Shown here one piece after another: positions 1 to 64,000 of a stretch of 64,000 bases of DNA. A model generated the notes under the pieces. It worked only from the letters and a program-made list of their open reading frames with translations, was not told the DNA's origin and searched no databases. Source of the DNA: Staphylospora marina (GTDB taxonomy: Bacteria > Bacillota > Bacilli > Thermoactinomycetales > Thermoactinomycetaceae). A program made the position numbers and the translations under genes. Every line of letters starts with the position of its first letter. The stretch's first letter is position 1. The stretch covers positions 2,330,182 to 2,394,181 of the forward strand of contig NZ_CP034118.1 in assembly GCF_003856495.1 (NCBI RefSeq). The letters run 5' to 3'.

Positions 1-430
1 TGGTTTGTCCGGATTGCGGGTCTTTGAATACCACATTTGGAGTGAATGCCGGGTGATTCATGGATCGCAGATCCACTTTGACTTCAACCGGATTTCCGTT
101 CAGCAGAACATCCACGTTCAATTCCTCGATCAATTGATGCGCCATATAGTCATCGATCGGATAAAATGCCTCGATCTCTCTGTCCTGCGCAGTTGTATTT
201 TCCAACTCGTATTCAACGGCAACCTCATTCGTTAAATGGGCATCGTACTTCCAAGGCTGCTTCTTGATCTGAAAGGTAACCTTCCCGCTCTTCACTTTCA
301 CATGTTGATCATTTGAGTCAAACATCAGACCGCCATGCCAAGACCAGGATGTTGACTTGTCCGCGTATGCATGGGCCGGAATCATGCAACACAAGATGAC
401 TGCCAACAGAATCGGGATCAGTCGATTCAA
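1..430 (-). CDS. Secreted protein of unknown function (3' end cut by window edge)
   Basis: The open frame runs off the left edge, so only the N-terminal 143 residues are visible. I chose TTG at 430 because a GGAGG lies 7 nt upstream and the product then begins with a textbook signal peptide: MNRL, a hydrophobic run, and an AHA-YA cleavage site near residue 23. An ATG at 445 in the same frame overlaps that ribosome site. The mature part has a segment about polarity-balanced ionic residues and a probable beta-rich fold (VAVEYELENTT...). I do not recognise the family. Its TTG overlaps the TGA of an upstream frame (TTGA), which suggests translational coupling to the 427-815 frame. Confidence 0.7.
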   Translation of the reverse strand, partial: MNRLIPILLAVILCCMIPAHAYADKSTSWSWHGGLMFDSNDQHVKVKSGKVTFQIKKQPWKYDAHLTNEVAVEYELENTTAQDREIEAFYPIDDYMAHQLIEELNVDVLLNGNPVEVKVDLRSMNHPAFTPNVVFKDPQSGQT

Positions 431-815
431 TGAATGTACCTCCATTGACATATACCGATTTGTCTTGCGATTTTGTGAGTCAGTACGGCATTCTCAATCA
501 CGCTTCTTTTCTGCTCTGTACTCATCTGCTCTGTACTCAGATACTTGATGATGAATACCCCCTGATTCGTACGAACCGGCAGAACTTTGTGACTGTTTCC
601 GCCGCGAATGGGGGAATGGAATGAAAGAAAAAATGACCGCCAATTTCCTGTCTCAGTCGTTCAACCCGCTCCCCAAATGGGTAACTGCGAAAAAAATACA
701 TGATTGAAAACCGAAGATCAAGAGAATTCTGTTTGGGGCCGGTTTCCGGATCGTGAACTCTGCGCCTCTCCCAAAATCTGTCTTCCGGAACCGTAAAAGG
801 AACGTTTTCATTCAA
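427..815 (-). pseudogene. Possible small upstream gene, read in two frames (frameshift or chance)
   Basis: A frame opening after the stop at 661 and ending at TGA 427-429 encodes a plausible tail (VLPVRTNQGVFIIKYL..., then ...VLTHKIARQIG) directly coupled to the secreted-protein gene. A second frame from ATG 815 (MNENVPFTVPEDRFW...) overlaps it and would join it by a one-base shift near 585-600. Joined, they would give one protein of about 125 residues. Within it a 15-bp tandem duplication at about 510-540 repeats the residues STEQ. No ribosome site is visible for ATG 815. This could be a frameshifted gene or two chance frames; I recognise no domain. Confidence 0.3.
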
Positions 816-933
816 TGATCACAAAATCTTTGAAAGAATCGGGACGAAAATGATCCTCTCATATCGAATTCTCTCATAGAGAGGAAATGGGGGGATCGAC
901 ATCGAGAGGAAACATCCGTCCCGAAGAGGGATC

Positions 934-3345
934 TTGAAGAAAGCGACGGTTCTTGCCACGTTGGGGGCGCTGGGGTTTTCCCTGCTTGCCCCGATGAAAG
1001 ACACGCTGTCGGCCGATCCGGAACCTCGTGTGAAGCGACTGGACGGAGCCAACCGGTATGAAGTGTCGGCAAGGATCAGCCAGGAGCTGACGGCTCGCGG
1101 CTTCACCTCCGACACGGTGGTGCTTGCACGGGGAGACCTGTTCACCGACGCGCTGTCGGGCGGTCCGCTGGCAAGCCGGCTGAAAGCCCCGATGTTGCTG
1201 ACGTCAACCGGTTCTCTTCCGGCGCCCATTGAGAGCGAAGTGACCCGCCGGAAACCGTCCCGGGCGATCATCTTGGGCGGAACGGGTTCCGTTTCCGAGG
1301 ATGTGGCCGACCGCTTGAAGCAGCTGGGAGTCAGTCAGGTGGAACGGCTGGACGGTCCGAACCGATTCGCCGTTTCGGCGAAAGTGGCGGAAGAAGTGGT
1401 CGCCGGCAGCCATGCGGACACCGCGTTCATCGCCAGCGGTCTGGTCTTCCCGGATGCCCTGTCCGCATCCAGCCTGGCCGGACAGAACGGATGGCCGATC
1501 CTGCTGACGGGCCAGGACAAGCTTCCGGAAGAAGTGAAGACCTTCATCCAAACTCACCCGACCATCAAGAAATACGTGATCGTCGGGGGAACCGGCACGG
1601 TTTCCGATTCGGTGAAAAGCGAACTGATGGCGCTGGGCAAGACGGTGACCCGGATCGGAGGAGCCAACCGGTTCGAAGTGGGCGTCAATCTGGCTCGCAC
1701 CTTCAACATGAGCCCGGAATCGCTGGTGTTTGCCCGGGGGGATGTGTTCGCTGACGCCTTGTCCGGGGGACCGCTCGCCGCGCTGACGCGTTCCCCGCTG
1801 ATGCTGGTGATGCCCGGAAGCCTGCCTGCTCCCGTGGAATCCTATCTGAAAGAGTCTGCCGGCCGATTCCATGAAGGATACATTCTGGGGGGAACCGGTT
1901 CGGTACAGGTGGACATCGAGCGGAAGATTGTCAGCTTCGTCATGAAAGAGGAGCTTCGCGGCGTATGGGTGGACATGTTCCATGACGGGGCAAAGACCCC
2001 CCAACAGGTGGACAAGTTGCTCGCCGACGTGAAGAAAATGGGGGCCAACGCCATTTTCCTGCAAGTGCGGAGACGGGGAGATGCGTTCTACAACAACAGC
2101 CTGGAACCCCGGACGGAAGACCCTGCCTTGCCGGCCGGTTATGATCCGCTGCAGGATCTGATCACCAAGGCGCACGCTTCCAACCCGCGCATCCAGGTGC
2201 ATGCCTGGTTTGCCACGATGCCGATCTGGAACAAAACGACTCCGCCCAAGAGCGTCAACCACATTTTCAATGCCCATGGCCCCTCCAAAACCGGACGTGA
2301 CATGTGGCTAAGCCTGAATCATGCCGGGGAGAACGTTTCGGGATCGGAGTACGTGATCGACCCGGGTCATCCCGACGCGGTCAACCACACGGTCAACGTC
2401 GTCAAGCATGTGGCGCAAAACTATGCCGTGGACGGCATTCACCTGGATCTCATCCGTTACATGGAGACGGACTGGGGGTACAATCCCACCGCGGTGAGCC
2501 GTTTCAACAGCCAATACGGCCGCACCGGACTGCCGAATCCCCAGGATGAGGTCTGGAAAGCCTGGCGCCGGGAACAAGTGAACAACATGGTTCAAAAGAT
2601 CTATGCCGCCGTCGTCTCGGTTCGTCCGAACGCAGTGGTCAGCGCCGCGACCATCAGCTGGGGCAACGGTCCGCGCACCATCGAGGAGTACAACGCTTCC
2701 CGCACCATGAACAGTGCCCTGCAGGACTGGAACCGCTGGCTGAAGGAGGGATGGATCGACGTTGCCATCCCGATGAACTATTTCCGCGAATACGACGCCG
2801 ATCAGAAGGTTTGGTTCGAAAACTGGCTGAATTGGGAGAAGGATCATCAGTATGAGCGGAACATCTATCCGGGCGTCGGCATCTACATGAACAGCATTTC
2901 GGACGGCATCACCCAGATCCGGAAAGCACTCCGGCCTTCGCCGTCCGGCAACTTCGTGCAAGGGGTCGTGCTGTACAGCTATGCCGTCACGAACAAAGAC
3001 GGAGTGGACAACCAAGTGTTCTATTCCGCGCTGACGACATCCAGCCCGTATGATTCCATCCAACCCCCGGTCTTTGCAACTCCGGCCGTACCGCCGACTC
3101 TGTCCTGGAAATCGGCGCCGACCGACGGACACCTGACCGGGAAATGGGTGCAAACAACCGGTGTGCCGGATCACCGGGAAATCAAGATCACAGGACCTGA
3201 AAACCGGACCGTCTTCACAGACGGCAGCGGCGAATTCACCGCTCTCAATCTGAAACCCGGCACCTACACGGTCCAGGCGGGCAGCGTTTCCAAAACGGTC
3301 ACCGTGTCCGCCGGCAAAGTCTCAAACGTGCAGTTGTCAGAGTGA
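934..3345 (+). CDS. Cell-wall-binding (CWB2) glycoside-hydrolase-like protein (GHL10/DUF187)
   Basis: 803 residues, probably exported and bound to the wall. Start TTG 934 follows an AGAGGG. An N-terminal signal-like segment (MKKATVLATLGALGF...) is followed by three cell-wall-binding type 2 repeats at about residues 30-330; each carries the signature of a RGDxFxDALSGGPLA-type motif and an ILGGTGSV-type motif. Residues about 340-700 are a GHL10 (DUF187, YngK-like) TIM-barrel domain starting RGVWVDMF, with GIHLDLIRY as the likely catalytic strand. The last 85 residues look like a carboxypeptidase-regulatory/Ig-like beta domain. CWB2 repeats bind anionic wall polymers in other Firmicutes, and GHL10 domains are thought to act on glycans; the substrate here is unknown. 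It stands alone and ends at a strong terminator. Confidence 0.88.
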   Translation: MKKATVLATLGALGFSLLAPMKDTLSADPEPRVKRLDGANRYEVSARISQELTARGFTSDTVVLARGDLFTDALSGGPLASRLKAPMLLTSTGSLPAPIESEVTRRKPSRAIILGGTGSVSEDVADRLKQLGVSQVERLDGPNRFAVSAKVAEEVVAGSHADTAFIASGLVFPDALSASSLAGQNGWPILLTGQDKLPEEVKTFIQTHPTIKKYVIVGGTGTVSDSVKSELMALGKTVTRIGGANRFEVGVNLARTFNMSPESLVFARGDVFADALSGGPLAALTRSPLMLVMPGSLPAPVESYLKESAGRFHEGYILGGTGSVQVDIERKIVSFVMKEELRGVWVDMFHDGAKTPQQVDKLLADVKKMGANAIFLQVRRRGDAFYNNSLEPRTEDPALPAGYDPLQDLITKAHASNPRIQVHAWFATMPIWNKTTPPKSVNHIFNAHGPSKTGRDMWLSLNHAGENVSGSEYVIDPGHPDAVNHTVNVVKHVAQNYAVDGIHLDLIRYMETDWGYNPTAVSRFNSQYGRTGLPNPQDEVWKAWRREQVNNMVQKIYAAVVSVRPNAVVSAATISWGNGPRTIEEYNASRTMNSALQDWNRWLKEGWIDVAIPMNYFREYDADQKVWFENWLNWEKDHQYERNIYPGVGIYMNSISDGITQIRKALRPSPSGNFVQGVVLYSYAVTNKDGVDNQVFYSALTTSSPYDSIQPPVFATPAVPPTLSWKSAPTDGHLTGKWVQTTGVPDHREIKITGPENRTVFTDGSGEFTALNLKPGTYTVQAGSVSKTVTVSAGKVSNVQLSE

Positions 3346-3349
3346 ATCA

Positions 3350-3388
3350 AAAACCACCCGCATCCCTCCCGGGACGGGTGGTTTTTTG
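3350..3388 (+). terminator. Intrinsic terminator of the CWB2-GHL10 gene
   Basis: ACCACCCG and CGGGTGGT pair around a short loop and are followed by six T on the + strand, 5 nt after the stop codon. Confidence 0.85.
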
Positions 3389-3518
3389 GTGACTCATGCC
3401 CGTTGGAATTCAACCGCTTCTCTTCTTCAAGCGGCATGTCACGAATTCTTTCGGCACACAAACTCCTTCAGCACGAAGTTCAGAATCACCACATGGACCA
3501 TCAACTTGTACCACTTGT

Positions 3519-3893
3519 TCACAGCATGTCTTTCAAGTGGATTCCCTCCCCGGTACCGAAAGAACGGTAAAAATAGGAGGCCCCGCCGAGAAGCACCAAG
3601 AGCATGCAAACGTTCCGTACGGGATTCCGGATCTTGCGTTGATACCGGGTTCCGCGCAATTTTTCATCACAGCTCTCTCCCATTTTCCGGTCCCACACAA
3701 TTCGGAACAATGTCAATAAGACCGAGTATCCAGCCACCGCTCTTGAAGAATGTTCCAACGGCAGCAAAAACCCTCCGACCACGAAGACAACAGCCCCTGC
3801 CAACGTCATCCACATTTCCACTTTCAGGAGCACCCACGCCCGTTCAAACTCATCCCCAAAAACTTCCCGCAGCTCCTGCTTGATCGCATCCAT
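3519..3893 (-). CDS. Small membrane protein of unknown function
   Basis: 124 residues from ATG 3893, chosen because GAGAGGAAA lies at good distance upstream; an in-frame ATG at 3938 has no ribosome site. After an amphipathic start (MDAIKQELREVFGDEF) there are about three hydrophobic segments (AGAVVFVVGGFLLPL, a second around AVAGYSVLLTLF, and a third MLLVLLGGASYFY), with a basic loop between the second and third. No catalytic motif is seen. It faces the CWB2 gene tail to tail across about 170 nt. Confidence 0.6.
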   Translation of the reverse strand: MDAIKQELREVFGDEFERAWVLLKVEMWMTLAGAVVFVVGGFLLPLEHSSRAVAGYSVLLTLFRIVWDRKMGESCDEKLRGTRYQRKIRNPVRNVCMLLVLLGGASYFYRSFGTGEGIHLKDML

Positions 3894-3936
3894 CCCGATT
3901 TCCTCTCTTTCTCTTTCTTTTTCACTTTCTTCCATC

Positions 3937-3968
3937 AAAAAACCCGCCCGGGTGTTTCCGGAACGGGA
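3937..3968 (-). terminator. Intrinsic terminator of spo0M
   Basis: On the minus strand CCCG-tt-CCGG pairs with CCGG-g-CGGG and is followed by six T. It lies 27 nt past the spo0M stop. Confidence 0.75.
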
Positions 3969-3994
3969 TGTCCTGTCTGCTTGAATAGAGCCGT

Positions 3995-4792
3995 TTACCA
4001 GCCGGCGATCAGTCCTTCGGAGTTGCGACGGATGAACTCGCGGATGGTTTCCGCCGCTTTTTGCGGGCTTTCCAGCTCGGCGGGACCAAAACTGAACGAT
4101 CCTTTCCTCTCGTCGAGATCCAGTTCGTCGGCAATCATGCCGAGCAGGCCACGGGTTTGCTTGTCCAGTTCAAAGTAACCGCTGATGCGGTGTTCGGTAT
4201 GACGGGGCTGGTACATGAAGACGATTTCGTCATATTCCCCGCGGAATTCCCGGGTCGCATGAAACTGGATGATCTGCCATCCGCCGTCGCGTTGCCCGGT
4301 GTATCCTTCGCCCAGATGGGTCATTCCGAGAAGTTTGAATCCTTCGAGGAGATTGAAGAGAAGTCCGCTCGGGATCACAGCCACCGCATCAATGTCCTTG
4401 GCATCCAGTCCCTGCTGGATGTCCAGTTCGGTCTGGAAGTAATATCGGGTGTTCAGTGAAGAAACCGGAAGGTATTTCGGACAGGTGAACGAAAACGGGA
4501 ATTCCTTGCTTTCCCCGGGAGAAACGATGAACGACTCCCGAAATACGGGAACCGTGGCCACCGTTTCATTCACGGGAAGAGTATGATCCCCTTTCTTGTA
4601 CTTGGACGAGAGGCGCAGATGGACGTTCAGACCATCCACCTTTTGCTCCACTTCTCCGCCCTTGAGAATGATTTTTCCGGTGACTTCTTCACCCATGACG
4701 ATATGATGCTTGTCCAGAATCAGGTCAATTTTCGCCGCTCCGATCCCCAGGGAAGCGAGAAACCGTTTCAGCAAAGCCCCCAGTCCTTTCAT
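3995..4792 (-). CDS. spo0M: Sporulation-control protein Spo0M homologue
   Basis: About 265 residues with the Spo0M (SpoOM/arrestin-like) fold across its length. The N-terminal LLKRFLASLGIGAAKID is the family hallmark, followed by beta-rich segments (EVTGKIILKGGEVEQKVDGL) and a C-terminal part with a FELDKQTRGLLG stretch. Spo0M modulates entry into sporulation in Bacillus subtilis. The start is uncertain: ATG 4792 has no ribosome site, while TTG 4774 (codon 7) has AAAGGA upstream and matches the usual Spo0M length better. The end is intact. Monocistronic, 143 nt downstream of the BioC-like gene. Confidence 0.85.
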   Translation of the reverse strand: MKGLGALLKRFLASLGIGAAKIDLILDKHHIVMGEEVTGKIILKGGEVEQKVDGLNVHLRLSSKYKKGDHTLPVNETVATVPVFRESFIVSPGESKEFPFSFTCPKYLPVSSLNTRYYFQTELDIQQGLDAKDIDAVAVIPSGLLFNLLEGFKLLGMTHLGEGYTGQRDGGWQIIQFHATREFRGEYDEIVFMYQPRHTEHRISGYFELDKQTRGLLGMIADELDLDERKGSFSFGPAELESPQKAAETIREFIRRNSEGLIAGW

Positions 4793-4935
4793 TACGTGAG
4801 ATTCATTCACAATGTTACCACAATCGGGTCGGGGTGAAACAAACATCAAGAACATTCCCTTGGTTGCGATCCCGCCGACCCGATTCCCTTTCCGCACCCC
4901 CGTCCCGTCCCCGCGACACCACGGGTCGTTTCCGT

Positions 4936-5781
4936 TCAGACGGGAGGAGCCGTCACTTCCCGCAGATGTTCCCTTCCCGCTTTTCTTCCGTACACCTGCA
5001 ACAGGTGACAAGTGGCATACACCTGGTTGCGTCGCCGATACCGGAGGTTGTACCTGCGCATCACTTCGGTGACCACGATCCGATCCAGGCCGAAAGGAAG
5101 CGGCCGGACAAATTCGCTTTCGCCCATGCCGTGGATGGTCTCAAGAAGCGACCGGCAATCCGGAAACTCCAGCAGGTGCCAACATTCCCTGCTTCCCGTC
5201 TTTGTCAGTCCGCATCTGCGAACCACTTCTTCCCATTCCCCGGTGGAGCGATACAATGCCGGTTCCGGCCGATGAATCCCGTGTTCCGCTTCCACCTGTT
5301 TCACCACGTCCCGCAGTTCCGTGACGGTATCGATGCCGAACGCGGAACAGATGATCCACCCTTTCGGAGCCAGCCAATCGGTCCACTTCCGGATGGCCGC
5401 TTCGGGATCCGACAACCAGTGCAGCAATCCGGTGGACACGATGAGATCAAAGGGTCCGTACTCACCGAGATCATCGATTTCGGCATCCGCCTCCAAGAAC
5501 CGGACCCGGTGGGAGGGTTCCACCTTCTCCTTGGCCACGGACAGCATCCCTCCGGAAAAATCGACGGCCACGACCCGCGTTTCCGGAAAACGGTCCAGAA
5601 ACAATTGGGTCAGGTATCCGGTTGCGCAACCGAGCTCGAGAATCGTCGCGGGACGAAGGTTCATTTCCTGCAGGGTGTCCATCATCCGATGTGCCATCTT
5701 CCTCGGCACGACAGCCACTCCATCATAGGTGGCCGCCACCCGGTCAGCCTTGCGTTTCAGTCGGTTTTTGTCGAACTTCAC
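4936..5781 (-). CDS. bioC: BioC-like malonyl-ACP O-methyltransferase / class I SAM methyltransferase
   Basis: 281 residues. Start GTG 5781 has AAGGAGG seven bases upstream; longer versions would run into the terminator of the preceding gene. It has a class I SAM-binding motif (ILELGCATGYLT), an acidic motif II (VVAVDFSGGM) and a post-I/III region (FDLIVSTGLLHWLSDPEAAI). The N-terminal KRKADRVAATYD...MAHRM is typical of BioC, which methylates malonyl-ACP to start pimelate synthesis for biotin. No other biotin gene is near, so a general SAM methyltransferase role cannot be excluded. Confidence 0.7.
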   Translation of the reverse strand: MKFDKNRLKRKADRVAATYDGVAVVPRKMAHRMMDTLQEMNLRPATILELGCATGYLTQLFLDRFPETRVVAVDFSGGMLSVAKEKVEPSHRVRFLEADAEIDDLGEYGPFDLIVSTGLLHWLSDPEAAIRKWTDWLAPKGWIICSAFGIDTVTELRDVVKQVEAEHGIHRPEPALYRSTGEWEEVVRRCGLTKTGSRECWHLLEFPDCRSLLETIHGMGESEFVRPLPFGLDRIVVTEVMRRYNLRYRRRNQVYATCHLLQVYGRKAGREHLREVTAPPV

Positions 5782-5938
5782 GGCCACCCCTCCTTTTCCG
5801 CGAAAAGAAATGTCGATGCACACCCACACAATTTGTTTTGTCTTTGGATACCCGGCCGTCAAAATCCTTCCTTCCGGACAGGAACCGACGCAGAGTCGGA
5901 CGAATTTTGCCGTTTTCGACAAATTCGGGCTTCGTAAA

Positions 5939-5981
5939 GCAAAAAAACGGAAATCGGACCGGATGTCCGGTCCGATTTCCG
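5939..5981 (-). terminator. Strong intrinsic terminator of the PemK-like gene
   Basis: A perfect 16-bp inverted repeat (arms CGGAAATCGGACCGGA) with a 2-nt centre at 5948-5981 is followed by seven T on the minus strand. Confidence 0.9.
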
Positions 5982-5997
5982 TGTATATCAACACCGG

Positions 5998-6399
5998 TCA
6001 ATGACGTGTAACCGCTTCCGCCGGTTCCTGCGTCCGGCCGCTCAATCCCAGACCCGTCAGCAGCAGTCGGGTGATGTCGGCCATGACCACGTCGCCGATC
6101 CGGCCGAGGTGCTTTTCCAGACGGTTTTTCGGAACACTGGCGATCACCAGTCCGGAAGCTTTCCGGTCGGTGTCCAGCCATTCGGCATGCTCGCTTCTGA
6201 TGATCACCCGTTCCGTGTCGGCCCCGGCGATCTTTTCTTCCACCGGGAACAGCGGGACCACCGTGACCAAGTCGCACGCCGGGAACGGGGAACGGACACA
6301 CACCGCTGGCAGGGTCCGACGGTTTCCGGTCACTTCCAGTTCTCCTTCGAACCTAACCAGAAAGACATCCCCACGGCGGAGATTCAACTGATTTCTCAT
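5998..6399 (-). CDS. Orphan MazF/PemK-like protein
   Basis: 133 residues. The layout follows the MazF/PemK SH3-like fold: an early RRGDVFLVRFEG strand, the core NRRTLPAVCVRS strand with a polar break and VTVVPLFP, and a C-terminal LIASVPKNRLEKHLGRIG...ITRLLLTGLGL segment like the end of MazF. Known MazF enzymes cleave RNA. The usual catalytic Arg/Thr positions are only weakly matched, so activity is uncertain. GGAGG lies upstream of ATG 6399. No antitoxin frame is visible in the 160 nt before the start or after the stop. Confidence 0.5.
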   Translation of the reverse strand: MRNQLNLRRGDVFLVRFEGELEVTGNRRTLPAVCVRSPFPACDLVTVVPLFPVEEKIAGADTERVIIRSEHAEWLDTDRKASGLVIASVPKNRLEKHLGRIGDVVMADITRLLLTGLGLSGRTQEPAEAVTRH

Positions 6400-6561
6400 C
6401 CGCTGTCAATCCTCCGTGTGAAAAATATCTGCTCAGGATTGCGTGATACAAATTCCTTTCCGTGTTTCGAAAATCCTGCCCTTCGGGGAAGTTTTTGCGA
6501 AAGCCGGGCAAGGGATGGATATCCGTGGTTGATCTGGGAATGGTAATGCAAAAAGTGCGGG

Positions 6562-6909
6562 GTGATGAAAAGGATGAAAGCATGGATTCAGATGATGGCC
6601 GTTCTGATCCTCTTGTTCGGCGGCGGGGAGCAGCCCGCGTCGGCCATGACACCCTCGGCACACGGTGCCGTGGTCTCCTTCCAGGCGGAACAAGTCCCGT
6701 CCGACGACGGACGCACGGAGGGACAACAGCCCGCCAAACCGAGCGGAAACCGGCTCGGGCAAAACGTGCCGGACTTGACCCGGATCAACATGTCGGCGGC
6801 CGACAACAACGACGGTGAACCGCTTCAACTTCTGCTCATGGGACTGGCAGCGGCGGCGATCCTGCTCTTTCTCGCCCTGTGGAACCGCTCCAGGGAAGGA
6901 GCGAAGTGA
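6562..6909 (+). CDS. Small exported, C-terminally membrane-anchored protein
   Basis: 115 residues. A signal peptide (MKRMKAWIQMMAVLILLFG, cleavage near ASA) is followed by about 55 hydrophilic residues rich in Q, P, G and D, and a C-terminal membrane segment (LLLMGLAAAAILLFLALW) with a basic tail. This is a sortase-free anchored topology. GGGGTG precedes ATG 6562; ATG codons at residues 1, 2 and 5 are all possible. It is divergently transcribed from the PemK-like gene, ends at a terminator and has no recognisable family. Confidence 0.6.
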   Translation: MMKRMKAWIQMMAVLILLFGGGEQPASAMTPSAHGAVVSFQAEQVPSDDGRTEGQQPAKPSGNRLGQNVPDLTRINMSAADNNDGEPLQLLLMGLAAAAILLFLALWNRSREGAK

Positions 6910-6912
6910 ACA

Positions 6913-6952
6913 AGGAAACCCATCCCTTGCACATCCTGCGGGATGGGTTTTT
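6913..6952. terminator. Bidirectional intrinsic terminator
   Basis: AACCCATCCC and GGGATGGGTT flank a short loop, with T-runs in both readings. It separates converging genes 6562-6909 and 6956-7945. Confidence 0.85.
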
Positions 6953-6955
6953 GCG

Positions 6956-7945
6956 TCAGCGGATATGATCCATGATGATTCGGTGCACTTCGCGGGAGGT
7001 TTTGACGGATTTCACTTTTTTGTTGTCGACGTAAACATCCAGCCACAGTTCAGCATCTTCCTCCCTGCGACCGACCACTTCGATGACGACATGTTCGTTG
7101 TCGTAAATGCCCCATTTCCAGTCATGCTCAAAGAATTCGAAGGGATACACTTCCCAGTTTCCGACCGGCTTGTTATTGACCATTTTGATGTACGGTGCGT
7201 CCTGATCGCCGGTGGCCTCGAAATATCCCTTGTTGACTTCCACCCAACCCTTGTCGGTCTTTTCCCAACGTTTGTGATAATACTTGCCGTCAATGACTTC
7301 CAGCCCGTACAGTTCGTCTTCGGTGAAAAAGTCGGCCGGGAAGCAGCGGTATTTGCCGGTTTGCGGATCCTTGATGAGTTTGGCCGGCTCTCCTTCCGCC
7401 TTCCCTTTGCGACGGATGCGATCCAGTTCGGCCCGCTCGCAAGCTTGTTCCAGCGCTTTCAGGACGAAATCGGTCCGCTTCATCTTCGTTTCCCGAAGCG
7501 CTTCTTCCAAGCGTTGCGAAAGTTCGGGCGGAAGCGGAGCCACCAGGTATTTCTCCGGATTGGAACGCCAGCGCTCCATCCAGGCATCCTCTTCCCAATT
7601 TTCTTCGAGGTCCAGCTTGGCCCCCGATGAGGAAGAGGAGGAAGAAGAAGAGGAAGAAACGGAGCTCCATTTGTTGTCAAAAGGATTGGAAAGATCATCG
7701 TTGCTCAATTTTTCCAACACATTCGGGTTGTATTCCGGTTGCGGGGAAGTGGAATAGTCGTGCTGTGAATAGGTTCCGGACGTTGAAGAATCCGTGCCGT
7801 AATACGGAACAGTGTTCTGGGAACCGAGATCATCCCATTCTTCCACCTGCAAGTTTTCCACGGTGTACTCGGCATCAATTTCGGTACGTTGACCGAAGTC
7901 AATGCTTTCAACCGTTCCGGCATAACTGTTCTTCTTGTTGCCCAT
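6956..7945 (-). CDS. Ribbon-helix-helix-like protein with serine tract
   Basis: 329 residues in three parts. Residues 1-92 are acidic and low in hydrophobicity. Residues 94-106 are an almost pure serine tract encoded by TCT/TCC/AGC-type codons, which leaves a long GA-rich run in the DNA. Residues about 133-171 (LVAPLPPELSQRLEEAL then KMKRTDFVLKALEQACE) have the strand-helix-helix pattern of CopG/Arc DNA-binding proteins. The C-terminal half is beta-rich with several W/Y residues (PVGNWEVYPFEFFEHDW). The whole is not a family I can name. It could be a DNA-binding or spore-associated protein; the serine linker suggests two flexible modules. Confidence 0.6.
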   Translation of the reverse strand: MGNKKNSYAGTVESIDFGQRTEIDAEYTVENLQVEEWDDLGSQNTVPYYGTDSSTSGTYSQHDYSTSPQPEYNPNVLEKLSNDDLSNPFDNKWSSVSSSSSSSSSSSGAKLDLEENWEEDAWMERWRSNPEKYLVAPLPPELSQRLEEALRETKMKRTDFVLKALEQACERAELDRIRRKGKAEGEPAKLIKDPQTGKYRCFPADFFTEDELYGLEVIDGKYYHKRWEKTDKGWVEVNKGYFEATGDQDAPYIKMVNNKPVGNWEVYPFEFFEHDWKWGIYDNEHVVIEVVGRREEDAELWLDVYVDNKKVKSVKTSREVHRIIMDHIR

Positions 7946-8042
7946 TCCCGTTCCACCCTTTCTGTCCCGTTTGAAAACAAACGCATCTCAAATAAATCTC
8001 TTTTCAATTGAATAATAACAGCTTTTCCCCTTGGAAAATAGA

Positions 8043-8077
8043 GAAAAGATGCCTCAGAATGTAGGCATCTTTTTGAA
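8043..8077. terminator. Bidirectional intrinsic terminator
   Basis: AAAAGATGCCT and AGGCATCTTTT arms around a 9-nt loop. On the minus strand it ends the M32 carboxypeptidase transcript. Confidence 0.85.
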
Positions 8078-8125
8078 ACCCTGATATTGGAATCTTTTTG
8101 TGTCATCGCAATGCTGACGGTCCGT

Positions 8126-9628
8126 TCAGGAGATCAGTTCGCGATATTTGGAGGTCAGGTAGTTGATGTAAGGCTCAATCGTCAAATCGCTTCCGGTGGC
8201 GCGGCGAATGATTTCTTCCGCCGTGTACTTGCTGCCGTGACGGTACACGCGGTCTTTCAGCCACTCATGCAGGAGGGAAACGTCTCCTTGCCGGATCCGC
8301 TCCGGAATGTCCGGGTGATCTTTGACGGCGGCGTCGAAAAACTGGACGCTCATGATGTTGCCCAGCGTGTATCCCTGGAACATGCCGCCGATGTAATCGG
8401 CATACCAGTGGATGTCCTGCAGCACCCCGTTTTTGTCGTCCGGCGGCAACGTGCCGAGGTCGGAACGGTACCGCTCCCGCCACGCCTCCGGCAGGTCCCG
8501 GACGGAGAGCTTGCCTTCCAGCAGCTCCAGCTCCAGATCAAAGCGGATGATCACATGCAGGTTGTAGGTCAGCTCATCGGCGTCGGTGCGGATGAGTGAA
8601 CGCTCCACCCGGTTGATGGCCCGGTAAAACTCATCCAGGGTGACATTCCCCAGCTGGGACGGGAACGTCTCTTGGAGCTTCGGATAATAATGGGTCCAAA
8701 ATGCCCGGCTGCGCCCCACCACGTTTTCCCACAGGCGGGACTGACTTTCGTGGACGCCGCTGGAGGTGCCGTCGGAAAGCGGGGTTCCTTCGTAAGCAGG
8801 ATCGATGCCGAGTTCATACAAGGCGTGTCCCGTTTCATGAATGGTGCTGAACAGCGCCTCGCTCAGATCGTGTTCTTTGGCGCGAGTGGTGATGCGCACG
8901 TCATTGTGGGCGAACTTGATCATAAAAGGATGCGGCGAAAGATCCAGCCGGCCCCGGTTGAAATCGTATCCCAGTTCCTTGATCAGGAAGCGGCAGAACT
9001 CCAGCTGCTTGTCCACGGGGAAGGATTGCAGCAGGCACGCGTTGCTGAGCGCGGGACGGGAAGTCACTTCCTCCACCAGCGGCACCAGGCGATCCCGCAA
9101 CTGCCCGAACAGACGGCGGATGGTCTCCGTCTTCATGCCGTAATCGGAGCGATCGATGTGCGGGTCTGCCACGTGCTTCGCTTCCGGGAAGAACGACGAA
9201 TATTCCCGGCTGAATTCCAGGGTTTTCTCCAGATACGGCGCCACTTTGGAAAAGTCGTCGCTTTCTCTCGCTTCCACCCACGCCTGATGCGTCTTGGCCG
9301 AATGGGCGTAAAATCTGGATACGAAGTCAGCCGGCACCCGGACCGCTTTTTCGTATTCGCGACGGGTCAGGCGAATCAGCGCGGCGTCGTCATCATCCGG
9401 CGACGCGCTTTGTTCCGCTTCCCGCAACTCTTCCAGAAGACGGCCAAGTGCGGGATCTGTCAGCTTTTCGTGCGCGAGCCGGCCCAATGTGGCCATTTGC
9501 TGACCGCGGGCTTCCGCTCCCGCGGGCGGCATGTATGTATTCTGATCCCAACTCAGGATGGAGACGGCGGAATGCAGGTCTTGGATCTCCCGAAGGCGCG
9601 CCCTGAGCTCTTCCATTTTCTTTTCCAT
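8126..9628 (-). CDS. Thermostable carboxypeptidase, M32 family
   Basis: 500 residues, the normal length for M32 (Taq carboxypeptidase 1). This cytosolic metalloenzyme removes C-terminal residues. The zinc motif HETGH is present (TIHETGHALYELG) with the downstream glutamate in HESQSRLWEN, and the family's DGTSSGVHES, IRFDLELELLEG and PPDDKNGVLQDIHW blocks are all intact. The N-terminal helix (MEELRARLREIQDLHSAVSILSWDQ) is also typical. AGGGAGG lies upstream of ATG 9628. Single gene, divergent from the LevR-type regulator. Confidence 0.95.
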   Translation of the reverse strand: MEKKMEELRARLREIQDLHSAVSILSWDQNTYMPPAGAEARGQQMATLGRLAHEKLTDPALGRLLEELREAEQSASPDDDDAALIRLTRREYEKAVRVPADFVSRFYAHSAKTHQAWVEARESDDFSKVAPYLEKTLEFSREYSSFFPEAKHVADPHIDRSDYGMKTETIRRLFGQLRDRLVPLVEEVTSRPALSNACLLQSFPVDKQLEFCRFLIKELGYDFNRGRLDLSPHPFMIKFAHNDVRITTRAKEHDLSEALFSTIHETGHALYELGIDPAYEGTPLSDGTSSGVHESQSRLWENVVGRSRAFWTHYYPKLQETFPSQLGNVTLDEFYRAINRVERSLIRTDADELTYNLHVIIRFDLELELLEGKLSVRDLPEAWRERYRSDLGTLPPDDKNGVLQDIHWYADYIGGMFQGYTLGNIMSVQFFDAAVKDHPDIPERIRQGDVSLLHEWLKDRVYRHGSKYTAEEIIRRATGSDLTIEPYINYLTSKYRELIS

Positions 9629-9881
9629 CGGTTCCGGACCTCCCTGGCAGTTGCCCTGATGGTATTGACTTTCTCTTCCCTTGATTCAGTCTGTCCGGCG
9701 CTTTTCCCTGCCCGGCTTGAACGTGTGGCGAAAAGGCCGGCGGAAAAAAGCGCCGATTCATCCCTATTCTACTCCAATTGCATTCCCGTGCGGAACATTT
9801 TGCCGCGGAGTCCATTCGACAACAGTGTGCAAAGTGTGTATGATGAAGGACAAGAAGGTTGATGCAGCGGAGGATGAGTTC

Positions 9882-12122
9882 ATGAACAGACAAACGGACC
9901 GTGTTCTGGCGGAGCTGTACAGCTTGTGGGAACGTCATGCGGACGGCGTCGATGCGCGAATGCTCGCCGCCCGGCTGCGCCTGGACCGTTCGACCGTCAG
10001 CCGTTATCTCAATGAATTGGTGCGAAGCGGCGCGGCCCGGAAAATGCCGGGACGTCCCGTCCGATATGTGCCCGGCGGAGGCGTTCCACCCTCTTTCGGG
10101 AAACCGGCTCCGGCGGATGACGGACTGACTCCGACCGATCGCCGGCTGCTGAATGAGGCGATGGCCGCTCTTTTGTATCCGCCGAACGGCCTGCCCATCC
10201 TGTTGACGGGAGAAACCGGCTCCGGCAAGAGCTGGCTCGCCCAATTGATGACCGAACGGGCCGCATCCTCCGGAAGATTGTCGGCATCCGCACCGTTCGT
10301 TCCGTTCAATTGCGCGGAATATGCGCACAATCCTGAGCTGCTGCTTTCCCAGCTGTTCGGGGTGAAAAAAGGTGCGTTCACCGGAGCGGATGCGGACCGA
10401 CCGGGTCTGGTCGAACGAGCTTCGGGAGGGGTCCTGTTTCTCGATGAAGTGCACCGGCTCCCTCCCGCCGGTCAGGAGATGTTGTTCACGCTCATCGACC
10501 GCGGCACATACCGACGTCTGGGAGAGACGGAAAACATCCACCACGCCGCCGTCCGGCTGGTGGCCGCAACGACCGAACCGCCGGAGCGGGCGCTCATTCC
10601 CACGCTTCTCCGGCGCTTTTCCACGGTGCTGAAGGTACCTGCTCTCCGGGAACGCCCCGCGGAGGAACGGTTCCTTCTCCTCGGGATGATTCTGGAGGAA
10701 GAAGCGCGCAAGATGGGAAAACCGTTGGAACTGGACGAGTCCTGCCGCGTTTTGCTGCTCCGGTATGATTGTCCGGGCAATATCGGGCAGCTGAAGGGAG
10801 ATGTGCGCATCGCCTGCGCCCGGGCGTTTCTCCGCAGTCTGAACGAAGGACGGACGGGCGTCCGGATCCGGATGGAGGACCTGCCCGCCCACGTGACGGG
10901 CTTCGGCCGGGTGACGGAAACCGCCCTTCCATCCCGGGCACCCGACCGTCCATCCGCACGGAAGGCCGAGGCGGCCGGACCGGATCCGGAATGTTTTTAC
11001 GCCAAGCTGGCCTCCCGCCGGGAAGAGCTGATGCGTGCGGGCGTGGAAGAACACACCGTGATCCGGGAACTGGAAAAGATGGCGGATCGCTACGTCCGGG
11101 AATTGATTTTCGCCGTCACGGGCGATGAGGCGAAAGCGGTGTTCCCCGATGCCGGACTCCTCCAAGTGCTGCGCGACGCCGCGGACCGGCTGGATCCGCC
11201 CTTTTCAGGGATGTTGGACGAAGAGCGGCTGACCGCACTGACCTTGCATCTGCAGGCGTTTTTGGAAAAGTGGCGCACGCAACCGAAACCTTCCACTCCC
11301 GTCCCGCTTCGCCCGGATCCGCGGGCCCGCGGGCAAGCCCAAAAACTGGCCGATCATCTGCTCAGAGAACGGAACATCCGGCTGCCTGATGAAGAAATCG
11401 ACCTGATCTCTTATTTCTTCGCGTCGCCGACGAACGACTCTTCCGCCAAACCGCGGACCATCGCGGTGGTCTGTCTGACAGGGGAAGGAGCCGCCCGCTC
11501 CGTGGCGGAATGGCTGAAAACCCGGCTGCCCGCGGAAGACTCGGACGTGACGGTCCGATCGGTGCCCGTCCCCCCGTCATCCTCCGCCGCCGTTGAACTG
11601 GAAAAACTGGCGGGCGAAACCCGGCTGGTGGCGGTGACCGGCACCGTGAATCCGGACCGCTCCCCCGCTCCTTTTCTCCCGGTTTGGGAATTGTACGGGG
11701 CCCGGGGGATGGAAAAACTGCATGCGCTACTGTCCGCCACCCGGCAACCCTCCGGGTCGGAACGCGAACCCGAGCCGGAAGCCATCCCCGATCTTCTGCT
11801 GCAGGGGCTGCGGGAAACGGTGGTCCACTTCAATCCCGACGCCTGGGTCTCTCTGCTGAAACCGCACATGGAAGAATTCCGACGGGCATACGAATGGGAT
11901 CCCGGACGGGAAGCAGGCGTGTGGATGCATCTCGCCATTTTCACCGACCGCCTGCTGGATGACCGCCTTCGCGGAAACACGGAACCGGACTCCGCCGATC
12001 CTTCTTCCGGTTCCTCCCATCCGCTCTGGTCCGGCCTTTTGGACCGGCTGGAACGCCGATTCGCCGTCCGGTATCCCCCCGGCAGCGCGGAAGAACTTCA
12101 CCGGCTGTCCGAAAGCCGCTGA
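9882..12122 (+). CDS. levR: LevR-type sigma-54-dependent PTS-regulated activator
   Basis: 746 residues from ATG 9882 (GGAGG 8 nt upstream). Order: an N-terminal winged-helix (residues 1-60), a sigma-54 AAA+ domain with Walker A GETGSGKS (110-117), GAFTGA (164-169, contacts sigma-54) and Walker B GGVLFLDEV, then a PTS regulation domain with a conserved His in LTLHLQAFLEK, a mannose-type EIIA-like segment (RTIAVVCLTGEGAARS), and a second PRD ending near WMHLAIFTDRLL. Such proteins sense sugar flux by phosphorylation from HPr and EIIB and then open sigma-54 promoters. It sits directly upstream of the matching promoter, enhancer and PTS genes, so it very probably controls them. Confidence 0.92.
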   Translation: MNRQTDRVLAELYSLWERHADGVDARMLAARLRLDRSTVSRYLNELVRSGAARKMPGRPVRYVPGGGVPPSFGKPAPADDGLTPTDRRLLNEAMAALLYPPNGLPILLTGETGSGKSWLAQLMTERAASSGRLSASAPFVPFNCAEYAHNPELLLSQLFGVKKGAFTGADADRPGLVERASGGVLFLDEVHRLPPAGQEMLFTLIDRGTYRRLGETENIHHAAVRLVAATTEPPERALIPTLLRRFSTVLKVPALRERPAEERFLLLGMILEEEARKMGKPLELDESCRVLLLRYDCPGNIGQLKGDVRIACARAFLRSLNEGRTGVRIRMEDLPAHVTGFGRVTETALPSRAPDRPSARKAEAAGPDPECFYAKLASRREELMRAGVEEHTVIRELEKMADRYVRELIFAVTGDEAKAVFPDAGLLQVLRDAADRLDPPFSGMLDEERLTALTLHLQAFLEKWRTQPKPSTPVPLRPDPRARGQAQKLADHLLRERNIRLPDEEIDLISYFFASPTNDSSAKPRTIAVVCLTGEGAARSVAEWLKTRLPAEDSDVTVRSVPVPPSSSAAVELEKLAGETRLVAVTGTVNPDRSPAPFLPVWELYGARGMEKLHALLSATRQPSGSEREPEPEAIPDLLLQGLRETVVHFNPDAWVSLLKPHMEEFRRAYEWDPGREAGVWMHLAIFTDRLLDDRLRGNTEPDSADPSSGSSHPLWSGLLDRLERRFAVRYPPGSAEELHRLSESR

Positions 12123-12127
12123 GCCTT

Positions 12128-12147
12128 TGTGCAAAGTCCGTTGCACA
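12128..12147. promoter_or_regulatory. Enhancer (UAS) for the LevR-type activator
   Basis: Inverted repeat TGTGCAA-N6-TTGCACA placed about 97 bp before the expected transcription start of the PTS operon. This spacing is normal for LevR-type upstream sites. Binding is inferred. Confidence 0.65.
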
Positions 12148-12176
12148 CTTTTTTCGGGGATGCTTCTCCCTTTTGC

Positions 12177-12204
12177 AACCCCCTTGTTTTTCAAGGGGTT
12201 TTCG
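12177..12204 (+). terminator. Intrinsic terminator of levR
   Basis: AACCCCTTG/CAAGGGGTT arms and a T-rich end. It lies between the enhancer and the -24 box, so levR and the PTS operon are separate transcripts. Confidence 0.7.
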
Positions 12205-12207
12205 GTC

Positions 12208-12224
12208 TGGCATGATCCTTGCAT
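12208..12224 (+). promoter_or_regulatory. Sigma-54 promoter of the PTS operon
   Basis: TGGCAT-N5-TTGCAT with GG and GC separated by exactly 10 nt, matching the -24/-12 consensus. The start is expected near 12234, about 70 nt before the EIIB gene. Confidence 0.88.
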
Positions 12225-12306
12225 CTCACCTTGCCGGAATGTGATCGACGAGGATGGGTTCGCCGGAAAATCGGGACGACTCAGATGAAGGAGGGCAAAA
12301 CAGGCC

Positions 12307-12633
12307 TTGAATGATGTGATTCGGGTATTGGTTTTGTGCAGCCAGGGTCTCAGTTCGAACATATTGGTCCGCCGCTTGTCGGAAGCGGCCCGGGAACGGG
12401 GAATTTCCCTGGAAGCCCGGGCACGATCCGTCTGGAACCGGGAGGAATGGTCGCCGGCAGACGTGATCTTGCTGGAGCCGCAAGTGGCCCATCTCCGGAG
12501 CAAACTGACTCCTTACGCAGAGAGGACCGGGGCGGTGTTGGACAGGGTGGAAACCACCGCGTTTCTCACCATGGACGGTCACCGGGTGCTGAACGGGATC
12601 CTCCGACTCCTGACGGAACGGAACGGAGACTGA
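12307..12633 (+). CDS. PTS EIIB component, lactose/cellobiose type
   Basis: 108 residues with the phosphocysteine loop LVLCSQGLSSNILV near residue 11, as in cellobiose/diacetylchitobiose EIIB. It would take phosphate from EIIA and pass it to a sugar on an EIIC permease; no EIIC is encoded in the window. Start TTG 12307 follows AAGGAGGG at somewhat long spacing; GTG 12316 is an alternative. First gene of the sigma-54 operon. Confidence 0.85.
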   Translation: MNDVIRVLVLCSQGLSSNILVRRLSEAARERGISLEARARSVWNREEWSPADVILLEPQVAHLRSKLTPYAERTGAVLDRVETTAFLTMDGHRVLNGILRLLTERNGD

Positions 12634-12636
12634 GAC

Positions 12637-13233
12637 GTGGACGAGCTGGAAAAATGGACGCTGGAAGTCCTGCTCCACACCGGGGACGCCAGGAGATTGG
12701 CCCATGAAGCCCTGGATCTGGCGGACGCCGGAGATTTTTCGGCATCGGAAAAACTCCTGGCAGAAGCCAACCGGAAACTGGCACAGGCTCACTCCCGTCA
12801 CACGGACCTGTTGCACCGGTCGCCTTCCCCCACCCTGCTCATGACCCATGCCCTTGACCAGCTGATGGCTGCACAGACGGAACTGTCCCTCATCCGTCGT
12901 CTTGTCGATCGAGCCCAAACGATCCGCAATCTGGCGGAACGCCTCGTCAAACTGGAAGCGAAAGGAGCATCCCTCATGGCAGAAAAACAAGTGACCATTC
13001 AGAACGAAAGCGGACTGCATGCCCGTCCGGCCGCGATCATGGTGCGTGAAGCGGGTTCTTTCACCTCCGACATCAAACTGGTGAAAAACGGCAAGGAAGT
13101 GGATGCGAAAAGCCTGCTCGGCGTGATGTCCCTGGCGGCCAAAAAGGGAGATGTCATCACCGTGAAAGCGGAAGGCCCGGATGCCGAAGAAGCCGTGAAC
13201 ACATTGGCAGCCTTCCTCGAAGGTCTGGTCTGA
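12637..13233 (+). CDS. PTS EIIA (lactose/cellobiose type) fused to HPr
   Basis: 198 residues in one frame from GTG 12637. Residues 1-110 are a helical LacF/CelC-type EIIA with active His71 in MTHALDQLM. Residues 114-198 are a full HPr: counted from Met114, the active His is residue 15 (GLHARPA) and the regulatory Ser is residue 46 (AKSLLGVM), as in free HPr. ATG 12976 (Met114) has its own AAAGGAG at ideal distance, so HPr could also be made alone. EIIA and HPr act consecutively in the relay, together with the following EI. Confidence 0.9.
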   Translation: MDELEKWTLEVLLHTGDARRLAHEALDLADAGDFSASEKLLAEANRKLAQAHSRHTDLLHRSPSPTLLMTHALDQLMAAQTELSLIRRLVDRAQTIRNLAERLVKLEAKGASLMAEKQVTIQNESGLHARPAAIMVREAGSFTSDIKLVKNGKEVDAKSLLGVMSLAAKKGDVITVKAEGPDAEEAVNTLAAFLEGLV

Positions 13234-13243
13234 GGAGGGAGAA

Positions 13244-14959
13244 GTGTTGACCCGATTGCTGCAAGGTGTGGGCGCCGCTTCCGGAACCGGCATCGGCAAG
13301 GCGGTATGGTGGAGGAAAGAAACTCCAGAAGTGACGGACTCCCCGGCTTCGGACGTGGACCGGGAGATCCTGTCCCTGGAACAGGCCATTGAAAAAGCAC
13401 GCGAACAAATCCGGCGGCTGCGGGAAGTTGCCGCCGAACGGATGGGTGAAGAGGAAGCCGCCGTGTTCGACGCCCATCTCGCCTTCCTGGATGATCCCGC
13501 CTATACGGGGGAAATGAAGTCCAGGATCCGGTCGGAGAAGAAAAATGCGGCATATGTCTGCCACACCGTCACGGACGAGATGGCCGGACTGTTGGCTTCG
13601 CTGGATGACGAATACATGCGGGCCAGAGCGGACGACATCCGCGATGTCGGGGGACGGCTGCTGCTTCTTCTTTCGGGCAAAGAGCCGTTTGACCCGTCGA
13701 CGATCCCCGACGGCAGCGTCGTGGTGGCCGATGAACTGACGCCGTCCGACACGGCCCGGTTCCCCGAAGGAATCACCGGCATGGTGACGGCGAAAGGCAG
13801 CCGAACCGCGCATGCGGCCATCATGGCGAGAACCTTGGGGATTCCCGCCGTGCTCGGATTGGGCGAGTCCATCGACGAAATCCGGGACGGCGACACGCTG
13901 GTGCTGGACGGCGACAAGGGAACCGTTCTCATCAACCCCCCGGCCGAAGAAGTGGAACAGGCGAAGGAACAAATCCGTCTGCAAAAACTTCGTCGGGAAC
14001 AGGCCCTCAAAGCCGCCGAAGAGGACGCTTTCACCGCCGACGGAAAACGAATCCACGTGCTGGCGAACATCGGAAGCCTGCAAGACCTCGGCCCCTCCGA
14101 AGCCAACCACGCGGAAGGAGTGGGACTGCTCCGGACCGAGTTTCTGTACCTGGAGAGCAGCCGCTGGCCCTCCGAAGAAGAGCAAACGCGCGCCTATGAA
14201 CGGGTGCTGAACGCGTTCGGCGATCGTCCGGTGATCATTCGGACGCTGGACATCGGCGGAGACAAGGATCTTCCGTATCACGCCATGCCGCGGGAAGAAA
14301 ATCCGTTCCTGGGACACCGGGCCATCCGCTTCTGTCTCTCCCGTCCGGACATCTTCAAAACCCAGCTCAGGGCCTTGCTGCGCGCGGCTTCCCACGGAAA
14401 CCTGTGGATCATGTTCCCCATGGTGCAAAGCCTCGCGGAAATTCGAGCGGCCAAAGCCCTGCTGGAAGAATGCCGCACGGAGCTGGAACAGGAAGGCGTG
14501 GCCGTTCCGAATAAGATTCCCGTGGGCATCATGATCGAAGTGCCCGCCGCGGCCGTGATCGCCGATTTGCTCGCCAAGGAAGTCGATTTCATGAGCATCG
14601 GCACCAATGACCTGACCCAGTACACCCTGGCGGCCGACCGCGGCAACGAACAGGTGGCCGATCTGTACGATGCGGCCCATCCGGCCGTTCTCCGGCTGGT
14701 GCACATGACTTGCCGGGCCGGTGCGCAGGCCGGCATTCCCGTGGGCATGTGCGGGGAACTCGCCGGCGATCCCGAAATGACCCCGCTGCTGGTGGGCCTG
14801 GGACTGGACGAGCTCTCGATGAGCCCCTCTTCCATTCCCGAAGTGAAAGCGCGGGTCCGCGCGGTGGACTTCAAAAAAGCCGCCCTGCTCGCCGAAAAGG
14901 CACTTGAATTGGAATCGGCCGACGAAGTTCGTCGTCTCGTTCGCCGATTCACTCCGTGA
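13244..14959 (+). CDS. ptsI: PTS enzyme I (phosphoenolpyruvate-protein phosphotransferase)
   Basis: 571 residues, full length for enzyme I, which moves phosphate from PEP to HPr. The phospho-His motif is intact (KGSRTAHAAIMART), as are the PEP-binding GVGLLRTEFLY, the DIGGDKDLPYH block, the catalytic MCGELAGDP cysteine and the STGTNDLTQYT-type site (here MSIGTNDLTQYTLA). Start GTG 13244 follows GAGGAGGG. This is the last gene of the sigma-54 operon, 10 nt after EIIA-HPr, and is followed by a terminator. It may be dedicated to this operon, with a general ptsHI elsewhere. Confidence 0.93.
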   Translation: MLTRLLQGVGAASGTGIGKAVWWRKETPEVTDSPASDVDREILSLEQAIEKAREQIRRLREVAAERMGEEEAAVFDAHLAFLDDPAYTGEMKSRIRSEKKNAAYVCHTVTDEMAGLLASLDDEYMRARADDIRDVGGRLLLLLSGKEPFDPSTIPDGSVVVADELTPSDTARFPEGITGMVTAKGSRTAHAAIMARTLGIPAVLGLGESIDEIRDGDTLVLDGDKGTVLINPPAEEVEQAKEQIRLQKLRREQALKAAEEDAFTADGKRIHVLANIGSLQDLGPSEANHAEGVGLLRTEFLYLESSRWPSEEEQTRAYERVLNAFGDRPVIIRTLDIGGDKDLPYHAMPREENPFLGHRAIRFCLSRPDIFKTQLRALLRAASHGNLWIMFPMVQSLAEIRAAKALLEECRTELEQEGVAVPNKIPVGIMIEVPAAAVIADLLAKEVDFMSIGTNDLTQYTLAADRGNEQVADLYDAAHPAVLRLVHMTCRAGAQAGIPVGMCGELAGDPEMTPLLVGLGLDELSMSPSSIPEVKARVRAVDFKKAALLAEKALELESADEVRRLVRRFTP

Positions 14960-14966
14960 CAACATA

Positions 14967-15003
14967 AAGGGACCTGAAGCCGATCGCTTCAGGTCCCTGT
15001 TCG
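14967..15003 (+). terminator. Intrinsic terminator of the PTS operon
   Basis: GGGACCTGAAGC pairs with GCTTCAGGTCCC across a 5-nt loop, followed by a short T-rich end (TGTTCGTTT). Confidence 0.8.
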
Positions 15004-15043
15004 TTTCATGATTCATGGGTTCCGTGCATCCCGCAGCCAGCCA

Positions 15044-15451
15044 TCAAACATTCACTTCCGTCTTCAGGCCGACGGTTTCCGGTTGGATGACCTCAATGGG
15101 TCCGGTGCCACGTTGCAGCTTTTTGGAGAACGCCTGGGTGGGCTTCAGCACATTGAGCATGTACTCAATGGCGATCGCCGGATCAACGGTGTGACCGCAT
15201 GTATAGCAGTCCAGGGCGGCAAATCCCTTTTCGGGATAGGTGTGAATCGTGAGATGGCTTTCAGAGAGCATGACCAGCACGGTCGCTCCTTGCGGCTGGA
15301 ATTTGTGTGCCTGCACGGACAAAACCGTCGCTCCGCACGCCTTGGCCGCTTCAACCAGATGGTGTTCAAGAAATTTCACATCGTTGAGCAGATCAAAATC
15401 GACACCCCATGCATCCATGGCCACATGTCTTCCGAAGGTGGAGAATTCCAT
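15044..15451 (-). CDS. speD: S-adenosylmethionine decarboxylase proenzyme
   Basis: 135 residues from ATG 15451 (AGGAAGGGGG upstream); an in-frame start further upstream at 15520 would lie inside the leader. Makes decarboxylated SAM for spermidine synthesis. Self-cleavage creates a pyruvoyl group at Ser65 in SESHLTIHTYPE, the conserved site; the catalytic HTYPE and the Cys in CYTCG are present. Single-domain prokaryotic type with normal length. No speE is beside it. A long structured leader precedes it. Confidence 0.92.
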   Translation of the reverse strand: MEFSTFGRHVAMDAWGVDFDLLNDVKFLEHHLVEAAKACGATVLSVQAHKFQPQGATVLVMLSESHLTIHTYPEKGFAALDCYTCGHTVDPAIAIEYMLNVLKPTQAFSKKLQRGTGPIEVIQPETVGLKTEVNV

Positions 15452-15625
15452 CCTTTCGGCCCCCTTCCTAGCAAAAAGTTGGTGTGAGCCAAATTCCGCT
15501 AGGATCTGCTTGTTCACCACGGGGGAAGGTTAGTCCGGTGAGGTCCCAACCCTTTAAGTGAATCCTGGATCCTACAAGCTCAATGTCACAATGATTACCA
15601 TAGCACACTCCCTGTTATCCTGCAA
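15452..15625 (-). promoter_or_regulatory. speD promoter and structured leader
   Basis: On the minus strand TTGCAG (15620-15625), a 17-nt spacer and TATGGT (15597-15602) form a good sigma-A promoter. The resulting leader is about 140 nt. Just before the start codon CCTAGC (near 15500) pairs with GCTAGG (near 15470), with an inner TTGG/CCAA stem. The second arm overlaps the AGGAAGG ribosome site, so folding would hide it. The regulator is unknown; the structure is my reading and was not computed. Confidence 0.5.
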
Positions 15626-15803
15626 TAGTTATTTTTACCGAAAACGAAACGTCACGGTTCGGAGAAAAGCCTGATTTTCCGAGCCTGTTCCACGCGATTT
15701 CGCCGGCCGTTCACGTCCTGGAAAACAGGAAAGGAGAAAATCATTCATTCATCGAAAATAGAATGGATGTTCCCATTTTTCAAGGAAAGGACGGTCAGCA
15801 ACC

Positions 15804-16283
15804 ATGAGTGAATCCACCCGTGAATTGCTGTTTCATGAACTGGAATTGCTCATCCGGACCTCGGGAAAACTGCTTTCGATGATCCGCCCGGAACATTGGG
15901 AGCAAAAGCCCCATGATGCCCTGCGGCCGATCGGCGAACTGGCCAATCATCTGGCGCAGATCCCGGCCGTGGATCTGGCGATCCTCCGCGAAGCGGACGA
16001 AATCACCGTTCGCCGACTGGAAGCGGATCTGACCCGACAGTCCGGCGAGGAACTGGTCAAGGTGATGAACGAAGGATGGGCGGCGCTCAAAGACTACATG
16101 TCCTCCCTGACGGAGGAGGAGTTTTTCACGAAAAAGACCAAGGCGTTTTACAAAGAAGAAGGCACTTGTCAGGCCACGTGGCTGACGGAAATCATCACCC
16201 ATCTGGCCCACCACCGCGCCCAGCTGTTTGACGCTTTGAAGCAGTTCGGGTACGGGGTCAACATGTTTGATTTATACGCCTGA
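15804..16283 (+). CDS. DinB/YfiT-fold metalloprotein
   Basis: 159 residues with the four-helix DinB pattern: an N-terminal helix (ELLFHELELLIRTSGKLLSMI), a metal His in GELANHLAQIP and the paired HLAHHRAQLFD near the C-terminus, which together supply the His triad. Members use divalent metals and often transfer thiols such as bacillithiol. The substrate is unknown. Start ATG 15804 lies behind AAGGAAAGGA at long spacing. A second DinB-fold protein (34460-34984) is closer to BstA. Confidence 0.75.
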   Translation: MSESTRELLFHELELLIRTSGKLLSMIRPEHWEQKPHDALRPIGELANHLAQIPAVDLAILREADEITVRRLEADLTRQSGEELVKVMNEGWAALKDYMSSLTEEEFFTKKTKAFYKEEGTCQATWLTEIITHLAHHRAQLFDALKQFGYGVNMFDLYA

Positions 16284-16362
16284 ATCCGCCTTCCATGAGT
16301 ATCTTGGCCCCGGTCCGGGTACAATGAGAAATGGATGCCAAATCCCGAACCGCCTTTCCTGC

Positions 16363-16398
16363 GAGACGGGTCCGCCGCTTCAGGATCGGACCCGTCTC
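16363..16398. repeat. Perfect 12-bp inverted repeat upstream of a small gene
   Basis: GAGACGGGTCCG at 16363-16374 is matched by its complement at 16387-16398 across a 12-nt loop. There is no T-run, so this is not a standard terminator. It lies 52 nt before the TTG start of the 61-residue protein and could be an operator or a leader hairpin. Confidence 0.5.
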
Positions 16399-16450
16399 AC
16401 ACCATGGCTGTTCACGTCCTGCCGATCTTCATCCCAAGGAGGGATTCACC

Positions 16451-16636
16451 TTGCAACTGTCCCCGCATGAGCGCAGCATCATCATCCGGGCTCTCACCAA
16501 GGTGCTTGAAACGGAACCCCCTTACGCACGGGCGGACGAATACAAAAAAGTGCTGGATCGTCTGATTGAGGAGCATGAACGGGACACCGACCGCCTCTTT
16601 GATGATTTCGCAAGAAGCGAAGATCTCGGTGACTGA
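16451..16636 (+). CDS. Small conserved-looking helical protein, unknown function
   Basis: 61 residues from TTG 16451 with AAGGAGGG seven bases upstream. The sequence is helical and charged (SIIIRALTKVLETEPPYARADEYKKVLDRL split by PPY, ending DDFARSEDLGD). No signal or membrane segment. It ends before a terminator at 16688. The strong ribosome site and codon pattern support it; longer in-frame starts lack a ribosome site. Confidence 0.65.
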   Translation: MQLSPHERSIIIRALTKVLETEPPYARADEYKKVLDRLIEEHERDTDRLFDDFARSEDLGD

Positions 16637-16687
16637 TTTCTTCGCGTTTGATGAATGCATCCAGGAATGGAATGAACACCGACACGA

Positions 16688-16729
16688 CACACACCCAAGC
16701 CCCCGTGAACGGGGGCTTGGGTGTGTGTC
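16688..16729 (+). terminator. Intrinsic hairpin after the 61-residue gene
   Basis: A near-perfect hairpin with ACCCAAGCCCCCGT-type arms around GAA. The T-run is weak (TGTGTGTCTG). Confidence 0.6.
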
Positions 16730-16799
16730 TGCCGGAGCCATTGCCCGGCACCGCCCCCTCCCTTTTTCCGTATGGTGAAGAAAAAAGGAGGGGTTGATC

Positions 16800-17150
16800 T
16801 TGTACAGCATCGTCATCAATCGTGCCCGGTTCCGACTCACCCTGTACCGGGACGGAAAGCCCGTCCGGTCGTGGCCGGTGGCCGTCGGCCGCTTGGGCCG
16901 GGAGACACCGACCGGAACCTACCGGATCATCAACAAGGTTCCGTACCCGTATTCCCGACCGGGAGGACGGATCACCGCGTACGGAACGATGTGGTTGGGA
17001 CTGTCCCGTCCGGGCTACGGCATCCACGGAACCAACAATCCCGCTTCCATCGGCCGGCGCGTGTCCCGCGGCTGCATCCGCATGCACAACCGTGACGTGG
17101 AAGAGCTGGCGCGGTTGGTTCCGATCGGCACCCCGGTCACCATCGTGTGA
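16800..17150 (+). CDS. L,D-transpeptidase, YkuD family
   Basis: 116 residues. TTG 16800 has AAAGGAGGGG at ideal spacing; TTG 16794 lies too close to it. The YkuD catalytic block HGTNNPASIGRRVSRGCIRM carries the His and the nucleophilic Cys, and the strand YSIVINRARFRLTLYRDGKP opens the domain. It would form 3-3 peptide cross-links in peptidoglycan. No signal peptide or LysM is present, which resembles the smaller YkuD proteins tied to spores, so a mother-cell or spore-wall role is possible. Confidence 0.88.
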   Translation: MYSIVINRARFRLTLYRDGKPVRSWPVAVGRLGRETPTGTYRIINKVPYPYSRPGGRITAYGTMWLGLSRPGYGIHGTNNPASIGRRVSRGCIRMHNRDVEELARLVPIGTPVTIV

Positions 17151-17156
17151 CACCCG

Positions 17157-17543
17157 TCACCAGCCGGCCCGGGGATGACGCCTCAGGCGGACATCACGAA
17201 AGAGCAGGCACGGTCTGAGATCCCTCGATCCTTCCAGCTCCTGTGACGTGATCAGCACCGAAAACGGTCGGTCCGCCTTGGGGTCCCTGAGCAGCAATCC
17301 GGCATGCTCCCGGGGAAACGCCACAGCGTAGTCCGATTCGTTTTGCATCCGGAAACAAAAGAGATACGCGTCATTTTCACGGTCATACATCCAGACATGC
17401 CGGTCTTTTTCCACGGATTGACGCACCTGGTACTGCCATTCGGGAACCGACAGGATCAGCACCGGCTTGCCGGACAGCGTCGCCCACTGCCCTTCTTCGG
17501 GCACGGCCGCTCCGCGGATTCGCGGAATGTATCGCATCGTCAT
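17157..17543 (-). CDS. Hypothetical protein
   Basis: 128 residues from ATG 17543 (AAAGGAT upstream at long spacing). The sequence looks beta-rich and soluble (PVLILSVPEWQYQV, DAYLFCFRMQNESDYAVAF) with a basic tail (RLRRHPRAGW). No known motif. It follows the alkaline-phosphatase-fold gene by 20 nt in the same direction, so the two are probably co-transcribed. Confidence 0.6.
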   Translation of the reverse strand: MTMRYIPRIRGAAVPEEGQWATLSGKPVLILSVPEWQYQVRQSVEKDRHVWMYDRENDAYLFCFRMQNESDYAVAFPREHAGLLLRDPKADRPFSVLITSQELEGSRDLRPCLLFRDVRLRRHPRAGW

Positions 17544-17563
17544 GGTCCAGACACATCCTTTGC

Positions 17564-18493
17564 TCAATCGCCCGATTTGCTTCGTTCCACCAACCGGTGC
17601 AACAAAGGAGCGATGCACATCAAATCCCAATGTTCCTCTTCTTCCGGGCGGACGGCATCCACATCCCCGATGATCAGGGTGGGAACGGGGTTCTCCGTGT
17701 GAACCGGAATCCGGAGATCTTCACTGTTCCCGTGGTCGCTCACACACACAATCGTGTCCCCGGGAGAAAGAAGCCGGTCCAGCTCTCCGAGGAACCGGTC
17801 GTAATCGCCGACGACCCGGGAAACCAGTTCCGGATCCCGCTTGTGCCCTGCCCGGTCGGTGAGGAAATACTCATGCACCACCAGGTCCGCATCCCGTCCG
17901 AGCCCCAGGAGATGGCGTGCCGCCTCTTCCGGTTCGATGGCGGGAACGTCCGGCAAATGGGTCCGGAGCCACCACCGGGTCAAATCATGATACACGGCAT
18001 TTCCCGCAAGCAAGTCTTCCAACATGCGCACCGGTTCCTTGATGGACAGGATCGCCGCCGTCGTCACCGAAATCCAGCCGCGCCGGGTGGCCGGACGGTC
18101 GAAGTATTCGGGCGTGTAGCTGTTGGCAAACGTGCCCCGCCATCCCCGCTCCCGAAACTGACGGTAGATGTTGTGCTCCGTCACCCACTCGCGCAGCCGG
18201 CGGAACGGCAATCCGCTCATGTGCCCGCCCACTTCCCGGGGAGCGTTTTTGCCCGTGAAGATGGCGGCCTGTCCGGTGGCGCTTTGCGGGACTCCCGGAA
18301 CTCCCAGATGGGCGTCGGTGGAAAGCAATTTCACGCGGTCGGTCCGATAACCGGCCGATCCCCGGCACAGGGGCCGATCGCCCAGAATGCGGCGAATGTT
18401 CGGCGGATCCAGGACAAACCAGGGATTGTATTCCGCCTCGTCCCCCAAACCGACTCCGTCGACAAACAACAGAAATACCGTGATCCTCCACAC
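17564..18493 (-). CDS. Alkaline-phosphatase-superfamily metalloenzyme
   Basis: 309 residues with the phosphoglycerate-mutase/alkaline-phosphatase layout: N-terminal metal Asp in LLFVDGVGLG, the nucleophile region GVPQSATGQAAIFTG, and metal ligands in HEYFLTDRAGH and SDHGNSEDLRIPVHTENPVP. It probably hydrolyses or transfers a phosphate or sulfate ester; the substrate is unknown. It is short for phosphopentomutase or iPGM, which have an inserted cap. The start is uncertain: GTG 18493 is the only candidate that keeps the first strand. Confidence 0.8.
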   Translation of the reverse strand: MWRITVFLLFVDGVGLGDEAEYNPWFVLDPPNIRRILGDRPLCRGSAGYRTDRVKLLSTDAHLGVPGVPQSATGQAAIFTGKNAPREVGGHMSGLPFRRLREWVTEHNIYRQFRERGWRGTFANSYTPEYFDRPATRRGWISVTTAAILSIKEPVRMLEDLLAGNAVYHDLTRWWLRTHLPDVPAIEPEEAARHLLGLGRDADLVVHEYFLTDRAGHKRDPELVSRVVGDYDRFLGELDRLLSPGDTIVCVSDHGNSEDLRIPVHTENPVPTLIIGDVDAVRPEEEEHWDLMCIAPLLHRLVERSKSGD

Positions 18494-18645
18494 CCCCCGC
18501 CGAAGGACAACCCTCTCTTCATTGTATCAGACAACCGGCGAAACTTTCGCCCGCAAGCCGATTCTCCCCTTTGCCTCCCCTTTTCCTTCCGGGCGGTGTA
18601 CAATGGAAACAGCCGAAAAGCGGAGATACAAAGGAGCGAGAAACC

Positions 18646-18963
18646 ATGACGCTTTACAGCCAACTCACCCCCCGCCAGTTGCAGGCGGAAATCGCCCGAC
18701 TGGAACGGGAGGAACGGGAAGCGGAGCAAGAGGGGCTTCCCTCCAAAGCCGCCGTCGCCCGCCAGAAGAAAAACATGGCCCGCTCGTACCTGATGGATCC
18801 GGCCACGATCCGGACCGGAACCTGGTACCGGCTCGAAGACGAGGACTCCCGCTTTTTCGTGGAACGGGTGCTCGGGGTCATGGCCTGGGGAACCCGGGAA
18901 GGGTCCCGCGTGGAAGAAGCCGTGCCCATCGCCGTGCTGAAAGAGGAAGAGTCCCGAGCTTGA
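18646..18963 (+). CDS. yfhH: YfhH family protein (DUF1811)
   Basis: 105 residues with AAAGGAGCGAG before ATG 18646. It aligns in memory with B. subtilis YfhH throughout: YSQLTPRQLQAEI, then a Q-x-G...AAVARQKKNMARSYL block, GTWYRLEDEDSRFFV and GVMAWGTREGS...EEAVPIAVL. Function is unknown; YfhH is restricted to Bacillales. The C-terminal half folds as a small SH3-like beta barrel. Divergent from the metalloenzyme gene, ends at a terminator. Confidence 0.85.
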   Translation: MTLYSQLTPRQLQAEIARLEREEREAEQEGLPSKAAVARQKKNMARSYLMDPATIRTGTWYRLEDEDSRFFVERVLGVMAWGTREGSRVEEAVPIAVLKEEESRA

Positions 18964-18992
18964 CGCCGTGATTCGACCGGTTTGTCCGCCAT

Positions 18993-19040
18993 TCATCGGC
19001 CCTCCCGGAAAAGCGGGAAAAAAAGGGCCGATTTTTTCGT
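18993..19040 (+). terminator. Intrinsic terminator of yfhH
   Basis: ATCGGCCC and GGGCCGAT outer arms, CCCG/CGGG inner arms, then six T. Confidence 0.85.
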
Positions 19041-19101
19041 GGATTCGAATATCATTCATTTCATTTGAACATACTGCACATCAGGAGGTGCCATAGAAAC
19101 C

Positions 19102-19266
19102 GTGTATTACGTGGTAAGAGATTCGGAAAAGCTCCCGCCGTCCATCATCAGCGAAGACAACTATTTTCAGTGGTACAATCCGATGAAAAAGGACCATCGG
19201 GTGGAGTTTCGCGGAACGATGAACCAGTGTTGGGATTTCATGAATTCACGTTACCCCGACCGGTGA
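19102..19266 (+). CDS. Very small protein, 54 residues
   Basis: Starts GTG 19102 behind an AGGAGG (13 nt between, slightly long). The product (MYYVVRDSEKLPPS...) is rich in Y, W and charged residues, with a central YFQWYNPMKKDHRVEF and a CWDFMNSRYP end. Nothing is recognised. Codon use, the strong AGGAGG and the following terminator at 19391-19447 argue that it is real. Confidence 0.6.
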   Translation: MYYVVRDSEKLPPSIISEDNYFQWYNPMKKDHRVEFRGTMNQCWDFMNSRYPDR

Positions 19267-19390
19267 ATGTTTTTCGGGAGCAAATTGACGGAATTGACAC
19301 GCAAATGAACGGAAGAAAAATCCGGGGAGAACCCCGGGAGACGGTTGAAAAAATTGTTTGCCGGAAGCATTCCCCGCGGGGGAAAAAGCA

Positions 19391-19447
19391 ATCGCGGGGA
19401 ACCGCACCGGCATCACCTTGTCATCCGGGATGGTTCCCGGTTTTTTT
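19391..19447 (+). terminator. Intrinsic terminator after the 54-residue gene
   Basis: CGGGGAACC pairs with GGTTCCCGG, with an inner CCGG/CCGG, followed by seven T on the + strand. Confidence 0.75.
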
Positions 19448-19449
19448 GT

Positions 19450-20397
19450 TCAGGCCCGTTTTTTCCGGACCGGCGGGAGAATTCTGTTCGGATCGATGGT
19501 TCGTTTGATTTCCCACGTGGAGGGATCTTGGTCGTCAAACTGCTCGAGGAATGCGATCACTTCCCGGGTGATCGGGGTGGGCGTGGATGCCCCGGCAGTG
19601 ACGGCCACTTTCTTTTTGCCTTTCAGCCAATCGATTTGAATCTCGGTCACATCGGCCACCCGGTACGCCTCCACTCCGGCGATCTCCTCGGCCACCTGCG
19701 CCAGGCGGTTGGAGTTGTTGCTGCGGGGATCGCCGACGACGATGACCAGATCGCATCCTTTGGCCTGCTCGGCCACGGCTTCCTGCCGCTCCTGGGTGGC
19801 CAGGCAGATCTCGTTGTGAATCTCCACGGTCGGGAATTTTTCCCGCACCTTGTTCATCAGATGGGCGGTGTCCCACTGGCTCATCGTGGTCTGGTTGGTC
19901 ACCAGCAGTTTGTCCGTATCAAAATGAAGCTTTCCGATGTCTTCTTCCTTTTCGATCAGGTGCACCCGTCCCGGTGCCACGCCCATGGCTCCTTCCGGTT
20001 CCGGATGTCCTTTCTTTCCGATGTAAATCACTTCATATCCTTCCGCCACTTTCTCCCGGATCAGATCATGCGTGCGGGTGACGTCGGGGCAAGTGGCATC
20101 CACGATCGTCAATCCCTTTTCACGGGCTTTGCGGCGCACTTCGGGAGAAACCCCGTGTGCGGTGAAGATCACCGTTCCCTCATCGATCCGATCCAGGAGC
20201 TCCAGGCGATTTTCCCCGTCCAGCGTGATGATTCCTTCTTTCTTGAACGCCTCGACGACATGACTGTTGTGAACGATCATTCCGAGAATATGGATCGGTC
20301 GCGGCAGATCCAGGTTTTTGGCGGCCTGTCTGGCCAGCACCATGGCATCCACCACACCGTAACAATATCCGCGCGGAGTGATTTTGACGACTTCCAT
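19450..20397 (-). CDS. ispH: 4-hydroxy-3-methylbut-2-enyl diphosphate reductase
   Basis: 315 residues, full length. Last step of the MEP isoprenoid pathway, reducing HMBPP to IPP and DMAPP. The three Fe-S cysteines are in PRGYCYGV (Cys12), VDATCPDV and [11 protein letters not shown]; the catalytic [17 protein letters not shown] and SSNSNRL-type (here PRSNNSNRL) motifs are intact. ATG 20397 has a GGGAAAGAG upstream. Monocistronic and divergent from the coat-like gene. Confidence 0.96.
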
Positions 20398-20514
20398 CTC
20401 TTTCCCTCCCGCCCCCGAACACCGAATCTTTTCGGGGCTTCGTCCATCCCATTATACTCCACCGCATGAAGGCCGTCCAACCAAACGCCCGAAACTTGGG
20501 CATGTTTCTCCGGT

Positions 20515-20541
20515 ACACCCGCCTCCGCCCGTTCATACAAT
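20515..20541 (+). promoter_or_regulatory. Candidate sigma-K promoter of the coat-like gene
   Basis: A -10 CATACAAT (20534-20541) fits the sigma-K pattern CATANNNT. An AC at 20515-20516 stands 17 nt upstream as the short -35 element. Located 35 nt before the start codon. Confidence 0.5.
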
Positions 20542-20575
20542 GGAGTGTGACATCAAGACCAAAGGAAGTGAAAGC

Positions 20576-21091
20576 ATGGAGAGAAGAATGCCGCAACAAC
20601 CTGCGATGCCGCAGGAACCGCCGAAACCCGCACCTCCGGCGGCACCGATGCCACCGCACAAACACATGCCCGCTCCGCCGCCCATGCCCATGCCGCCGAA
20701 AAAGCACATGCCGGCTCCGCCACCGCCGCCCATGCCGCCGAAAAAGCATATGCCGGCTCCGCAACCGATGCCGCCCATGCCGCAAAGGCCGGCCATGATG
20801 CCGTGTCTTCCGTGCGACCCGCATGTCCTGAAGCACATGTATCACCACATGAAGATCTGCCACCGGTATGAGATGGCCATGCTCAGATGGTACATGCGCT
20901 GGTGCGCCAGACATCATCACAGGATGTACAGACGGCCCGGGCCGCCGTGCGGCTGCAGAGAGTCGTCCCGTGGCTGGGAGTCCTCCTGCCGGGGAGGCTG
21001 GAGAAGACCGAGGCATTCCCACGAGTCTCACTGCCGCGAGTCCTCCTCCCGTCGCGGTTGGATGGGAAGCTCCAGCGGCCACATGTACTGA
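20576..21091 (+). CDS. Proline/methionine-rich spore-coat-like protein
   Basis: 171 residues from ATG 20576 (AAAGGAAGTG upstream). The first half is a repeat of a P-M-P-P-K-K-H-M-P-A-P-type unit, at least three near copies that are also visible in the DNA. The middle (CDPHVLKHMYHHMKICHRYEMAMLRWY) is rich in His, Met and Cys. The tail has CRESSRGW-type repeats rich in Ser, Arg, Trp and His. This composition resembles late mother-cell coat proteins, and the sigma-K-like promoter agrees. No enzyme motif. Coat location is inferred. Confidence 0.65.
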   Translation: MERRMPQQPAMPQEPPKPAPPAAPMPPHKHMPAPPPMPMPPKKHMPAPPPPPMPPKKHMPAPQPMPPMPQRPAMMPCLPCDPHVLKHMYHHMKICHRYEMAMLRWYMRWCARHHHRMYRRPGPPCGCRESSRGWESSCRGGWRRPRHSHESHCRESSSRRGWMGSSSGHMY

Positions 21092-21095
21092 ACCG

Positions 21096-21127
21096 ACCGG
21101 GTGAACCCTTCACCCGGCGTTTTTTTC
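21096..21127 (+). terminator. Intrinsic terminator of the coat-like gene
   Basis: CCGGGTGAA pairs with TTCACCCGG, then seven T. Confidence 0.88.
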
Positions 21128-21253
21128 CGCAACGACCCGATACGCAGGGTTTCCGAACGGAGACCGCCACTTGCCTGCTCCTCCGCCGGGGAGGGCTTTT
21201 GTTTTTTCAAAAACAAAACCCCGCCGTCACAGCGAGGCACCGACCATGCATGA

Positions 21254-21367
21254 TCAATTGGCCTTGTTTTTGATCCGTTCACGGATGTAAAGCGTGGCAA
21301 GGACAAACGAAATCAGCATGAAAAAGATCAACAACCAATGCGAATCCAGAAATTCTTCGTTCAACAA
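21254..21367 (-). CDS. Single-pass membrane miniprotein, 37 residues
   Basis: TTG 21367 lies behind a GGGAGGGGG. The product starts MLNEEFLDSHW, has one membrane helix (LLIFFMLISFVLATLYI) and a basic tail (RERIKNKAN). The shape is like small Bacillus sporulation or stress membrane peptides. Composition and topology support it; the family is unknown. Converges with the coat-like gene. Confidence 0.5.
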   Translation of the reverse strand: MLNEEFLDSHWLLIFFMLISFVLATLYIRERIKNKAN

Positions 21368-21603
21368 ACCCGGTTCCCCCTCCCGAACCACAGATGCTGG
21401 TCATGGATGCTGGTTTCTTCTCTCCCCTACTATAACTGATTCATTCCGGAAGAGGAGTCCATACAAACAGAAATTCAACCAATTTTCAAAGAATAACCGA
21501 CCGGAATTCCGGGAACATATCGAATGCGGGCACGTCAACAAGCATTCCGATGCTGCCGGGCTTTTCCCCTCCGACGCCCGTGGAAGGGTCGAAAACGTGT
21601 CAG

Positions 21604-21666
21604 GATTTGAGATGTTTTTTCCTGTTTTGTCGAAAAGCAGGAAAAAGATTGCAGCCTTGTCAAATC
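21604..21666 (+). other. Nested-hairpin element in a gene-poor stretch
   Basis: GATTTGA (21604-21610) pairs with TCAAATC (21660-21666), and inside it TTTTTCCTG (21616-21624) pairs with CAGGAAAAA (21638-21646). It lies 27 nt before a strong ribosome site (AGAGGAGGGG) and ATG 21694. It could be a leader RNA or part of a small RNA. No known riboswitch signature is seen. Confidence 0.4.
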
Positions 21667-21693
21667 TCCAATCACCAAGAGGAGGGGAAGTGG

Positions 21694-21885
21694 ATGGTGC
21701 CGTTCGCGGATCTTCCCGCTGCTTGTCATCTGTTCAAGCTCGGTTACAAACATCGGGTGCTTCGTCGTCAAATCCGGCCGGTCCTGGTCGGTGCCTTGGA
21801 CAATCTGACATTCAGTCCCCTCAGACCCCGGAAAGGGAAACGCCCATCTTTCCCGATCCGAAGCGATTCGCGACCCGCTTCCTGA
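21694..21885 (+). CDS. Possible 63-residue basic protein
   Basis: ATG 21694 sits behind AGAGGAGGGG at good spacing. The product (MVPFADLPAACHLFKLGYKH..., then basic RQIRPVLVGAL) has no recognised motif and a weakly convincing proline/serine-rich end. The only other support is the + strand terminator at 22058, which implies a rightward transcript here. The remaining bases 21368-22057 hold nothing else I can support. Confidence 0.3.
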   Translation: MVPFADLPAACHLFKLGYKHRVLRRQIRPVLVGALDNLTFSPLRPRKGKRPSFPIRSDSRPAS

Positions 21886-22057
21886 CGTGTCGTTTGTCCT
21901 GCTCACCGGAAAATTTTCGATAACGTGACACAAACGGATCCTTTCTTTCGAATACTATGAGTAGCAGGCTGAATGACTCCCTCAGAGGCTCCCGGAAACG
22001 AGCGGAAATCGTTTCCATATGAGTGGTTTTGGTTTTGGTTTGTTTCAATTCATACAA

Positions 22058-22093
22058 TGAGCCCCCGTCCGCAAACGGGGGCCCTTTTTTTTC
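22058..22093 (+). terminator. Intrinsic terminator, rightward
   Basis: AGCCCCCGT/ACGGGGGCC arms followed by eight T on the + strand. In the leftward reading there is no T-run, so it does not serve the methionine operon. Confidence 0.75.
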
Positions 22094-22116
22094 GTCTGAT
22101 GACCTGACCGAAGCCG

Positions 22117-23979
22117 TCATGCCCGCATCGCTTTCCGCATCCGGTCCTTTTCCCGGATTTCGCGAATCAGCTCTTCCGTCATCCACCACCAGGAAAACGG
22201 GGTGATCAGATAGATGCCCGAAAAACATTCCATGGCATCCTTCAGCAGTTCCTTCGCCACGGCCAACCCTTCCCTGCGTCCCTCTTCCTTGTTCCGGCAT
22301 GCCTGGAGCCGCTTCAGCACCGCTTCCGGAATGCGGATCCCCGGGACTTCGTGATGGAGGAACAGGGCGTTTCGGTGTCCGGTGAGCGGCATGATTCCGA
22401 TGAACACCGGAACGCCGAGATGACCGGTGGCATCCCGGATTTCGCGGATCAGCGCGGGATCGTACACCGGTTGGGTCATGATGAAATCGGCGCCCGCCTC
22501 CACCTTCTTCTCCAACCGTCGCACCGCCGCTTCCAACCGGCGGACATGCGGATTGAATGCCGCTCCCACGATGAACCTCGCCTTCTCTTTGAGCTCTCTC
22601 CCCGAAAACGAAATGCCGTTGTTCAACTGCTTCACCATGCGGATCAATTCGAACGAACTGACATCGTACACCGAGGAGGCACCGGGCAAATCTCCCATCC
22701 GTGCCGGATCCCCCGTGACCACCAGGATCTGGTCGATGCCCAGCGCATGCAGCCCCATCAGATGAGATTGCTGGCCGAGCAGGTTCCGATCCCGGCAAGT
22801 GACATGAACCAGCGGATCCATGTCGTATTTTTGCCGCAGGATCGCCGCCAGCGCCATGTTGCTCATCCGGGCGACCGCCAGGGAATTGTCCGACATGGTG
22901 ATGGCGTCCGCCCCCGCTTCGGAGAGTTTTTGGGCTCCCTTGAGAAAACCGGAGATGTCCAAATCCCTGGGAGGACTCCATTCACAGATCACGGTTCTTC
23001 CCGTTTTCACTTTTTCGGTGATGGGAGGACGTTTCCGGCGCCGCTCCTCCGGCGGAGTGACGCGGACGGGCGTCCGGGGCTGCCCGGGAGGATTGATCCG
23101 CTTCACCGGCCGCCTTCCCCGAACCGCTTCCGCCAGACAGCGGATGTGCTCCGGCGTCGTGCCGCAACAGCCGCCCATCAGCCGCACTCCCTGCCGGATG
23201 AGGCTGTCGGCGATCTTTCCGAAGTATTCGGGCTCCGCGTCGTACCGAACCTCCCCGTCGTGAATGCCGAGCCGACCGGCATTGGGATACACACTGATCA
23301 CGACATCTTCCGGAATGACGGTCTGCTCCAGCGCCCGGAGAGTTTCCACGGGCCCCAGGCGGCAATTGATGCCGACCCCGTCCGCTCCGGCCTCCGCCAA
23401 TACGCGGAACGCCTCGGAGAGCGGAGCGGCATCGCGGGTCATGCCCACCTCCAGCATGGAAAACTGGGCGATCACGGGAAGATCGGTCAAGGAGCGGATC
23501 GCTTTCAGCGCCACCATCATTTCCTTCACGTCGAGAAACGTTTCCAGCAGGATCCCGTCCACCCCGGCATGCAACAACGCCGTCGCCTGCTCCTCGTACA
23601 TCCCCCGGTACGCGTCCTCGTCAAACACCGCCAATCTTCCGGCCAAAATCGACCCCACCGTTCCAAGCACCCACGCCTCGTCTCCGGCGGCATCCCTCGC
23701 GATCTTCACCGCTTCCCGGTGAATGGCCGTCACCTTGCTTTCCAGCCCGAACCGGGTGAGCCTCTCCCGGTTGGCCCCGTACGTGTGGGTCTGGATGACC
23801 CGCGCCCCCGCTTCCAGATAAGCCCGATGAACGGAACGGATCCACAGGGGATTCGTCAGAACGAGCTCTTCCGTACACTGTCCGATCGGAATCCCCTGTC
23901 GGTACAGCCAAGTGGCCATGGCTCCGTCTCCCACCAGCAGACCGGTGGAGAGTGCCTCCTTCAGTCCCTGACGGTTCAC
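22117..23979 (-). CDS. yitJ: Bifunctional homocysteine S-methyltransferase / methylenetetrahydrofolate reductase
   Basis: 620 residues from GTG 23979 (GAGGGGG upstream, 11 nt after metH). The N-terminal half is a homocysteine methyltransferase barrel with LLVGDGAMATWLY and the zinc cysteines in GINCRLGP and MGGCCGTTPEHI. The C-terminal half is a MetF-type FAD reductase (EWSPPRDLDISGFL, DNSLAVARMSN, VTGDPARMGD, ADFIMTQPVYD). This matches YitJ of Bacillus. It supplies 5-methyl-THF to MetH and can recycle homocysteine. Controlled by the S-box upstream of metH. Confidence 0.94.
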   Translation of the reverse strand: MNRQGLKEALSTGLLVGDGAMATWLYRQGIPIGQCTEELVLTNPLWIRSVHRAYLEAGARVIQTHTYGANRERLTRFGLESKVTAIHREAVKIARDAAGDEAWVLGTVGSILAGRLAVFDEDAYRGMYEEQATALLHAGVDGILLETFLDVKEMMVALKAIRSLTDLPVIAQFSMLEVGMTRDAAPLSEAFRVLAEAGADGVGINCRLGPVETLRALEQTVIPEDVVISVYPNAGRLGIHDGEVRYDAEPEYFGKIADSLIRQGVRLMGGCCGTTPEHIRCLAEAVRGRRPVKRINPPGQPRTPVRVTPPEERRRKRPPITEKVKTGRTVICEWSPPRDLDISGFLKGAQKLSEAGADAITMSDNSLAVARMSNMALAAILRQKYDMDPLVHVTCRDRNLLGQQSHLMGLHALGIDQILVVTGDPARMGDLPGASSVYDVSSFELIRMVKQLNNGISFSGRELKEKARFIVGAAFNPHVRRLEAAVRRLEKKVEAGADFIMTQPVYDPALIREIRDATGHLGVPVFIGIMPLTGHRNALFLHHEVPGIRIPEAVLKRLQACRNKEEGRREGLAVAKELLKDAMECFSGIYLITPFSWWWMTEELIREIREKDRMRKAMRA

Positions 23980-23990
23980 GTCTGTCCCCC

Positions 23991-26900
23991 TCACTTCACA
24001 CTGAAATATCGAGCATCGGGATGTGCGAACACCATGGCTGTCACGGACGCTTCCGGATCCATCATGCACTCCTCGGTCAGGCGGATGCCGATCTCTTCGG
24101 GCCGGAGCAGCCGGAACAGCTTGCGCTGATCCTCCAGATCCGGGCAGGCCGGATACCCGAAAGAAACGCGGATCCCCTGATACCTGGCGGCAAACCGCTC
24201 TTTCATCGTCATCGTCACCGGATCGGGGAAACCCCAACGGTCGCGCATCATCTCGTGAACGTGCTCGGCCAAGCCTTCCGCCAACTCCAACGCCAACGCT
24301 TGCAGCAGGTGCGATTCGAGGTAGTTGCCTTCCTTCTTCCACCGTTCGGCCAGCTCCCGCACCCCGGCGCCGGCCGTGACCGCCATGAGTCCGATCCAGT
24401 CGGTCTCCCCGGACTCCGCCGGACGGACGAAATCGGCCAGACACAGGTGCGGCGGGCTCGGCTGACGGGGAAATTCAAACCGCTCCAGCACCCGCTGCGG
24501 ATTCCCGGGATCGCACACACAAAGCACGTCCCCTTCCGAACGGGCCGGGAAAAAGCGATACTTCGCCGCCGGCCGCAGCCATCCGTTTTCTCCCGCCCGC
24601 TTCAGAAGATCCGTCGCGCGTTCCAGCCATTTCACGGCTTTCGGGTCGTTGGCGGCCAGCAATTCCTCCACGTTTCCCTTCAAGCCCAAATGGCGGCCGA
24701 GGAGCATCTGCCGGTTGACGTACGGCCAGATCCGGGACACCGGCACATTCCGGAACACGTGCGGCTTTGCATCCGGCGGGACGAACACGGGAGCGGACCG
24801 GTTCACGCCGCCGCGACCGGGCTTCGCGGCAACCGTTGCCTGCTTCACCTCCCGCAGCTCCGGGCGAGCCCCCGTACGGGCCAGAAACGTTTCCCGTTGG
24901 TTCGGATCAGTCAATCGGTTGGCCAATTCCAGTCCGTGCATCGCGTCCTTTGCATACAGAACCGCCCCTTCATATTCCGGCGCGATGTGCGTTTCAACAA
25001 ACTTGCGGGACAAGGCCGCCCCGCCGACCAGAAGCGGCAGGCGAATCCCCGCATCCTTCAGGTCTTTGGCGGTCACCGCCATTTGCCGGGCCGACTTGAC
25101 CAGCAACCCGGACAGTCCGATGATGTCCGGTCGGTTTTCGTTCACGGCCCGGATCAGCGTCTCCGGCGGCACCTTGATCCCCAGATCGATCACTTCATAT
25201 CCGTTGTTGGAAAGAATGATCTCCACCAGATTCTTGCCGATGTCATGAACGTCTCCCTTTACCGTGGCCAGGAGGACCTTCGCCTTGGCGCGGACATCCG
25301 CTTTTTCCATGAAAGGCTCCAGGAACCGGACCGCCGCTTTCATCACTTCGGCGCTTTCCAGCACTTCCGCCACGATCAGGCGGTTCTCGTTGAACAGGCG
25401 CCCCACTTCGTCCATCCCCTTCATCAGAGGCCCGTTGATGATTTCCAGCGGCGTGTATTTCTCCAGCGCCAGCTTCAAATCATCCGTCAGTCCTTCCTTC
25501 GTTCCCTCCACCACGGCACGGGCCAGCCGTTCTTCGAGGGGCAATTGCCGGGCCTGTTCTTTCCGGGGAACGTCTTGCCTGTCGCGGAAATGGGCGACAA
25601 ATCCGGCCAGCAACCGGTCGTATACCTCCCGGTCGGTGGCAAACAGCAACTTCTCCGCCAATTTCCTCTCTTCTTCCGGGATGGAAGCGTAACGCTGCAG
25701 CTTCTCGGTGTTCACGATGGCATAATCCAGTCCGGCCCGGGTGCATTCATACAAAAACACCGCATTGAGCACCTCGCGGCCGGCAGGAGGAAGACCGAAA
25801 GATACATTGGAAATGCCGGCAATCGTCGCCGCTTTCGGGAACGCTTTACGGATCAGGCGGATGCCCTCCACCGTCTCCAGGGCCGCACCGATGTATTGGC
25901 CGTCTCCGGTCCCCGCCGGAAAGACCAGGGGATCAAACAGGATGTCTTCTTCCGGAATGCCGCATTCCTCCACCAGAATCCGCCGGATGCGTCCGGCCAC
26001 TTCCAGCTTCCGCTCCCGCGACACGGCCATTCCCCGTTCGTCAATCGTGCCGGCCACCAACGCCGCCCCGTAGATCCGCGCCAATCCGGCTGCCGCGCGA
26101 AGTTTCTCTTCGCCTTCTTCGAGATTGACCGAATTGATCACCGCTTTGCCCTGGACATGTTTCAGCGCCGCCTCCAGCACGTCCGGATCGGTGGTGTCGA
26201 TCATCACGGGAGCCTTGATCTTCCGAAGCACCACCGGAAGAAAGCGATCCATGTCCTCCCGTTCGTCCCGTTCGGGGTCGGCAAGGCACACATCGATGAT
26301 CTGCGCGCCTCCCTTCACTTGCTTGCGCGCGATCTCCGCGGCCTCATCCCAGTTCCCCTCGCGGATCAATCGGCGGAACTTGCGCGAACCGACCACGTTG
26401 GTCCGCTCCCCCACCAGGATGGGCCGGGATTCCGGCTCCAGCCACACCGCTTCCAGCCCGGACACTCCCGGCAAATGGGAAGGCGCAGGCTTCCTCGGAG
26501 GTTTCTCGCGAAGCGCTTCCGCGATCGCCCGGATGTGTTTCGGCGTGGTGCCGCAGCAGCCTCCCGCCAGATTGAGCCATCCCCGGTCGGCGAAATCGGT
26601 CAGCTTGCGCGCCAATCCTTGCGGCGTCTCCTGATACCGGCCGTGTTCGTCCGGCAAACCCGCATTGGGATAACAGGAAACCGCGCACGATGCCAGCCCT
26701 GACAACGTCCGGATATGATCCTTCATGAACTCCGGGCCGGTAGCGCAATTGAGCCCCACGGCAACCGGGTTCAGATGGCGGATCGACAGCCAGAAAGCTT
26801 CCACATTCTGCCCTCCGAGCATCGTTCCCATCGGCTCGATCGTTCCGGAGATCATGATGGGCAGTTCCCGTCCGGTCCGGGCAAACGCCTCACGGATCCC

Positions 26901-27425
26901 CACGGATGCGGCTTTCAGGTTGAGCGTGTCCTGCGCCGTCTCCAGGAGAAGCAGATCCACGCCTCCTTCGATCAGCCCCAAAGCCTGCCGCCGATACCCC
27001 TCCGCCAGCTCGTCGAACGAAATGCCTCCCGTCACCGAAAGCGTGCGGGTTGTCGGCCCCATGGAGCCGGCCACATACCGCGGCCACTCTTCCGTCGACA
27101 AACGGTCGCGAACCTCAACGGCCAGACGGGCCGCCGCGCGGTTGATCTCCTCCGTCAGGTCCTCCGCCCCGTACTCCGCCAGCACCACCGGCGTCGCCCC
27201 GAAGGTGTTGGTTTCGACCACATCGGCCCCCGCCAGGAAATACGCTTCGTGAATCTCCGAAACCACATCGGGACGCGTCAGATTGAGCATCTCGTTGCAT
27301 CCTTCCAGCCGCTCGCCTCCGAAGTCTTCGGCGGTCAAACGGTATTCCTGCAGCATGGTGCCCATCGCGCCGTCGAGAATGAGGATTTTCTCTTTCAAAC
27401 GCCCGGCAAACGATTGTTTCGCCAT
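23991..27425 (-). CDS. metH: Cobalamin-dependent methionine synthase
   Basis: 1144 residues from ATG 27425 (AAGGAGGG upstream); any longer start would lie in the riboswitch. Modules in order: homocysteine-binding (LILDGAMGTMLQEY; zinc cysteines in GLNCATGP and AGGCCGTTPKHI), folate-binding pterin domain (PILVGERTNVVGS), B12 cap and B12-binding domain with the cobalt-ligand motif DVHDIGKNL, and the C-terminal activation domain (SFGYPACPDLEDQ). It methylates homocysteine to methionine with methyl-THF. First gene of the metH-yitJ operon. Confidence 0.97.
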   Translation of the reverse strand: MAKQSFAGRLKEKILILDGAMGTMLQEYRLTAEDFGGERLEGCNEMLNLTRPDVVSEIHEAYFLAGADVVETNTFGATPVVLAEYGAEDLTEEINRAAARLAVEVRDRLSTEEWPRYVAGSMGPTTRTLSVTGGISFDELAEGYRRQALGLIEGGVDLLLLETAQDTLNLKAASVGIREAFARTGRELPIMISGTIEPMGTMLGGQNVEAFWLSIRHLNPVAVGLNCATGPEFMKDHIRTLSGLASCAVSCYPNAGLPDEHGRYQETPQGLARKLTDFADRGWLNLAGGCCGTTPKHIRAIAEALREKPPRKPAPSHLPGVSGLEAVWLEPESRPILVGERTNVVGSRKFRRLIREGNWDEAAEIARKQVKGGAQIIDVCLADPERDEREDMDRFLPVVLRKIKAPVMIDTTDPDVLEAALKHVQGKAVINSVNLEEGEEKLRAAAGLARIYGAALVAGTIDERGMAVSRERKLEVAGRIRRILVEECGIPEEDILFDPLVFPAGTGDGQYIGAALETVEGIRLIRKAFPKAATIAGISNVSFGLPPAGREVLNAVFLYECTRAGLDYAIVNTEKLQRYASIPEEERKLAEKLLFATDREVYDRLLAGFVAHFRDRQDVPRKEQARQLPLEERLARAVVEGTKEGLTDDLKLALEKYTPLEIINGPLMKGMDEVGRLFNENRLIVAEVLESAEVMKAAVRFLEPFMEKADVRAKAKVLLATVKGDVHDIGKNLVEIILSNNGYEVIDLGIKVPPETLIRAVNENRPDIIGLSGLLVKSARQMAVTAKDLKDAGIRLPLLVGGAALSRKFVETHIAPEYEGAVLYAKDAMHGLELANRLTDPNQRETFLARTGARPELREVKQATVAAKPGRGGVNRSAPVFVPPDAKPHVFRNVPVSRIWPYVNRQMLLGRHLGLKGNVEELLAANDPKAVKWLERATDLLKRAGENGWLRPAAKYRFFPARSEGDVLCVCDPGNPQRVLERFEFPRQPSPPHLCLADFVRPAESGETDWIGLMAVTAGAGVRELAERWKKEGNYLESHLLQALALELAEGLAEHVHEMMRDRWGFPDPVTMTMKERFAARYQGIRVSFGYPACPDLEDQRKLFRLLRPEEIGIRLTEECMMDPEASVTAMVFAHPDARYFSVK

Positions 27426-27448
27426 GCCCCATCCCTCCTTTTTGCCCA

Positions 27449-27622
27449 TTGAAAAACGCCCTCCATCTCCGAAAGATGAAGGGCGTTTGCCGCCGTGAAC
27501 CCAGGCTCTCATCTTTCAGAGAGAATCGCTTCTCCCTGCAGGAATTGGCACCACGTCGACGGTGTGCGTCGACAGGTTGCCGGGCTTCATCGGGCCAGTC
27601 CCTCCGCCACTCTTGATAAGAG
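27449..27622 (-). promoter_or_regulatory. SAM-I (S-box) riboswitch with terminator
   Basis: On the minus strand the P1 arm CTCTTATCAAGAG is followed by GGCGGAGGGACTGGCCC, GATGAAGCCCGGCAACC and GGTGCCAATTCC, the conserved S-box core. A terminator (GCCCTTCATCTTTC / GAGATGGAGGGC arms with a T-run, 27449-27492) closes it just before metH. SAM binding should stop transcription of metH-yitJ. Confidence 0.96.
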
Positions 27623-27688
27623 GTTCCTGTTTATTTTTGCCAAACTGTTGTAAACAGTTTATCAAAACCATTCTGTTTCCGCAAGTAT

Positions 27689-29014
27689 TCATCCGATGAG
27701 GAACTCATCATGCGGCATTTCCTTCTGGATGCGATACATCTGCTCGGTCGCGGATTTGAATCCTTCCAAGTCCCCCATTTGCTCGTGGCACTCGGCCAGT
27801 TCGTAAAAGCCGATGTACGCCTTTTGACGGAACTTGTGTTTAAGGGCCACCTGCACGGCGCGCTGGAAGTGTTCGACGGCATCCGCATAATGCTTCATCC
27901 GCTTCATCAGCTGTCCCATCATCAAAAGAGCCGTGATCAGGGTCTGGGTGTCCCCCAACTTCTCTGCCCAATCAAGCGCTTGCTTCAAAATGTCTCTGGC
28001 CTGGTCCAGTTTTCCCTCCAGCAGGTACACGTTGCCGAGCGAACACCAGGCGCGAACCACTTCCTGCTTGTTGGACACGTAATCGGACAGCTCCAGCACG
28101 AACGAGAAGCAGGTTTCCGCCTCTTCAAGTTGCTTGATCTCCATGTAAGCGGTTCCCAAAGTGACCCACAGGGCAAACATTTCTTCATAGTCCCTGCCGT
28201 TCACCGTCTGCAGGATGCCTTCCCGCGCATAGCGGATCGCGTCGTGGTGCATTCTCATGCGCCGGAGCAGCTCCGCCTTCAGCGCGTACATCCGCAAAAC
28301 CAGCTCCCGGTTCTGAATCTCGTGGATCTTCGGCCACAGCTCATCCAGTCCGCGAAGCGCCTCTTCGGTTCTTCCCAGCTTCTCCATGCACGTCATGCGC
28401 GCCACGAGAAGGAGATATCTCACCTGCTCGGCATCCGTGGCGTTCTGGACGGATTCCATGCCCTTGTCCAGATAGCGGAGGGCTTGCTCCCAGTCCCCGT
28501 TGATCATCCGGCAATCGGCCAGCGCGTGGTAACTGACCGCTTCGAGATGGTTTTTCGGGGAGTAGGGATCCTGGTAGGACAGGCGGATGGCCTCACTGAA
28601 TTCCCGCTCGGCCTTGCGCCAGTCTTTCTTGTGCTTGAAGATCTTCCCTTTCAGGAAATGCACGGTCGCCTGGTGGCGCGAAAACGACTCGTCGGAAATG
28701 TCGGACAAGAATGCCTGAGCCCGTTGGATGTTCCCGAGCTGAATCAGCGTTTCGACCGCCGTGAACCGGACTTGCATGCTCTCCAGGCTCTCGCTGTCCT
28801 TTTCTATCATGTCTGGAATTTCATCCAGCTCCAATCCCAGCTTGCTCATCAAATATAAAACTTTTTCTTTATTCACATGAGGAACACCGCGTTCGATGTT
28901 GCTGATTGTCGCCGTCGAAATGTGCTCGTCTGACAGATCCTCCAGCCTGAGGCCGCGCTCTTTCCTTGTTTTGCGGATAAATTTGCCAATCTCGTTCATC
29001 TCGAGAATGTTCAT
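27689..29014 (-). CDS. XRE-type helix-turn-helix regulator with TPR repeats
   Basis: 441 residues from ATG 29014 (AAGGGAG upstream). Residues 5-65 are a Cro/CI helix-turn-helix (IRKTRKERGLRLEDLSDEHIS, TISNIERG). Residues about 85-435 form about eight tetratricopeptide helices (AVETLIQLGNIQRAQAFL; AWCSLGNVYLLEGKLDQA). This is the architecture of peptide-sensing RRNPP regulators (PlcR, NprR) and of SinR/TPR sporulation regulators. No adjacent small exported peptide gene is visible, so the ligand is unknown. Divergent promoter region is AT-rich. Confidence 0.85.
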   Translation of the reverse strand: MNILEMNEIGKFIRKTRKERGLRLEDLSDEHISTATISNIERGVPHVNKEKVLYLMSKLGLELDEIPDMIEKDSESLESMQVRFTAVETLIQLGNIQRAQAFLSDISDESFSRHQATVHFLKGKIFKHKKDWRKAEREFSEAIRLSYQDPYSPKNHLEAVSYHALADCRMINGDWEQALRYLDKGMESVQNATDAEQVRYLLLVARMTCMEKLGRTEEALRGLDELWPKIHEIQNRELVLRMYALKAELLRRMRMHHDAIRYAREGILQTVNGRDYEEMFALWVTLGTAYMEIKQLEEAETCFSFVLELSDYVSNKQEVVRAWCSLGNVYLLEGKLDQARDILKQALDWAEKLGDTQTLITALLMMGQLMKRMKHYADAVEHFQRAVQVALKHKFRQKAYIGFYELAECHEQMGDLEGFKSATEQMYRIQKEMPHDEFLIG

Positions 29015-29955
29015 TGGCAATCTCCCTTTCGGAATACTTGTTAATTCCTATATTACTTCACGAATTAATTTTTTTAAAGGAATTCTCCGTAATTTATTTA
29101 CATATTTCGGAAAGAAAATTTTGGTATGAACGAAACTTTATGATATCTGAAAAAATATGAAGCCTACCATTCCTGATGACAAAGGAGACGCGAATCGGCG
29201 GACTTCCGATCGCCCGGCGGCAGCTCATTTCCGGTCCGGTTCGGATCGCCACCCCCGGAGGGGGCTGCCGGTTTGGTCAGACCACCCGGAAAGAAATCCG
29301 TCCAACCATCCAAACCGCTTACGGCGGCCTCATGAGCCCGGACTCCCGGAAACGGACGAAACCGTTCCCGGCGCCGGTTCCTGCCGTTCGCATCGGCCAA
29401 ATCAATTCAAATTTTTAAAAATCAGTATAATAAAAAACAGGCCGGTTGACAAGCGGAAGATCCTTCAAATTATGATATCAATGTTAAAAAACCGGGTGAC
29501 TCATCCCTCCTTTGAGCTTATTCTTTCTACACTCCCGGCTGTCTGTTCCTTCTTCCTTCATTAAATCCCCAGAAAAAAAGCCATTTATTCGCTTCCCGAA
29601 AATCATGAGCTTACAAACAGTCAGAAACTTCCTGTTCGACAAGATCGGGCAAACCCCCTGTTGTTTCCGGATTTTCCGCATTCACCGGAAAACGGCGAAA
29701 ATCCTGCAGGAAAGAGATATATTATATCATTTTATCATTCTGTTTCGATCTACAATTTTATCCAAAATTCAACAACCCTTTGTCCGAATTTGTCGATGTC
29801 AACATCCCGCCGAACGAGGCCCGAATCCATTCCCAACCATGGGACAGAACCGTCTTTTTTGCCATTGCAATCCCAAACCCTTGACGATTTTTCGGCAAAT
29901 CCCTCCCTCCTCTTCTACCCGTTCATCCGGTCATGATATATTGACTTTTGTTGAT
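29015..29955. other. Gene-poor, AT-rich stretch with one GC-rich island
   Basis: The sides (29020-29160 and 29400-29800) are AT-rich, probably promoters; a TTGACA at about 29449 with a TATGAT 19 nt later points right. An 80-residue frame at 29176-29418 fills the central GC-rich part (MTKETRIGGLPIARR..., basic and Gly/Pro-rich), but has no ribosome site and no known motif. I see no RNA gene or repeat. Confidence 0.4.
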
Positions 29956-30225
29956 ATGAAGATAAAGGCGGGAATGATCATCAAGCAACCGGATTTGGAT
30001 CGTATCGAAGAACAGAGCAAAAACCCCATGGTCAAACAGTACGGGATCACCTGGACGCTGTACAAATGCGAAACCTGCCGGCACCTGGAGGATACCGGCA
30101 AAAGTTTTCGATGCAGTCATCACTCCGGAAGGCATTGGCCTACCTGGGATGCCTGCGGACTGTATGTACCGAAACATCCCCCCCTTCCGTTTCCGGATGA
30201 GGAGGATGAAGAAAATCCGGAGTGA
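29956..30225 (+). CDS. Small cysteine-containing (zinc-finger-like) protein
   Basis: 89 residues from ATG 29956; ATG 29974 (residue 7) is equally possible and neither has a good ribosome site. Cysteines are arranged C-x2-C (YKCETCRHLE), then C at +11 (FRCSHHSG) and another in WDACG, with His pairs between: a probable one-zinc site. The tail is acidic (FPDEEDEENPE). No known family; possibly DNA/RNA or redox related. Next to, and converging on, the WYL regulator. Confidence 0.55.
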   Translation: MKIKAGMIIKQPDLDRIEEQSKNPMVKQYGITWTLYKCETCRHLEDTGKSFRCSHHSGRHWPTWDACGLYVPKHPPLPFPDEEDEENPE

Positions 30226-30313
30226 TCCCCATCCATCCCGGACTTCGCTCCCGGACTCTCCGGGGGCGTACTCCCATGCTCCTTCTCATGAAAACGCTTA
30301 CATGTTTTTGGCG

Positions 30314-31321
30314 TCACGAGTGGTATTTCCGGTACAACTTCTCCGTTTCCGCTCTCACCTGCTCGACCAACTCCGACGGTTCCAACACTTTCACCCGGGA
30401 TCCCCAGGTCAGGATCCAGTTGATCAACCCTTGGCTCACCTTGGCTTTGACTTTCAGCACGAATCGGTGCCCTTCCCGCGGCTCCACGTTCACATCCATC
30501 CCGAACCGGTCAAACACCATGTTGAGAAAATCGTTTCGTTCATTGTCCTCAAATTCGAGCTTCACCACTTTTTCCTCTCCGTTGAACATGTGGAACGATG
30601 TCCGGACATACTCCCCGATATTCAGCGGTTTCGGTTCGAACGACTTCTCCCCGACGATCTGCACGTTGTCCATCCGGTCCACCCGGAAGTGGCGAAAATC
30701 CGGTTCATTCAGATATTCGGCAACCAGATAGTATTTGTTCTCCCACCAAACAAGCGCATACGGACGGGCCACGTAGAACCGGCCTTCCTGATGATAATGG
30801 AACTTCTTGTCCGGCCCGTACTTTCCGTACCGGAAACGGACCTCTTTCCGTTCATTGATGGCCGTGTACAGGGTGTCAATGAAATACTTGAGCTTGCGGT
30901 TGCGGGTTCTCGGCACATAATCCATCAACTTGCAAGGTTCCTTCAACTTTTTCGCCTCATGAATGCTCACCGGCTCCAGCAAGCGGTCGATCAGGTCCAT
31001 CGCGTCACCTTTTGTGATGAACATCGAAAACATGATGGCGTCGATCAGCATGCGCAACTGATATGTCTCAAAATTGCGTTCATTCAGCCAATATTCATTG
31101 GCCCCGTTGTTCCCCCGCTGCTGCCACAGGATGTCATAGCCTGCCTCGACCAGCGTGTGGATGTCCGACTCCAGCGCCTTCTTCCCCGGCAACTCATCCG
31201 TCAGAAGCTCATGCTTCAGCTTCTGTGCGATTTCCTTGAGCGTCAGCCTGTGTTCCGGATCCGTGTCCCTCTCCAGAATCCTCAGTACCTTCAACATGCG
31301 AAGTTTTCCACTGTACTCCAT
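30314..31321 (-). CDS. WYL-domain transcriptional regulator
   Basis: 335 residues from ATG 31321 (GGAGG seven bases upstream). The N-terminal helix-turn-helix (LRMLKVLRILE, LTLKEIAQKL) is followed by a WYL core (EGRFYVARPYALVWWENKYYLVAEYLNEPDFRHF has the diagnostic R-P-x-x-L-V-W-x-N-x-Y-Y-L pattern) and a C-terminal extension. WYL proteins bind ligands or nucleic acid and often control phage-defence genes. It sits directly downstream of the helicase gene but behind a terminator, so has its own transcript. Confidence 0.9.
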   Translation of the reverse strand: MEYSGKLRMLKVLRILERDTDPEHRLTLKEIAQKLKHELLTDELPGKKALESDIHTLVEAGYDILWQQRGNNGANEYWLNERNFETYQLRMLIDAIMFSMFITKGDAMDLIDRLLEPVSIHEAKKLKEPCKLMDYVPRTRNRKLKYFIDTLYTAINERKEVRFRYGKYGPDKKFHYHQEGRFYVARPYALVWWENKYYLVAEYLNEPDFRHFRVDRMDNVQIVGEKSFEPKPLNIGEYVRTSFHMFNGEEKVVKLEFEDNERNDFLNMVFDRFGMDVNVEPREGHRFVLKVKAKVSQGLINWILTWGSRVKVLEPSELVEQVRAETEKLYRKYHS

Positions 31322-31417
31322 GTCATCCTCCGTGAAAATGTTTCTGGTATCTTTTCTTTCTGTATTCTGATTCGAAGTGAGCGGCTGTTTTTTGTTCAGC
31401 AAGTGCTTTTTTACAAG

Positions 31418-31440
31418 AAAAAACCCCCGGGCCGGGGGGA
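31418..31440 (-). terminator. Intrinsic terminator of the helicase transcript
   Basis: A palindromic CCCCCGG/CCGGGGG hairpin followed by six T on the minus strand. Confidence 0.8.
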
Positions 31441-31549
31441 TCAATTGTCTGAGAAGCGTGATTTCAGAGGTTTGGCAGTGTTTTTGACAAAACGACGAAA
31501 AACGGCATGCGGCATTCGGTGAGACATCTTTTTGAAGACATTTTGTTTG

Positions 31550-33925
31550 TCAGGATTCCTGCGGGCTTCCTTTTTCGAAATATGCGTGCAACCGGTATTC
31601 ACAAATCTCTTTGATGATCGCGTGCAGTTCCGGTGAACGAATCTCCCGGTATCCGCTTGCGAAAAAACGGTCTCCTTCCAGCAAAAAAAGTCCGTTTGCG
31701 GAACCGGCCCATTTGGTCATGGGCATGTGTTTGATCAACCGGGCCACTTTCTTTTCGTCGTAGCCAAGCGACAACTCTTTGTTCCCCAGAATATCCTTCT
31801 TCTTTCGGTAAGGGACCTCTTCCAGCCAATGATAAAAGGAAGGCGCGGCTTCACTTGCCGAAATGGGTTCGGCCCATCTTTGCGCGCCGCGATCCAACAT
31901 CACCTTGAGCAACACCATCTTGTAGCTTCTTGACATCGAAGTGGTTTCCACATTCCGGATCAGTTCCCGGTATGCATTCACCGCCTCCGATTCGGCCGGA
32001 GACAGTTCACCCATGAATTCCAAAAACTCGGCGTATGATTTCCATTCCGATTTGTACCCTCTCACATCTTCCCAACCGTGCAGGTGCAACTCCAGATAAG
32101 TGGGTCTTCTTCCCAGCCGATATTTCACATCCTGATAACTCTGGATCAAACGACGTTTTCGAAGAGGGAGATCATTGTCATACCGGGAGATCAGATCGAT
32201 CGATCGGGTGTCCAGTTCAAACAGGCACGCTTCGGGGAGCGATGCCACAAAACGCGTTTTTCCCTTTTTCCGTTCCAGGTCCCCGAACAGGCGCAACTTC
32301 ATTTCCAGGTTGCGATAATTCCCGATCAGGTCAATGACCTGACAATATTCTTTGCCCGGCGCTTTGCGAAGACCTCGCCCCAATTGTTGCAAAAACACCG
32401 CCATGGATTGCGTCGGACGAACAAACAACAACGTGTCAACCGACGGTATGTCCACGCCTTCGTTGAACAGATTCACCGCGAAAATCACGTCGATGCGGCC
32501 TTCCTCCAGCTGCCGGATCGCCTCCTGACGATCGGTTCGATGGTCTCCGCACAACGCAACGGTCTTGAACCCGCGTTGATTGAAATGATCCGACAGATAT
32601 CGGGCCTGACGAATGGATCCGCAAAAAGCCAGCGTCCGCGTCTGTCTGAATTCCAGCCACTTGCGGAAGATTTTCTCCGCCATCTCTTGCTGAATGAATG
32701 CCTGTTCCCATTGATATGGATCGTATTGACCATTGACATACCGGATTTTCCGGTAATCGATCTCATCATACACGCCCTGATATCGGAAGGGGGACAAGAA
32801 TCCTCTTTGGATCGCTTCCGTAAAATCGATCCGGTAAGCCACGTTGTTGTCACACAACGCATACACATTTCCTCCGTCCAACCGGTCGGGAGTGGCGGTG
32901 ATGCCCAGCAAGAAACGCGGCCGGAAATGATTGATCACTTTTTGATAGGTCTTCGCCGCCGCGTGATGGAATTCATCGATGATCACCAGCTCAAATTCAT
33001 CGGGATGGAATCGTTCCAAATGATGCTTCATCGACAGCGTTTGGATGGACGCAAACAGAATGTCGGCATCTCGATCTTTTCTGTATCCGTTGTACAATCC
33101 GGTCTTCCGGTCCGGTATCACCTTGGTGAACGTTGCCTGCGCCTGCCGGAGAATTTCATCTTGGTGAGCGATGAACAACACTTTGCGGAATTCCATTCGT
33201 TGCGCAAAAAATGCGCTCATGTACGTTTTTCCGAGTCCGGTGGCCATGACCACCAAAGCCCGGTCGTACCCTTCTTCCCTGGTGGCGGACAGGGCTTGCA
33301 AAGCCTCTTCCTGTATTTCATGGGGCGTGATGGTGATTTCGTGTCGGGGAAGGGGGTCCTCTTCGCTCAAAACCAAGGGATCTTCTTCCGGCCACACTTC
33401 GGGATGAATCTTGTGAAACGAAGCGTATTCTTCCTTGTACTCCCGAATGGTTTCCGGATTGACATCCACCGTTCGGTCATCGTGAAACACATCCATGAAT
33501 GCTTCCATGGCTTTCTCGAAAACAGCGGGATCCACATCCCGATCAACGGACAGATTCCATTCCACACCTGTTTTCAACGCACTCGCCGACAAATTGGAAG
33601 ATCCGATGATCATCAAACCGTTGTCATGTGTTCGGAACAAATAGGCCTTGGGATGGAAGGACCGGTTTCCGGAACGGAACAGCCGAAACTCCACCCCCGG
33701 AATGGCATGCAATACCTCCAATGCATCCGGAGAGGTGACATACAAATAATCACCGGTGCATATCTTGATGTCCGCTCCCCGCCCGGAAGCCTGTCTGAGC
33801 GGTTCGGCCAGAAGATGTGCCCCCGATTTGAGAATGAAAGAAGTCAACATATAGATGGAAGATGACTGGTGGATCGCTTCGATCAATTGATCATACAATC
33901 CGGAGGTTGACAGACGAATTCCCAT
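31550..33925 (-). CDS. PLD-nuclease / SF2 helicase fusion protein
   Basis: 791 residues. Residues 1-150 are a phospholipase-D-like domain with one HKD site: SFHPKAYLFR and then GSSNLSASAL. Residues about 200-560 are an SF2 helicase: Walker A ATGLGKTYMS, DEFHH (DEAH-like box), GITATPDR, and the second RecA domain with NEGVDIPSVD and QQLGRGLR. The rest (about 560-791) is a DUF3427-like C-terminus. Related proteins pair restriction-like nuclease and translocase. Its ATG overlaps the MazG-like stop (ATGA), so both are translated together. A role against invading DNA is inferred, not shown. Confidence 0.85.
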   Translation of the reverse strand: MGIRLSTSGLYDQLIEAIHQSSSIYMLTSFILKSGAHLLAEPLRQASGRGADIKICTGDYLYVTSPDALEVLHAIPGVEFRLFRSGNRSFHPKAYLFRTHDNGLMIIGSSNLSASALKTGVEWNLSVDRDVDPAVFEKAMEAFMDVFHDDRTVDVNPETIREYKEEYASFHKIHPEVWPEEDPLVLSEEDPLPRHEITITPHEIQEEALQALSATREEGYDRALVVMATGLGKTYMSAFFAQRMEFRKVLFIAHQDEILRQAQATFTKVIPDRKTGLYNGYRKDRDADILFASIQTLSMKHHLERFHPDEFELVIIDEFHHAAAKTYQKVINHFRPRFLLGITATPDRLDGGNVYALCDNNVAYRIDFTEAIQRGFLSPFRYQGVYDEIDYRKIRYVNGQYDPYQWEQAFIQQEMAEKIFRKWLEFRQTRTLAFCGSIRQARYLSDHFNQRGFKTVALCGDHRTDRQEAIRQLEEGRIDVIFAVNLFNEGVDIPSVDTLLFVRPTQSMAVFLQQLGRGLRKAPGKEYCQVIDLIGNYRNLEMKLRLFGDLERKKGKTRFVASLPEACLFELDTRSIDLISRYDNDLPLRKRRLIQSYQDVKYRLGRRPTYLELHLHGWEDVRGYKSEWKSYAEFLEFMGELSPAESEAVNAYRELIRNVETTSMSRSYKMVLLKVMLDRGAQRWAEPISASEAAPSFYHWLEEVPYRKKKDILGNKELSLGYDEKKVARLIKHMPMTKWAGSANGLFLLEGDRFFASGYREIRSPELHAIIKEICEYRLHAYFEKGSPQES

Positions 33926-34248
33926 CAGTCCGTCACCTCCACCAGAAACAATTTCCGATCAAATCCTCCGCGCTTGCTCAACTTGTCTCTGCGGATCTTC
34001 TCCAATTCTTCCATGGTTGCACCGTGACATTCCGCCAGTGCATGAATCAACTCAAGCAAATCCGCAAGCTCTTCAAGGGACTCCCTGTCATTTTTCGCAG
34101 CCTCATACTCCGCCAATTCTTCGTGCAACTTCTTCCGGGCTTCTCTTTGGAATTCCTCGTCACCGAGTACCCGGGTGATCGCCTTTTTCCCGGAAGCCTC
34201 AATGATTTCCGGAATGCGGTCCCGAATCAATTTTTCATATACGGGCAT
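33925..34248 (-). CDS. MazG-like nucleotide pyrophosphohydrolase
   Basis: 107 residues from ATG 34248 (GGAGG upstream). All-alpha NTP-PPase fold with acidic helix motifs KLHEELAEYEAAKN and ELADLLELIHAL that bind magnesium (EExxE and ExxD). The opening YEKLIRDRIPEII is the typical phosphoribosyl-ATP pyrophosphohydrolase-like start. It hydrolyses nucleoside triphosphates in known members. First gene of the helicase operon; coupling and shared terminator suggest joint action. Confidence 0.85.
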   Translation of the reverse strand: MPVYEKLIRDRIPEIIEASGKKAITRVLGDEEFQREARKKLHEELAEYEAAKNDRESLEELADLLELIHALAECHGATMEELEKIRRDKLSKRGGFDRKLFLVEVTD

Positions 34249-34459
34249 GTGAACGCCTCCAATGATGTACTCTCGTGAATTTACGGTTTCATGATAAGAA
34301 TTCGTGATTCGGGGAAAATTTGTGGTCCACCCTCACTAGTCCAGCGACATTCTCAAAAAAACAATCAACGCAAGAGTTGAACGATTGCAGGAGCATGCCA
34401 ACCGTCCCGCCAATAAACAGTATCAGGAACAAAAATTCTCGTTCTCCGGAGGTCATCCC

Positions 34460-34984
34460 ATGGACGACTTGCGCTCCCCGATCGGTCCGTACGTGGAACC
34501 GTCCCGATTGACGGAAGAGGAGATCAGCCGACTCATCGAAAGGATGGACGACATTCCCGCCAAGCTGGAGCAGGCAGTGTTCGGTCTGAACGAAGAGCAA
34601 TTGGACACGCCGTATCGGCCGGGCGGCTGGACGTTGCGTCAAGTGGCTCATCACGTGGCGGACAGCAACTTGAACGTGTTTCTCCGCTTCAAATTTGCCC
34701 TGACGGAAGAAAACCCCCGAATCATGCCGTTCCCGGAGGATTTGTGGGCCGAACTGCCGGACAGCCGGATGCCGGTCGAACCATCCATCCGATTGCTGAA
34801 GGGGCTGCATGAACGATTGACCGTTCTGCTGAAATCCATGGAATACAAGGATTTCGCGCGCACGTACCATCATCCGGATCTCAAGCGGGAGATCCGGTTG
34901 GACAAGGTCCTGGACATGTATGTCTGGCACAGCGAGCATCATCTTGCGCAGATCACCCGATTTCGGGAACGGATGGGCTGGTGA
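34460..34984 (+). CDS. YfiT/BstA-like bacillithiol transferase (DinB fold)
   Basis: 174 residues from ATG 34460 (GGAGG upstream), the same length as B. subtilis YfiT (BstA). It matches throughout: YPIGEY-like PIGPYVEP, DTPYRPGGWTLRQVAHHVADS with the first metal His, ALTEENPRIMPF, and VWHSEHHLAQITRFRERMGW with the other two His. Such enzymes attach bacillithiol to electrophiles such as fosfomycin-like or haloalkane compounds. Divergent from the MazG-helicase operon. Confidence 0.9.
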   Translation: MDDLRSPIGPYVEPSRLTEEEISRLIERMDDIPAKLEQAVFGLNEEQLDTPYRPGGWTLRQVAHHVADSNLNVFLRFKFALTEENPRIMPFPEDLWAELPDSRMPVEPSIRLLKGLHERLTVLLKSMEYKDFARTYHHPDLKREIRLDKVLDMYVWHSEHHLAQITRFRERMGW

Positions 34985-34989
34985 ATGCG

Positions 34990-35022
34990 AAAACAGCCGA
35001 CTCGTGAAGAGTCGGCTGAAAC
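34990..35022. terminator. Bidirectional intrinsic terminator
   Basis: CAGCCGACTC pairs with GAGTCGGCTG. The leftward reading ends in TTTT and serves the operon ending at 35029. Confidence 0.8.
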
Positions 35023-35028
35023 TTTTGA

Positions 35029-35742
35029 TCAGAAATCGACCAGACGTCCTCTTTGTCCAGCGGAAGCATCCGGGGCTTCGATGTCCTGCCCTTGCGGCTT
35101 TCCGACCGTCGCCAGTTTTTTCAGCCGCACCCTGATGTGAGGCTTCAATTCGAGGCTGTCGGCAAAATCGTCCACGGAGGTAAAGCCGCCCTTCTCCAGC
35201 CGCTTTCTGACGGCCAGTTTGGCCAGGATCAGGTTCATGCCCGGGAGGGTGGCCAGTTCTTCCTCGGAGGCGGTGTTCAGATCCACGAGGCCGGACGGCT
35301 GAGAAGAATCCGGAACGGAAGGATTCGCGGAAGGAGATGTTCGCGAATCCGGCCCGACGGACGGTGCGGATCGCTTTCCTTCATACTCCCGGAGAATCTG
35401 TTTCCTCAGATCCTCCAACTCTCGATTTATGATTTGATTCCGATACCGGAGACGCTCCAGGTATTCACGACGGATCAACATCGCATGGATGATCGAAACA
35501 GGCCACAGCGCAACCGCCACTCCCGCAGCAAGATCCATGTACACATCGCTCAGTACCCCTTCACTGATCATCATCACGACAAAGGGAATGGCGTACCCGA
35601 TACCGGCCAGCACCCACTTGCGCTGCCTGACCCTGATTCCGATGTAAAAGAATGAGACCCAGTTCAAAATTCCCAATGTGAACAGTGCCCAGCCCATCCA
35701 CAGGGAGTTCCAAAGCTCCCAGTACTTGCTCTCCTCATTCAT
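35029..35742 (-). CDS. Membrane protein with ComEA-like helix-hairpin-helix domain
   Basis: 237 residues from ATG 35742 (AAGGGGAAAG upstream). Residues about 8-90 hold three hydrophobic segments (MGWALFTLGILNWVSFFYIG and two more), then a charged helix (REYLERLRYRNQII), a flexible Ser/Pro linker and a C-terminal HhH domain: VDLNTASEEELATLPGM is the ComEA signature, used there for DNA binding. Fifth and last gene of the Ycf46-type operon; its start overlaps the radical-SAM stop by 8 nt. No competence gene is near, so it may tether the other four proteins to the membrane. Confidence 0.8.
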   Translation of the reverse strand: MNEESKYWELWNSLWMGWALFTLGILNWVSFFYIGIRVRQRKWVLAGIGYAIPFVVMMISEGVLSDVYMDLAAGVAVALWPVSIIHAMLIRREYLERLRYRNQIINRELEDLRKQILREYEGKRSAPSVGPDSRTSPSANPSVPDSSQPSGLVDLNTASEEELATLPGMNLILAKLAVRKRLEKGGFTSVDDFADSLELKPHIRVRLKKLATVGKPQGQDIEAPDASAGQRGRLVDF

Positions 35743-36445
35743 CGGCTTTCCCCTTCTTGGGTGGAGATTCTCGTTCCAATTCCAGTTCTTCGAGCAATTC
35801 CTGCAAGGCATCCATGTCGGCCACTCCGTTCAAGGTGACGATCCCGCCCCGCTCCAGACGGATTTCCAACCGGTTCCGATGGCGCCCGAGTTCCGGTTTC
35901 AAAAAGGCGTACCTGTCCGTGAGAAAATGGATCCGCTGATTGGAAGAGCCCACCCAGGGACGGCTGACATCCGCTTTCTCCCGCATGAACGGACCGTCCA
36001 GCAAAATGTCCGTCACGCCCAGCAATGCGTGCCAGTCCGGACGGGAAGCGGCCCTCAGTTCTTCCAACCGGTAACCCGAATAGGTCACCACCGACATTCC
36101 CCGATGTTTCAGCATCCGCCCCAATGCAGCCAGAGGAGCCGCCTGGTCGAACGGCTCTCCCCCGGCAAACGTCACCCCTTCCACCTCCGGCCCTTCAAGG
36201 ATCCGCCGTGCCAGCTCCCCGACGGTCACCGTTTCCCCGCCGTTCGGGGACCAGGTCCAGGGGACCGCGCAACCCGGACAGCGGATGGAACACCCCTGCA
36301 CCCAGATGCACGCCCGGATGCCGGGACCTTCCGCGCGGGTCTTCGGAAGAAAGCGATGCAGGCGGAGGGTGAGGTCTCCCCCCGCTCCTTGCCCCGTCCA
36401 GGCATCAGTCCTCGCGGAGCCGCTGCTGTTGTTCGGTTTGCTCAT
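35735..36445 (-). CDS. Radical-SAM (4Fe-4S) activase-like enzyme
   Basis: 236 residues. The cluster motif is C-x3-C-x2-C in VQGCSIRCPGC, with FAGGEPFD (SAM-binding GGEP) and further strands typical of NrdG/PFL-activase type enzymes. No glycyl-radical partner is in the window, so its target is unknown. It overlaps DUF2997 by 41 nt and couples to the HhH gene. AGAGGTTC lies directly before ATG 36445. Confidence 0.85.
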   Translation of the reverse strand: MSKPNNSSGSARTDAWTGQGAGGDLTLRLHRFLPKTRAEGPGIRACIWVQGCSIRCPGCAVPWTWSPNGGETVTVGELARRILEGPEVEGVTFAGGEPFDQAAPLAALGRMLKHRGMSVVTYSGYRLEELRAASRPDWHALLGVTDILLDGPFMREKADVSRPWVGSSNQRIHFLTDRYAFLKPELGRHRNRLEIRLERGGIVTLNGVADMDALQELLEELELERESPPKKGKADE

Positions 36446-36617
36446 GAACCTCTTCCTCTTCGTAATATTCCGGCGTGAAATCGGAATCCACCGTCTCCGC
36501 TTCGAGCAGCTCTTCCAGAATCCCGATGTAATCCGTGCAGCGCTTTCCCTTGACTCCCTCGACCTCGGCCTGGATGGTTCCGTCGGGGAACAGCCGGATC
36601 TTTACCCGCTTTTTCAT
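36405..36617 (-). CDS. DUF2997 protein
   Basis: 70 residues. A beta-strand pair (KIRLFPDGTIQAEVEGVKGKRC) and CTDYIGILEELL match the DUF2997 family, whose function is unknown. A strongly acidic, Glu/Gln-rich tail follows (TPEYYEEEEVHEQ). Its ATG overlaps the preceding stop (TGATG). In other genomes DUF2997 sits beside DUF1257 and Ycf46-type ATPases, as here. Confidence 0.85.
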   Translation of the reverse strand: MKKRVKIRLFPDGTIQAEVEGVKGKRCTDYIGILEELLEAETVDSDFTPEYYEEEEVHEQTEQQQRLRED

Positions 36618-37060
36618 CACGGTCCCCCCTGCACCGTATAGGTCAGCACGATGGAGTGATCTTCCTGCACTTCTTCCGACTCCAGTTCCAATCCGCGGGT
36701 GGATGCCCGTTCTTTCAATCTCCGGTAGACCTGCTCCTGCAGGAGAAGGGTGTACTCTTCCTGGATCAGGGAGACCAGTTCGGCGGCTTCTTCCTCCGTC
36801 CAATCTCCGACAAACCGGAAATCGTGAGTTCGGGATTCATCGTTCAGGTGAATGGTCAACTGTTTGTCCGGACCGCCCTCCACCTTCAGGACCCCGTCCT
36901 TCTCTTCCACCGCCCATCCCGCGCGGACCAGGGATTTGTTGAGGAGATCCCTGTTTTTCATGCGGGTTCCCAGCACCAGTTCCCGTTGCTCCGTTTTTCT
37001 GGTTTCCAGCATCCCGGCGGCAGCCATTGCCACGGGAACCAAGACCACCATGACCCCCAT
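36617..37060 (-). CDS. Ycf35-like protein (DUF1257)
   Basis: 147 residues from ATG 37060 (GGAGGG upstream). The hydrophobic start (MGVMVVLVPVAMAAAGM) could be a membrane anchor, an addition I do not expect in cyanobacterial Ycf35. The core (LLNKSLVRAGWAVEEKDGVLKVEGG, DESRTHDFRFVGDW, EEEAAELVSLIQEEYTLLLQEQVYRRLKERA) follows the DUF1257/Ycf35 pattern. Function is unknown in bacteria. Second gene of the operon. Confidence 0.8.
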   Translation of the reverse strand: MGVMVVLVPVAMAAAGMLETRKTEQRELVLGTRMKNRDLLNKSLVRAGWAVEEKDGVLKVEGGPDKQLTIHLNDESRTHDFRFVGDWTEEEAAELVSLIQEEYTLLLQEQVYRRLKERASTRGLELESEEVQEDHSIVLTYTVQGGP

Positions 37061-37075
37061 TCGGATCCCTCCGTC

Positions 37076-38725
37076 TCAAAAATCGATGGTTCTGCCGCCG
37101 CGGATTCCCCGCACGTCTTCGCCGGGAACCGGAGCAGTCGGCGAAATGCCCTGACCGGGAGCATAATCCTTCATGTCTTCCGGGGCGGTGGCGGCGACGG
37201 CCCGGACATTGGCCCACTCCCGGATGGCCCGGATTTGCTCCGCCTGAGTGACCGACAAGGGCACCATTTGGCGAATCGCTTTTTCGAAGTCATCCAAACG
37301 GACGCTCCGCTCCTCCGAAAACGCTTCGAACAGTCCGGCAATCACGGCCTGTTCCAGCTCCGCGCCCACGAATCCTTCGGTGAGCCGGGCCAGATGATCC
37401 AGCACTTCCTCCGTCACCTGAAAGGAGCCTGTCACCTTCGGATCCTGAAGACGCTTGCGAAGATGTACGGAAAAGATGTCCTTTCGCTCGCGGTGTGTGG
37501 GCAAATCGACAAAGAAGATCTCGTCAAACCTTCCTTTTCGGAGCAGCTCCGGCGGAAGACGGTCGATGTTGTTGGCCGTGGCCACCACGAACACCGGCGA
37601 TGTCTTTTCCTGCATCCAGGTGAGAAACGTGCCGAACACCCGGGCAGACACCCCGCCGTCCCCGCCGATTCCGAGTCCGCCGAAGCCTTTTTCGATCTCG
37701 TCAATCCAGAGCACGCACGGGGCAATCGCCTCCGCGGTGCGAATCGACTGGCGCATGTTTTCTTCACTGCTGCCCACGATGCCATGGAAAATGCGTCCCA
37801 AATCCATTCTCAGCAGCGGCAGGTGCCACATGGCGCTGATCGATTTGGCGATGAGGCTCTTTCCGCAGCCGGGCACTCCGGTGATCAGGACACCTTTGGG
37901 CGCCGGAAGACCGTACCGCCTGGCCGATTCGAGCCAGGAGTTGCTCCGCTTTTTCAACCAGCGCTTCAGGTTCTCGAGCCCCCCCACGTCGTTCATGTCC
38001 AGGTTGGAGGAGACAAACTCGAGAATGCCGGTCTTCTGGATGATCTGCCGCTTCTCTTCGTGGATGACGTCCACTTCGTCGGCGGTGAGCCGCCCGGTTT
38101 GGGCCATGGCCCGGGCAAAGGCGTTTTCGGCCTCTTTCAGCGTAAGGCCCAGGGCCGCTTTCGCCAATCGCTCCTTGTCTTCTTCGGTCAGCGAAATGGT
38201 GATGCGTCCCGATTTGCTGTTGACCCTCACCATGTCCGTCAACAGGGCGAGAATATCTTCAAAGGTGGGAAGAGCGAAGTCGAGAAGGGTCACATCCTTG
38301 CGCAATTCATCCGGGAGGACCGTCAGCGGGGACACGAAAATGATGCTTTTCGGGGAAACGCTCCGTTTCAGTTCCGCCGCCAGATCCCTCAGTTTGCGGA
38401 TCAGCAAATGATCGGGACGCGCGCTCCCCGCCCCGAAATAGACGTGAAAATCGCACAACACAAAGACCGACGGCTCCTGAAACTTTCGGATCCATTCGAG
38501 TGCTTTCAGAGGAGGCCTCGTTTCTTCGGAACCGGACATTCCCTCGCCGCGAATCCCTTCCGTCGCGGTCCAGACAAACATCTTCCGCGGCGTCCGGATG
38601 CGGCGGGCATCCTTGACCAAACCCTTGATCACTTCCAGCACGCGTTCTTCTTCCCAGGTCGGGATGTAAATCAGGGGAAACCTGGCTTTCAACAAACTGG
38701 CCAATTGCAGGTCAAATCGGGACAT
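37076..38725 (-). CDS. Ycf46-like AAA ATPase
   Basis: 549 residues. Residues about 1-240 form an inactive N-terminal ATPase-like domain ([18 protein letters not shown], then [11 protein letters not shown]). Residues about 260-480 are a classical AAA domain: [13 protein letters not shown] (Walker A), [11 protein letters not shown] (Walker B), SRH ([28 protein letters not shown]). The C-terminal helices end with a flexible tail. Ycf46 is the chloroplast/cyanobacterial relative; its role is in stress or carbon uptake there. First gene of a five-gene operon; GAGGGAATTGA precedes ATG 38725 and a TATAAT lies about 45 nt upstream. Confidence 0.88.
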
Positions 38726-38865
38726 TCAATTCCCTCGATTCCGTCTTTTTGAGATATGATTTCTTAAGATATTATATCAATTTTTCCTGAAACAGACAGT
38801 ACCCGTGCGGAGTTTTCGAAGCCAGTCGGACCGGCGTTCGCCGGGCCGGACAAGGATCCCGTCCG

Positions 38866-39210
38866 TCAAGTCACGGTCAGGATCCATGCGGTCAGCGTCC
38901 TTGCCCCCCACACGACGAGGATGGACAGCCCCAGTCCGCTGAGCAGACCGGTCACCACCCGCAGGACGTTGGTGCTCTCCCGCCATCCCCATTTCTGGGT
39001 GAAACCGTCGATCAGCATCGGAATCTGCAGAAGCAATCCCCACCACCAGGGAAGCGTCGGCAGGAACAAAAGCGGCAAAATGAACAAATACCCCAGCAAC
39101 ATGCTCAAGCACCGGGCACAGATCGGCATCGGCTTCCCGCGAAAGTGCAGGCAACGATCCGGCCGTCGATGACAAGGAACGATCAAGATCATCTCACGAA
39201 TCAGGTTCAC
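38866..39210 (-). CDS. DUF2085 membrane protein
   Basis: 114 residues from GTG 39210 (GGAGG seven bases upstream). The signature CHRRPDRCLHFRGKPMPICARC of DUF2085 is followed by about three membrane segments (SMLLGYLFILPLLFLPTL; LLLQIPMLIDG; LLSGLGLSILVVWG). The conserved Cys/His may bind a metal. Function is unknown. Same direction as, and 140 nt upstream of, the Ycf46 operon. Confidence 0.88.
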   Translation of the reverse strand: MNLIREMILIVPCHRRPDRCLHFRGKPMPICARCLSMLLGYLFILPLLFLPTLPWWWGLLLQIPMLIDGFTQKWGWRESTNVLRVVTGLLSGLGLSILVVWGARTLTAWILTVT

Positions 39211-39520
39211 GCAAGTGCCTCCAACGATAAGAATCAGTCACAGTCACCGTCACGGTCGGGTCCGCAATCGCAATCCGCACATGAGTGACGCCTTCTTTGA
39301 TTCAACTGAACTTCCAAATATCTATTATCCAAAAATGACAGCGCCGAATCACAAAAAAACCGGGTTCCTTTCCCCGGCTCCATCTTCCGGAAACCAACGA
39401 ACGCACATCCCCGGTGAGACCGGCAGACATCGCTCCGGATTTTCGGTATGGATACCCATTTTCGATAAACACGAATCCCTTTTTGGTTCTTCCCTCCCAT
39501 CATATTCAATGATCCCCAAC

Positions 39521-39553
39521 AAAAAACTCCGCCCCCATGGGCAGAGTTTCAAT
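39521..39553 (-). terminator. Intrinsic terminator of the ribose operon
   Basis: ACTCTGCCC pairs with GGGCGGAGT and is followed by six T on the minus strand, 11 nt after rbsB. Confidence 0.85.
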
Positions 39554-39563
39554 TCATTCACTT

Positions 39564-40502
39564 TCACTTCTTGGTCACCAATTCCACCTGCACCGGGTAA
39601 TAGGCATCCACTTTTTCTCCCTTCAGCGCCTTGAGTGCCGTTTCCACGGCCATCTTGCCCATGTCGGCGGGTTTCTGGGCGACGGTGGCGGCCAGTTCGC
39701 CGGCGTTCACGGCCTTGACGGCGTCTTCGGTGGCGTCGAAGCCGACGATGAGGATTTGCTTTTTGGCGGCTTTGACGGCTTCGAGGGCGCCGAGGGCCAT
39801 TTCGTCATTGTGGGCGAAGACGGCCTGGATGTCCGGATGGCTTTGCAGGATGTTTTCCATGACGCTCAGTCCCTTGGCGCGGTTGAAATCAGCCGGCTGT
39901 TTGGCGACGATCTCCACACCCGGCTTGCCGTCAACGGCCTGGTGGAAGCCTTTGCCACGGTCATGGGCCGCCGAGGTGCCCGCCAGTCCCTCCAGCTCGG
40001 CAATTTTGCCCTTGCCGCCCAGTTTCTGCAGGATGAACTCCCCGGCCAATTGGCCGCCGGCCACATTGTCGGAAGCGATGTGCGACAGAATCTTGATGTC
40101 CTTGCCTTCCGCGGCGCGGTCCACGGTGATGACCGGGATGCCTGCCTTGTTGGCGGCTTCGACGGCGCTGGATGCCGCCTTGCTGTCCGTCGGGTTGAGC
40201 AGGATCAGGTCCACTTTCTTCTGGATCAGGTCTTCGACGTCATTCAGCTGCTTGGCGGTGTCGTCCTGGGCATCGGCGACGACCAGCTCGGCACCGGCCG
40301 CCTTGGCCGCCTGTTCGGCCCCGTCTTTCAGTGTGACGAAGAACGGGTTGTTCAACGTGGAGACGGACAGACCGATGGTGATCTTGTCATCGGACGTATT
40401 CTGATTTTCCCCGCCCGCCTCCAGGCTGGACTTCGTGGAGCATCCGGTAACCACCAATACGGCGAGAAGGAAGCACAACGCAAACAACCGCAAGCGTTTC
40501 AC
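39564..40502 (-). CDS. rbsB: Ribose ABC transporter substrate-binding lipoprotein
   Basis: 312 residues from GTG 40502 (GGAGGTG upstream). A lipoprotein signal ([10 protein letters not shown]) and the periplasmic-binding fold of Rbs[60 protein letters not shown]. Carries ribose outside the cell to RbsC. A 238-nt gap separates it from rbsC, where I see no gene. It ends the operon at a terminator. Confidence 0.94.
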
Positions 40503-40740
40503 GGGTCAGCACCTCCGCTTTGAATGCCGATAGATTCAGCGGCTGGATCACAAAGAGTTGTTGCATCATGAATCATTCTGCCTCCGCCGCCACGGCGTCC
40601 GGCTCACTCCTCGCTGCTGTCCTCCGGGGAGCCAGCGGAAGGACGTGGCCGGTTTCATACATTGCCGTGTCATCGTGTGTCTCACTGCTTTTTAGCTTTT
40701 CCGTGACGCGCGACAGCCCGGACCGCATGCGGGATCGGGC

Positions 40741-41700
40741 TCAGGTCCGCCCCTCCCGTGAACGGTCCAGCAGGACGGCCAACAGGATGACACATCCCTT
40801 GACCACCTGTTGATAGAATGATGAGACATCCAGCAGATTCAGCCCGTTGTCCAGCACACCCATGATCATCGCGCCGACGAGGGTGCCAAACATCCATCCC
40901 CGGCCGCCGCTCAGGCTGGTCCCCCCGAGCACGGCCGCGGCGATGGCATCCAGTTCGTATCCCATGCCGGCCACGGGCTGGGCGGAGTGGAGCCGGGACG
41001 TGAGAATGATCCCGCCAAACGCGGCAAAAAAGCCGCTCATCGTGTAAACCGCCAGCTTGATCCGTTCCGTGCGGATGCCGGAGTACAGGGCCGCTTCCTC
41101 ATTTCCGCCCACGGCGTAGACATGGCGTCCGAACACGGTGTGCCGGAGAATCATATGAAGGAGCAGACAAAACACGAGCATCCAAACAACAGGGACCGGA
41201 ATCTCCAGAAAGTACCCCTTGCCCAAGAGGGAAAACACCTCACTGTGGAAGGAAATGGGTTTTCCTTCCGTGAGAACAAGCACCCCGCCCCGGCAAATGG
41301 TCATCGTCGCCAGGGTGGCAATGAACGGGGCGATCCGGCCGTACGAGACCAACAAACCGTTGGCGGCACCGAGCAGCACCCCGACGGCCAGACCGGAAAG
41401 CGAGGCGGTCAGGGCATCCGTTCCACCGGACAGCAACGTGGCGGTGACGGCTCCGGACATGGCCAGAACCGAACCGACAGACAAGTCGATCCCGCCGGTG
41501 AGAATCACCAAGGTCATCCCGAAAGCAAGGAGTGCGTTGATGGAAATCTGGCGCAAGATGTTGAACAGGTTCGTGACGGTCAGGAAATCGGGCGTGACCA
41601 CCGACAGGACTGCGCAGATCAACATCAGCCCGAGCAGAGGTCCCGTCCGGCGCAGGGAAAAGGAGGACAAAATCTGTTTGTACGTCAGGGCCGGTTTCAC
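40741..41700 (-). CDS. rbsC: Ribose ABC transporter permease
   Basis: 319 residues, about eight to ten membrane helices, with the RbsC signatures GMTLVILTGGIDLSVGS, VGGNEEAALYSGI and AAVLGGTSLSGGRG. GTG 41700 overlaps the rbsA stop (GTGA), so it is coupled to rbsA. Confidence 0.95.
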   Translation of the reverse strand: MKPALTYKQILSSFSLRRTGPLLGLMLICAVLSVVTPDFLTVTNLFNILRQISINALLAFGMTLVILTGGIDLSVGSVLAMSGAVTATLLSGGTDALTASLSGLAVGVLLGAANGLLVSYGRIAPFIATLATMTICRGGVLVLTEGKPISFHSEVFSLLGKGYFLEIPVPVVWMLVFCLLLHMILRHTVFGRHVYAVGGNEEAALYSGIRTERIKLAVYTMSGFFAAFGGIILTSRLHSAQPVAGMGYELDAIAAAVLGGTSLSGGRGWMFGTLVGAMIMGVLDNGLNLLDVSSFYQQVVKGCVILLAVLLDRSREGRT

Positions 41701-43196
41701 CGGGCAATGGCACCTCCGGTCATGGCGGCGAGCACCGCTTCTTTTGATGCTTCATTTGCCGGAAATTCGGCGGTGATCCGGCCGTCCTTCATGGTCAGGA
41801 TGCGGTCGGCCATCAGCAGGAGTTCTTCCAGGTCGGACGAGATGAGCAAAACGGCGATGCCCGATGCGGCCAACGCTTCCAGCTGCCGGTAAATCTCCGC
41901 GCGGGCGGCCACGTCCACGCCGCGGGTCGGTTCATCAAGGATCAGGAGCCTCGGCGGGCGAACGAGCCATTTGCCCAGCACCACCTTTTGCTGGTTTCCG
42001 CCGCTGAGCAGGCGGGTTTCCCGGCGGGCGTCCGGAGGATGGATCCGCAGCCGGTGGATCAAATCACCGGATGACCGAACCTCTTCCGGGCCGCGGATCC
42101 AGCCCCACCGGGCATGTTCCCCTCCCGCGGCGAGATGCAGGTTTTCTTTCACCGACATGGACAGAACCAGACCCGTTTGTCGGCGATCTTCCGGCACCAG
42201 GGCCACTCCGGCGCGGACCGCTTCCGCCGGGTGGGAAAAGGAGACGGGCTTCCCGTCAAGAAGGATCTGCCCGTGGTCCGGACGGTCCACCCCGAACAGC
42301 ACCCGGGCCAATTCGGTCCGTCCGGAACCGGCCAAACCGGCCAAACCCACGATTTCCCCCGCGTGAATCCGGAAGGAAATGTCGCGCAGCCGGGAGTGCC
42401 GCGCCACGTTTTCCATCCTCAGCCGTTCGGGACCGTGCGCTCTCTCCCTGATCCGCCCCATGTCCACCGCCCGGCCCGCCATCTTCCGCACGAGCTCGTC
42501 CATCGTGACTTCCGACATCCGGAACGTGCCGGCATGTTCCCCGTCTCTCAGAACCGTGACCCTGTCGGCGATGCGGAACAATTCTTCCATGCGGTGTGAG
42601 ATGTAAATCATGCCCACACCCCGTTTCTTCAACTCGCCGATCACGGAAAACAGATTCTCGGATTCCTGCCGGTTGAGTGCGGACGTGGGCTCGTCCAGAA
42701 CGAGAATCCGTGCGTTTGCGGCCAGGGCCCGGGCGATCTCCACCAGCTGTCGCTGCCCCACCGAACAGTGCCACAGCGGCAGATCAGGATCCAGGTCGGC
42801 TCCCACCCGCCGCAGCGCCTCTTCCGCCGCTTCACGCATCTTGTCCCGATGGATCCAGCCCCACCGGGCAAAGAGGTGTTCCCGTCCGAGAAAGAGGTTT
42901 TCCGCCACGGACAGTTCGGGAACCAGCTGCAATTCCTGGTGAATCACGGCGATCCCGGCGGCGGTGGCGTCCCGGGGATCGCGGATCTCCACGGACGCGC
43001 CGGACAACCGGATTTCGCCCGCATCCTTGCGGTGAATGCCGGCGAGTATCTTCATGAGCGTCGATTTGCCCGCCCCGTTCTCCCCCAGCAGGGCATGAAC
43101 TTCCCCGGGGCAAAGCGTGAAGGAAACCCCTTTGAGAACGGGGGCTCCCTGAAATGACTTGCGAATGTTTTCCAGTTTGAGCAAAGGTTCCGTCAT
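41697..43196 (-). CDS. rbsA: Ribose ABC transporter ATP-binding protein
   Basis: 499 residues from ATG 43196 (GGGGATTC upstream) with two ABC domains. First: GENGAGKSTLMK and the linker/Walker B segment CSVGQRQLVEIARAL...LVLDEPTSAL; second: LLSGGNQQKVVLGKWL and LILDEPTRGVD. The second P-loop is replaced by GLAGSGRTEL, as usual in RbsA. It powers ribose import. Confidence 0.95.
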   Translation of the reverse strand: MTEPLLKLENIRKSFQGAPVLKGVSFTLCPGEVHALLGENGAGKSTLMKILAGIHRKDAGEIRLSGASVEIRDPRDATAAGIAVIHQELQLVPELSVAENLFLGREHLFARWGWIHRDKMREAAEEALRRVGADLDPDLPLWHCSVGQRQLVEIARALAANARILVLDEPTSALNRQESENLFSVIGELKKRGVGMIYISHRMEELFRIADRVTVLRDGEHAGTFRMSEVTMDELVRKMAGRAVDMGRIRERAHGPERLRMENVARHSRLRDISFRIHAGEIVGLAGLAGSGRTELARVLFGVDRPDHGQILLDGKPVSFSHPAEAVRAGVALVPEDRRQTGLVLSMSVKENLHLAAGGEHARWGWIRGPEEVRSSGDLIHRLRIHPPDARRETRLLSGGNQQKVVLGKWLVRPPRLLILDEPTRGVDVAARAEIYRQLEALAASGIAVLLISSDLEELLLMADRILTMKDGRITAEFPANEASKEAVLAAMTGGAIAR

Positions 43197-43329
43197 GATG
43201 AATCCCCGTTTGATTTCAATCATTCTGTGATCCGTTCATCTCCGGTTCCGGCTTGGTCTCCGGCGACGTTCGGGGATGACCGGATCCCGGCCCACCGTGG
43301 GGGGGTGAGTGGCACCGGACGAACCGGGT

Positions 43330-44256
43330 TCAGTTCTTCCGGCTTTCCAGTTCGTCCACTTCTCTCCGGGAGGGCATGCCGGTCTGCGCCCCGAACCGGG
43401 TGACGGCCAGTGAACCCGTGCAGACGGCGAAACGCACGGCGTCCGGCAGCGACCTCCCTTCCGCCAGTGCCACGGCGAGCCCGGCATGGAAGGCGTCCCC
43501 GGCGCCGGTGGTGTCGACCACCCGCACTGACCGGCCCGGTTCTGTTCCCCAATGGTCCCGTTCATCCAGGAAGGCCGCTCCGTCCGCTCCAAGCGTGACG
43601 ACGACCTGCCCCGCTCCCCTTTGCCTGAGCTGCCGCATGGCTTTCGGCAACGCTTTCCCTTCCGCCGGAAGTCCGGTGAGCGTTTCCAGTTCGATGCGGT
43701 TCGGACAGATCACATCGGTCAGGGCCAGCAACTCATCGGGCAGTTCACGGACCGGAGCGGGATTGAGCATCACCCGCACCCCTCGCCGTTTGGCCGTCCG
43801 TGCGGCAGCGATCACGGTTTCCATCGGGATTTCCAGTTGCAGGAGAACAGCGTCCGCCTCCGCGATCCGGTCTTCATGGGCGGCCACGTCATCCGGTGAC
43901 AGGCGTCCGTTGGCTCCCGGCACCACGATGATCGAATTGTCCCCGCCCGCCAGCGTGATGCCCGCCACGCCGGAAGGAACATCATCGAGCACCCGGACCG
44001 CTGCGGTGTCAACACCGCTTCCCCGGAGGGAGTCCAACAAGGTGTGACCGAACGGGTCTCCGCCCACGACGCCAATCATGTGAACGTCCGCGTCGAGCCG
44101 TGCGGCCGCCACTGCCTGATTGGCCCCTTTTCCGCCGGGGATGAACCGCACCGACTCTCCCATCACCGTTTCTCCCATTCGCGGCGGTCGGATTGCTTCG
44201 ATCACCACGTCCATGTTGATGCTGCCCACCACCACCAGCCTCGGTTTGCGCGACAT
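43330..44256 (-). CDS. rbsK: Ribokinase
   Basis: 308 residues from ATG 44256 (GGAGG seven bases upstream). PfkB family: VVVGSINMDVV, GGKGANQAVAAARL, and the catalytic DTTGAGDAFHAGLAVALAEG with the base Asp. Phosphorylates ribose. First gene of the operon rbsK-A-C-B. The usual rbsD is absent; 130 nt between rbsK and rbsA carry no convincing gene. Confidence 0.94.
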   Translation of the reverse strand: MSRKPRLVVVGSINMDVVIEAIRPPRMGETVMGESVRFIPGGKGANQAVAAARLDADVHMIGVVGGDPFGHTLLDSLRGSGVDTAAVRVLDDVPSGVAGITLAGGDNSIIVVPGANGRLSPDDVAAHEDRIAEADAVLLQLEIPMETVIAAARTAKRRGVRVMLNPAPVRELPDELLALTDVICPNRIELETLTGLPAEGKALPKAMRQLRQRGAGQVVVTLGADGAAFLDERDHWGTEPGRSVRVVDTTGAGDAFHAGLAVALAEGRSLPDAVRFAVCTGSLAVTRFGAQTGMPSRREVDELESRKN

Positions 44257-44283
44257 GCGTTCACCTCCCGGACAAACAATTGC

Positions 44284-44344
44284 GACCGATCGGTCATATT
44301 TATAATTCCGAAAACTATGATAACATATTTTTCTGTTTTTGCAA
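44284..44344 (-). promoter_or_regulatory. Ribose operon promoter with palindromic operator
   Basis: -35 TTGCAA (44339-44344), 16-nt spacer and -10 TATCAT (44317-44322). Downstream lies a perfect 12-bp palindrome GACCGATCGGTC (44284-44295), placed about 15 nt past the expected start; it is a likely repressor site. No LacI-type rbsR is in the window. Confidence 0.6.
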
Positions 44345-44609
44345 CAATAATGCAGCCCCCTGGATCCGGTAAAACGGATGCCAAACGAGTTTCCCTTTGT
44401 GCCGAAAAGGAAATGAGGCCCTTTCCCCAGCATGGTGACCAGAGAGCTCCTGTGAATCCGTTCCGAAGAATTGTCTGTTGGTATCCCCACCTTCCGGACC
44501 GCAAACACATCAACAGGCCCGGTGCACATGGGTGCGTCGGGCCTGCATGATTTCACGGTCCAATCTCCCATACCGCTCCCCGCTTGTTGTCGGGCTCCCG
44601 GGATGTCCC

Positions 44610-44775
44610 CCTGATCCCTTCCACCGAGAGTCCGCACTCCACCAGCCGATACATTGGGGAAAGCAGCTTCCGCTCCATCCGCTGGAAACCGGAAGGAATG
44701 TCTCCCCGATCCGAAGTTCAGTCCCATTCTCCTGACGGAACGTTGGCTTCCCATGCTTCGCACGGGCGGGCCACC
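44610..44775 (-). pseudogene. Decayed fragment of a UDP-glucose dehydrogenase gene
   Basis: This stretch aligns by eye with 47327-47462 of the intact ugd: both share GCTGGAAACC, TCTCCCCGATCCG, CCCATTC and GCTTCGCAC-GGCGGGCCAC in the same order, with many substitutions and indels. It codes for the GxGLDSRIGEKFLQVSSGWSGSCFP region in ugd, but here the frame is broken. It is the relic of a duplicated or replaced polysaccharide gene. The rest of 44296-44807 holds an 8-bp GGCCCG-type hairpin near 44515 and nothing else I can support. Confidence 0.65.
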
Positions 44776-44807
44776 TCCCGGCTTCACCTCTTAAGGTCGG
44801 ATGGACA

Positions 44808-45245
44808 TCAAGAACCGGGGAAACAGTCGCAATTCGAACATTCTCTCCCTCCCCGGATCACGCGGACGCAGTCGGCACATTCAATGGCATCACAGCCGCA
44901 GTAGAAGAGGGAATCACAGACTTCATCACACGAATCCCGTTTCTCTTTTCGCCGATGATAAAGAAACAGGATCAAACCGGACAACAGCACGCCCGCCCCC
45001 AGAAACGCCCATGCGTATACGTACTCTCCTTCCCGGAACAACAAAACAGCCACGATGTACAGTACAAGATTGAGTGAAAGCATACCGAAAAACATGTGCC
45101 GGATGACTCCTTTCAACCAACAAAGAATTTCCCGCCGAAAGGGAACATGAATCATCCTCTCACAAAAATCATTCCATAAAGAAACCGCCCACCAGGGGCG
45201 AGGCTTGAAGAATGCGGTGGCTTCAAGAATAATGTTCCGTCTCAC
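44808..45245 (-). CDS. Membrane protein with cysteine-rich C-terminus
   Basis: 145 residues from GTG 45245 (AAAGG nine bases upstream). The N-terminal part is basic/aromatic (KPRPWWAVSLWNDFCERM), then two membrane helices (MFFGMLSLNLVLYIVAVLLF and AWAFLGAGVLLSGLILFLY), a RRKEKRDS stretch, and a tail with eight cysteines in about 35 residues (CDEVCDSLFYCGCDAIECADC, ending CSNCDC). The tail could bind metal or form disulfides. No family recognised. Confidence 0.6.
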   Translation of the reverse strand: MRRNIILEATAFFKPRPWWAVSLWNDFCERMIHVPFRREILCWLKGVIRHMFFGMLSLNLVLYIVAVLLFREGEYVYAWAFLGAGVLLSGLILFLYHRRKEKRDSCDEVCDSLFYCGCDAIECADCVRVIRGGRECSNCDCFPGS

Positions 45246-45380
45246 TTGTCAATGCCTTTGACATGTTGGCCGGCAAGGACGACGTGGATGTGACTCCACA
45301 CTCCCTCGACGGGACGGTTCACGGACAGAGGAATCAGGTGGAAGCCGGACACCAAATCTCCTTCACGTCCTTAAGTTCAA

Positions 45381-45432
45381 ATGAATGCAGGATCCGATCT
45401 GAGCGAACGGATCCAAGCAAGGAACCATTCAT
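45381..45432. other. Nested inverted repeats upstream of the deaminase gene
   Basis: ATGAATG (45381-45387) pairs with CATTCAT (45426-45432), enclosing GGATCCG (45390-45396) and CGGATCC (45408-45414). It could be a leader hairpin or an operator. Confidence 0.4.
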
Positions 45433-45514
45433 CCTGAAGAGGGATTTTCCGCAAGAAACTCAAAAAATATGAGCGAGGACATGTCATTCAAACGTTCGGG
45501 AGGGGAAGGGAATC

Positions 45515-45964
45515 ATGAAGTCGGATCTGGAGTACATGCAGGAAGCCGTACTGGAAGGAAGAAAAGCGCAAGGGAAAACAGGAACCAATCCGCCGGTGGG
45601 AGCCATCATCGTGAAAGACGGGGAGATTGTCGGCAGAGGCCACACCTCGCATCTCGGCGGTCCGCACGCCGAGGTGAACGCTCTCCGGATGGCCGGGGAA
45701 AAAGCAAAAGGAGCCACTGTTTATTGCACGTTGGAGCCTTGCTCTCATTACGGCCGGACTCCGCCTTGCGCCGAGGCTCTGGTGAAAGCGCAAGTGGCCC
45801 GGGTGGTGGTGGGAATCCTGGATCCGTATCCCAAAGTCAACGGAAAAGGCGTCGAATACCTGAGGCAGCATGGCATTGAAGTCAGCGTGGGCTATCTGGA
45901 AGAGATCATCAAAGAGGATCTGAAGGAGTTTTTGGAGAGAGTCCAAAAAGGCACTCAACAATAA
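45515..45964 (+). CDS. Single-domain RibD-type deaminase
   Basis: 149 residues from ATG 45515 (GGGAGGGG upstream). It has the zinc-binding cytidine-deaminase-fold motifs HAEV and PCSHYGRTPPC, and the TGTNPPVGAIIV loop of riboflavin-biosynthesis deaminases. Bifunctional RibD/RibG is about 360 residues with a C-terminal reductase, which is absent here, as is any other rib gene. It may act on a related heterocycle, or be paired with a separate reductase. Ends at a terminator. Confidence 0.85.
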   Translation: MKSDLEYMQEAVLEGRKAQGKTGTNPPVGAIIVKDGEIVGRGHTSHLGGPHAEVNALRMAGEKAKGATVYCTLEPCSHYGRTPPCAEALVKAQVARVVVGILDPYPKVNGKGVEYLRQHGIEVSVGYLEEIIKEDLKEFLERVQKGTQQ

Positions 45965-45974
45965 GGAATGTCAT

Positions 45975-46008
45975 CAAACAAGCCACAGGGCGTTCCCTGT
46001 GGCTTTGA
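45975..46008. terminator. Shared terminator of the deaminase and the EPS operon
   Basis: AAGCCACAGGG pairs with CCCTGTGGCTT, with T/A ends in both directions, between converging genes. Confidence 0.7.
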
Positions 46009-46019
46009 TGTTTCGCACT

Positions 46020-46769
46020 TCAGTCAGTGGCTTTCAGAAACTCTTCGACGGTGCCGGAAATGGACTCCATCAGCGCGTGAAACAACTTCTTTCCTTTTTC
46101 CTGACTCGCTTTGGCCGGGAAACCGATGGTTCCCGTGGAAGTATACGCCTTCATTCCCAACGTTTCCAGCAGTGGCCGCCCCGGCGAATCCACATCTCTG
46201 ATGTGTTCCTCCCGGACCGTTCCCTCAGAAGTCAGGTACAAAAGCAGAGAAGTCTCTCCCTCTCCCGCGTGCATGTCTTGGCTGGTCGTGTGGGACAGTC
46301 CCGCATCCTGGTAGGCCGCGTTCCAATGTTTCTGCGACGGAACCAGCAACAGTTTCGGCTTCGGGATGTTCAGTTCCTGGACAATGTTGCGCAACAGATG
46401 GTTGCCGCCATGGCCGTTGACAATGACGCATCGCCGGATTCCCTGATATTCCATGGAGTCCACAAGATCTTTGACATATGCGTAAATGGTAGGCACCCGC
46501 AATGAAAAAGAACCCGGGAATCCGAAGTGCTCAAAAGAGGCGGACACCGGCAACATGGGGAACAAAAAGGAAGGATGGAACCGTCGGGAAAGCTCTCTCG
46601 CAATCGCTTCGGCAATGATTCCGTCCGTTCCGACGGGAAGATGAGGACCATGCTGCTCCAATGATCCCACAGGGAAAAACGCAAGCCGAACGCCTTCCAT
46701 CTCCGGCCAGGTTGACCGATAGTCCACACCATCACCCACTTTTTCTGATATTTCCCCGTTTCCATTCAC
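46020..46769 (-). CDS. Creatininase-family amidohydrolase
   Basis: 249 residues. Metal ligands of the creatininase fold are present: EQHGPHLPVGTD, a conserved His in NGHGGN and DMHAGEGETSLLLY. Known relatives hydrolyse creatinine, FAPy or mycofactocin precursors. It directly follows ugd (6 nt) and so is probably cotranscribed with the exopolysaccharide genes, where its substrate is unknown. Spacing to the ribosome site is long. Confidence 0.85.
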   Translation of the reverse strand: MNGNGEISEKVGDGVDYRSTWPEMEGVRLAFFPVGSLEQHGPHLPVGTDGIIAEAIARELSRRFHPSFLFPMLPVSASFEHFGFPGSFSLRVPTIYAYVKDLVDSMEYQGIRRCVIVNGHGGNHLLRNIVQELNIPKPKLLLVPSQKHWNAAYQDAGLSHTTSQDMHAGEGETSLLLYLTSEGTVREEHIRDVDSPGRPLLETLGMKAYTSTGTIGFPAKASQEKGKKLFHALMESISGTVEEFLKATD

Positions 46770-46775
46770 GTTTGA

Positions 46776-48197
46776 TCAATGCCCCGTCTCCACCGCGGTC
46801 CCGCAAGCGGCGGCCGGTTTTCGGGGCGGCACTCCGATCCCTTCCAGTTCAAACCCGAGTTCGACGATCCGATTCGGAGGCAGGAAGTTGCGGGTGTCCA
46901 GAACGTAACGCTGACGCATGGCGTCTCCGATGGCCGACCAATCCAGCTCCAGGTACTCCCTCCAATGGGTGAGCAGGATGATCGCATCCGCTCCTTCGGC
47001 CACGTCTTCGGGACGGTCACAGTAGTGAACCGGAAGATCCGGGTTGACCTCCCGGAACATGGACATGCCTTTGGGATCATGCGCCCGTACGCCGGCTCCG
47101 GCGGCCAAGAGCTCCCGAATGATGAAAGCCGCCTGGGTCTGGCGGGCATCATCGGTGTCCGGCTTGAAGGTGAGCCCCAGGATGCCGACGGTCTTGCCGT
47201 CCAGCGAGCCCAGCTTTCGCTCCGCCTTGCGGACGACGAAGCGATGCATGTCCCGGTTGGATTCCACCGCGGCCCGGACGATGGACAGCTCGCTGTCCGC
47301 CTTGCGGCTGGTGGCGAGGAATTCGGCGGTGTCTTTGGGGAAGCAGCTGCCGCTCCAACCGCTGGAAACCTGCAGGAATTTCTCCCCGATCCGGGAGTCC
47401 AGCCCCATTCCCCGGGCGACGTCCTGCACGTTGGCTCCCAATGCTTCGCACAGGCGGGCCACTTCATTGATGTAGCTGATTTTCACCGCAAGGAACGCGT
47501 TGGAAGCGTATTTGATCATCTCCGCGCTCTTGGTGTCCGTCTCGAACCAAACGGCTTCGGGGCGGTTCATGCCTTCTTCGAAAAACGGCATGTCTCCCAG
47601 AAATTCGCCGAATCGCTCCCGTTTCACCAGGGGGCGGTACAGTTCCCGCATCATCCCGAATGCCCGTTCATGCTCCGCGCCGATCACGATGCGGTCCGGG
47701 AAGAACACGTCCTCCAGCGCAAACCCTTCCCGGAGAAACTCGGGATTGCTCACCACGGCGAAATGATTGCCCGGCTCCAGGCCGGACGTTTCCGCGAGAA
47801 TCCGGGACACGAGGTCGGCCGTCCCCACGGGAACCGTGGATTTGTCCACCACGACGGTGAACCGGTCCTTGGACAGATGCCGGCCGATGCTTTCCGCCGC
47901 GCTTTTGACGTACGTCAAATCGGCCGTTCCGTCCGGGGCCGTCGGGGTGCCCACACAGATGAACACCAGATCCGCCTCGGACACCGAAGCAAACGAGGTG
48001 TCGGCAAACAAAGTCTTGCCGACGGTGCGGCGGATCAATGCTTCCAGTCCGGGTTCGTAAATGGGGCTGCTGCCGGAACGGATGCTCTCCACTTTGGCGG
48101 GATCCACGTCCACCACGCAGGTGTGATGCCCCAGGGCGGCAAACGCGGCCGCCGTCACGCTTCCCACATATCCGGAACCGATGCACGTCACGTTCAT
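46776..48197 (-). CDS. ugd: UDP-glucose 6-dehydrogenase
   Basis: 473 residues from ATG 48197, whose ATGA overlaps the UXS stop. NAD-binding GSGYVGSVTAAAFAALG, KSTVPVGTAD, NPEFLREGFALED and the catalytic Cys in SGSCFPKDTAEF are all intact. It makes UDP-glucuronate from UDP-glucose (from GalU); the next enzyme turns it into UDP-xylose. Internal to the exopolysaccharide operon. A decayed copy lies at 44.6 kb. Confidence 0.96.
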   Translation of the reverse strand: MNVTCIGSGYVGSVTAAAFAALGHHTCVVDVDPAKVESIRSGSSPIYEPGLEALIRRTVGKTLFADTSFASVSEADLVFICVGTPTAPDGTADLTYVKSAAESIGRHLSKDRFTVVVDKSTVPVGTADLVSRILAETSGLEPGNHFAVVSNPEFLREGFALEDVFFPDRIVIGAEHERAFGMMRELYRPLVKRERFGEFLGDMPFFEEGMNRPEAVWFETDTKSAEMIKYASNAFLAVKISYINEVARLCEALGANVQDVARGMGLDSRIGEKFLQVSSGWSGSCFPKDTAEFLATSRKADSELSIVRAAVESNRDMHRFVVRKAERKLGSLDGKTVGILGLTFKPDTDDARQTQAAFIIRELLAAGAGVRAHDPKGMSMFREVNPDLPVHYCDRPEDVAEGADAIILLTHWREYLELDWSAIGDAMRQRYVLDTRNFLPPNRIVELGFELEGIGVPPRKPAAACGTAVETGH

Positions 48198-49174
48198 GGG
48201 ACCATCTTCTCCATTTCGCAAGAATTGAGGCGCTCCCGATAGACGGCGATGGTGCGCCTCAGGCCTTCCTCCAGATCCACGGTCGGTTCCCAGCCGAGGA
48301 GCCGCTTCGCCTTGTCGATCACCGGGCGGCGCACTTTGGGATCATCCGGCGGCAGCGGGTGGAACGTGATCCGGCTGGTCGAACCGGTGAGCCGAAGCAC
48401 CGTTTCCGCCACTTCCAGGATGGTGTATTCACGGGGATTCCCGATATTGATGATCTCCCCGGTCGCCGCTTCCTTCTCCATCGCCAGCATCAGACCGCGC
48501 ACCGTGTCGTCCACGTAGCAGAAGGAACGGGTTTGCCGCCCGTCTCCGTAGACGGTCAAATCCTGACCGGTGAGCGCTTGGGTGACGAAATTGGAGATCA
48601 CCCGTCCGTCATCGTTCCGGAGCCCGGCCGAATAGGTGTTGAAAATCCGGATCACCCGCACCGGCACTTTGTACCGGGTGTGATATTCATAACAAAACAC
48701 TTCTCCGAGGCGTTTGGCCTCGTCGTAGCAGGCCCGCGGTCCCCAGGTGTTCACGTTGCCCCGGTACGTTTCCGGCTGGGGGTGGACTTCCGGATCCCCG
48801 TACACCTCGCTGGTGCTGGTGAACAGAAATTTCGCCCCGGTCTTGCGGGCAAGTTCCAACAGATTTTGCGTGCCGACGGTGTTCACCGCGATCGTTTCAA
48901 ACGGTCGTTCCTGATAAAACTTCGGAGACGCGGGGGATGCGAGGTGATAGATTTCCCGGATCTCCTCCCATCCCGGAATGGACGACACCGCGGGATCCGT
49001 CACATCCATCCGCAGGAAGCGAAAGCGGGGATGTTCCATGAGATCCCTAAGATTGTGCTCCTTGCCCGTCGCCAGATTGTCCGCGCCGATCACCGTCCGG
49101 CCCGTTTCCAGCAGCTTCCGGGCCAGATGGGATCCCAGAAATCCGGCCGCCCCCGTGATGAGTGTGTGTGTCAT
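48194..49174 (-). CDS. UDP-glucuronate decarboxylase (UDP-xylose synthase)
   Basis: 326 residues from ATG 49174 (GAGAGGG upstream). Extended SDR: LITGAAGFLGSHL (NAD), LASPASPKFYQERP, STSEVYGDP, CYDEAKRLGE (Tyr-Lys), and the RIFNTYSAGLRNDDGRVISNF block of UXS enzymes. It decarboxylates UDP-glucuronate to UDP-xylose, using the Ugd product. A 155-nt stretch between it and wecG holds no gene I can support. Confidence 0.92.
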   Translation of the reverse strand: MTHTLITGAAGFLGSHLARKLLETGRTVIGADNLATGKEHNLRDLMEHPRFRFLRMDVTDPAVSSIPGWEEIREIYHLASPASPKFYQERPFETIAVNTVGTQNLLELARKTGAKFLFTSTSEVYGDPEVHPQPETYRGNVNTWGPRACYDEAKRLGEVFCYEYHTRYKVPVRVIRIFNTYSAGLRNDDGRVISNFVTQALTGQDLTVYGDGRQTRSFCYVDDTVRGLMLAMEKEAATGEIINIGNPREYTILEVAETVLRLTGSTSRITFHPLPPDDPKVRRPVIDKAKRLLGWEPTVDLEEGLRRTIAVYRERLNSCEMEKMVP

Positions 49175-49329
49175 GGTCAACCCTCTCCCGTCATGCGACG
49201 TACCACGATGCCTCCCGGGGCGCCATGACCGTCGCGTTTTTGTTTCGTCCCGTAACCGTCGGGATGCGTCCCGTGCCAACGCCACGCCGCCCCGATGAGG
49301 AGCGGGGATCATGCTTCGGTTTCTCCCCG

Positions 49330-50103
49330 TCATTTTTTGAGCGCAGGGCGACGGTCGGTCCACTCTTTGAGAAGCAGTTTGAGCACAAACGGAGGTTCCA
49401 GGATGTACCGCCTCCACAGCCGTTTGGGTTCCGATGCAAGCCGGTACAGCCATTCCAGGCCCACCCGTCCCATCCATCTCGGGGGAGTGGGCACTTCCCC
49501 GGCGATATAGTCCATGAACGCCCCCTGGTTCATGGCGACATTCACCTGCAGGGAATCGATGTTCTCGGCCAACCACACTTCCTGTCTGGGCATGCCCATC
49601 CCCACCAGCAGCAGGTGGGGCCGGAACCCGTTGATCATGTCGATGATGCGCCGGTTTTCCTCGCTGTCTTTGGACGCATCGAAATAGCCGTGATGCATGC
49701 CGAGGATCAACCGGGGGTTCCATGTGCGGTACACCTCTGCCGCACGCTCGGCCACGCCGGGTTTGGAGCCGAGCAAAAACACCCGCAGCCCTTCTTTCTC
49801 GCACACGGAAAAAAGATGAGGCAAGAAATCGAGGTTGGTGAGCCGGTGGGACCTTTGCAGCGGATACCCGAACAACTTGCCGATCCACACGATCGGCATG
49901 CCGTCGATGTGGACGTATTCCGCCTTTTCATAAAACGAACGCAATCGCTCGTCATGATGGTACAGATAAATGCTGTGCAGATTGTGATTGGCCAGAATGA
50001 TCTTTTTCCGCTCGCGGACGGCTTCCAGCACAATCTCGCCCAAGTGATGCTCTTCGAGGGCATCCACGTGGATGCCGAGCATGGAATACCGGGCGACGTT
50101 CAT
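49330..50103 (-). CDS. WecG/TagA/CpsF glycosyltransferase
   Basis: 257 residues from ATG 50103 (GGGAGGTG upstream). Conserved blocks VHIDGMPIVWIGKLFG, the LTNLDFLP region and GMGMPRQEVWLAEN identify the GT26 family that transfers ManNAc to lipid-linked GlcNAc (TagA) or similar sugars. Here it most likely extends the lipid-linked polymer unit. It is inside the EPS operon. Confidence 0.92.
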   Translation of the reverse strand: MNVARYSMLGIHVDALEEHHLGEIVLEAVRERKKIILANHNLHSIYLYHHDERLRSFYEKAEYVHIDGMPIVWIGKLFGYPLQRSHRLTNLDFLPHLFSVCEKEGLRVFLLGSKPGVAERAAEVYRTWNPRLILGMHHGYFDASKDSEENRRIIDMINGFRPHLLLVGMGMPRQEVWLAENIDSLQVNVAMNQGAFMDYIAGEVPTPPRWMGRVGLEWLYRLASEPKRLWRRYILEPPFVLKLLLKEWTDRRPALKK

Positions 50104-50120
50104 TTCCCGCACCTCCCGTT

Positions 50121-51341
50121 CTAGCGAGACTGTCCGGACATCACGGCTTTTTCGCGGTTGGCCTGAAGAATCCGTTCTATCTCTTCGATCATTCCCCGGA
50201 CCCTTGCATCCCAACTGTGGTTGTTCAGGATTTCTTCCCGGGCAGTGCGTCCCATCTCCGGCAAGCGATCCCTGCTTGAGATCGCCCGCTTCAGCGCTCC
50301 TTTCAAATCTTCCACGTCGCCGGGACGGAACAGAAAACCGGTTTCTTTGCCTTCGATCAGCATCCGGGCGTCATCGTGCGCGGATGCCACCACCGGCTTG
50401 GCCATGGACATGTACTCGTAAATCTTGAGCGGTGAGTGGTACATTTTCTGCGTTTTCAGGTCCACCTGGCCGGAAAATCCGACATCAAACCGGGAGATCC
50501 ATGCAGGCACTTCGTCGGCGGGAACCCTTCCGGTGAACGTGATCCGGTCGGCGAGTCCCGCTTCGCGGGTCATTTCCTCCAGCTCCGCTTTCACCAGGCC
50601 GTCCCCCACGATGATGACCCTTACATCGATGCCCTCTTCCCGAAGTTCCCCCACGGCGCGGATCAGGTGATCCAACCCTTGCCAGGCCAGAATGCTGCCG
50701 ACAAACCCGACGGTGAACATGTCGGAATCCCGGCTCTCGCCTTCTTGCGGACGGTAAAAATGGGTGTCCACGCCGTTGGGAACGACGAGAATTTTGTCCG
50801 GATCGATGTGCAGCCGCTCCACGATCTGTTCTTTGAGCGGACGGCTGACGGCCACCAGCACGTCGCAATCCCGGTAGGCCTTGATCTCCATCTCCCTGGC
50901 GATTCCGTCCAACACGATGGCCTTTCGGTCTTTCTTGGCCTCTTCGAAAAAGATGCCGTTGGTCTCCAAAATCCACGGAATCCCGTGCTTTTTGAAGATC
51001 CAGCCCAAGGACTGGAGCACGGCATGGCGTTCATACACCCAGTTCACGCGCGGCCCGAGCTCTTCCCACGCCTTTCGCGCGTTCCGTTTCCCCAGCACGA
51101 TCCGCGCCACATCCGCCGCAAAGGTTTGAACGGGATTGGCGGTGAGCATTTTTTCGGTTTTCTTGTTGGCAAGGTCGCGGCGCATGCGGTCGCCCACGAT
51201 GAATCGTTCCACTTGCCATCCCAACCGTTCAAACGCTTGAATGACCCCCAGCACGTGTGCCCGCGGACCGCTCGCCTCCGCATGCGGACTGGTCGACACG
51301 CGGGGGGCGGCGGACAGATAACCCAACACCTTGTCACGCAT
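50121..51341 (-). CDS. Glycosyltransferase, GT4 family
   Basis: 406 residues from ATG 51341 (GGAGAG six bases upstream; ATG 51347 is an alternative). GT-B fold; C-terminal nucleotide-sugar site FVGSILAWQGLDHLIRA...KIYEYMSMAKPVVAS is typical of GT4. The sugar and acceptor are not identifiable. Follows the second GT4 gene by 17 nt, in the EPS operon. Confidence 0.9.
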   Translation of the reverse strand: MRDKVLGYLSAAPRVSTSPHAEASGPRAHVLGVIQAFERLGWQVERFIVGDRMRRDLANKKTEKMLTANPVQTFAADVARIVLGKRNARKAWEELGPRVNWVYERHAVLQSLGWIFKKHGIPWILETNGIFFEEAKKDRKAIVLDGIAREMEIKAYRDCDVLVAVSRPLKEQIVERLHIDPDKILVVPNGVDTHFYRPQEGESRDSDMFTVGFVGSILAWQGLDHLIRAVGELREEGIDVRVIIVGDGLVKAELEEMTREAGLADRITFTGRVPADEVPAWISRFDVGFSGQVDLKTQKMYHSPLKIYEYMSMAKPVVASAHDDARMLIEGKETGFLFRPGDVEDLKGALKRAISSRDRLPEMGRTAREEILNNHSWDARVRGMIEEIERILQANREKAVMSGQSR

Positions 51342-51358
51342 GTTCATCTCTCCAATGG

Positions 51359-52504
51359 TCAATGAGATTGATCGTTGAAGCGGTGGATGCACTCATCGTA
51401 GATGTCTTCGAGCAAGCCGTTTTGCTTTTTCAGATCGAACAACTTTTCCACATGCCGTCTGGCCCGGCGGCTCATGGCCGTCCAAAGTTCCGGGTCATCC
51501 AGCAGCCGGCAAAGGTGCCTCGCCAATTCGGCCACGTCCCTCGGCGGGGCGAGCAGACCCGTTTGTCCGTGGATCACCGCTTCCGGGATGCCTCCCGTCG
51601 CAAAGCTGACCACCGGCAGCTCCAAAGCCTGCGCTTCCATGAACACCGTCCCGATTCCTTCCGACGCTCCCGTGTGGATTTCCACGCTCGGGACGCAAAA
51701 CACGGCGGCCCGTTTCATCCACTCCCGGACTTCCTCCACCGGTCGCACCCCCAGAAACCGGCAGCGCACCCGGGCCGCTTCCGCCTGCCGTTGCAGCGAT
51801 TCCCTGAGCGGACCGTCCCCGATGATCACCAGCTCCACATCGGGGTTCGTCCGCCCCACCTCTGTCATCGCTTCGATCAGGTACCGGCAGCCTTTGTTCT
51901 CGACCAATCGCCCCACGAACAGGACCGTCCGCCCCCGCGGAACGGCCGGGTCGGGCCGGAAGAAGTCCAGGTTGATGCCGGTGTAGTGCACCCGGACCTT
52001 TTCTTCCGGATATCCCTGCTCCAGAAGCTTGTTCCGGATGAATCGGGAGATGGCGATGAACAGGGTCCCTTCCCCGGCCAGCCGCATGCGGTTGCGCACG
52101 TAATGCCGGTGCGACCAGGAGGCGGCATGTTCATCCCGGGTCGTCACGTCGTATCCGTGAAACGTGACCAGAAGGGGAAGGCCGGTCCTTTTCGCCAGAT
52201 CCAACGCCTGCAGTCCGTCCGGTCCGAAATGGGCGTGAATCAGCGAAGGCCCAAGCCGTGCCACCCGGCTTGTGAACGAATCGGGGAAGCCGAACAACTT
52301 CGCTCCGATCTCCCGGATCTTTCCCGCGGCCCCCCCTTCGTTCACCACCATGACCCGGTCTTCGGGAAGCGTCAGGCCGCTCACTCTCCTGGAGCCGGCA
52401 TACACCGGCTCATACCGTTTCAGATGTTCGGCCTGATTCACCACGAACGTTTCCGAATACGGCAGCAAGTGATTGCGATAAATCAGGACTTTGCGTTTTC
52501 CCAT
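51359..52504 (-). CDS. Glycosyltransferase, GT4 family
   Basis: 381 residues from ATG 52504. GT-B enzyme with FVGRLVENKGCRYLIEAM, VIIGDGPL and the EGIGTVFMEAQALELPVVS acidic-loop motif. The family includes colanic-acid type transferases. Its ribosome site (GGTGGATGA) lies in the wzy scar (52503-52600). Exact donor unknown. Confidence 0.92.
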   Translation of the reverse strand: MGKRKVLIYRNHLLPYSETFVVNQAEHLKRYEPVYAGSRRVSGLTLPEDRVMVVNEGGAAGKIREIGAKLFGFPDSFTSRVARLGPSLIHAHFGPDGLQALDLAKRTGLPLLVTFHGYDVTTRDEHAASWSHRHYVRNRMRLAGEGTLFIAISRFIRNKLLEQGYPEEKVRVHYTGINLDFFRPDPAVPRGRTVLFVGRLVENKGCRYLIEAMTEVGRTNPDVELVIIGDGPLRESLQRQAEAARVRCRFLGVRPVEEVREWMKRAAVFCVPSVEIHTGASEGIGTVFMEAQALELPVVSFATGGIPEAVIHGQTGLLAPPRDVAELARHLCRLLDDPELWTAMSRRARRHVEKLFDLKKQNGLLEDIYDECIHRFNDQSH

Positions 52505-52600
52505 TCATCCACCCGCTTTCCGGCCAACATCGTGAACGTTGTACCTGCAAGGACAGTCTCAATGCCGCTCCCCCACTCTTTCGAAATCAACGGATCTCTT
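52503..52600 (-). pseudogene. Internally deleted scar of a second wzy gene
   Basis: Bases 52556-52596 repeat the ribosome-site and start region of wzy (53979-54020; shared CCCCCACTCTT and CGAAATCA), and 52503-52541 repeats a piece of its 3' coding end (52756-52793; shared CATCGTGAACGTTG). Here these two pieces are adjacent in the right order for a gene whose middle was lost. Reading the 3' piece gives FTMLAGKRVDE next to the intact FTMLAAKQADE. The stretch between this and the wzy stop (52600-52668) holds nothing else. Confidence 0.55.
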
Positions 52601-52668
52601 CCCGATGCACTCCAAGTGTGCAACTGTGTGTCAGTGTTTCTTCCCGGAGCGGATCGGCGGAAGCCGGC

Positions 52669-53985
52669 TCATCCCGCTGCAGGTGTTCGGCCTGCTTCAA
52701 CCCGGGCGTCTTCGACCACGGATGCATCTGCCGGCGAACGATCGTGACTCTGCGCTTCATCCGCCTGCTTCGCGGCCAGCATCGTGAACGTTGCCACGTA
52801 CAACACCCAGAACAGATTGAAATTGTTCGTCAGGATCGCGCTTTCGGAAATGTTGGAGACGATCATGAACGCTCCGTACAAGAGCGGCCAAGCATCCTCC
52901 CATCTGTTGTTGAATCGGACATGCCGGACGGCCATGATCAGGAATTTCACCAGCCCGGCCAGGAACAGGCCGACCCCGATCAACCCCAAATCCAGCCAAA
53001 GATCGATGAAACCGTTGTGGGAATGCGGGGGCTTCCACTGGATCACTTTCCAGACGGAGTTGGACGGTCCCTCCATTCCGTGCCAGAACCCGTAGTACCC
53101 GTAGCCCAGCCACGGCTCCCGCATCGCCATGGCGATCGCGTAGCTCCACAGGGGCGTGCGGCCCGTCATGGTCGCATCCTTTCCAAGCAGGCCGAAGAAG
53201 GATTCACCGTCGACAAGGATCCAAATTCCCACCCCCGCGACCGGGACCAGAAGGAGCAGCACAGCCCATTTGAACAGCCGGGGCTTGCGCCAAAAAAGCC
53301 AGATGAAGCCGAGCAAAACCATGAGCGCCACTTCGATCAGAAAGGCCGTTTGCGAATCGGACAACACCAGGAGTGCCATGGACAACCCCACAGCATAAGG
53401 CAACTTGTTATTGAATCTTGTCTTTGCATATTGAAACTGAAGAAGAGAAAACACCAAAAAGGACAAGGCCATGATTCTGCCGAGCGAATTTTTGTGGACG
53501 AATACGCCCTTCCAAGCCCCCTCGTGCTCCTGATGATCAATGGCCAAATCCCAGAACAGGGGCACGGCCAGAAGGCTCAGCACCATGATCACCGCCATCA
53601 TGACGGCCAGGACGAGAAGCAACCGCTTCAACCCGAAGTGCGTGCCGATCCAGACTCCGAGCAGGGTCATCAAGGCGAGGGTGATGCTTTTCTGCAGGGT
53701 GACCTCCTCGAATCCGCTCCAAAGCACGGAGCAGAAAGCCCAGGCCACCGGCAGCCAGATCCACAGCGTGGGCCGCAGGCTTTCCTTCAGTTTGCGCCAA
53801 GTGAGCCAGGCAAAGAGGACGGTGAGCACAAACACGGGCAGTTTCAGAGCCTTGCCCAGCGGGTCCGCCCAAGCATATTCGTTTTCGAACATGGAAATGA
53901 CCGCACCGGAAAACAGGAACAATGCGACCATGACAAATGCGTTTTCAAGTCTTTTGCGCTTCCGCAGTTGCACAGACAATTTCAA
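52669..53985 (-). CDS. O-antigen-ligase/polymerase-like protein (Wzy)
   Basis: 438 residues from TTG 53985 (AGTGGGGGA upstream). About ten to twelve membrane helices, and a WWC/RfaL-type loop with GRTPLWSYAIAMAMREPWLGYGYYGFWHG and HSHNGFIDLWLDLG, the conserved His/Arg region of Wzy polymerases. It joins repeat units into exopolysaccharide outside the membrane. The tail after residue 410 is soluble and low-complexity. Confidence 0.88.
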   Translation of the reverse strand: MKLSVQLRKRKRLENAFVMVALFLFSGAVISMFENEYAWADPLGKALKLPVFVLTVLFAWLTWRKLKESLRPTLWIWLPVAWAFCSVLWSGFEEVTLQKSITLALMTLLGVWIGTHFGLKRLLLVLAVMMAVIMVLSLLAVPLFWDLAIDHQEHEGAWKGVFVHKNSLGRIMALSFLVFSLLQFQYAKTRFNNKLPYAVGLSMALLVLSDSQTAFLIEVALMVLLGFIWLFWRKPRLFKWAVLLLLVPVAGVGIWILVDGESFFGLLGKDATMTGRTPLWSYAIAMAMREPWLGYGYYGFWHGMEGPSNSVWKVIQWKPPHSHNGFIDLWLDLGLIGVGLFLAGLVKFLIMAVRHVRFNNRWEDAWPLLYGAFMIVSNISESAILTNNFNLFWVLYVATFTMLAAKQADEAQSHDRSPADASVVEDARVEAGRTPAAG

Positions 53986-54041
53986 TGTCGTTCCCCCACT
54001 CTTCCGAAATCACCCGGATGTCTTATGAAATGAACGCATGC

Positions 54042-55313
54042 TTATGCAACCTGGGTCAGTTTTTGCTTCTTCTTTCCGGAGCGGATGAGCGCCACGGCTC
54101 CCCACAATCCGGCCGCCAGCAGCAAGTCGGTGCCGATCAGCGCGATGGCCGCCCCTTTCCAGCCGTACCGGGGAATGAGCCAGACGTTCACCAGCACGCT
54201 CACGACGGTCACCGCGACCTGTACGGCGGAACGGACCCCCTGATGCCCCGATCCGGTCAGGGAATCGGCGGCGAAATAATGAACGGCCCTGAGGAGAGGA
54301 ATGACGGAGAGACAGCGGATCACCTCCACGGAAGAGGCGTACTCCTCGCCCAGCATCATCGGGACGACGGGGGCGGTGATCCAGAGCAGCACGCCGACGA
54401 CCAGCCCGTAACCGCCGGCCAGCGGAAGCAACTTTTTGGCAAACCGGAGGCTGCCCTGAATGCCGGAGGCGCCATGTTGAAAAAAGCGGGCGTACGCCGC
54501 GTACAGCATGGAGCGAACGGGCGTGAACGCCACGTCGATGATCCGGTATCCCGCCGCGTAAATGCCCGCCGTCTCCAGGGAAGCGAGCCGGGCGAGCAAG
54601 GTTTTGTCCAGATCGTTGTAGATGTTTTGCGAGGACAGGCTGATGGAGAAATACATCCCTTCCCTGATCTCTTCGGGAATCCGGCGCGGCTCCGGTGCGG
54701 GCCTGCCCAGCTCCCGGCAAACCAGCCAGACGGCGATCAGGCAGGCCACCGCCGTGCTCCCCAGGTAAAACCAGCCCCAATCGGCCGGCTTCGGCTGATC
54801 GACCGCCAACAAAAGAAAAGCGGCCGAAAGCATCCGGCTTCCGCTGAACAACACCTGAAAGCCCGCCGTTCTGCCCAGCCGCTGGAACGCCTGGTATGCC
54901 TGCCCGCAAATGTCATGGATCCGCGCAAACAGGATGTCGGAGACCGCGACCAAGATGACCAGACCGAGACTCACGGACTCCGGCAGGAGCCAGAAGGAGA
55001 GGCCCGCCACCAAGGCCACCAGGCAGCTTCCGGATACGATCGTCAGGATGAGTGCATTTCCCCAATACACGGAAAACAGATCCGGATTTCTGGACACGTT
55101 TTTGACCAACAGATTGCCGCTGCCCAAACTGGCAAAAGGCGCCAGAAGCGCCACCAGTGAAACCGTGCCGATAAATGCACCGTATCCCTCGTTTCCGAGG
55201 GATCGGGCGATGATGATGAAATAGACGGCTTGGATGCCGATCCGGCTCCCCATCCCGATGAAGGTGGAGAAGGTGTTCCGGGCCAGCAGATTGTTTTTCA
55301 AACGTTTGATCAT
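54042..55313 (-). CDS. Polysaccharide flippase (Wzx)
   Basis: 423 residues, about 12 membrane helices, MOP superfamily. The start (KNNLLARNTFSTFIGMGSRIGIQAVYFIIIARSLG) is the usual first helix, and the middle DLDKTLLARLASLETAGIYAAGYRI is typical of Wzx. It moves lipid-linked units to the outer face for Wzy. Fifth gene from the LCP end. Confidence 0.92.
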   Translation of the reverse strand: MIKRLKNNLLARNTFSTFIGMGSRIGIQAVYFIIIARSLGNEGYGAFIGTVSLVALLAPFASLGSGNLLVKNVSRNPDLFSVYWGNALILTIVSGSCLVALVAGLSFWLLPESVSLGLVILVAVSDILFARIHDICGQAYQAFQRLGRTAGFQVLFSGSRMLSAAFLLLAVDQPKPADWGWFYLGSTAVACLIAVWLVCRELGRPAPEPRRIPEEIREGMYFSISLSSQNIYNDLDKTLLARLASLETAGIYAAGYRIIDVAFTPVRSMLYAAYARFFQHGASGIQGSLRFAKKLLPLAGGYGLVVGVLLWITAPVVPMMLGEEYASSVEVIRCLSVIPLLRAVHYFAADSLTGSGHQGVRSAVQVAVTVVSVLVNVWLIPRYGWKGAAIALIGTDLLLAAGLWGAVALIRSGKKKQKLTQVA

Positions 55314-55332
55314 GGCCGAGACCCTTTCTCTC

Positions 55333-55971
55333 TCAACAGGTGTTGCTTCTGAACATCACTTTGACCGTGGAAAGAATCAGATACAAATCCTTCATGAATG
55401 ATGCAGTTTCAATGTATTCAAAGTCGTAATGCAAATTTTCGTGAATGGGGCGGGTCCGGTCTCCGCTGAGTTGCCACGGCCCCGTGATGCCCGGCTTGAC
55501 CAGAAATCGCTGCTTTTCATAATCCGTGTAATATTGCTCCACGATCATTTTCTGCTCCGGTCTCGGTCCGACCAGGCTCATCTCTCCCCGGATGATGTTG
55601 ATCAGTTGGGGCAGTTCATCCAAGCTGGTGCGCCGGAGAAAGCGTCCCACCCGCGTGATGCGGGGATCATCGGACGATTGCGGAGAGCGGCCCTGTTTCG
55701 GGACATCCCTGTACATCGTGCGGAACTTGAAAATGCAAAACTCCCGACCGTCCTTGCCGACACGCGGCTGTCTGAAAATCACCGGTCCGGGTGAGTCCAG
55801 CTTGATGGCGACGGCGATGATCGCCATGACCGGGAGGACCAACAACAGGAGGAGCATGCCCAACGTCCAATCGAGAACCGGTTTGACGTATCGAAAGTAA
55901 CGGGACCGGGTGACATTCCTCGAAATGCTCATCCCGGATCCGGCAATCCGTTCGGCCCTCATCTCCATCAA
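55333..55971 (-). CDS. Priming sugar-phosphate transferase (bacterial sugar transferase)
   Basis: 212 residues. One hydrophobic segment (MLLLLLVLPVMAIIAVAIKLDSPGP) then the catalytic core FRQPRVGKDGREFCIFKFRTM, the RVGRFLRRTSLDELPQL block and SLVGPRPEQ. Single-domain WbaP/CpsE-type; it adds the first sugar phosphate to undecaprenyl phosphate. The start ATG 55971 has no strong ribosome site; ATG 55932 (residue 14) is possible. Confidence 0.92.
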   Translation of the reverse strand: MMEMRAERIAGSGMSISRNVTRSRYFRYVKPVLDWTLGMLLLLLVLPVMAIIAVAIKLDSPGPVIFRQPRVGKDGREFCIFKFRTMYRDVPKQGRSPQSSDDPRITRVGRFLRRTSLDELPQLINIIRGEMSLVGPRPEQKMIVEQYYTDYEKQRFLVKPGITGPWQLSGDRTRPIHENLHYDFEYIETASFMKDLYLILSTVKVMFRSNTC

Positions 55972-55981
55972 ATCCCCTCCT

Positions 55982-56881
55982 TCATGCGAGCGATTTGGTT
56001 TTCATGGAGGAGCGGGCGGACACAAAATCGTGCAACCAAGTCATGAAGCTGTCCATCAATTCCTCATTGCGTGCTGCGAATTCAACCGTGGCCTGCAGGA
56101 AGCCCAGTTTGCTCCCCACGTCGAACACCCGTCCCTCATATTCGTAGCCGATGAGCGGCTTTTGCGCGGCCTGGACCCGGAGTGCGTCCGTCAGCTGAAT
56201 CTCTCCTCCGGCCCCGGGCATCGTCCGGTCCAGAATGTCAAAAATATCCGCTTCCAAGATATACCGTCCGATGATCGCCAGATTGGACGGAGGATGTTCT
56301 TTCGGCTTTTCCACGAGGTCGTCGATGCGACTCACTTTGCCGCCGATCCGCTCTCCGGAGATCACCCCGTACTTGTGCACCTCTTCCCAGGGAACCTGCT
56401 GTACGGCGATCACTCCCGCACCGTTTTCCTCGTAGAGATCGATCATCCGCTTCAGACAGGGAACCCGACCGTCCATGATCATGTCGCCGAGAAGGACCGC
56501 AAACGGCTCATCCCCGATGAACTCCCGGGCACAGGAGATGGCATGTCCCAATCCCAGCGCCTCTTTTTGCCTGACATAATAAATGTTCGCGAGATCGGTG
56601 GAAGTGCGGACCAGTTTCAGCAGGTCCTCCTTGTTTTTTTGCGCGAGGTTGAATTCCAGCTCGAAGTTTTTGTCAAAGTGGTCTTCGATGGCCCGCTTGC
56701 TCTTCCCGGTCACGATGATGATCTCCTGAATGCCCGATTGGACGGCTTCTTCCACGATGTACTGAATCGTCGGCTTGTCCACGATCGGGAGCATTTCCTT
56801 GGGCATGGCCTTGGTCGCCGGCAAGAACCGGGTTCCGAGACCCGCCGCGGGAATGATCGCTTTTCTGACTTTTTTGCTCAT
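55982..56881 (-). CDS. galU: UTP-glucose-1-phosphate uridylyltransferase
   Basis: 299 residues from ATG 56881 (GGGAGAGAAAG upstream). Signatures AIIPAAGLGTRFLPATKAMPKEMLPIVDKP and EEAVQSGIQEIIIVTGKSKR, VLLGDMIMDG, VEKPKEHPPSNLAIIGRYI. It makes UDP-glucose, feeding ugd in the same operon. Directly after the LCP gene. Confidence 0.96.
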   Translation of the reverse strand: MSKKVRKAIIPAAGLGTRFLPATKAMPKEMLPIVDKPTIQYIVEEAVQSGIQEIIIVTGKSKRAIEDHFDKNFELEFNLAQKNKEDLLKLVRTSTDLANIYYVRQKEALGLGHAISCAREFIGDEPFAVLLGDMIMDGRVPCLKRMIDLYEENGAGVIAVQQVPWEEVHKYGVISGERIGGKVSRIDDLVEKPKEHPPSNLAIIGRYILEADIFDILDRTMPGAGGEIQLTDALRVQAAQKPLIGYEYEGRVFDVGSKLGFLQATVEFAARNEELMDSFMTWLHDFVSARSSMKTKSLA

Positions 56882-56909
56882 TGGCTTTCTCTCCCCCGGA
56901 TGCAGTTTC

Positions 56910-57866
56910 TCAGGAGCTGTTCTCACCCAGCTGCAGATGCTGCTTCAGCAAGGAACTGATGCGGTCCCGTTCCTGCTGATCCACAATATAATAGTAGACA
57001 CCGCCGATTTTCGTCCCTTTTCCCTTGATCGACACCGTTTCCATGTTGCCGGCGGCTCCCCGGTAGTCGGTGGCCACCGCCGTCATTTCATCAAACGTCA
57101 TGTTGGTCCGGATGCTTCCCTGCAGAGAGGCCAGGATGTCTCCCATGTTGGTGACGATGGCCGGTGATGCAGCCTTTTTCATGACTTCGCGCAACACCTG
57201 ACGTTGCCGCTCCTGGCGGCCGAAATCGCCGCGGGGATCGTCATAGCGCATCCGGGTATACTTGAGCGCCCGGTACCCGTCCAAATGCACGGGCCCTTTG
57301 GGGAACGAGACCCCTTCGTAGGTGAAGGCGAATGGGCTGTCCACCGTCACGCCGCCCACGGCATCCACCATTTTCATGAAGCCTTCCATGTCGACTTGCA
57401 CATAATAGTCAATGGGTGCGTTCAGGAACTTCTCCACCGTGCGGATCGACATTTCCACTCCGCCGAACGCGTAGGCGTGGTTGATCTTGTCCTGGGTTCC
57501 CCGCCCCACGATCTCCGTCCGGGTGTCCCGCGGAATGCTGAACATCAGGATGGATCCTTTCGCGGGATTGACCGACATCACCATGAGCGAATCGGAGCGC
57601 CCGCGGTCCCCTTCCCGCTTGTCCACCCCCATCAGCAGCACCGAAAACGGTTGTCTTTGGTTGATGTCCACCCCTTTTTCGCGAAGTTCCGATTTTTCCC
57701 GATCGATCGGTGAATACATGTTGTTGGCGGTCTGCTTCACCGAATCGTACACGTACCAAGCGTAAGCCCCGCCGGCTCCGACGAGGAGAACCAGCACCGT
57801 CATCAAGATTTTCAGCCACTTGCGTTTCTTTTTTTGTTTCGACACGCGATGGTTTCTGGATTCCAT
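56910..57866 (-). CDS. LytR-CpsA-Psr family cell-wall polymer ligase
   Basis: 318 residues from ATG 57866 (GAGGTGG upstream). A short cytosolic basic start, one membrane anchor (ILMTVLVLLVGAGGAYAW) and an extracellular LCP domain with conserved Arg in DSLMVMSVNPAKGS...SIPRDTRTEI, NHAYAFGGVEMSI, and DPRGDFGRQERQRQVL. LCP enzymes attach undecaprenyl-linked polymers to peptidoglycan. It starts the long EPS operon, so the polymer is probably bound to the wall. Confidence 0.95.
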   Translation of the reverse strand: MESRNHRVSKQKKKRKWLKILMTVLVLLVGAGGAYAWYVYDSVKQTANNMYSPIDREKSELREKGVDINQRQPFSVLLMGVDKREGDRGRSDSLMVMSVNPAKGSILMFSIPRDTRTEIVGRGTQDKINHAYAFGGVEMSIRTVEKFLNAPIDYYVQVDMEGFMKMVDAVGGVTVDSPFAFTYEGVSFPKGPVHLDGYRALKYTRMRYDDPRGDFGRQERQRQVLREVMKKAASPAIVTNMGDILASLQGSIRTNMTFDEMTAVATDYRGAAGNMETVSIKGKGTKIGGVYYYIVDQQERDRISSLLKQHLQLGENSS

Positions 57867-58120
57867 GAGCCACCTCTTTGGTTGTTCTTTCCGAACGGAG
57901 AGATTGGGTCTCATAATAATACTCCGTTGGAAGGTTTCGGTTTTTGTCCACTTTCTTCAACAAGACGCCCAAAATCCTTCAGAAGTTGAGCCCTTCTCAT
58001 GTTACTTGGTTCATTTGTTGATTTCCGCATTTCGGGAAGAGGTACTCCCGAAAATTTCATCCGGCATTTTTCCGGTCACGAAGCCCCATTCTTCTGAATA
58101 TTGTTTTTTTGATTTTCCTG

Positions 58121-58149
58121 TTGACTTCATGAACCCTCTTGGATATGAT
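58121..58149 (+). promoter_or_regulatory. Sigma-A promoter of tRNA-Ala
   Basis: TTGACT (58121-58126), 17-nt spacer, TATGAT (58144-58149). Start expected near 58157, about 35 nt before the tRNA. Confidence 0.85.
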
Positions 58150-58191
58150 AATAATTGTCGAGAGCACGACAGAAAAAAATGAACGAAACAT

Positions 58192-58267
58192 GGGGCATTA
58201 GCTCAGCTGGGAGAGCGCTACGATGGCATCGTAGAGGTCAGCGGTTCGATCCCGCTATGCTCCACCA
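58192..58267 (+). tRNA. tRNA-Ala (anticodon GGC)
   Basis: 76 nt. The acceptor GGGGCAT pairs with ATGCTCC and the CCA end is encoded. D-arm GCTC/GAGC, anticodon arm CTACG-ATGGCAT-CGTAG with anticodon GGC at 58225-58227, and the T-arm with GGTTCGATCCC. Followed at once by a terminator, so a single-gene transcript. Confidence 0.96.
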
Positions 58268-58271
58268 AACC

Positions 58272-58302
58272 AACCGCTTGCCAAATCGGCAAGCGGTTTT
58301 TC
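58272..58302 (+). terminator. Intrinsic terminator of tRNA-Ala
   Basis: ACCGCTTGCC pairs with GGCAAGCGGT followed by T-run. Confidence 0.9.
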
Positions 58303-58394
58303 GTTTGTCTGCCTTTCGGATTCCGTTCCATTCTCACGCGAGCACATGAACTTGGAGACGATGTTGGATGAGTTCCGAACGGCATGACTGATAC

Positions 58395-58421
58395 AAAAAA
58401 GCCAGCCCGTTTGAGGCTGGT
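58395..58421 (-). terminator. Intrinsic terminator of the CRISPR-unit transcript
   Basis: On the minus strand ACCAGCC pairs with GGCTGGC, then six T. It ends a leftward transcript that would start at the promoter at 58773-58802. Confidence 0.75.
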
Positions 58422-58460
58422 CTTTGGGTTGTCTACACGTTTCGTTGTGTGAGCAAAGAT

Positions 58461-58525
58461 GCCGGAAGCCTTCCCCTGCTCGTTTCGTTGCGATGGCAAA
58501 GGCACTCGCAGGGGAAGGTTCCGGC
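58461..58525 (-). repeat. 65-bp hairpin element, copy 1
   Basis: The ends form an imperfect inverted repeat (GCCGGAAGCCTTCCCC / GGGGAAGGTTCCGGC). The central part (CGTTTCGTTGC...GGCAAAGGCACTCGC) is the same as in copy 2. The two copies are 65 bp each, differ at only a few bases and have the same orientation. Lies between the two-repeat CRISPR and its terminator. Confidence 0.85.
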
Positions 58526-58531
58526 TTTATC

Positions 58532-58634
58532 GTTCCAATCCACACTGGATTCAATAACTTCAGCAAAAAATCGGATCATTTCCATCGAGGAGGAGGAAGA
58601 GTTGAAGTTTCCATTCCACACTGGATTCAATAAC
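58532..58634 (-). CRISPR. Two-repeat CRISPR array (one spacer)
   Basis: A 28-nt repeat at 58607-58634 and a slightly different 27-nt copy at 58532-58558, separated by a 48-nt spacer (58559-58606). On the minus strand the repeat starts GTTATTG and ends GGAAAC or GGAAC, a normal CRISPR 3' end, which gives the direction. Spacer length is longer than usual. The repeats lie beside Cmr genes. Only two copies exist, so this is either a relic or a minimal array. Confidence 0.65.
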
Positions 58635-58772
58635 CCTCGCCGTTTCTGGGTTTCGGGAATTTTCAACGCTCAGAATCCTTGATTTTTCGTGATCTGCAAC
58701 CTTCCCAGAGCTCTCAAAACGGGGGAGGGTTGTAGATAAATTGGGGATTTATGCGTTGATACATATATTATC

Positions 58773-58802
58773 ATAATAACATGATGCGGATCGATTTGTC
58801 AA
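58773..58802 (-). promoter_or_regulatory. Promoter and leader of the CRISPR unit
   Basis: TTGACA (58797-58802), 18-nt spacer, TATTAT (58773-58778) on the minus strand, inside an AT-rich stretch. About 130 nt of leader precede the first repeat. Confidence 0.7.
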
Positions 58803-58924
58803 ATCACTGCAAATTTTATTGGACATAGAGGGTCATTTTCGTTGTTTTTTGTTTGTGGGATTAGCTCAAATGGAAATTTCTGTATTCAATTGTCTGCAAC
58901 TTAATGTCAGAAAACTGCGCCAAT

Positions 58925-58958
58925 CAAAAAACCCCTTCCCGGGATGGGAGGGGGTTTA
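58925..58958 (-). terminator. Intrinsic terminator of the Cmr operon
   Basis: AACCCCCTCCC pairs with GGGAAGGGGTT across ATCCCGG, followed by six T on the minus strand. It lies 112 nt past the cmr5-cmr6 stop. Confidence 0.8.
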
Positions 58959-58986
58959 TATGAACACGAATTCATAGAAGTTATAT

Positions 58987-59051
58987 GCCGGAAGCCTTCC
59001 CCGGCTCGTTTCGTTGCCATGGCAAAGGCACTCGCAGGGGGAGGTTCCGGC
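58987..59051 (-). repeat. 65-bp hairpin element, copy 2
   Basis: Same sequence and orientation as copy 1 with a few substitutions (GGGGGAGG for GGGGAAGG, CCATGG for CGATGG). It lies between the cmr5-cmr6 stop (59070) and the operon terminator. Confidence 0.85.
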
Positions 59052-59069
59052 AATTTTCATTCCATCCAC

Positions 59070-60401
59070 TTACCCGACGTGTTCTTGGGTTTGCAGAGAC
59101 TTCTCCCAGACTTCTTGTTTCGCCGCGTCCACTGTGAAGCGTCCGTAGCCGACGGCGGTTTTGGCGCCGGCACCGGACCATTCGAGGGCTTGTTGGAGCC
59201 ATCCGTGAACACGGTAGAGGTCGCGCAGGTCTTGCTCTCTCCGGCTTCGGGGCAGGAGGGCGAAAACGAACGGCTGGTCCCTGGCCACGACGAGAAACGG
59301 CGTGACGTTCGGGGAGGACCAGTCATGGGGCGGAGATTTCTTCTTGTCTTTTGCGCTGTAATAGCCCAGATGATGAACGGAGATGACGTCCATTTCCAGC
59401 GTGGGCGGTTGGGCGGGCAGGGCGTCCAGGAAGAGGACGCTGCCGGAGTGCGGGTGTCCCCGCGTTTCCCGGGTGTCGGGACCGAAGATGCGGTTGATGT
59501 CCCGGGGATCGGCCTGAATCCACTCGCTGGCCCATGCGCGGACGAGCCCCTTGATGGACGATCCGATCAGGTACGGGACGCCCAGGGTGTGGTGCCAGGT
59601 GAAGCCGTTCTCGGTGGGATGGGATCTCCCCAGTCCGGTGGCGAAGCGGCTGGCGGTTTTGGTGTACAGCAGCAATCCCCCGTTGGCCCGCACGATGTCT
59701 TCCGTTCGTTCCAAGGCTTCCCGAAGCAGATCGGCATTTCCGACGGTACCGGTGACGGAGCGGATCCAGTCCATTTTTCGGCGACTCAGGTACCAACGGT
59801 CGGATCCGGGATCATACATCCATTCGTTGCAAAACTTTTCGTACCACAGACCGGTGTTTCCGGCGGAGGGCCTTTTTTTCGGCAAATGTATCCGGTCGTC
59901 GGTCGGCTTGTACAGGGGAAGCTTCCGGATCAATCCCGTTTGCACCTTGGTGGAGGCGACCCGAAAGCGGTGGTCCGCATGCAGGTTCCGGTCTTTCAGG
60001 ATGGCTTCGGCGAATCGCTTGTGCCAGAACAGCCAGTTCATCGCTTCGGTCATGGCCCGGCGGTAACGGTCGGGGCCATGGTCCATCACGGCTTGGAGCA
60101 GGTCGGTGGCGCCGGGATACGGAGCCAGCGGATGGTTCCGGCAGAGCCAACCGGACAAGTTTTTCCACAGCCAGGCACGGGGCTCTTTCTGGTCTGTCTC
60201 GCCGGGCCGGTACGATGAGCGCAAGGCCGCAAGCGCCTGTCCCAAACCGTTGATCATGATGGTGAGCGGCAGGCGGGCGACAAAGCTGGCATAGTCGTCC
60301 CGTTCTCTGCTCAGCTCTTCTTGCTCACATCTTTTTTCCACTTCCTGCACGGTCTCCCAAGCATGACGGATCCGTTCCTGCAAGGATGCAGGTTGGTTCA
60401 T
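59070..60401 (-). CDS. Cmr5-Cmr6 fusion protein (type III-B CRISPR)
   Basis: 443 residues in one uninterrupted frame from ATG 60401 (ATGA overlap with cmr4). Residues about 1-135 match Cmr5, the small helical subunit (YASFVARLPLTIMINGLGQALAAL). Residues about 150-443 match Cmr6, a Cas7-like backbone end subunit (FRVASTKVQTGLI, PYLIGSSIKGLVRAWAS, GAGAKTAVGYGRF). These are normally two proteins. In the Cmr effector, Cmr5 lines the inner filament and Cmr6 caps its end. Last gene of the operon. Confidence 0.85.
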   Translation of the reverse strand: MNQPASLQERIRHAWETVQEVEKRCEQEELSRERDDYASFVARLPLTIMINGLGQALAALRSSYRPGETDQKEPRAWLWKNLSGWLCRNHPLAPYPGATDLLQAVMDHGPDRYRRAMTEAMNWLFWHKRFAEAILKDRNLHADHRFRVASTKVQTGLIRKLPLYKPTDDRIHLPKKRPSAGNTGLWYEKFCNEWMYDPGSDRWYLSRRKMDWIRSVTGTVGNADLLREALERTEDIVRANGGLLLYTKTASRFATGLGRSHPTENGFTWHHTLGVPYLIGSSIKGLVRAWASEWIQADPRDINRIFGPDTRETRGHPHSGSVLFLDALPAQPPTLEMDVISVHHLGYYSAKDKKKSPPHDWSSPNVTPFLVVARDQPFVFALLPRSRREQDLRDLYRVHGWLQQALEWSGAGAKTAVGYGRFTVDAAKQEVWEKSLQTQEHVG

Positions 60402-61243
60402 GCCGCATCCCAACCTTTCGGAAGACTGGCGGACATCCATCCTTGGCCGGTGGTTTCGTTGCCGCCGATCTGCACGTACGGATTGCGGGCCAGTTCCTCT
60501 GTCAGCTTTTTCAGCGAGTCCTCCCGGCCCGGTCGGGGGATGAGCAGGGAGTACATGAGGGTGTCGGGCGGAATGGTTTCCTCGTTCCACACGTTGCGGC
60601 TGGTTTTGGTCTCCAGATCCAGCTGGTTTTTGGTGACGATCGGAAGTGAGAAACGGGCAAAATGGCTGAATTCATCGTTGTTCAGCAGGACCAGCTGCCC
60701 GGGAAGGCGTTTCCGGACGGAGTCGTGCCGGATGAGCGGAGCGATGCAGCCGATGATTTCCCGGATCAGGGGCTCATCCTGCTCAGGAATGTAAGTGAAT
60801 TCTTCCAAGAAGACCGCTTCCGACTCGGGCCGGGCGGTGATCGCCTGTTCCCGGGGAATGTCGACCTCCGGGATGCGCAACGAAACGCCGGTCAGGGACA
60901 GGTCCCGCTGCAGCCGCTCCAGGGCGTACGGACAGGTGACCCAGCGGTAGTGACCGGACAGGGAACGGACGGGCAGGAGCAGCAGACGGGCGTCCGTGAT
61001 CCCGACACCTCCCGCTTCTTCTTTTGTGCCGAAAATTTGATCGATCCAGGCGGGCGGGTTCTTGACATCCCCGTGCTCCAGCACCAGTTTTTCCCGCAGG
61101 GCGCCTTTCAGGGCAGACCCGGGGATCAGGGGATATTCGGTGACCGCTTCCCGGATGACGGGCAGGTCCAGGAGACCGTCCTGCCGGCCCGATCCGGGAT
61201 GAACCGCCGTTTCAGCCAAGAGTCCCATCACGGTGGCTTGCAT
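60398..61243 (-). CDS. cmr4: Cmr4 backbone subunit (type III-B CRISPR)
   Basis: 281 residues from ATG 61243 (AGGAGG nine bases upstream). RAMP fold: VMGLLAETAVHPGSGRQDG, PLIPGSALKGALREKL, and a glycine-rich C-terminal GGNETTGQGWM. Cmr4 forms the crRNA filament and carries the target-RNA cleavage Asp; an Asp occurs near the expected place (GRQDGLLDL) but I cannot confirm it. Overlaps cmr3 by 32 nt. Confidence 0.92.
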   Translation of the reverse strand: MQATVMGLLAETAVHPGSGRQDGLLDLPVIREAVTEYPLIPGSALKGALREKLVLEHGDVKNPPAWIDQIFGTKEEAGGVGITDARLLLLPVRSLSGHYRWVTCPYALERLQRDLSLTGVSLRIPEVDIPREQAITARPESEAVFLEEFTYIPEQDEPLIREIIGCIAPLIRHDSVRKRLPGQLVLLNNDEFSHFARFSLPIVTKNQLDLETKTSRNVWNEETIPPDTLMYSLLIPRPGREDSLKKLTEELARNPYVQIGGNETTGQGWMSASLPKGWDAA

Positions 61244-62390
61244 CGGCTTCAACCTCCTCTTTCCATTGTCCGATCGCCATTTGTCCCAAGCCGTATGCCG
61301 TCATGCGGCCGATCCGGGAGCCGTGCAACGCGAGAATGTCCGCTTTTCGATCCGCGTCCGCTTCGAAAAACCAGGCGCTGCCTGCCGGAATCAGGGGAAG
61401 TTGCGGACGGGAGCCTCCCCGGCGGAGATCCCAGCCGCTCATGAACACCGGTTTTCCGATGATGGCACAGACCAGCTTACCCGGAGCGCCGGAAAAACCT
61501 TCCCGGATCAAGGCGCCGTCCGGATCCGGAAGACAGTGGGTGAGCAGCAGCATCACATAACGGATTCGCCCGTCGGGATCCGGAGTGAGCTGCGGCGCCG
61601 GCGGCAGGGGATCGGGAGCGGACGGATCGACCGTGACGCGGGCAAACCGGCCTTCTCCGCCGAGCGGCAGCGCCAGCAACCGTTCGCGATCCGGAGTGTC
61701 CGGAATCCCGTCCACCCCCAGCCGGATGTGCAGCCCGTGCACGGTGCGGATGTGCGGAACGGTGAACAGGTGGCCTTTCTCCACCCGTTGCGTCCGCAGA
61801 TCGCGTTGGATGCCGGCGCGGGGCTCTTTGCGCCACAGTTCTCCTTCCTCAAACAGCTCGCCTTCGGGGGCGGGCGTATCCCCGCGCAGCACCCGCTCAA
61901 GTCCGCTGCGTGTGACCCATGTGTGTTCCAGCGCGTGCCCTTCCACGCGTTCTTTCAGGACCGGCAGCCGGAGCCCGTATCCCAGATCGCAATCCACCGG
62001 TGTTCCCGGCACCAAACGGGTGACGCGGAACCGGCCGTCCCGCCGTTTTTGTCCGTACAGGAACAGCGGTGCGGGAAAGAGCGTCTCACCCTTCCATTCG
62101 AGAAAGGGGCCGGTGAGGCGAAGGGAACCGGTGTGATCCCAGCCGGCGGGAATGTCCGGATGAGCGGACGGATCGGAGGGTCCGCCCAGCCATTCCGGCC
62201 AGCTGTCGGGTCGTTCCGGGTCCCAGCCTGCTTCCCGGGCCAGTGCGAAACGAACGGCCCCGAGCAGCGAGGAGGCGAACGGGGGAAAATGCGTGTCCGG
62301 TGCCAGACCCCCGCTTTCCCCGGCGCTGAAGCGGGCGGGATCGCGGAAAAAGAGAGTGTCCAGTGGATCCCAGGACCACCATGTCGTCAT
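61212..62390 (-). CDS. cmr3: Cmr3 (Cas5-like) subunit (type III-B CRISPR)
   Basis: 392 residues; ATGA overlap with cas10. Signatures: FFRDPARFSAGESGG at the start, PPFASSLLGAVRFAL, and a C-terminal GRMTAYGLGQMAIGQW. Cmr3 binds the 5' end of crRNA next to Cas10. Extra length is in the middle of the protein. Confidence 0.92.
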   Translation of the reverse strand: MTTWWSWDPLDTLFFRDPARFSAGESGGLAPDTHFPPFASSLLGAVRFALAREAGWDPERPDSWPEWLGGPSDPSAHPDIPAGWDHTGSLRLTGPFLEWKGETLFPAPLFLYGQKRRDGRFRVTRLVPGTPVDCDLGYGLRLPVLKERVEGHALEHTWVTRSGLERVLRGDTPAPEGELFEEGELWRKEPRAGIQRDLRTQRVEKGHLFTVPHIRTVHGLHIRLGVDGIPDTPDRERLLALPLGGEGRFARVTVDPSAPDPLPPAPQLTPDPDGRIRYVMLLLTHCLPDPDGALIREGFSGAPGKLVCAIIGKPVFMSGWDLRRGGSRPQLPLIPAGSAWFFEADADRKADILALHGSRIGRMTAYGLGQMAIGQWKEEVEADASHRDGTLG

Positions 62391-64000
62391 GAGGTTTTCA
62401 CTCCTTTTGCCGGACGGAAAAACCGGATGAGTTGGGCGGCGCTGTCATCCAGCGGTCCTTCGGCCAACCGGACCCGGTCATCTTCCCGCCAGGAGCGGAA
62501 GCTGACGCGGAACAAATCTTCCAGCAGTTCTTCCGTTTGCGGGTTCCGCTGGCCGGTGATGCGATAATGATCTTCACGGATGAGCCGCTTCAGCATGTAG
62601 CGGTGCTGATCGTCGTCGTCGAGAAACTGCGGAAACCGTTTGTACGCGGTTTGCAGTTTGTCCAGAAACCGGTTGGACAACAGACGGTCCGGTGCGTTCA
62701 GCAGGCGGATCAGGCTGTCCACGGCCGACGGTTGTCCGTCCGTTCCTTCCCAGGGAGCCGACCAGATCAGTTCCGCTCCCGTCCGTTTCCAGATCCCGAT
62801 GGCCAGACTGTCTCTTCCCGTGGTTTCCTTCGCCTGAACATCCAGCATGTCACGGGTGAACTCCAGCACGCTTTGCAGCGGGGACGAGCAGTAACCGAAC
62901 ACGACGGCGGTGGAGCAGGTGGCCTTGATCCGGTCGCCGGCCGTTTCCCGGAAAGCGTTCATGTAGTCCTCCCGCAGCAAGCGTGCCGCCCGGAGGGCTT
63001 GATCCATGGGGAAGATGGCCATGACGTCATCGCCGCCGGCGTAAATGACGATCCCTTGGTGACCATTGATGGTCGTGAGGATGCGTTCGGAGAATTCGTT
63101 CAGCGCCTGGCTGATCAACCGGCCGTTTTCCGGACTGGCCTGCAGATGCCGTCCCAACCGGTCGCCATCCATCATGAGGAGGGCGTAGTAAGGAATCGGA
63201 TCTTCGCCGACCGCCTTTCTGAGGCGCTCATAGGCATCCCGGAGCGAAGCGCCGTCCATGGACGAATCATCCCATACCCGCTGAAGCAGGTGAGGGATCA
63301 CCCAGCTTCCGTCCAGTTTGTAAAATTTCTCGATTCTTGGATCCGGTTTTTTCCCGTCCGGTGAAAGGATGTGGGAAGGAGGAGTGATCAGGACATCGTC
63401 CGGAACGGTGCGGGCATACTCCCTCACGGCGTGCGAGGCTTTTATCTTCGCCTTTTCCATCCACGACAGCGCCGCCATGTAGTTGAAGGAGGGAATGCCC
63501 ACCGCCTCGGAGGGAAACTTCCAACCGATCGCTTCCTCGGCCACGTAGGGAAGCAGCCGTTTGATCAGGGCGATGGCCGAGAGTCGTTCGTCATCCGCCA
63601 GATCATTGGACCTGAGGCTGTCGTCAATCATCTTCCAGAATGCACGGTCGTTGCAGCCGGACACCTCTTCCAACCGATTCATCACCGTGCATTTCTCTCC
63701 GCCTTCCACCGGTGGCAGATGATGGCGCCAGTTTTTTCGGCGATCGATGGCGTTGTCCGCTTCATCCACCACCCAGAAAGTCTCCCAGTACCCGTTCACC
63801 TGCCGCTTCCAGATCGCCTGTGTTCGCTCGTCGTCCCAGCGTCTGAGGTTTTCCGGGTCTGACTGCTTTTTCTGAATCTCGTTCCGAATGTACCTGTTCA
63901 CCGCGTCGGCGATTCGCTTCCACGCCGCGTCCACTGCCTCGCAACATCCGCGGGGATCGAAGTCTTTCGGCACTTCTGCCTTGAACCGGTTGGGCAACGT
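62387..64000 (-). CDS. cmr2: Cas10/Cmr2 (type III-B CRISPR), N-terminus outside the window
   Basis: The 537 C-terminal residues are visible; the frame is open at the right edge (the NRF motif of Cmr2 begins at once, so roughly the first third is missing). It holds the Palm/cyclase GGDD motif (YAGGDDVMAIF) with the first-metal DGDRLGRHL, so cyclic-oligoadenylate synthesis is likely. Whether the HD nuclease is present cannot be seen. Reads leftward as the start of the visible cmr operon; cmr1 may lie beyond the edge. Confidence 0.93.
   Translation of the reverse strand, partial: TLPNRFKAEVPKDFDPRGCCEAVDAAWKRIADAVNRYIRNEIQKKQSDPENLRRWDDERTQAIWKRQVNGYWETFWVVDEADNAIDRRKNWRHHLPPVEGGEKCTVMNRLEEVSGCNDRAFWKMIDDSLRSNDLADDERLSAIALIKRLLPYVAEEAIGWKFPSEAVGIPSFNYMAALSWMEKAKIKASHAVREYARTVPDDVLITPPSHILSPDGKKPDPRIEKFYKLDGSWVIPHLLQRVWDDSSMDGASLRDAYERLRKAVGEDPIPYYALLMMDGDRLGRHLQASPENGRLISQALNEFSERILTTINGHQGIVIYAGGDDVMAIFPMDQALRAARLLREDYMNAFRETAGDRIKATCSTAVVFGYCSSPLQSVLEFTRDMLDVQAKETTGRDSLAIGIWKRTGAELIWSAPWEGTDGQPSAVDSLIRLLNAPDRLLSNRFLDKLQTAYKRFPQFLDDDDQHRYMLKRLIREDHYRITGQRNPQTEELLEDLFRVSFRSWREDDRVRLAEGPLDDSAAQLIRFFRPAKGVKTS

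Follow-up and report, generated by a model that had tools for sequence, protein, structure and literature searches.

A shared C-terminal tail links a Ycf46-family AAA ATPase and a membrane HhH protein in a recurrent five-gene set with a radical-SAM enzyme

Five touching genes on the minus strand of the Staphylospora marina genome, at positions 35029-38725 of the 64,000-nucleotide stretch analysed here (the window), encode, in this order, a AAA ATPase, a Ycf35-like protein, a DUF2997 protein, a radical-SAM enzyme and a membrane HhH protein, and the first and the last of these end in a common C-terminal tail, R-x-hydrophobic-Asp/Glu-hydrophobic. The initial annotation of this DNA had noticed the five genes, and both the set and its positions are confirmed; the shared tail, which it did not mention, is new here. 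This tail supplies a concrete reason for the ATPase and the membrane protein to meet. The reading we favour, to which we give a probability of roughly 0.45, is that the genes specify a remodelling machine that would recruit membrane clients by the tail, with the radical-SAM enzyme modifying the client. The five-gene set is described in no paper found in a literature search covering little of the subscription journals, and the earlier remark that it has no established function holds for the literature searched.

The gene for the AAA ATPase (37076..38725; 549 aa) is separated by 15 bases, from its stop codon, from the start of the Ycf35-like gene (36617..37060; 147 aa, its N-terminal segment hydrophobic by hydropathy), the stop codon of which overlaps the start of the DUF2997 gene (36405..36617; 70 aa counted from the ATG at 36617) in the sequence TGATG at 36619-36615. 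Overlaps also join the DUF2997 gene to the radical-SAM gene (35735..36445) and the latter to the HhH gene (35029..35811), for which an alignment of homologues (A3) suggests a true start at 35742. The tail codons specify GRTIDF in the AAA ATPase (37079..37096) and GRLVDF in the HhH protein (35032..35049), both, like the five genes, on the minus strand. A PLD-helicase gene lies close to the five genes in the window.

That the genes belong together, as had been proposed, is borne out by a neighbourhood survey of 98 loci, 32 of which carry all five genes on the same strand and span several phyla and 10 gene orders (sorted by stop codon, some mechanically called ORF starts being too far upstream). 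Eight of these orders, in 30 loci, hold each gene type once. Because the set recurs in 10 orders, a chance neighbourhood is excluded. Intergenic gaps are 60 bases or less in 126 of 139 cases; gap lengths themselves are distorted by overlong ORF starts (24 of the 139 fall below -60 bases), and this share alone is relied on. A membrane protein and a radical-SAM enzyme likewise recur as partners across loci. The full set is found on a conjugative Rhodococcus plasmid, with the tails GRTFEF and GRRLEF, and in one genome (G776) the AAA gene still has the tail although some 400 kb separate it from the remaining four genes.

Within the collected loci the tail ends 47 of 50 HhH proteins and 42 of 94 AAA proteins and is absent from all Ycf35 (0/63), DUF2997 (0/58) and radical-SAM (0/46) proteins; among the 9791 other ORFs it ends 11, and 5 of these adjoin the module genes as operon neighbours. 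Strictly defined, it is missing from 52 of the 94 AAA ORFs. Where Ycf35, HhH and radical-SAM genes are all present, the AAA protein is tailed in 30 of 33 loci if two extra residues are allowed, the exceptions being L061, L066 and L071. Any correlation between a AAA tail and an adjacent Ycf35 gene is confounded by descent and by the regular expression for the tail, and tail entropy was taken over rows preselected by the tail. At the DNA level, the pattern GRx-hydrophobic-D-[F/Y]-stop occurs twice in the window's genome, precisely at the ends of the AAA gene and the HhH gene, and its reversed control not at all. The strict pattern, which also lets through the non-stop codon TGG, is not confined to the module in 16 further genomes, where it has 45 matches and the reversed control 16. 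Loci were made from 30 of these 45 matches and 7 further stretches were added; of the ORFs inspected in them, the strict-tailed ones are AAA or HhH proteins save one of 61 aa. All 15 cyanobacterial AAA proteins lack the strict tail and end in [QK]R[ML]EF, one residue tighter, and in more distant tails, on phages and plasmids, the acidic position is taken by Lys, Arg or His.

From this distribution we infer that the tail is a recruitment signal. Instead of a shared docking signal, it might be one that governs degradation or stability, or a resemblance preserved by descent. Hydrophobic C-terminal tails are classic protease signals, and the AAA proteins that adjoin HhH and radical-SAM genes form one clade, and inheritance may be all that lies behind their tails. 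We nevertheless consider this account very unlikely: the tail sits on different families (AAA, HhH and other membrane proteins) after linkers that vary across its carriers, it is nearly limited to module members in the collected loci, and in the window's genome its strict form is limited to the two module genes. A separate candidate, in which the GGR of the tail would be a glycyl-radical site, was rejected because the Gly before the Arg is not kept (13 of the 47 HhH proteins with the tail have Glu there, and it is absent in cyanobacterial QRMEF) and because the genome search revealed no glycyl-radical domain.

The initial annotation assigned the AAA protein to Ycf46 and suggested that it might remodel a substrate, and it does look like a protein remodeller. 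It matches PF00004 (E 1.2e-29), and the top Foldseek row for its AlphaFold2 model (pLDDT 88.8) was p97 (E 3.6e-25, TM 0.64), with an alignment of 564 columns that takes in the whole of this predicted, unsolved structure; the 50 rows listed had TM values between 0.44 and 0.65. The predicted protein has two tandem AAA modules, as in p97/Cdc48, but it differs from p97/Cdc48 in being bacterial, in having other partners and in lacking a P-loop in all but its second half, which is the arrangement of Ycf46: the P-loop is present in 94 of 94 AAA ORFs and an N-half P-loop in none. On the evidence of the model, then, this is a p97/Cdc48-like double AAA fold with a single P-loop in its second half. The tail has a mean pLDDT of only 69, so any docking of it is invisible in the model.

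As a family name Ycf46 stands, but as a statement of orthology it does not. In a quick tree, sampled without any plastid sequence, the module AAA proteins form a clade (SH-aLRT 97) apart from that of cyanobacterial Ycf46 (100), and by this placement the window's protein is not an orthologue of the latter. The fifteen loci of the cyanobacterial clade, with AAA and Ycf35 genes, gave neither a radical-SAM nor an HhH match in the stretches examined. One cyanobacterium, Limnofasciculus (L068), has a radical-SAM gene that overlaps its AAA gene, and this AAA protein groups with the module clade. The cyanobacterial and red-algal plastid Ycf46, Ycf35 and DUF2997 proteins belong to the same families as those of the module, as the initial annotation had it for Ycf46 and Ycf35; the link is less odd than it was made to seem, since AAA relatives are spread across many phyla, plasmids (71 records) and phages (54 records) and the module's AAA protein is not the cyanobacterial orthologue.

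Of the two DUF assignments, that of DUF2997 was upheld by HMM search (PF11211, E 2.9e-16; 59.5 bits vs a cut-off of 24.1), and its GxxGxxC motif is kept in 54 of 58 relatives. Direct Pfam and NCBIfam scans of the Ycf35-like protein returned 0 families, but profile-profile comparison recovers the Ycf35/DUF1257 homology (hhalign probability 93.7, E 1.9e-7, 101 columns). On one side of this comparison stood the window protein with 30 relatives drawn from other loci, on the other 17 Ycf35-set proteins, 15 cyanobacterial and 2 others; of the 17, L089 alone was compared directly with PF06868, which it matches (E 2.1e-23). A smaller comparison, of six Ycf35-like rows against one sequence, gave 28% only. 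Natural Ycf35-DUF2997 fusions occur in some loci, and one of these (L034, standing in for the window proteins and folded from alignment A8) is modelled as a single, possibly SpeD-like domain. It aligns across both halves with the spermine synthase N-domain (Z 10.1, rmsd 2.5, 92 residues aligned) and with SpeD (Z 8.6), the tool describing slightly lower Z values as common; Foldseek's own top match was RnlA (E 1.6e-4). The SpeD/spermine synthase N-domain is a possible fold for the composite (Z 8.0 to 10.1), at 8 to 12% identity, and decarboxylase activity is not claimed. Searches by sequence for solved relatives yielded none that convinced (best E 0.011 for Ycf35 and 0.18 for DUF2997), and two matches below 0.001 in a viral structure library were set aside, with TM-scores of at most 0.24.

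The radical-SAM label is secure: the enzyme, of the short PflA/NrdG type, matches PF13353 (E 1.9e-32) and PF04055 (E 1.2e-7), and has the CxxxCxxC motif, as do all 46 radical-SAM profile matches. It could be an ordinary NrdG- or PFL-type activase that merely happens to be located in the operon: it shares PF13353 and CxxxCxxC with such activases, its best NCBIfam match being NrdG (TIGR02491, E 8.2e-30) and its nearest PDB relative by profile PFL activase (3c8f, E 3e-19). It nonetheless falls under the NrdG cut-off (103.8 vs 126.1 bits) and far under that of PFLA (54.3 vs 231.75), and no target enzyme was found in the window's genome: NrdD gave 0 matches (controls positive in 6 of 14 genomes) and the glycyl-radical domain PF01228 likewise 0 (controls positive in 3 of 14). 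Moreover, this radical-SAM gene is present in only 2 of 23 genomes of the same family, the two that carry DUF2997. We therefore find an ordinary activase hardly credible; as the genome search turned up neither NrdD nor a glycyl-radical match, the enzyme is probably something else. These absences and the restriction to 2 of 23 genomes make it likelier that it modifies a substrate of the AAA ATPase, and a client of that ATPase may be what it acts on.

The HhH protein consists of membrane segments, a linker, an HhH_3 domain and the C-terminal tail. Its label is sound (PF12836, E 3.7e-11, with two hydrophobic segments by Kyte-Doolittle); the HHH_3 domain itself is recognised, and the ComEA subfamily cut-off is not reached (25.9 vs 152.35). 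Other loci offer alternatives. Four without an HhH gene (L032, L034, L036 and L037) have an unrelated tailed membrane protein adjoining the radical-SAM gene, in L047 the tail is on a TM protein that has an Mrr-type nuclease domain, and L053 has seven tailed HhH copies. A Pfam scan of ten HhH-set proteins detected a known toxin domain in none and a kinase domain in one, and the kinase ORF of L062 has no tail.

Such variety would suit a conflict or defence system, in which the core would detect or retain effectors that bear the tail (membrane HhH protein, nuclease or kinase) and free them on infection. The varied proteins just listed, the patchy presence of the module (of the 398 genomes in the class 12 have DUF2997, the window's included, and of the 23 in the family 2 have the radical-SAM gene), the plasmid and phage records of AAA relatives, the complete set on a conjugative plasmid and the nearby PLD-helicase gene all point this way. 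PADLOC, however, gave no match for the Ycf35, DUF2997, radical-SAM and HhH proteins, and its match of the AAA protein to IetA (E 4.1e-18, residues 161-505) is of a sort that AAA proteins may give, the NCBIfam score for IetA being 56.4 bits against a curated cut-off of 510. With the want of a known toxin domain in those ten HhH-set proteins, and with flanking ORFs that differ among the loci listed (compared without HMM annotation), we judge a defence role unlikely.

A role in maturation or assembly, for which the radical-SAM enzyme would be a special tool, strikes us as improbable to a like degree. Its objects would be envelope machines, such as type IV pili and secretion or injection systems, or redox proteins, such as ferredoxin-linked enzymes. 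A PilT-like gene, recognised by eye rather than by HMM, stands beside the trio in L076, L083 and L100; a Treponema plasmid has radical-SAM and AAA genes within a contractile injection cluster; the HhH proteins show HHH_3/T2SSK similarity; and a DUF2997-ycf35-fed7 gene cluster has been described in cyanobacteria (PMC4284462). By eye, though, no pilus or injection gene was recognised among the five-gene loci listed, which lack HMM annotation, and the distribution seems too patchy for such a factor.

We return to the reading of a tail-recruiting remodelling machine. The five genes would encode one machine, the motor of which would be a Cdc48-like ring that binds ATP through its second half, the first half being degenerate; that the ATPase forms a ring is something we infer. 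The Ycf35-like and DUF2997 proteins would combine to form one adaptor domain that offers a SpeD/TBP-like platform. Recruitment of clients, in this case the membrane HhH protein, would go through their C-terminal linear motif, which the AAA protein also has, on a flexible tail of its own; since client and AAA protein share it, we propose that their tails bind the same kind of pocket, sited on either the AAA ring or the Ycf35-DUF2997 adaptor, the choice of binding partner being hypothetical. The AAA tail may serve as a latch, pushed aside by incoming clients. Remodelling of the client by the ATPase, at the membrane, would then let the radical-SAM enzyme reach and change a residue. More broadly, and in our view rather doubtfully, this could be a bacterial tag-and-remodel system of an undescribed kind, with an exchangeable client tag, a self-latching motor and a radical-SAM enzyme that marks the client. 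The Cdc48-like motor, the two-protein SpeD-like adaptor and the radical-SAM enzyme would then act on any tagged membrane protein, and plastid Ycf46 and Ycf35 would be reduced, radical-SAM-free cousins.

The module also resembles the MoxR-vWA-type NTP-dependent conflict systems, which have a AAA core and variable partners (eLife 2020, PMC7159879), one subset including a radical-SAM protein thought to modify a peptide effector (PMC7159879). The words Ycf46 and DUF1257 are missing from the main text of that paper, and Pfam finds no vWA domain in the five module proteins.

Ycf46, Ycf35 and DUF2997 have long been little understood in cyanobacteria and plastids. Ycf46 of Synechocystis has been reported to affect CO2 use (Jiang 2015, cited in PMC7496141), and across 127 red algae the presence of plastid ycf35 and ycf46 tracks habitat (PMC5940233). 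With a five-gene relative at hand in bacteria that can be cultured, and a tag short enough for peptide synthesis, these old unknowns become testable. Should the tag serve for docking, a bacterial Cdc48-like motor would be using a new code to recruit its clients, and should the radical-SAM enzyme modify the client, the outcome would be a new protein modification.

Five genes lie on the minus strand in the order AAA ATPase (37076-38725), Ycf35-like protein (36617-37060), DUF2997 (36405-36617), radical-SAM enzyme (rSAM, 35735-36445) and helix-hairpin-helix (HhH) protein (35029-35811, with the start probably at 35742). Adjacent genes touch or overlap at stop and start, except for a gap of 15 bases between AAA and Ycf35, which bears out the close packing described in the initial annotation. 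Its family labels were also mostly right: family scans identify the AAA, DUF2997, radical-SAM and HHH_3 members directly, whereas the Ycf35 label comes from profile comparison, the window protein having no match in Pfam or NCBIfam. A profile of this protein and 30 relatives matched one built from 17 Ycf35-set proteins with a probability of 93.7 (E 1.9e-7); the latter (15 cyanobacterial and two others) were collected by an iterated profile from this analysis, with PF06868 used as a check on only one of them, from locus L089 (E 2.1e-23). The mechanism proposed alongside these labels, in which the AAA protein remodels a substrate of the rSAM at the membrane, is a guess.

Downstream of the module, a convergent gene (34385-34984) encodes the bacillithiol transferase YfiT (NF009807, 226.3 bits against a cut-off of 160). 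Between this and the HhH gene is a perfect 9-base inverted repeat (agccgactc/gagtcggct, 34995-35017), perhaps a terminator common to both, which is absent from the output of the terminator scan. Just past yfiT, the stretch 30314-34248 holds genes for a protein with a WYL domain and for a large PLD-helicase protein whose best PADLOC match is mREase_IV (E 3.3e-100), and a short ORF that matches PRA-PH weakly; it is possibly a defence island adjoining the module. At 39564-44787, ORFs resemble by eye a ribose-type sugar ABC transporter operon plus a carbohydrate kinase.

The module is real. A survey of gene neighbourhoods, which the initial annotation had suggested as a check, found all five genes together in 32 of 98 loci, on the same strand in all 32 and in 10 orders when sorted by stop codon, eight of which have each gene type once. 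The sample comprised 18 other DUF2997 loci with their flanks and 80 named loci from one AAA-alignment scan, these being the best 80 of at least 567 relatives and not a frequency sample. The commonest orders are AAA-Ycf35-DUF2997-HhH-rSAM (10 loci) and HhH-rSAM-AAA-Ycf35-DUF2997 (nine loci); that of the window was found once (L028). With mechanical starts, 126 of 139 gaps between adjacent ORFs are at most 60 bases. Full loci occur in Bacillota, Actinomycetota, Gastranaerophilales, a Planctomycetaceae MAG and Bacteroidota. A conjugative plasmid of Rhodococcus aetherivorans carries all five genes, its annotation reading AAA, hypothetical, DUF2997, HhH and 4Fe-4S single cluster protein; the hypothetical protein matches the Ycf35 profile (E 4.6e-19). 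In one genome (G776) the AAA gene is about 400 kb away from the other four, and in another (G453) the AAA contig has no rSAM and an rSAM is on a separate contig (E 4.6e-72). An archaeal MAG contig (L042) carries AAA and HhH only, stopping just past AAA; a search of this MAG for rSAM at E 1e-15 was negative.

Counting the window, DUF2997 is present in eight of 398 genomes of its phylum and 12 of 398 of its class. Among 23 genomes of the window's family, rSAM (E 1e-30) is found in two, the window's and G491, the two in which the class-wide search detected DUF2997; five others carry a more distant, sister AAA gene (L172-L176). Gene sets like those of L172-L176 are also seen in a Comamonas plasmid (L166) and a Streptococcus satellite phage (L159).

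The surprising element of the module is a C-terminal tail shared by the AAA and HhH proteins, which in the window end GGRTIDF and RGRLVDF respectively. Scored at the C-terminus as R-x-[ILVMF]-[DE]-[hydrophobic], the tail is carried by 47 of 50 HhH and 42 of 94 AAA proteins, by none of 63 Ycf35, 58 DUF2997 and 46 rSAM proteins, and by 11 of 9791 other ORFs (duplicates were kept in ORF tallies, L029/L039 being one contig and L022/L023 one protein). The three HhH proteins without it end KRMVDMQ (L041), KGRRVD (L048) and IAEMN (a kinase ORF, L062). Where Ycf35, HhH and rSAM occur together, the AAA tail is present in 30 of 33 loci, two extra residues being tolerated. Five of the 11 other tailed ORFs adjoin module genes: those of L032, L034, L036 and L037 have hydrophobic segments, lie beside rSAM and by eye repeat the motif two to three times within their final 60 residues, and that of L047 has an Mrr-type nuclease domain and two hydrophobic segments. 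At the DNA level, the stricter pattern G-R-x-hydrophobic-D-[F/Y]-stop has two matches in the window's genome, the ends of the AAA and HhH genes, against none for a reversed-pattern control; in 16 other carrier genomes it has 45 against 16, so the bare pattern is not exclusive there. Tailed ORFs among those examined in these carriers are AAA or HhH, but for one of 61 aa. Per-column entropy falls from 3.0 to 4.0 bits upstream of the tail to 0 to 3.1 in the last five columns, a fall partly built in since rows were chosen by tail. At L053:4311-9353, seven HhH proteins, all tailed, lie upstream of rSAM and AAA.

Rhodococcus plasmid tails are GRTFEF and GRRLEF, and a Mycobacterium phage has an AAA ending RVLDL and a neighbour, gp94, with RAIDF close to its end. 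In more distant loci, looser partner ends, spotted by eye, are SRVIHF and KRVIRL (P. polymyxa plasmid), NRKLKL and RRAVKL (phages), NRKIKI beside an AAA ending TRKVLV (Streptococcus satellite phage) and KRRIIF or KRRIIFE (three of the five loci L172-L176); the AAAs of looser-tail loci mostly misfit the strict tail. In 12 loci of another branch (L073, L075-L080, L084, L087, L098, L100 and L114), RFxxLE or RFxxIE occurs near the likely start of a gene close to AAA; in four of the 12 the listed ORF starts further upstream and the likely start is our reading. These proteins are often zinc-ribbon or TPR by eye. Counted at any position, the motif is in 20 of the 3040 ORFs left unassigned in this group of loci, versus 11 of 6751 elsewhere.

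Such variety among tailed proteins, together with patchy spread and occurrence on plasmids and phages, is in keeping with the suggestion that the module may be a conflict system. Four phages carry AAA, Ycf35-type and DUF2997 genes and one for a protein of about 200 aa, with Ycf35 recognised by a DUF1257 label in the record (Rhizobium RHph_I4), by eye (Agrobacterium JP1) or by profile (Pseudomonas BHU-17 and Aeromonas HJ05). The words Ycf46 and DUF1257 are absent from the main text of a paper on conflict systems (PMC7159879).

The module rSAM is short, with CxxxCxxC in all 46 matches; its nearest solved structure is PFL activase and, by NCBIfam, it is closest to NrdG, below cut-off. Neither NrdD nor a glycyl-radical domain was found in searches of the window's genome, and the substrate therefore probably lies within the module. 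A different radical-SAM type (CRLCPxECG) is immediately upstream of AAA in two Phycisphaerae loci (L100:2416-3246 and L114:8942-9772). In L086, rSAM and AAA lie within a contractile injection cluster, and a small protein ends RFSNLEL.

Alternatively, the module may have a role in assembly. PilT-like genes, identified by eye, adjoin AAA-Ycf35-DUF2997 in three loci (L076:5160-6209, L083:14448-15494 and L100:8020-9105), and rSAM and AAA sit within a contractile injection cluster on Treponema succinifaciens plasmid pTRESU01 (L158), where the AAA ends RKLEM.

The AAA model (51 sequences, pLDDT 88.8, pTM 0.81) matches p97/Cdc48 over its full length (top row E 3.6e-25, TM 0.64; TM 0.44 to 0.65 among the 50 matches listed). 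The P-loop is confined to the second half, none of 94 proteins having one in the N-terminal half. Mean pLDDT drops to 69 over the final nine residues, and tail docking is therefore unreadable from the model. Ycf35-like and DUF2997 proteins are naturally fused in L020, L022/L023, L032, L034, L036 and L037, the Ycf35 half being identified by eye and alignment (in L034, Pfam detects DUF2997 alone). For the modelled L034 fusion (19 sequences, pLDDT 84.6, pTM 0.83), VIA-align, which warns that Z < 8 is common, places spermine synthase first (Z 10.1, rmsd 2.5, 92 residues), with SpeD at Z 8.6; both alignments run from residues 1-2 to 194-208 and span the two halves. The top Foldseek match is RnlA (E 1.6e-4, low TM). 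We read the predicted Ycf35-DUF2997 structure as one composite two-layer domain, whose fold carries no functional assignment. GxxGxxC is present in 54 of 58 DUF2997 rows, and its cysteine is kept in three of the remaining four.

A quick maximum-likelihood tree was built from 94 AAA proteins, with no plastid sequence among them. It places the window AAA in a 39-row clade (SH-aLRT 97) that contains every one of the 35 rows whose locus has HhH and rSAM, the window included, and four others. The 15 cyanobacterial rows form a separate clade (SH-aLRT 100); several long branches leave the deep joins unsure. All 15 end [QK]R[ML]EF, one residue tighter, and therefore fail the tail pattern. As the two clades are distinct, the tree makes the module AAA a subfamily that is sister to cyanobacterial Ycf46 rather than orthologous to it.

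We give most weight to a remodelling machine that would take tailed membrane clients, the AAA motor's own tail and those of its clients binding one type of pocket. A tail on operon-sharing proteins of different families, and on the motor, is expected if both bind one pocket type, and we consider it likely that the tail acts as a docking signal. That the rSAM modifies a client by radical chemistry is a more tentative proposal, which we rather doubt. For the joint statement, docking by tail together with modification of a client, we estimate a probability of about 0.45, a figure reached because the statement leaves the receptor open and marks the radical chemistry as a hypothesis.

The component families are all known. 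Published sources describe a cyanobacterial DUF2997-ycf35-fed7 cluster (PMC4284462), SigD dependence of ycf35 and fed7 (PMC8875361), spread of DUF2997 across phyla (PMC13131479), a correlation of habitat with ycf35 and ycf46 presence in red algae (PMC5940233), a link of Ycf46 to carbonic anhydrase (Jiang 2015, as cited in PMC7496141) and upregulation of ycf46 in threonine-treated cells (PMC12172450). In the literature searched, no description of the five-gene module was found, and the pairing of these parts, or the tag, is without described precedent there. This novelty would shrink if the cyanobacterial function of the AAA-Ycf35-DUF2997 trio explained the module. The tail makes the question of the module's function testable.
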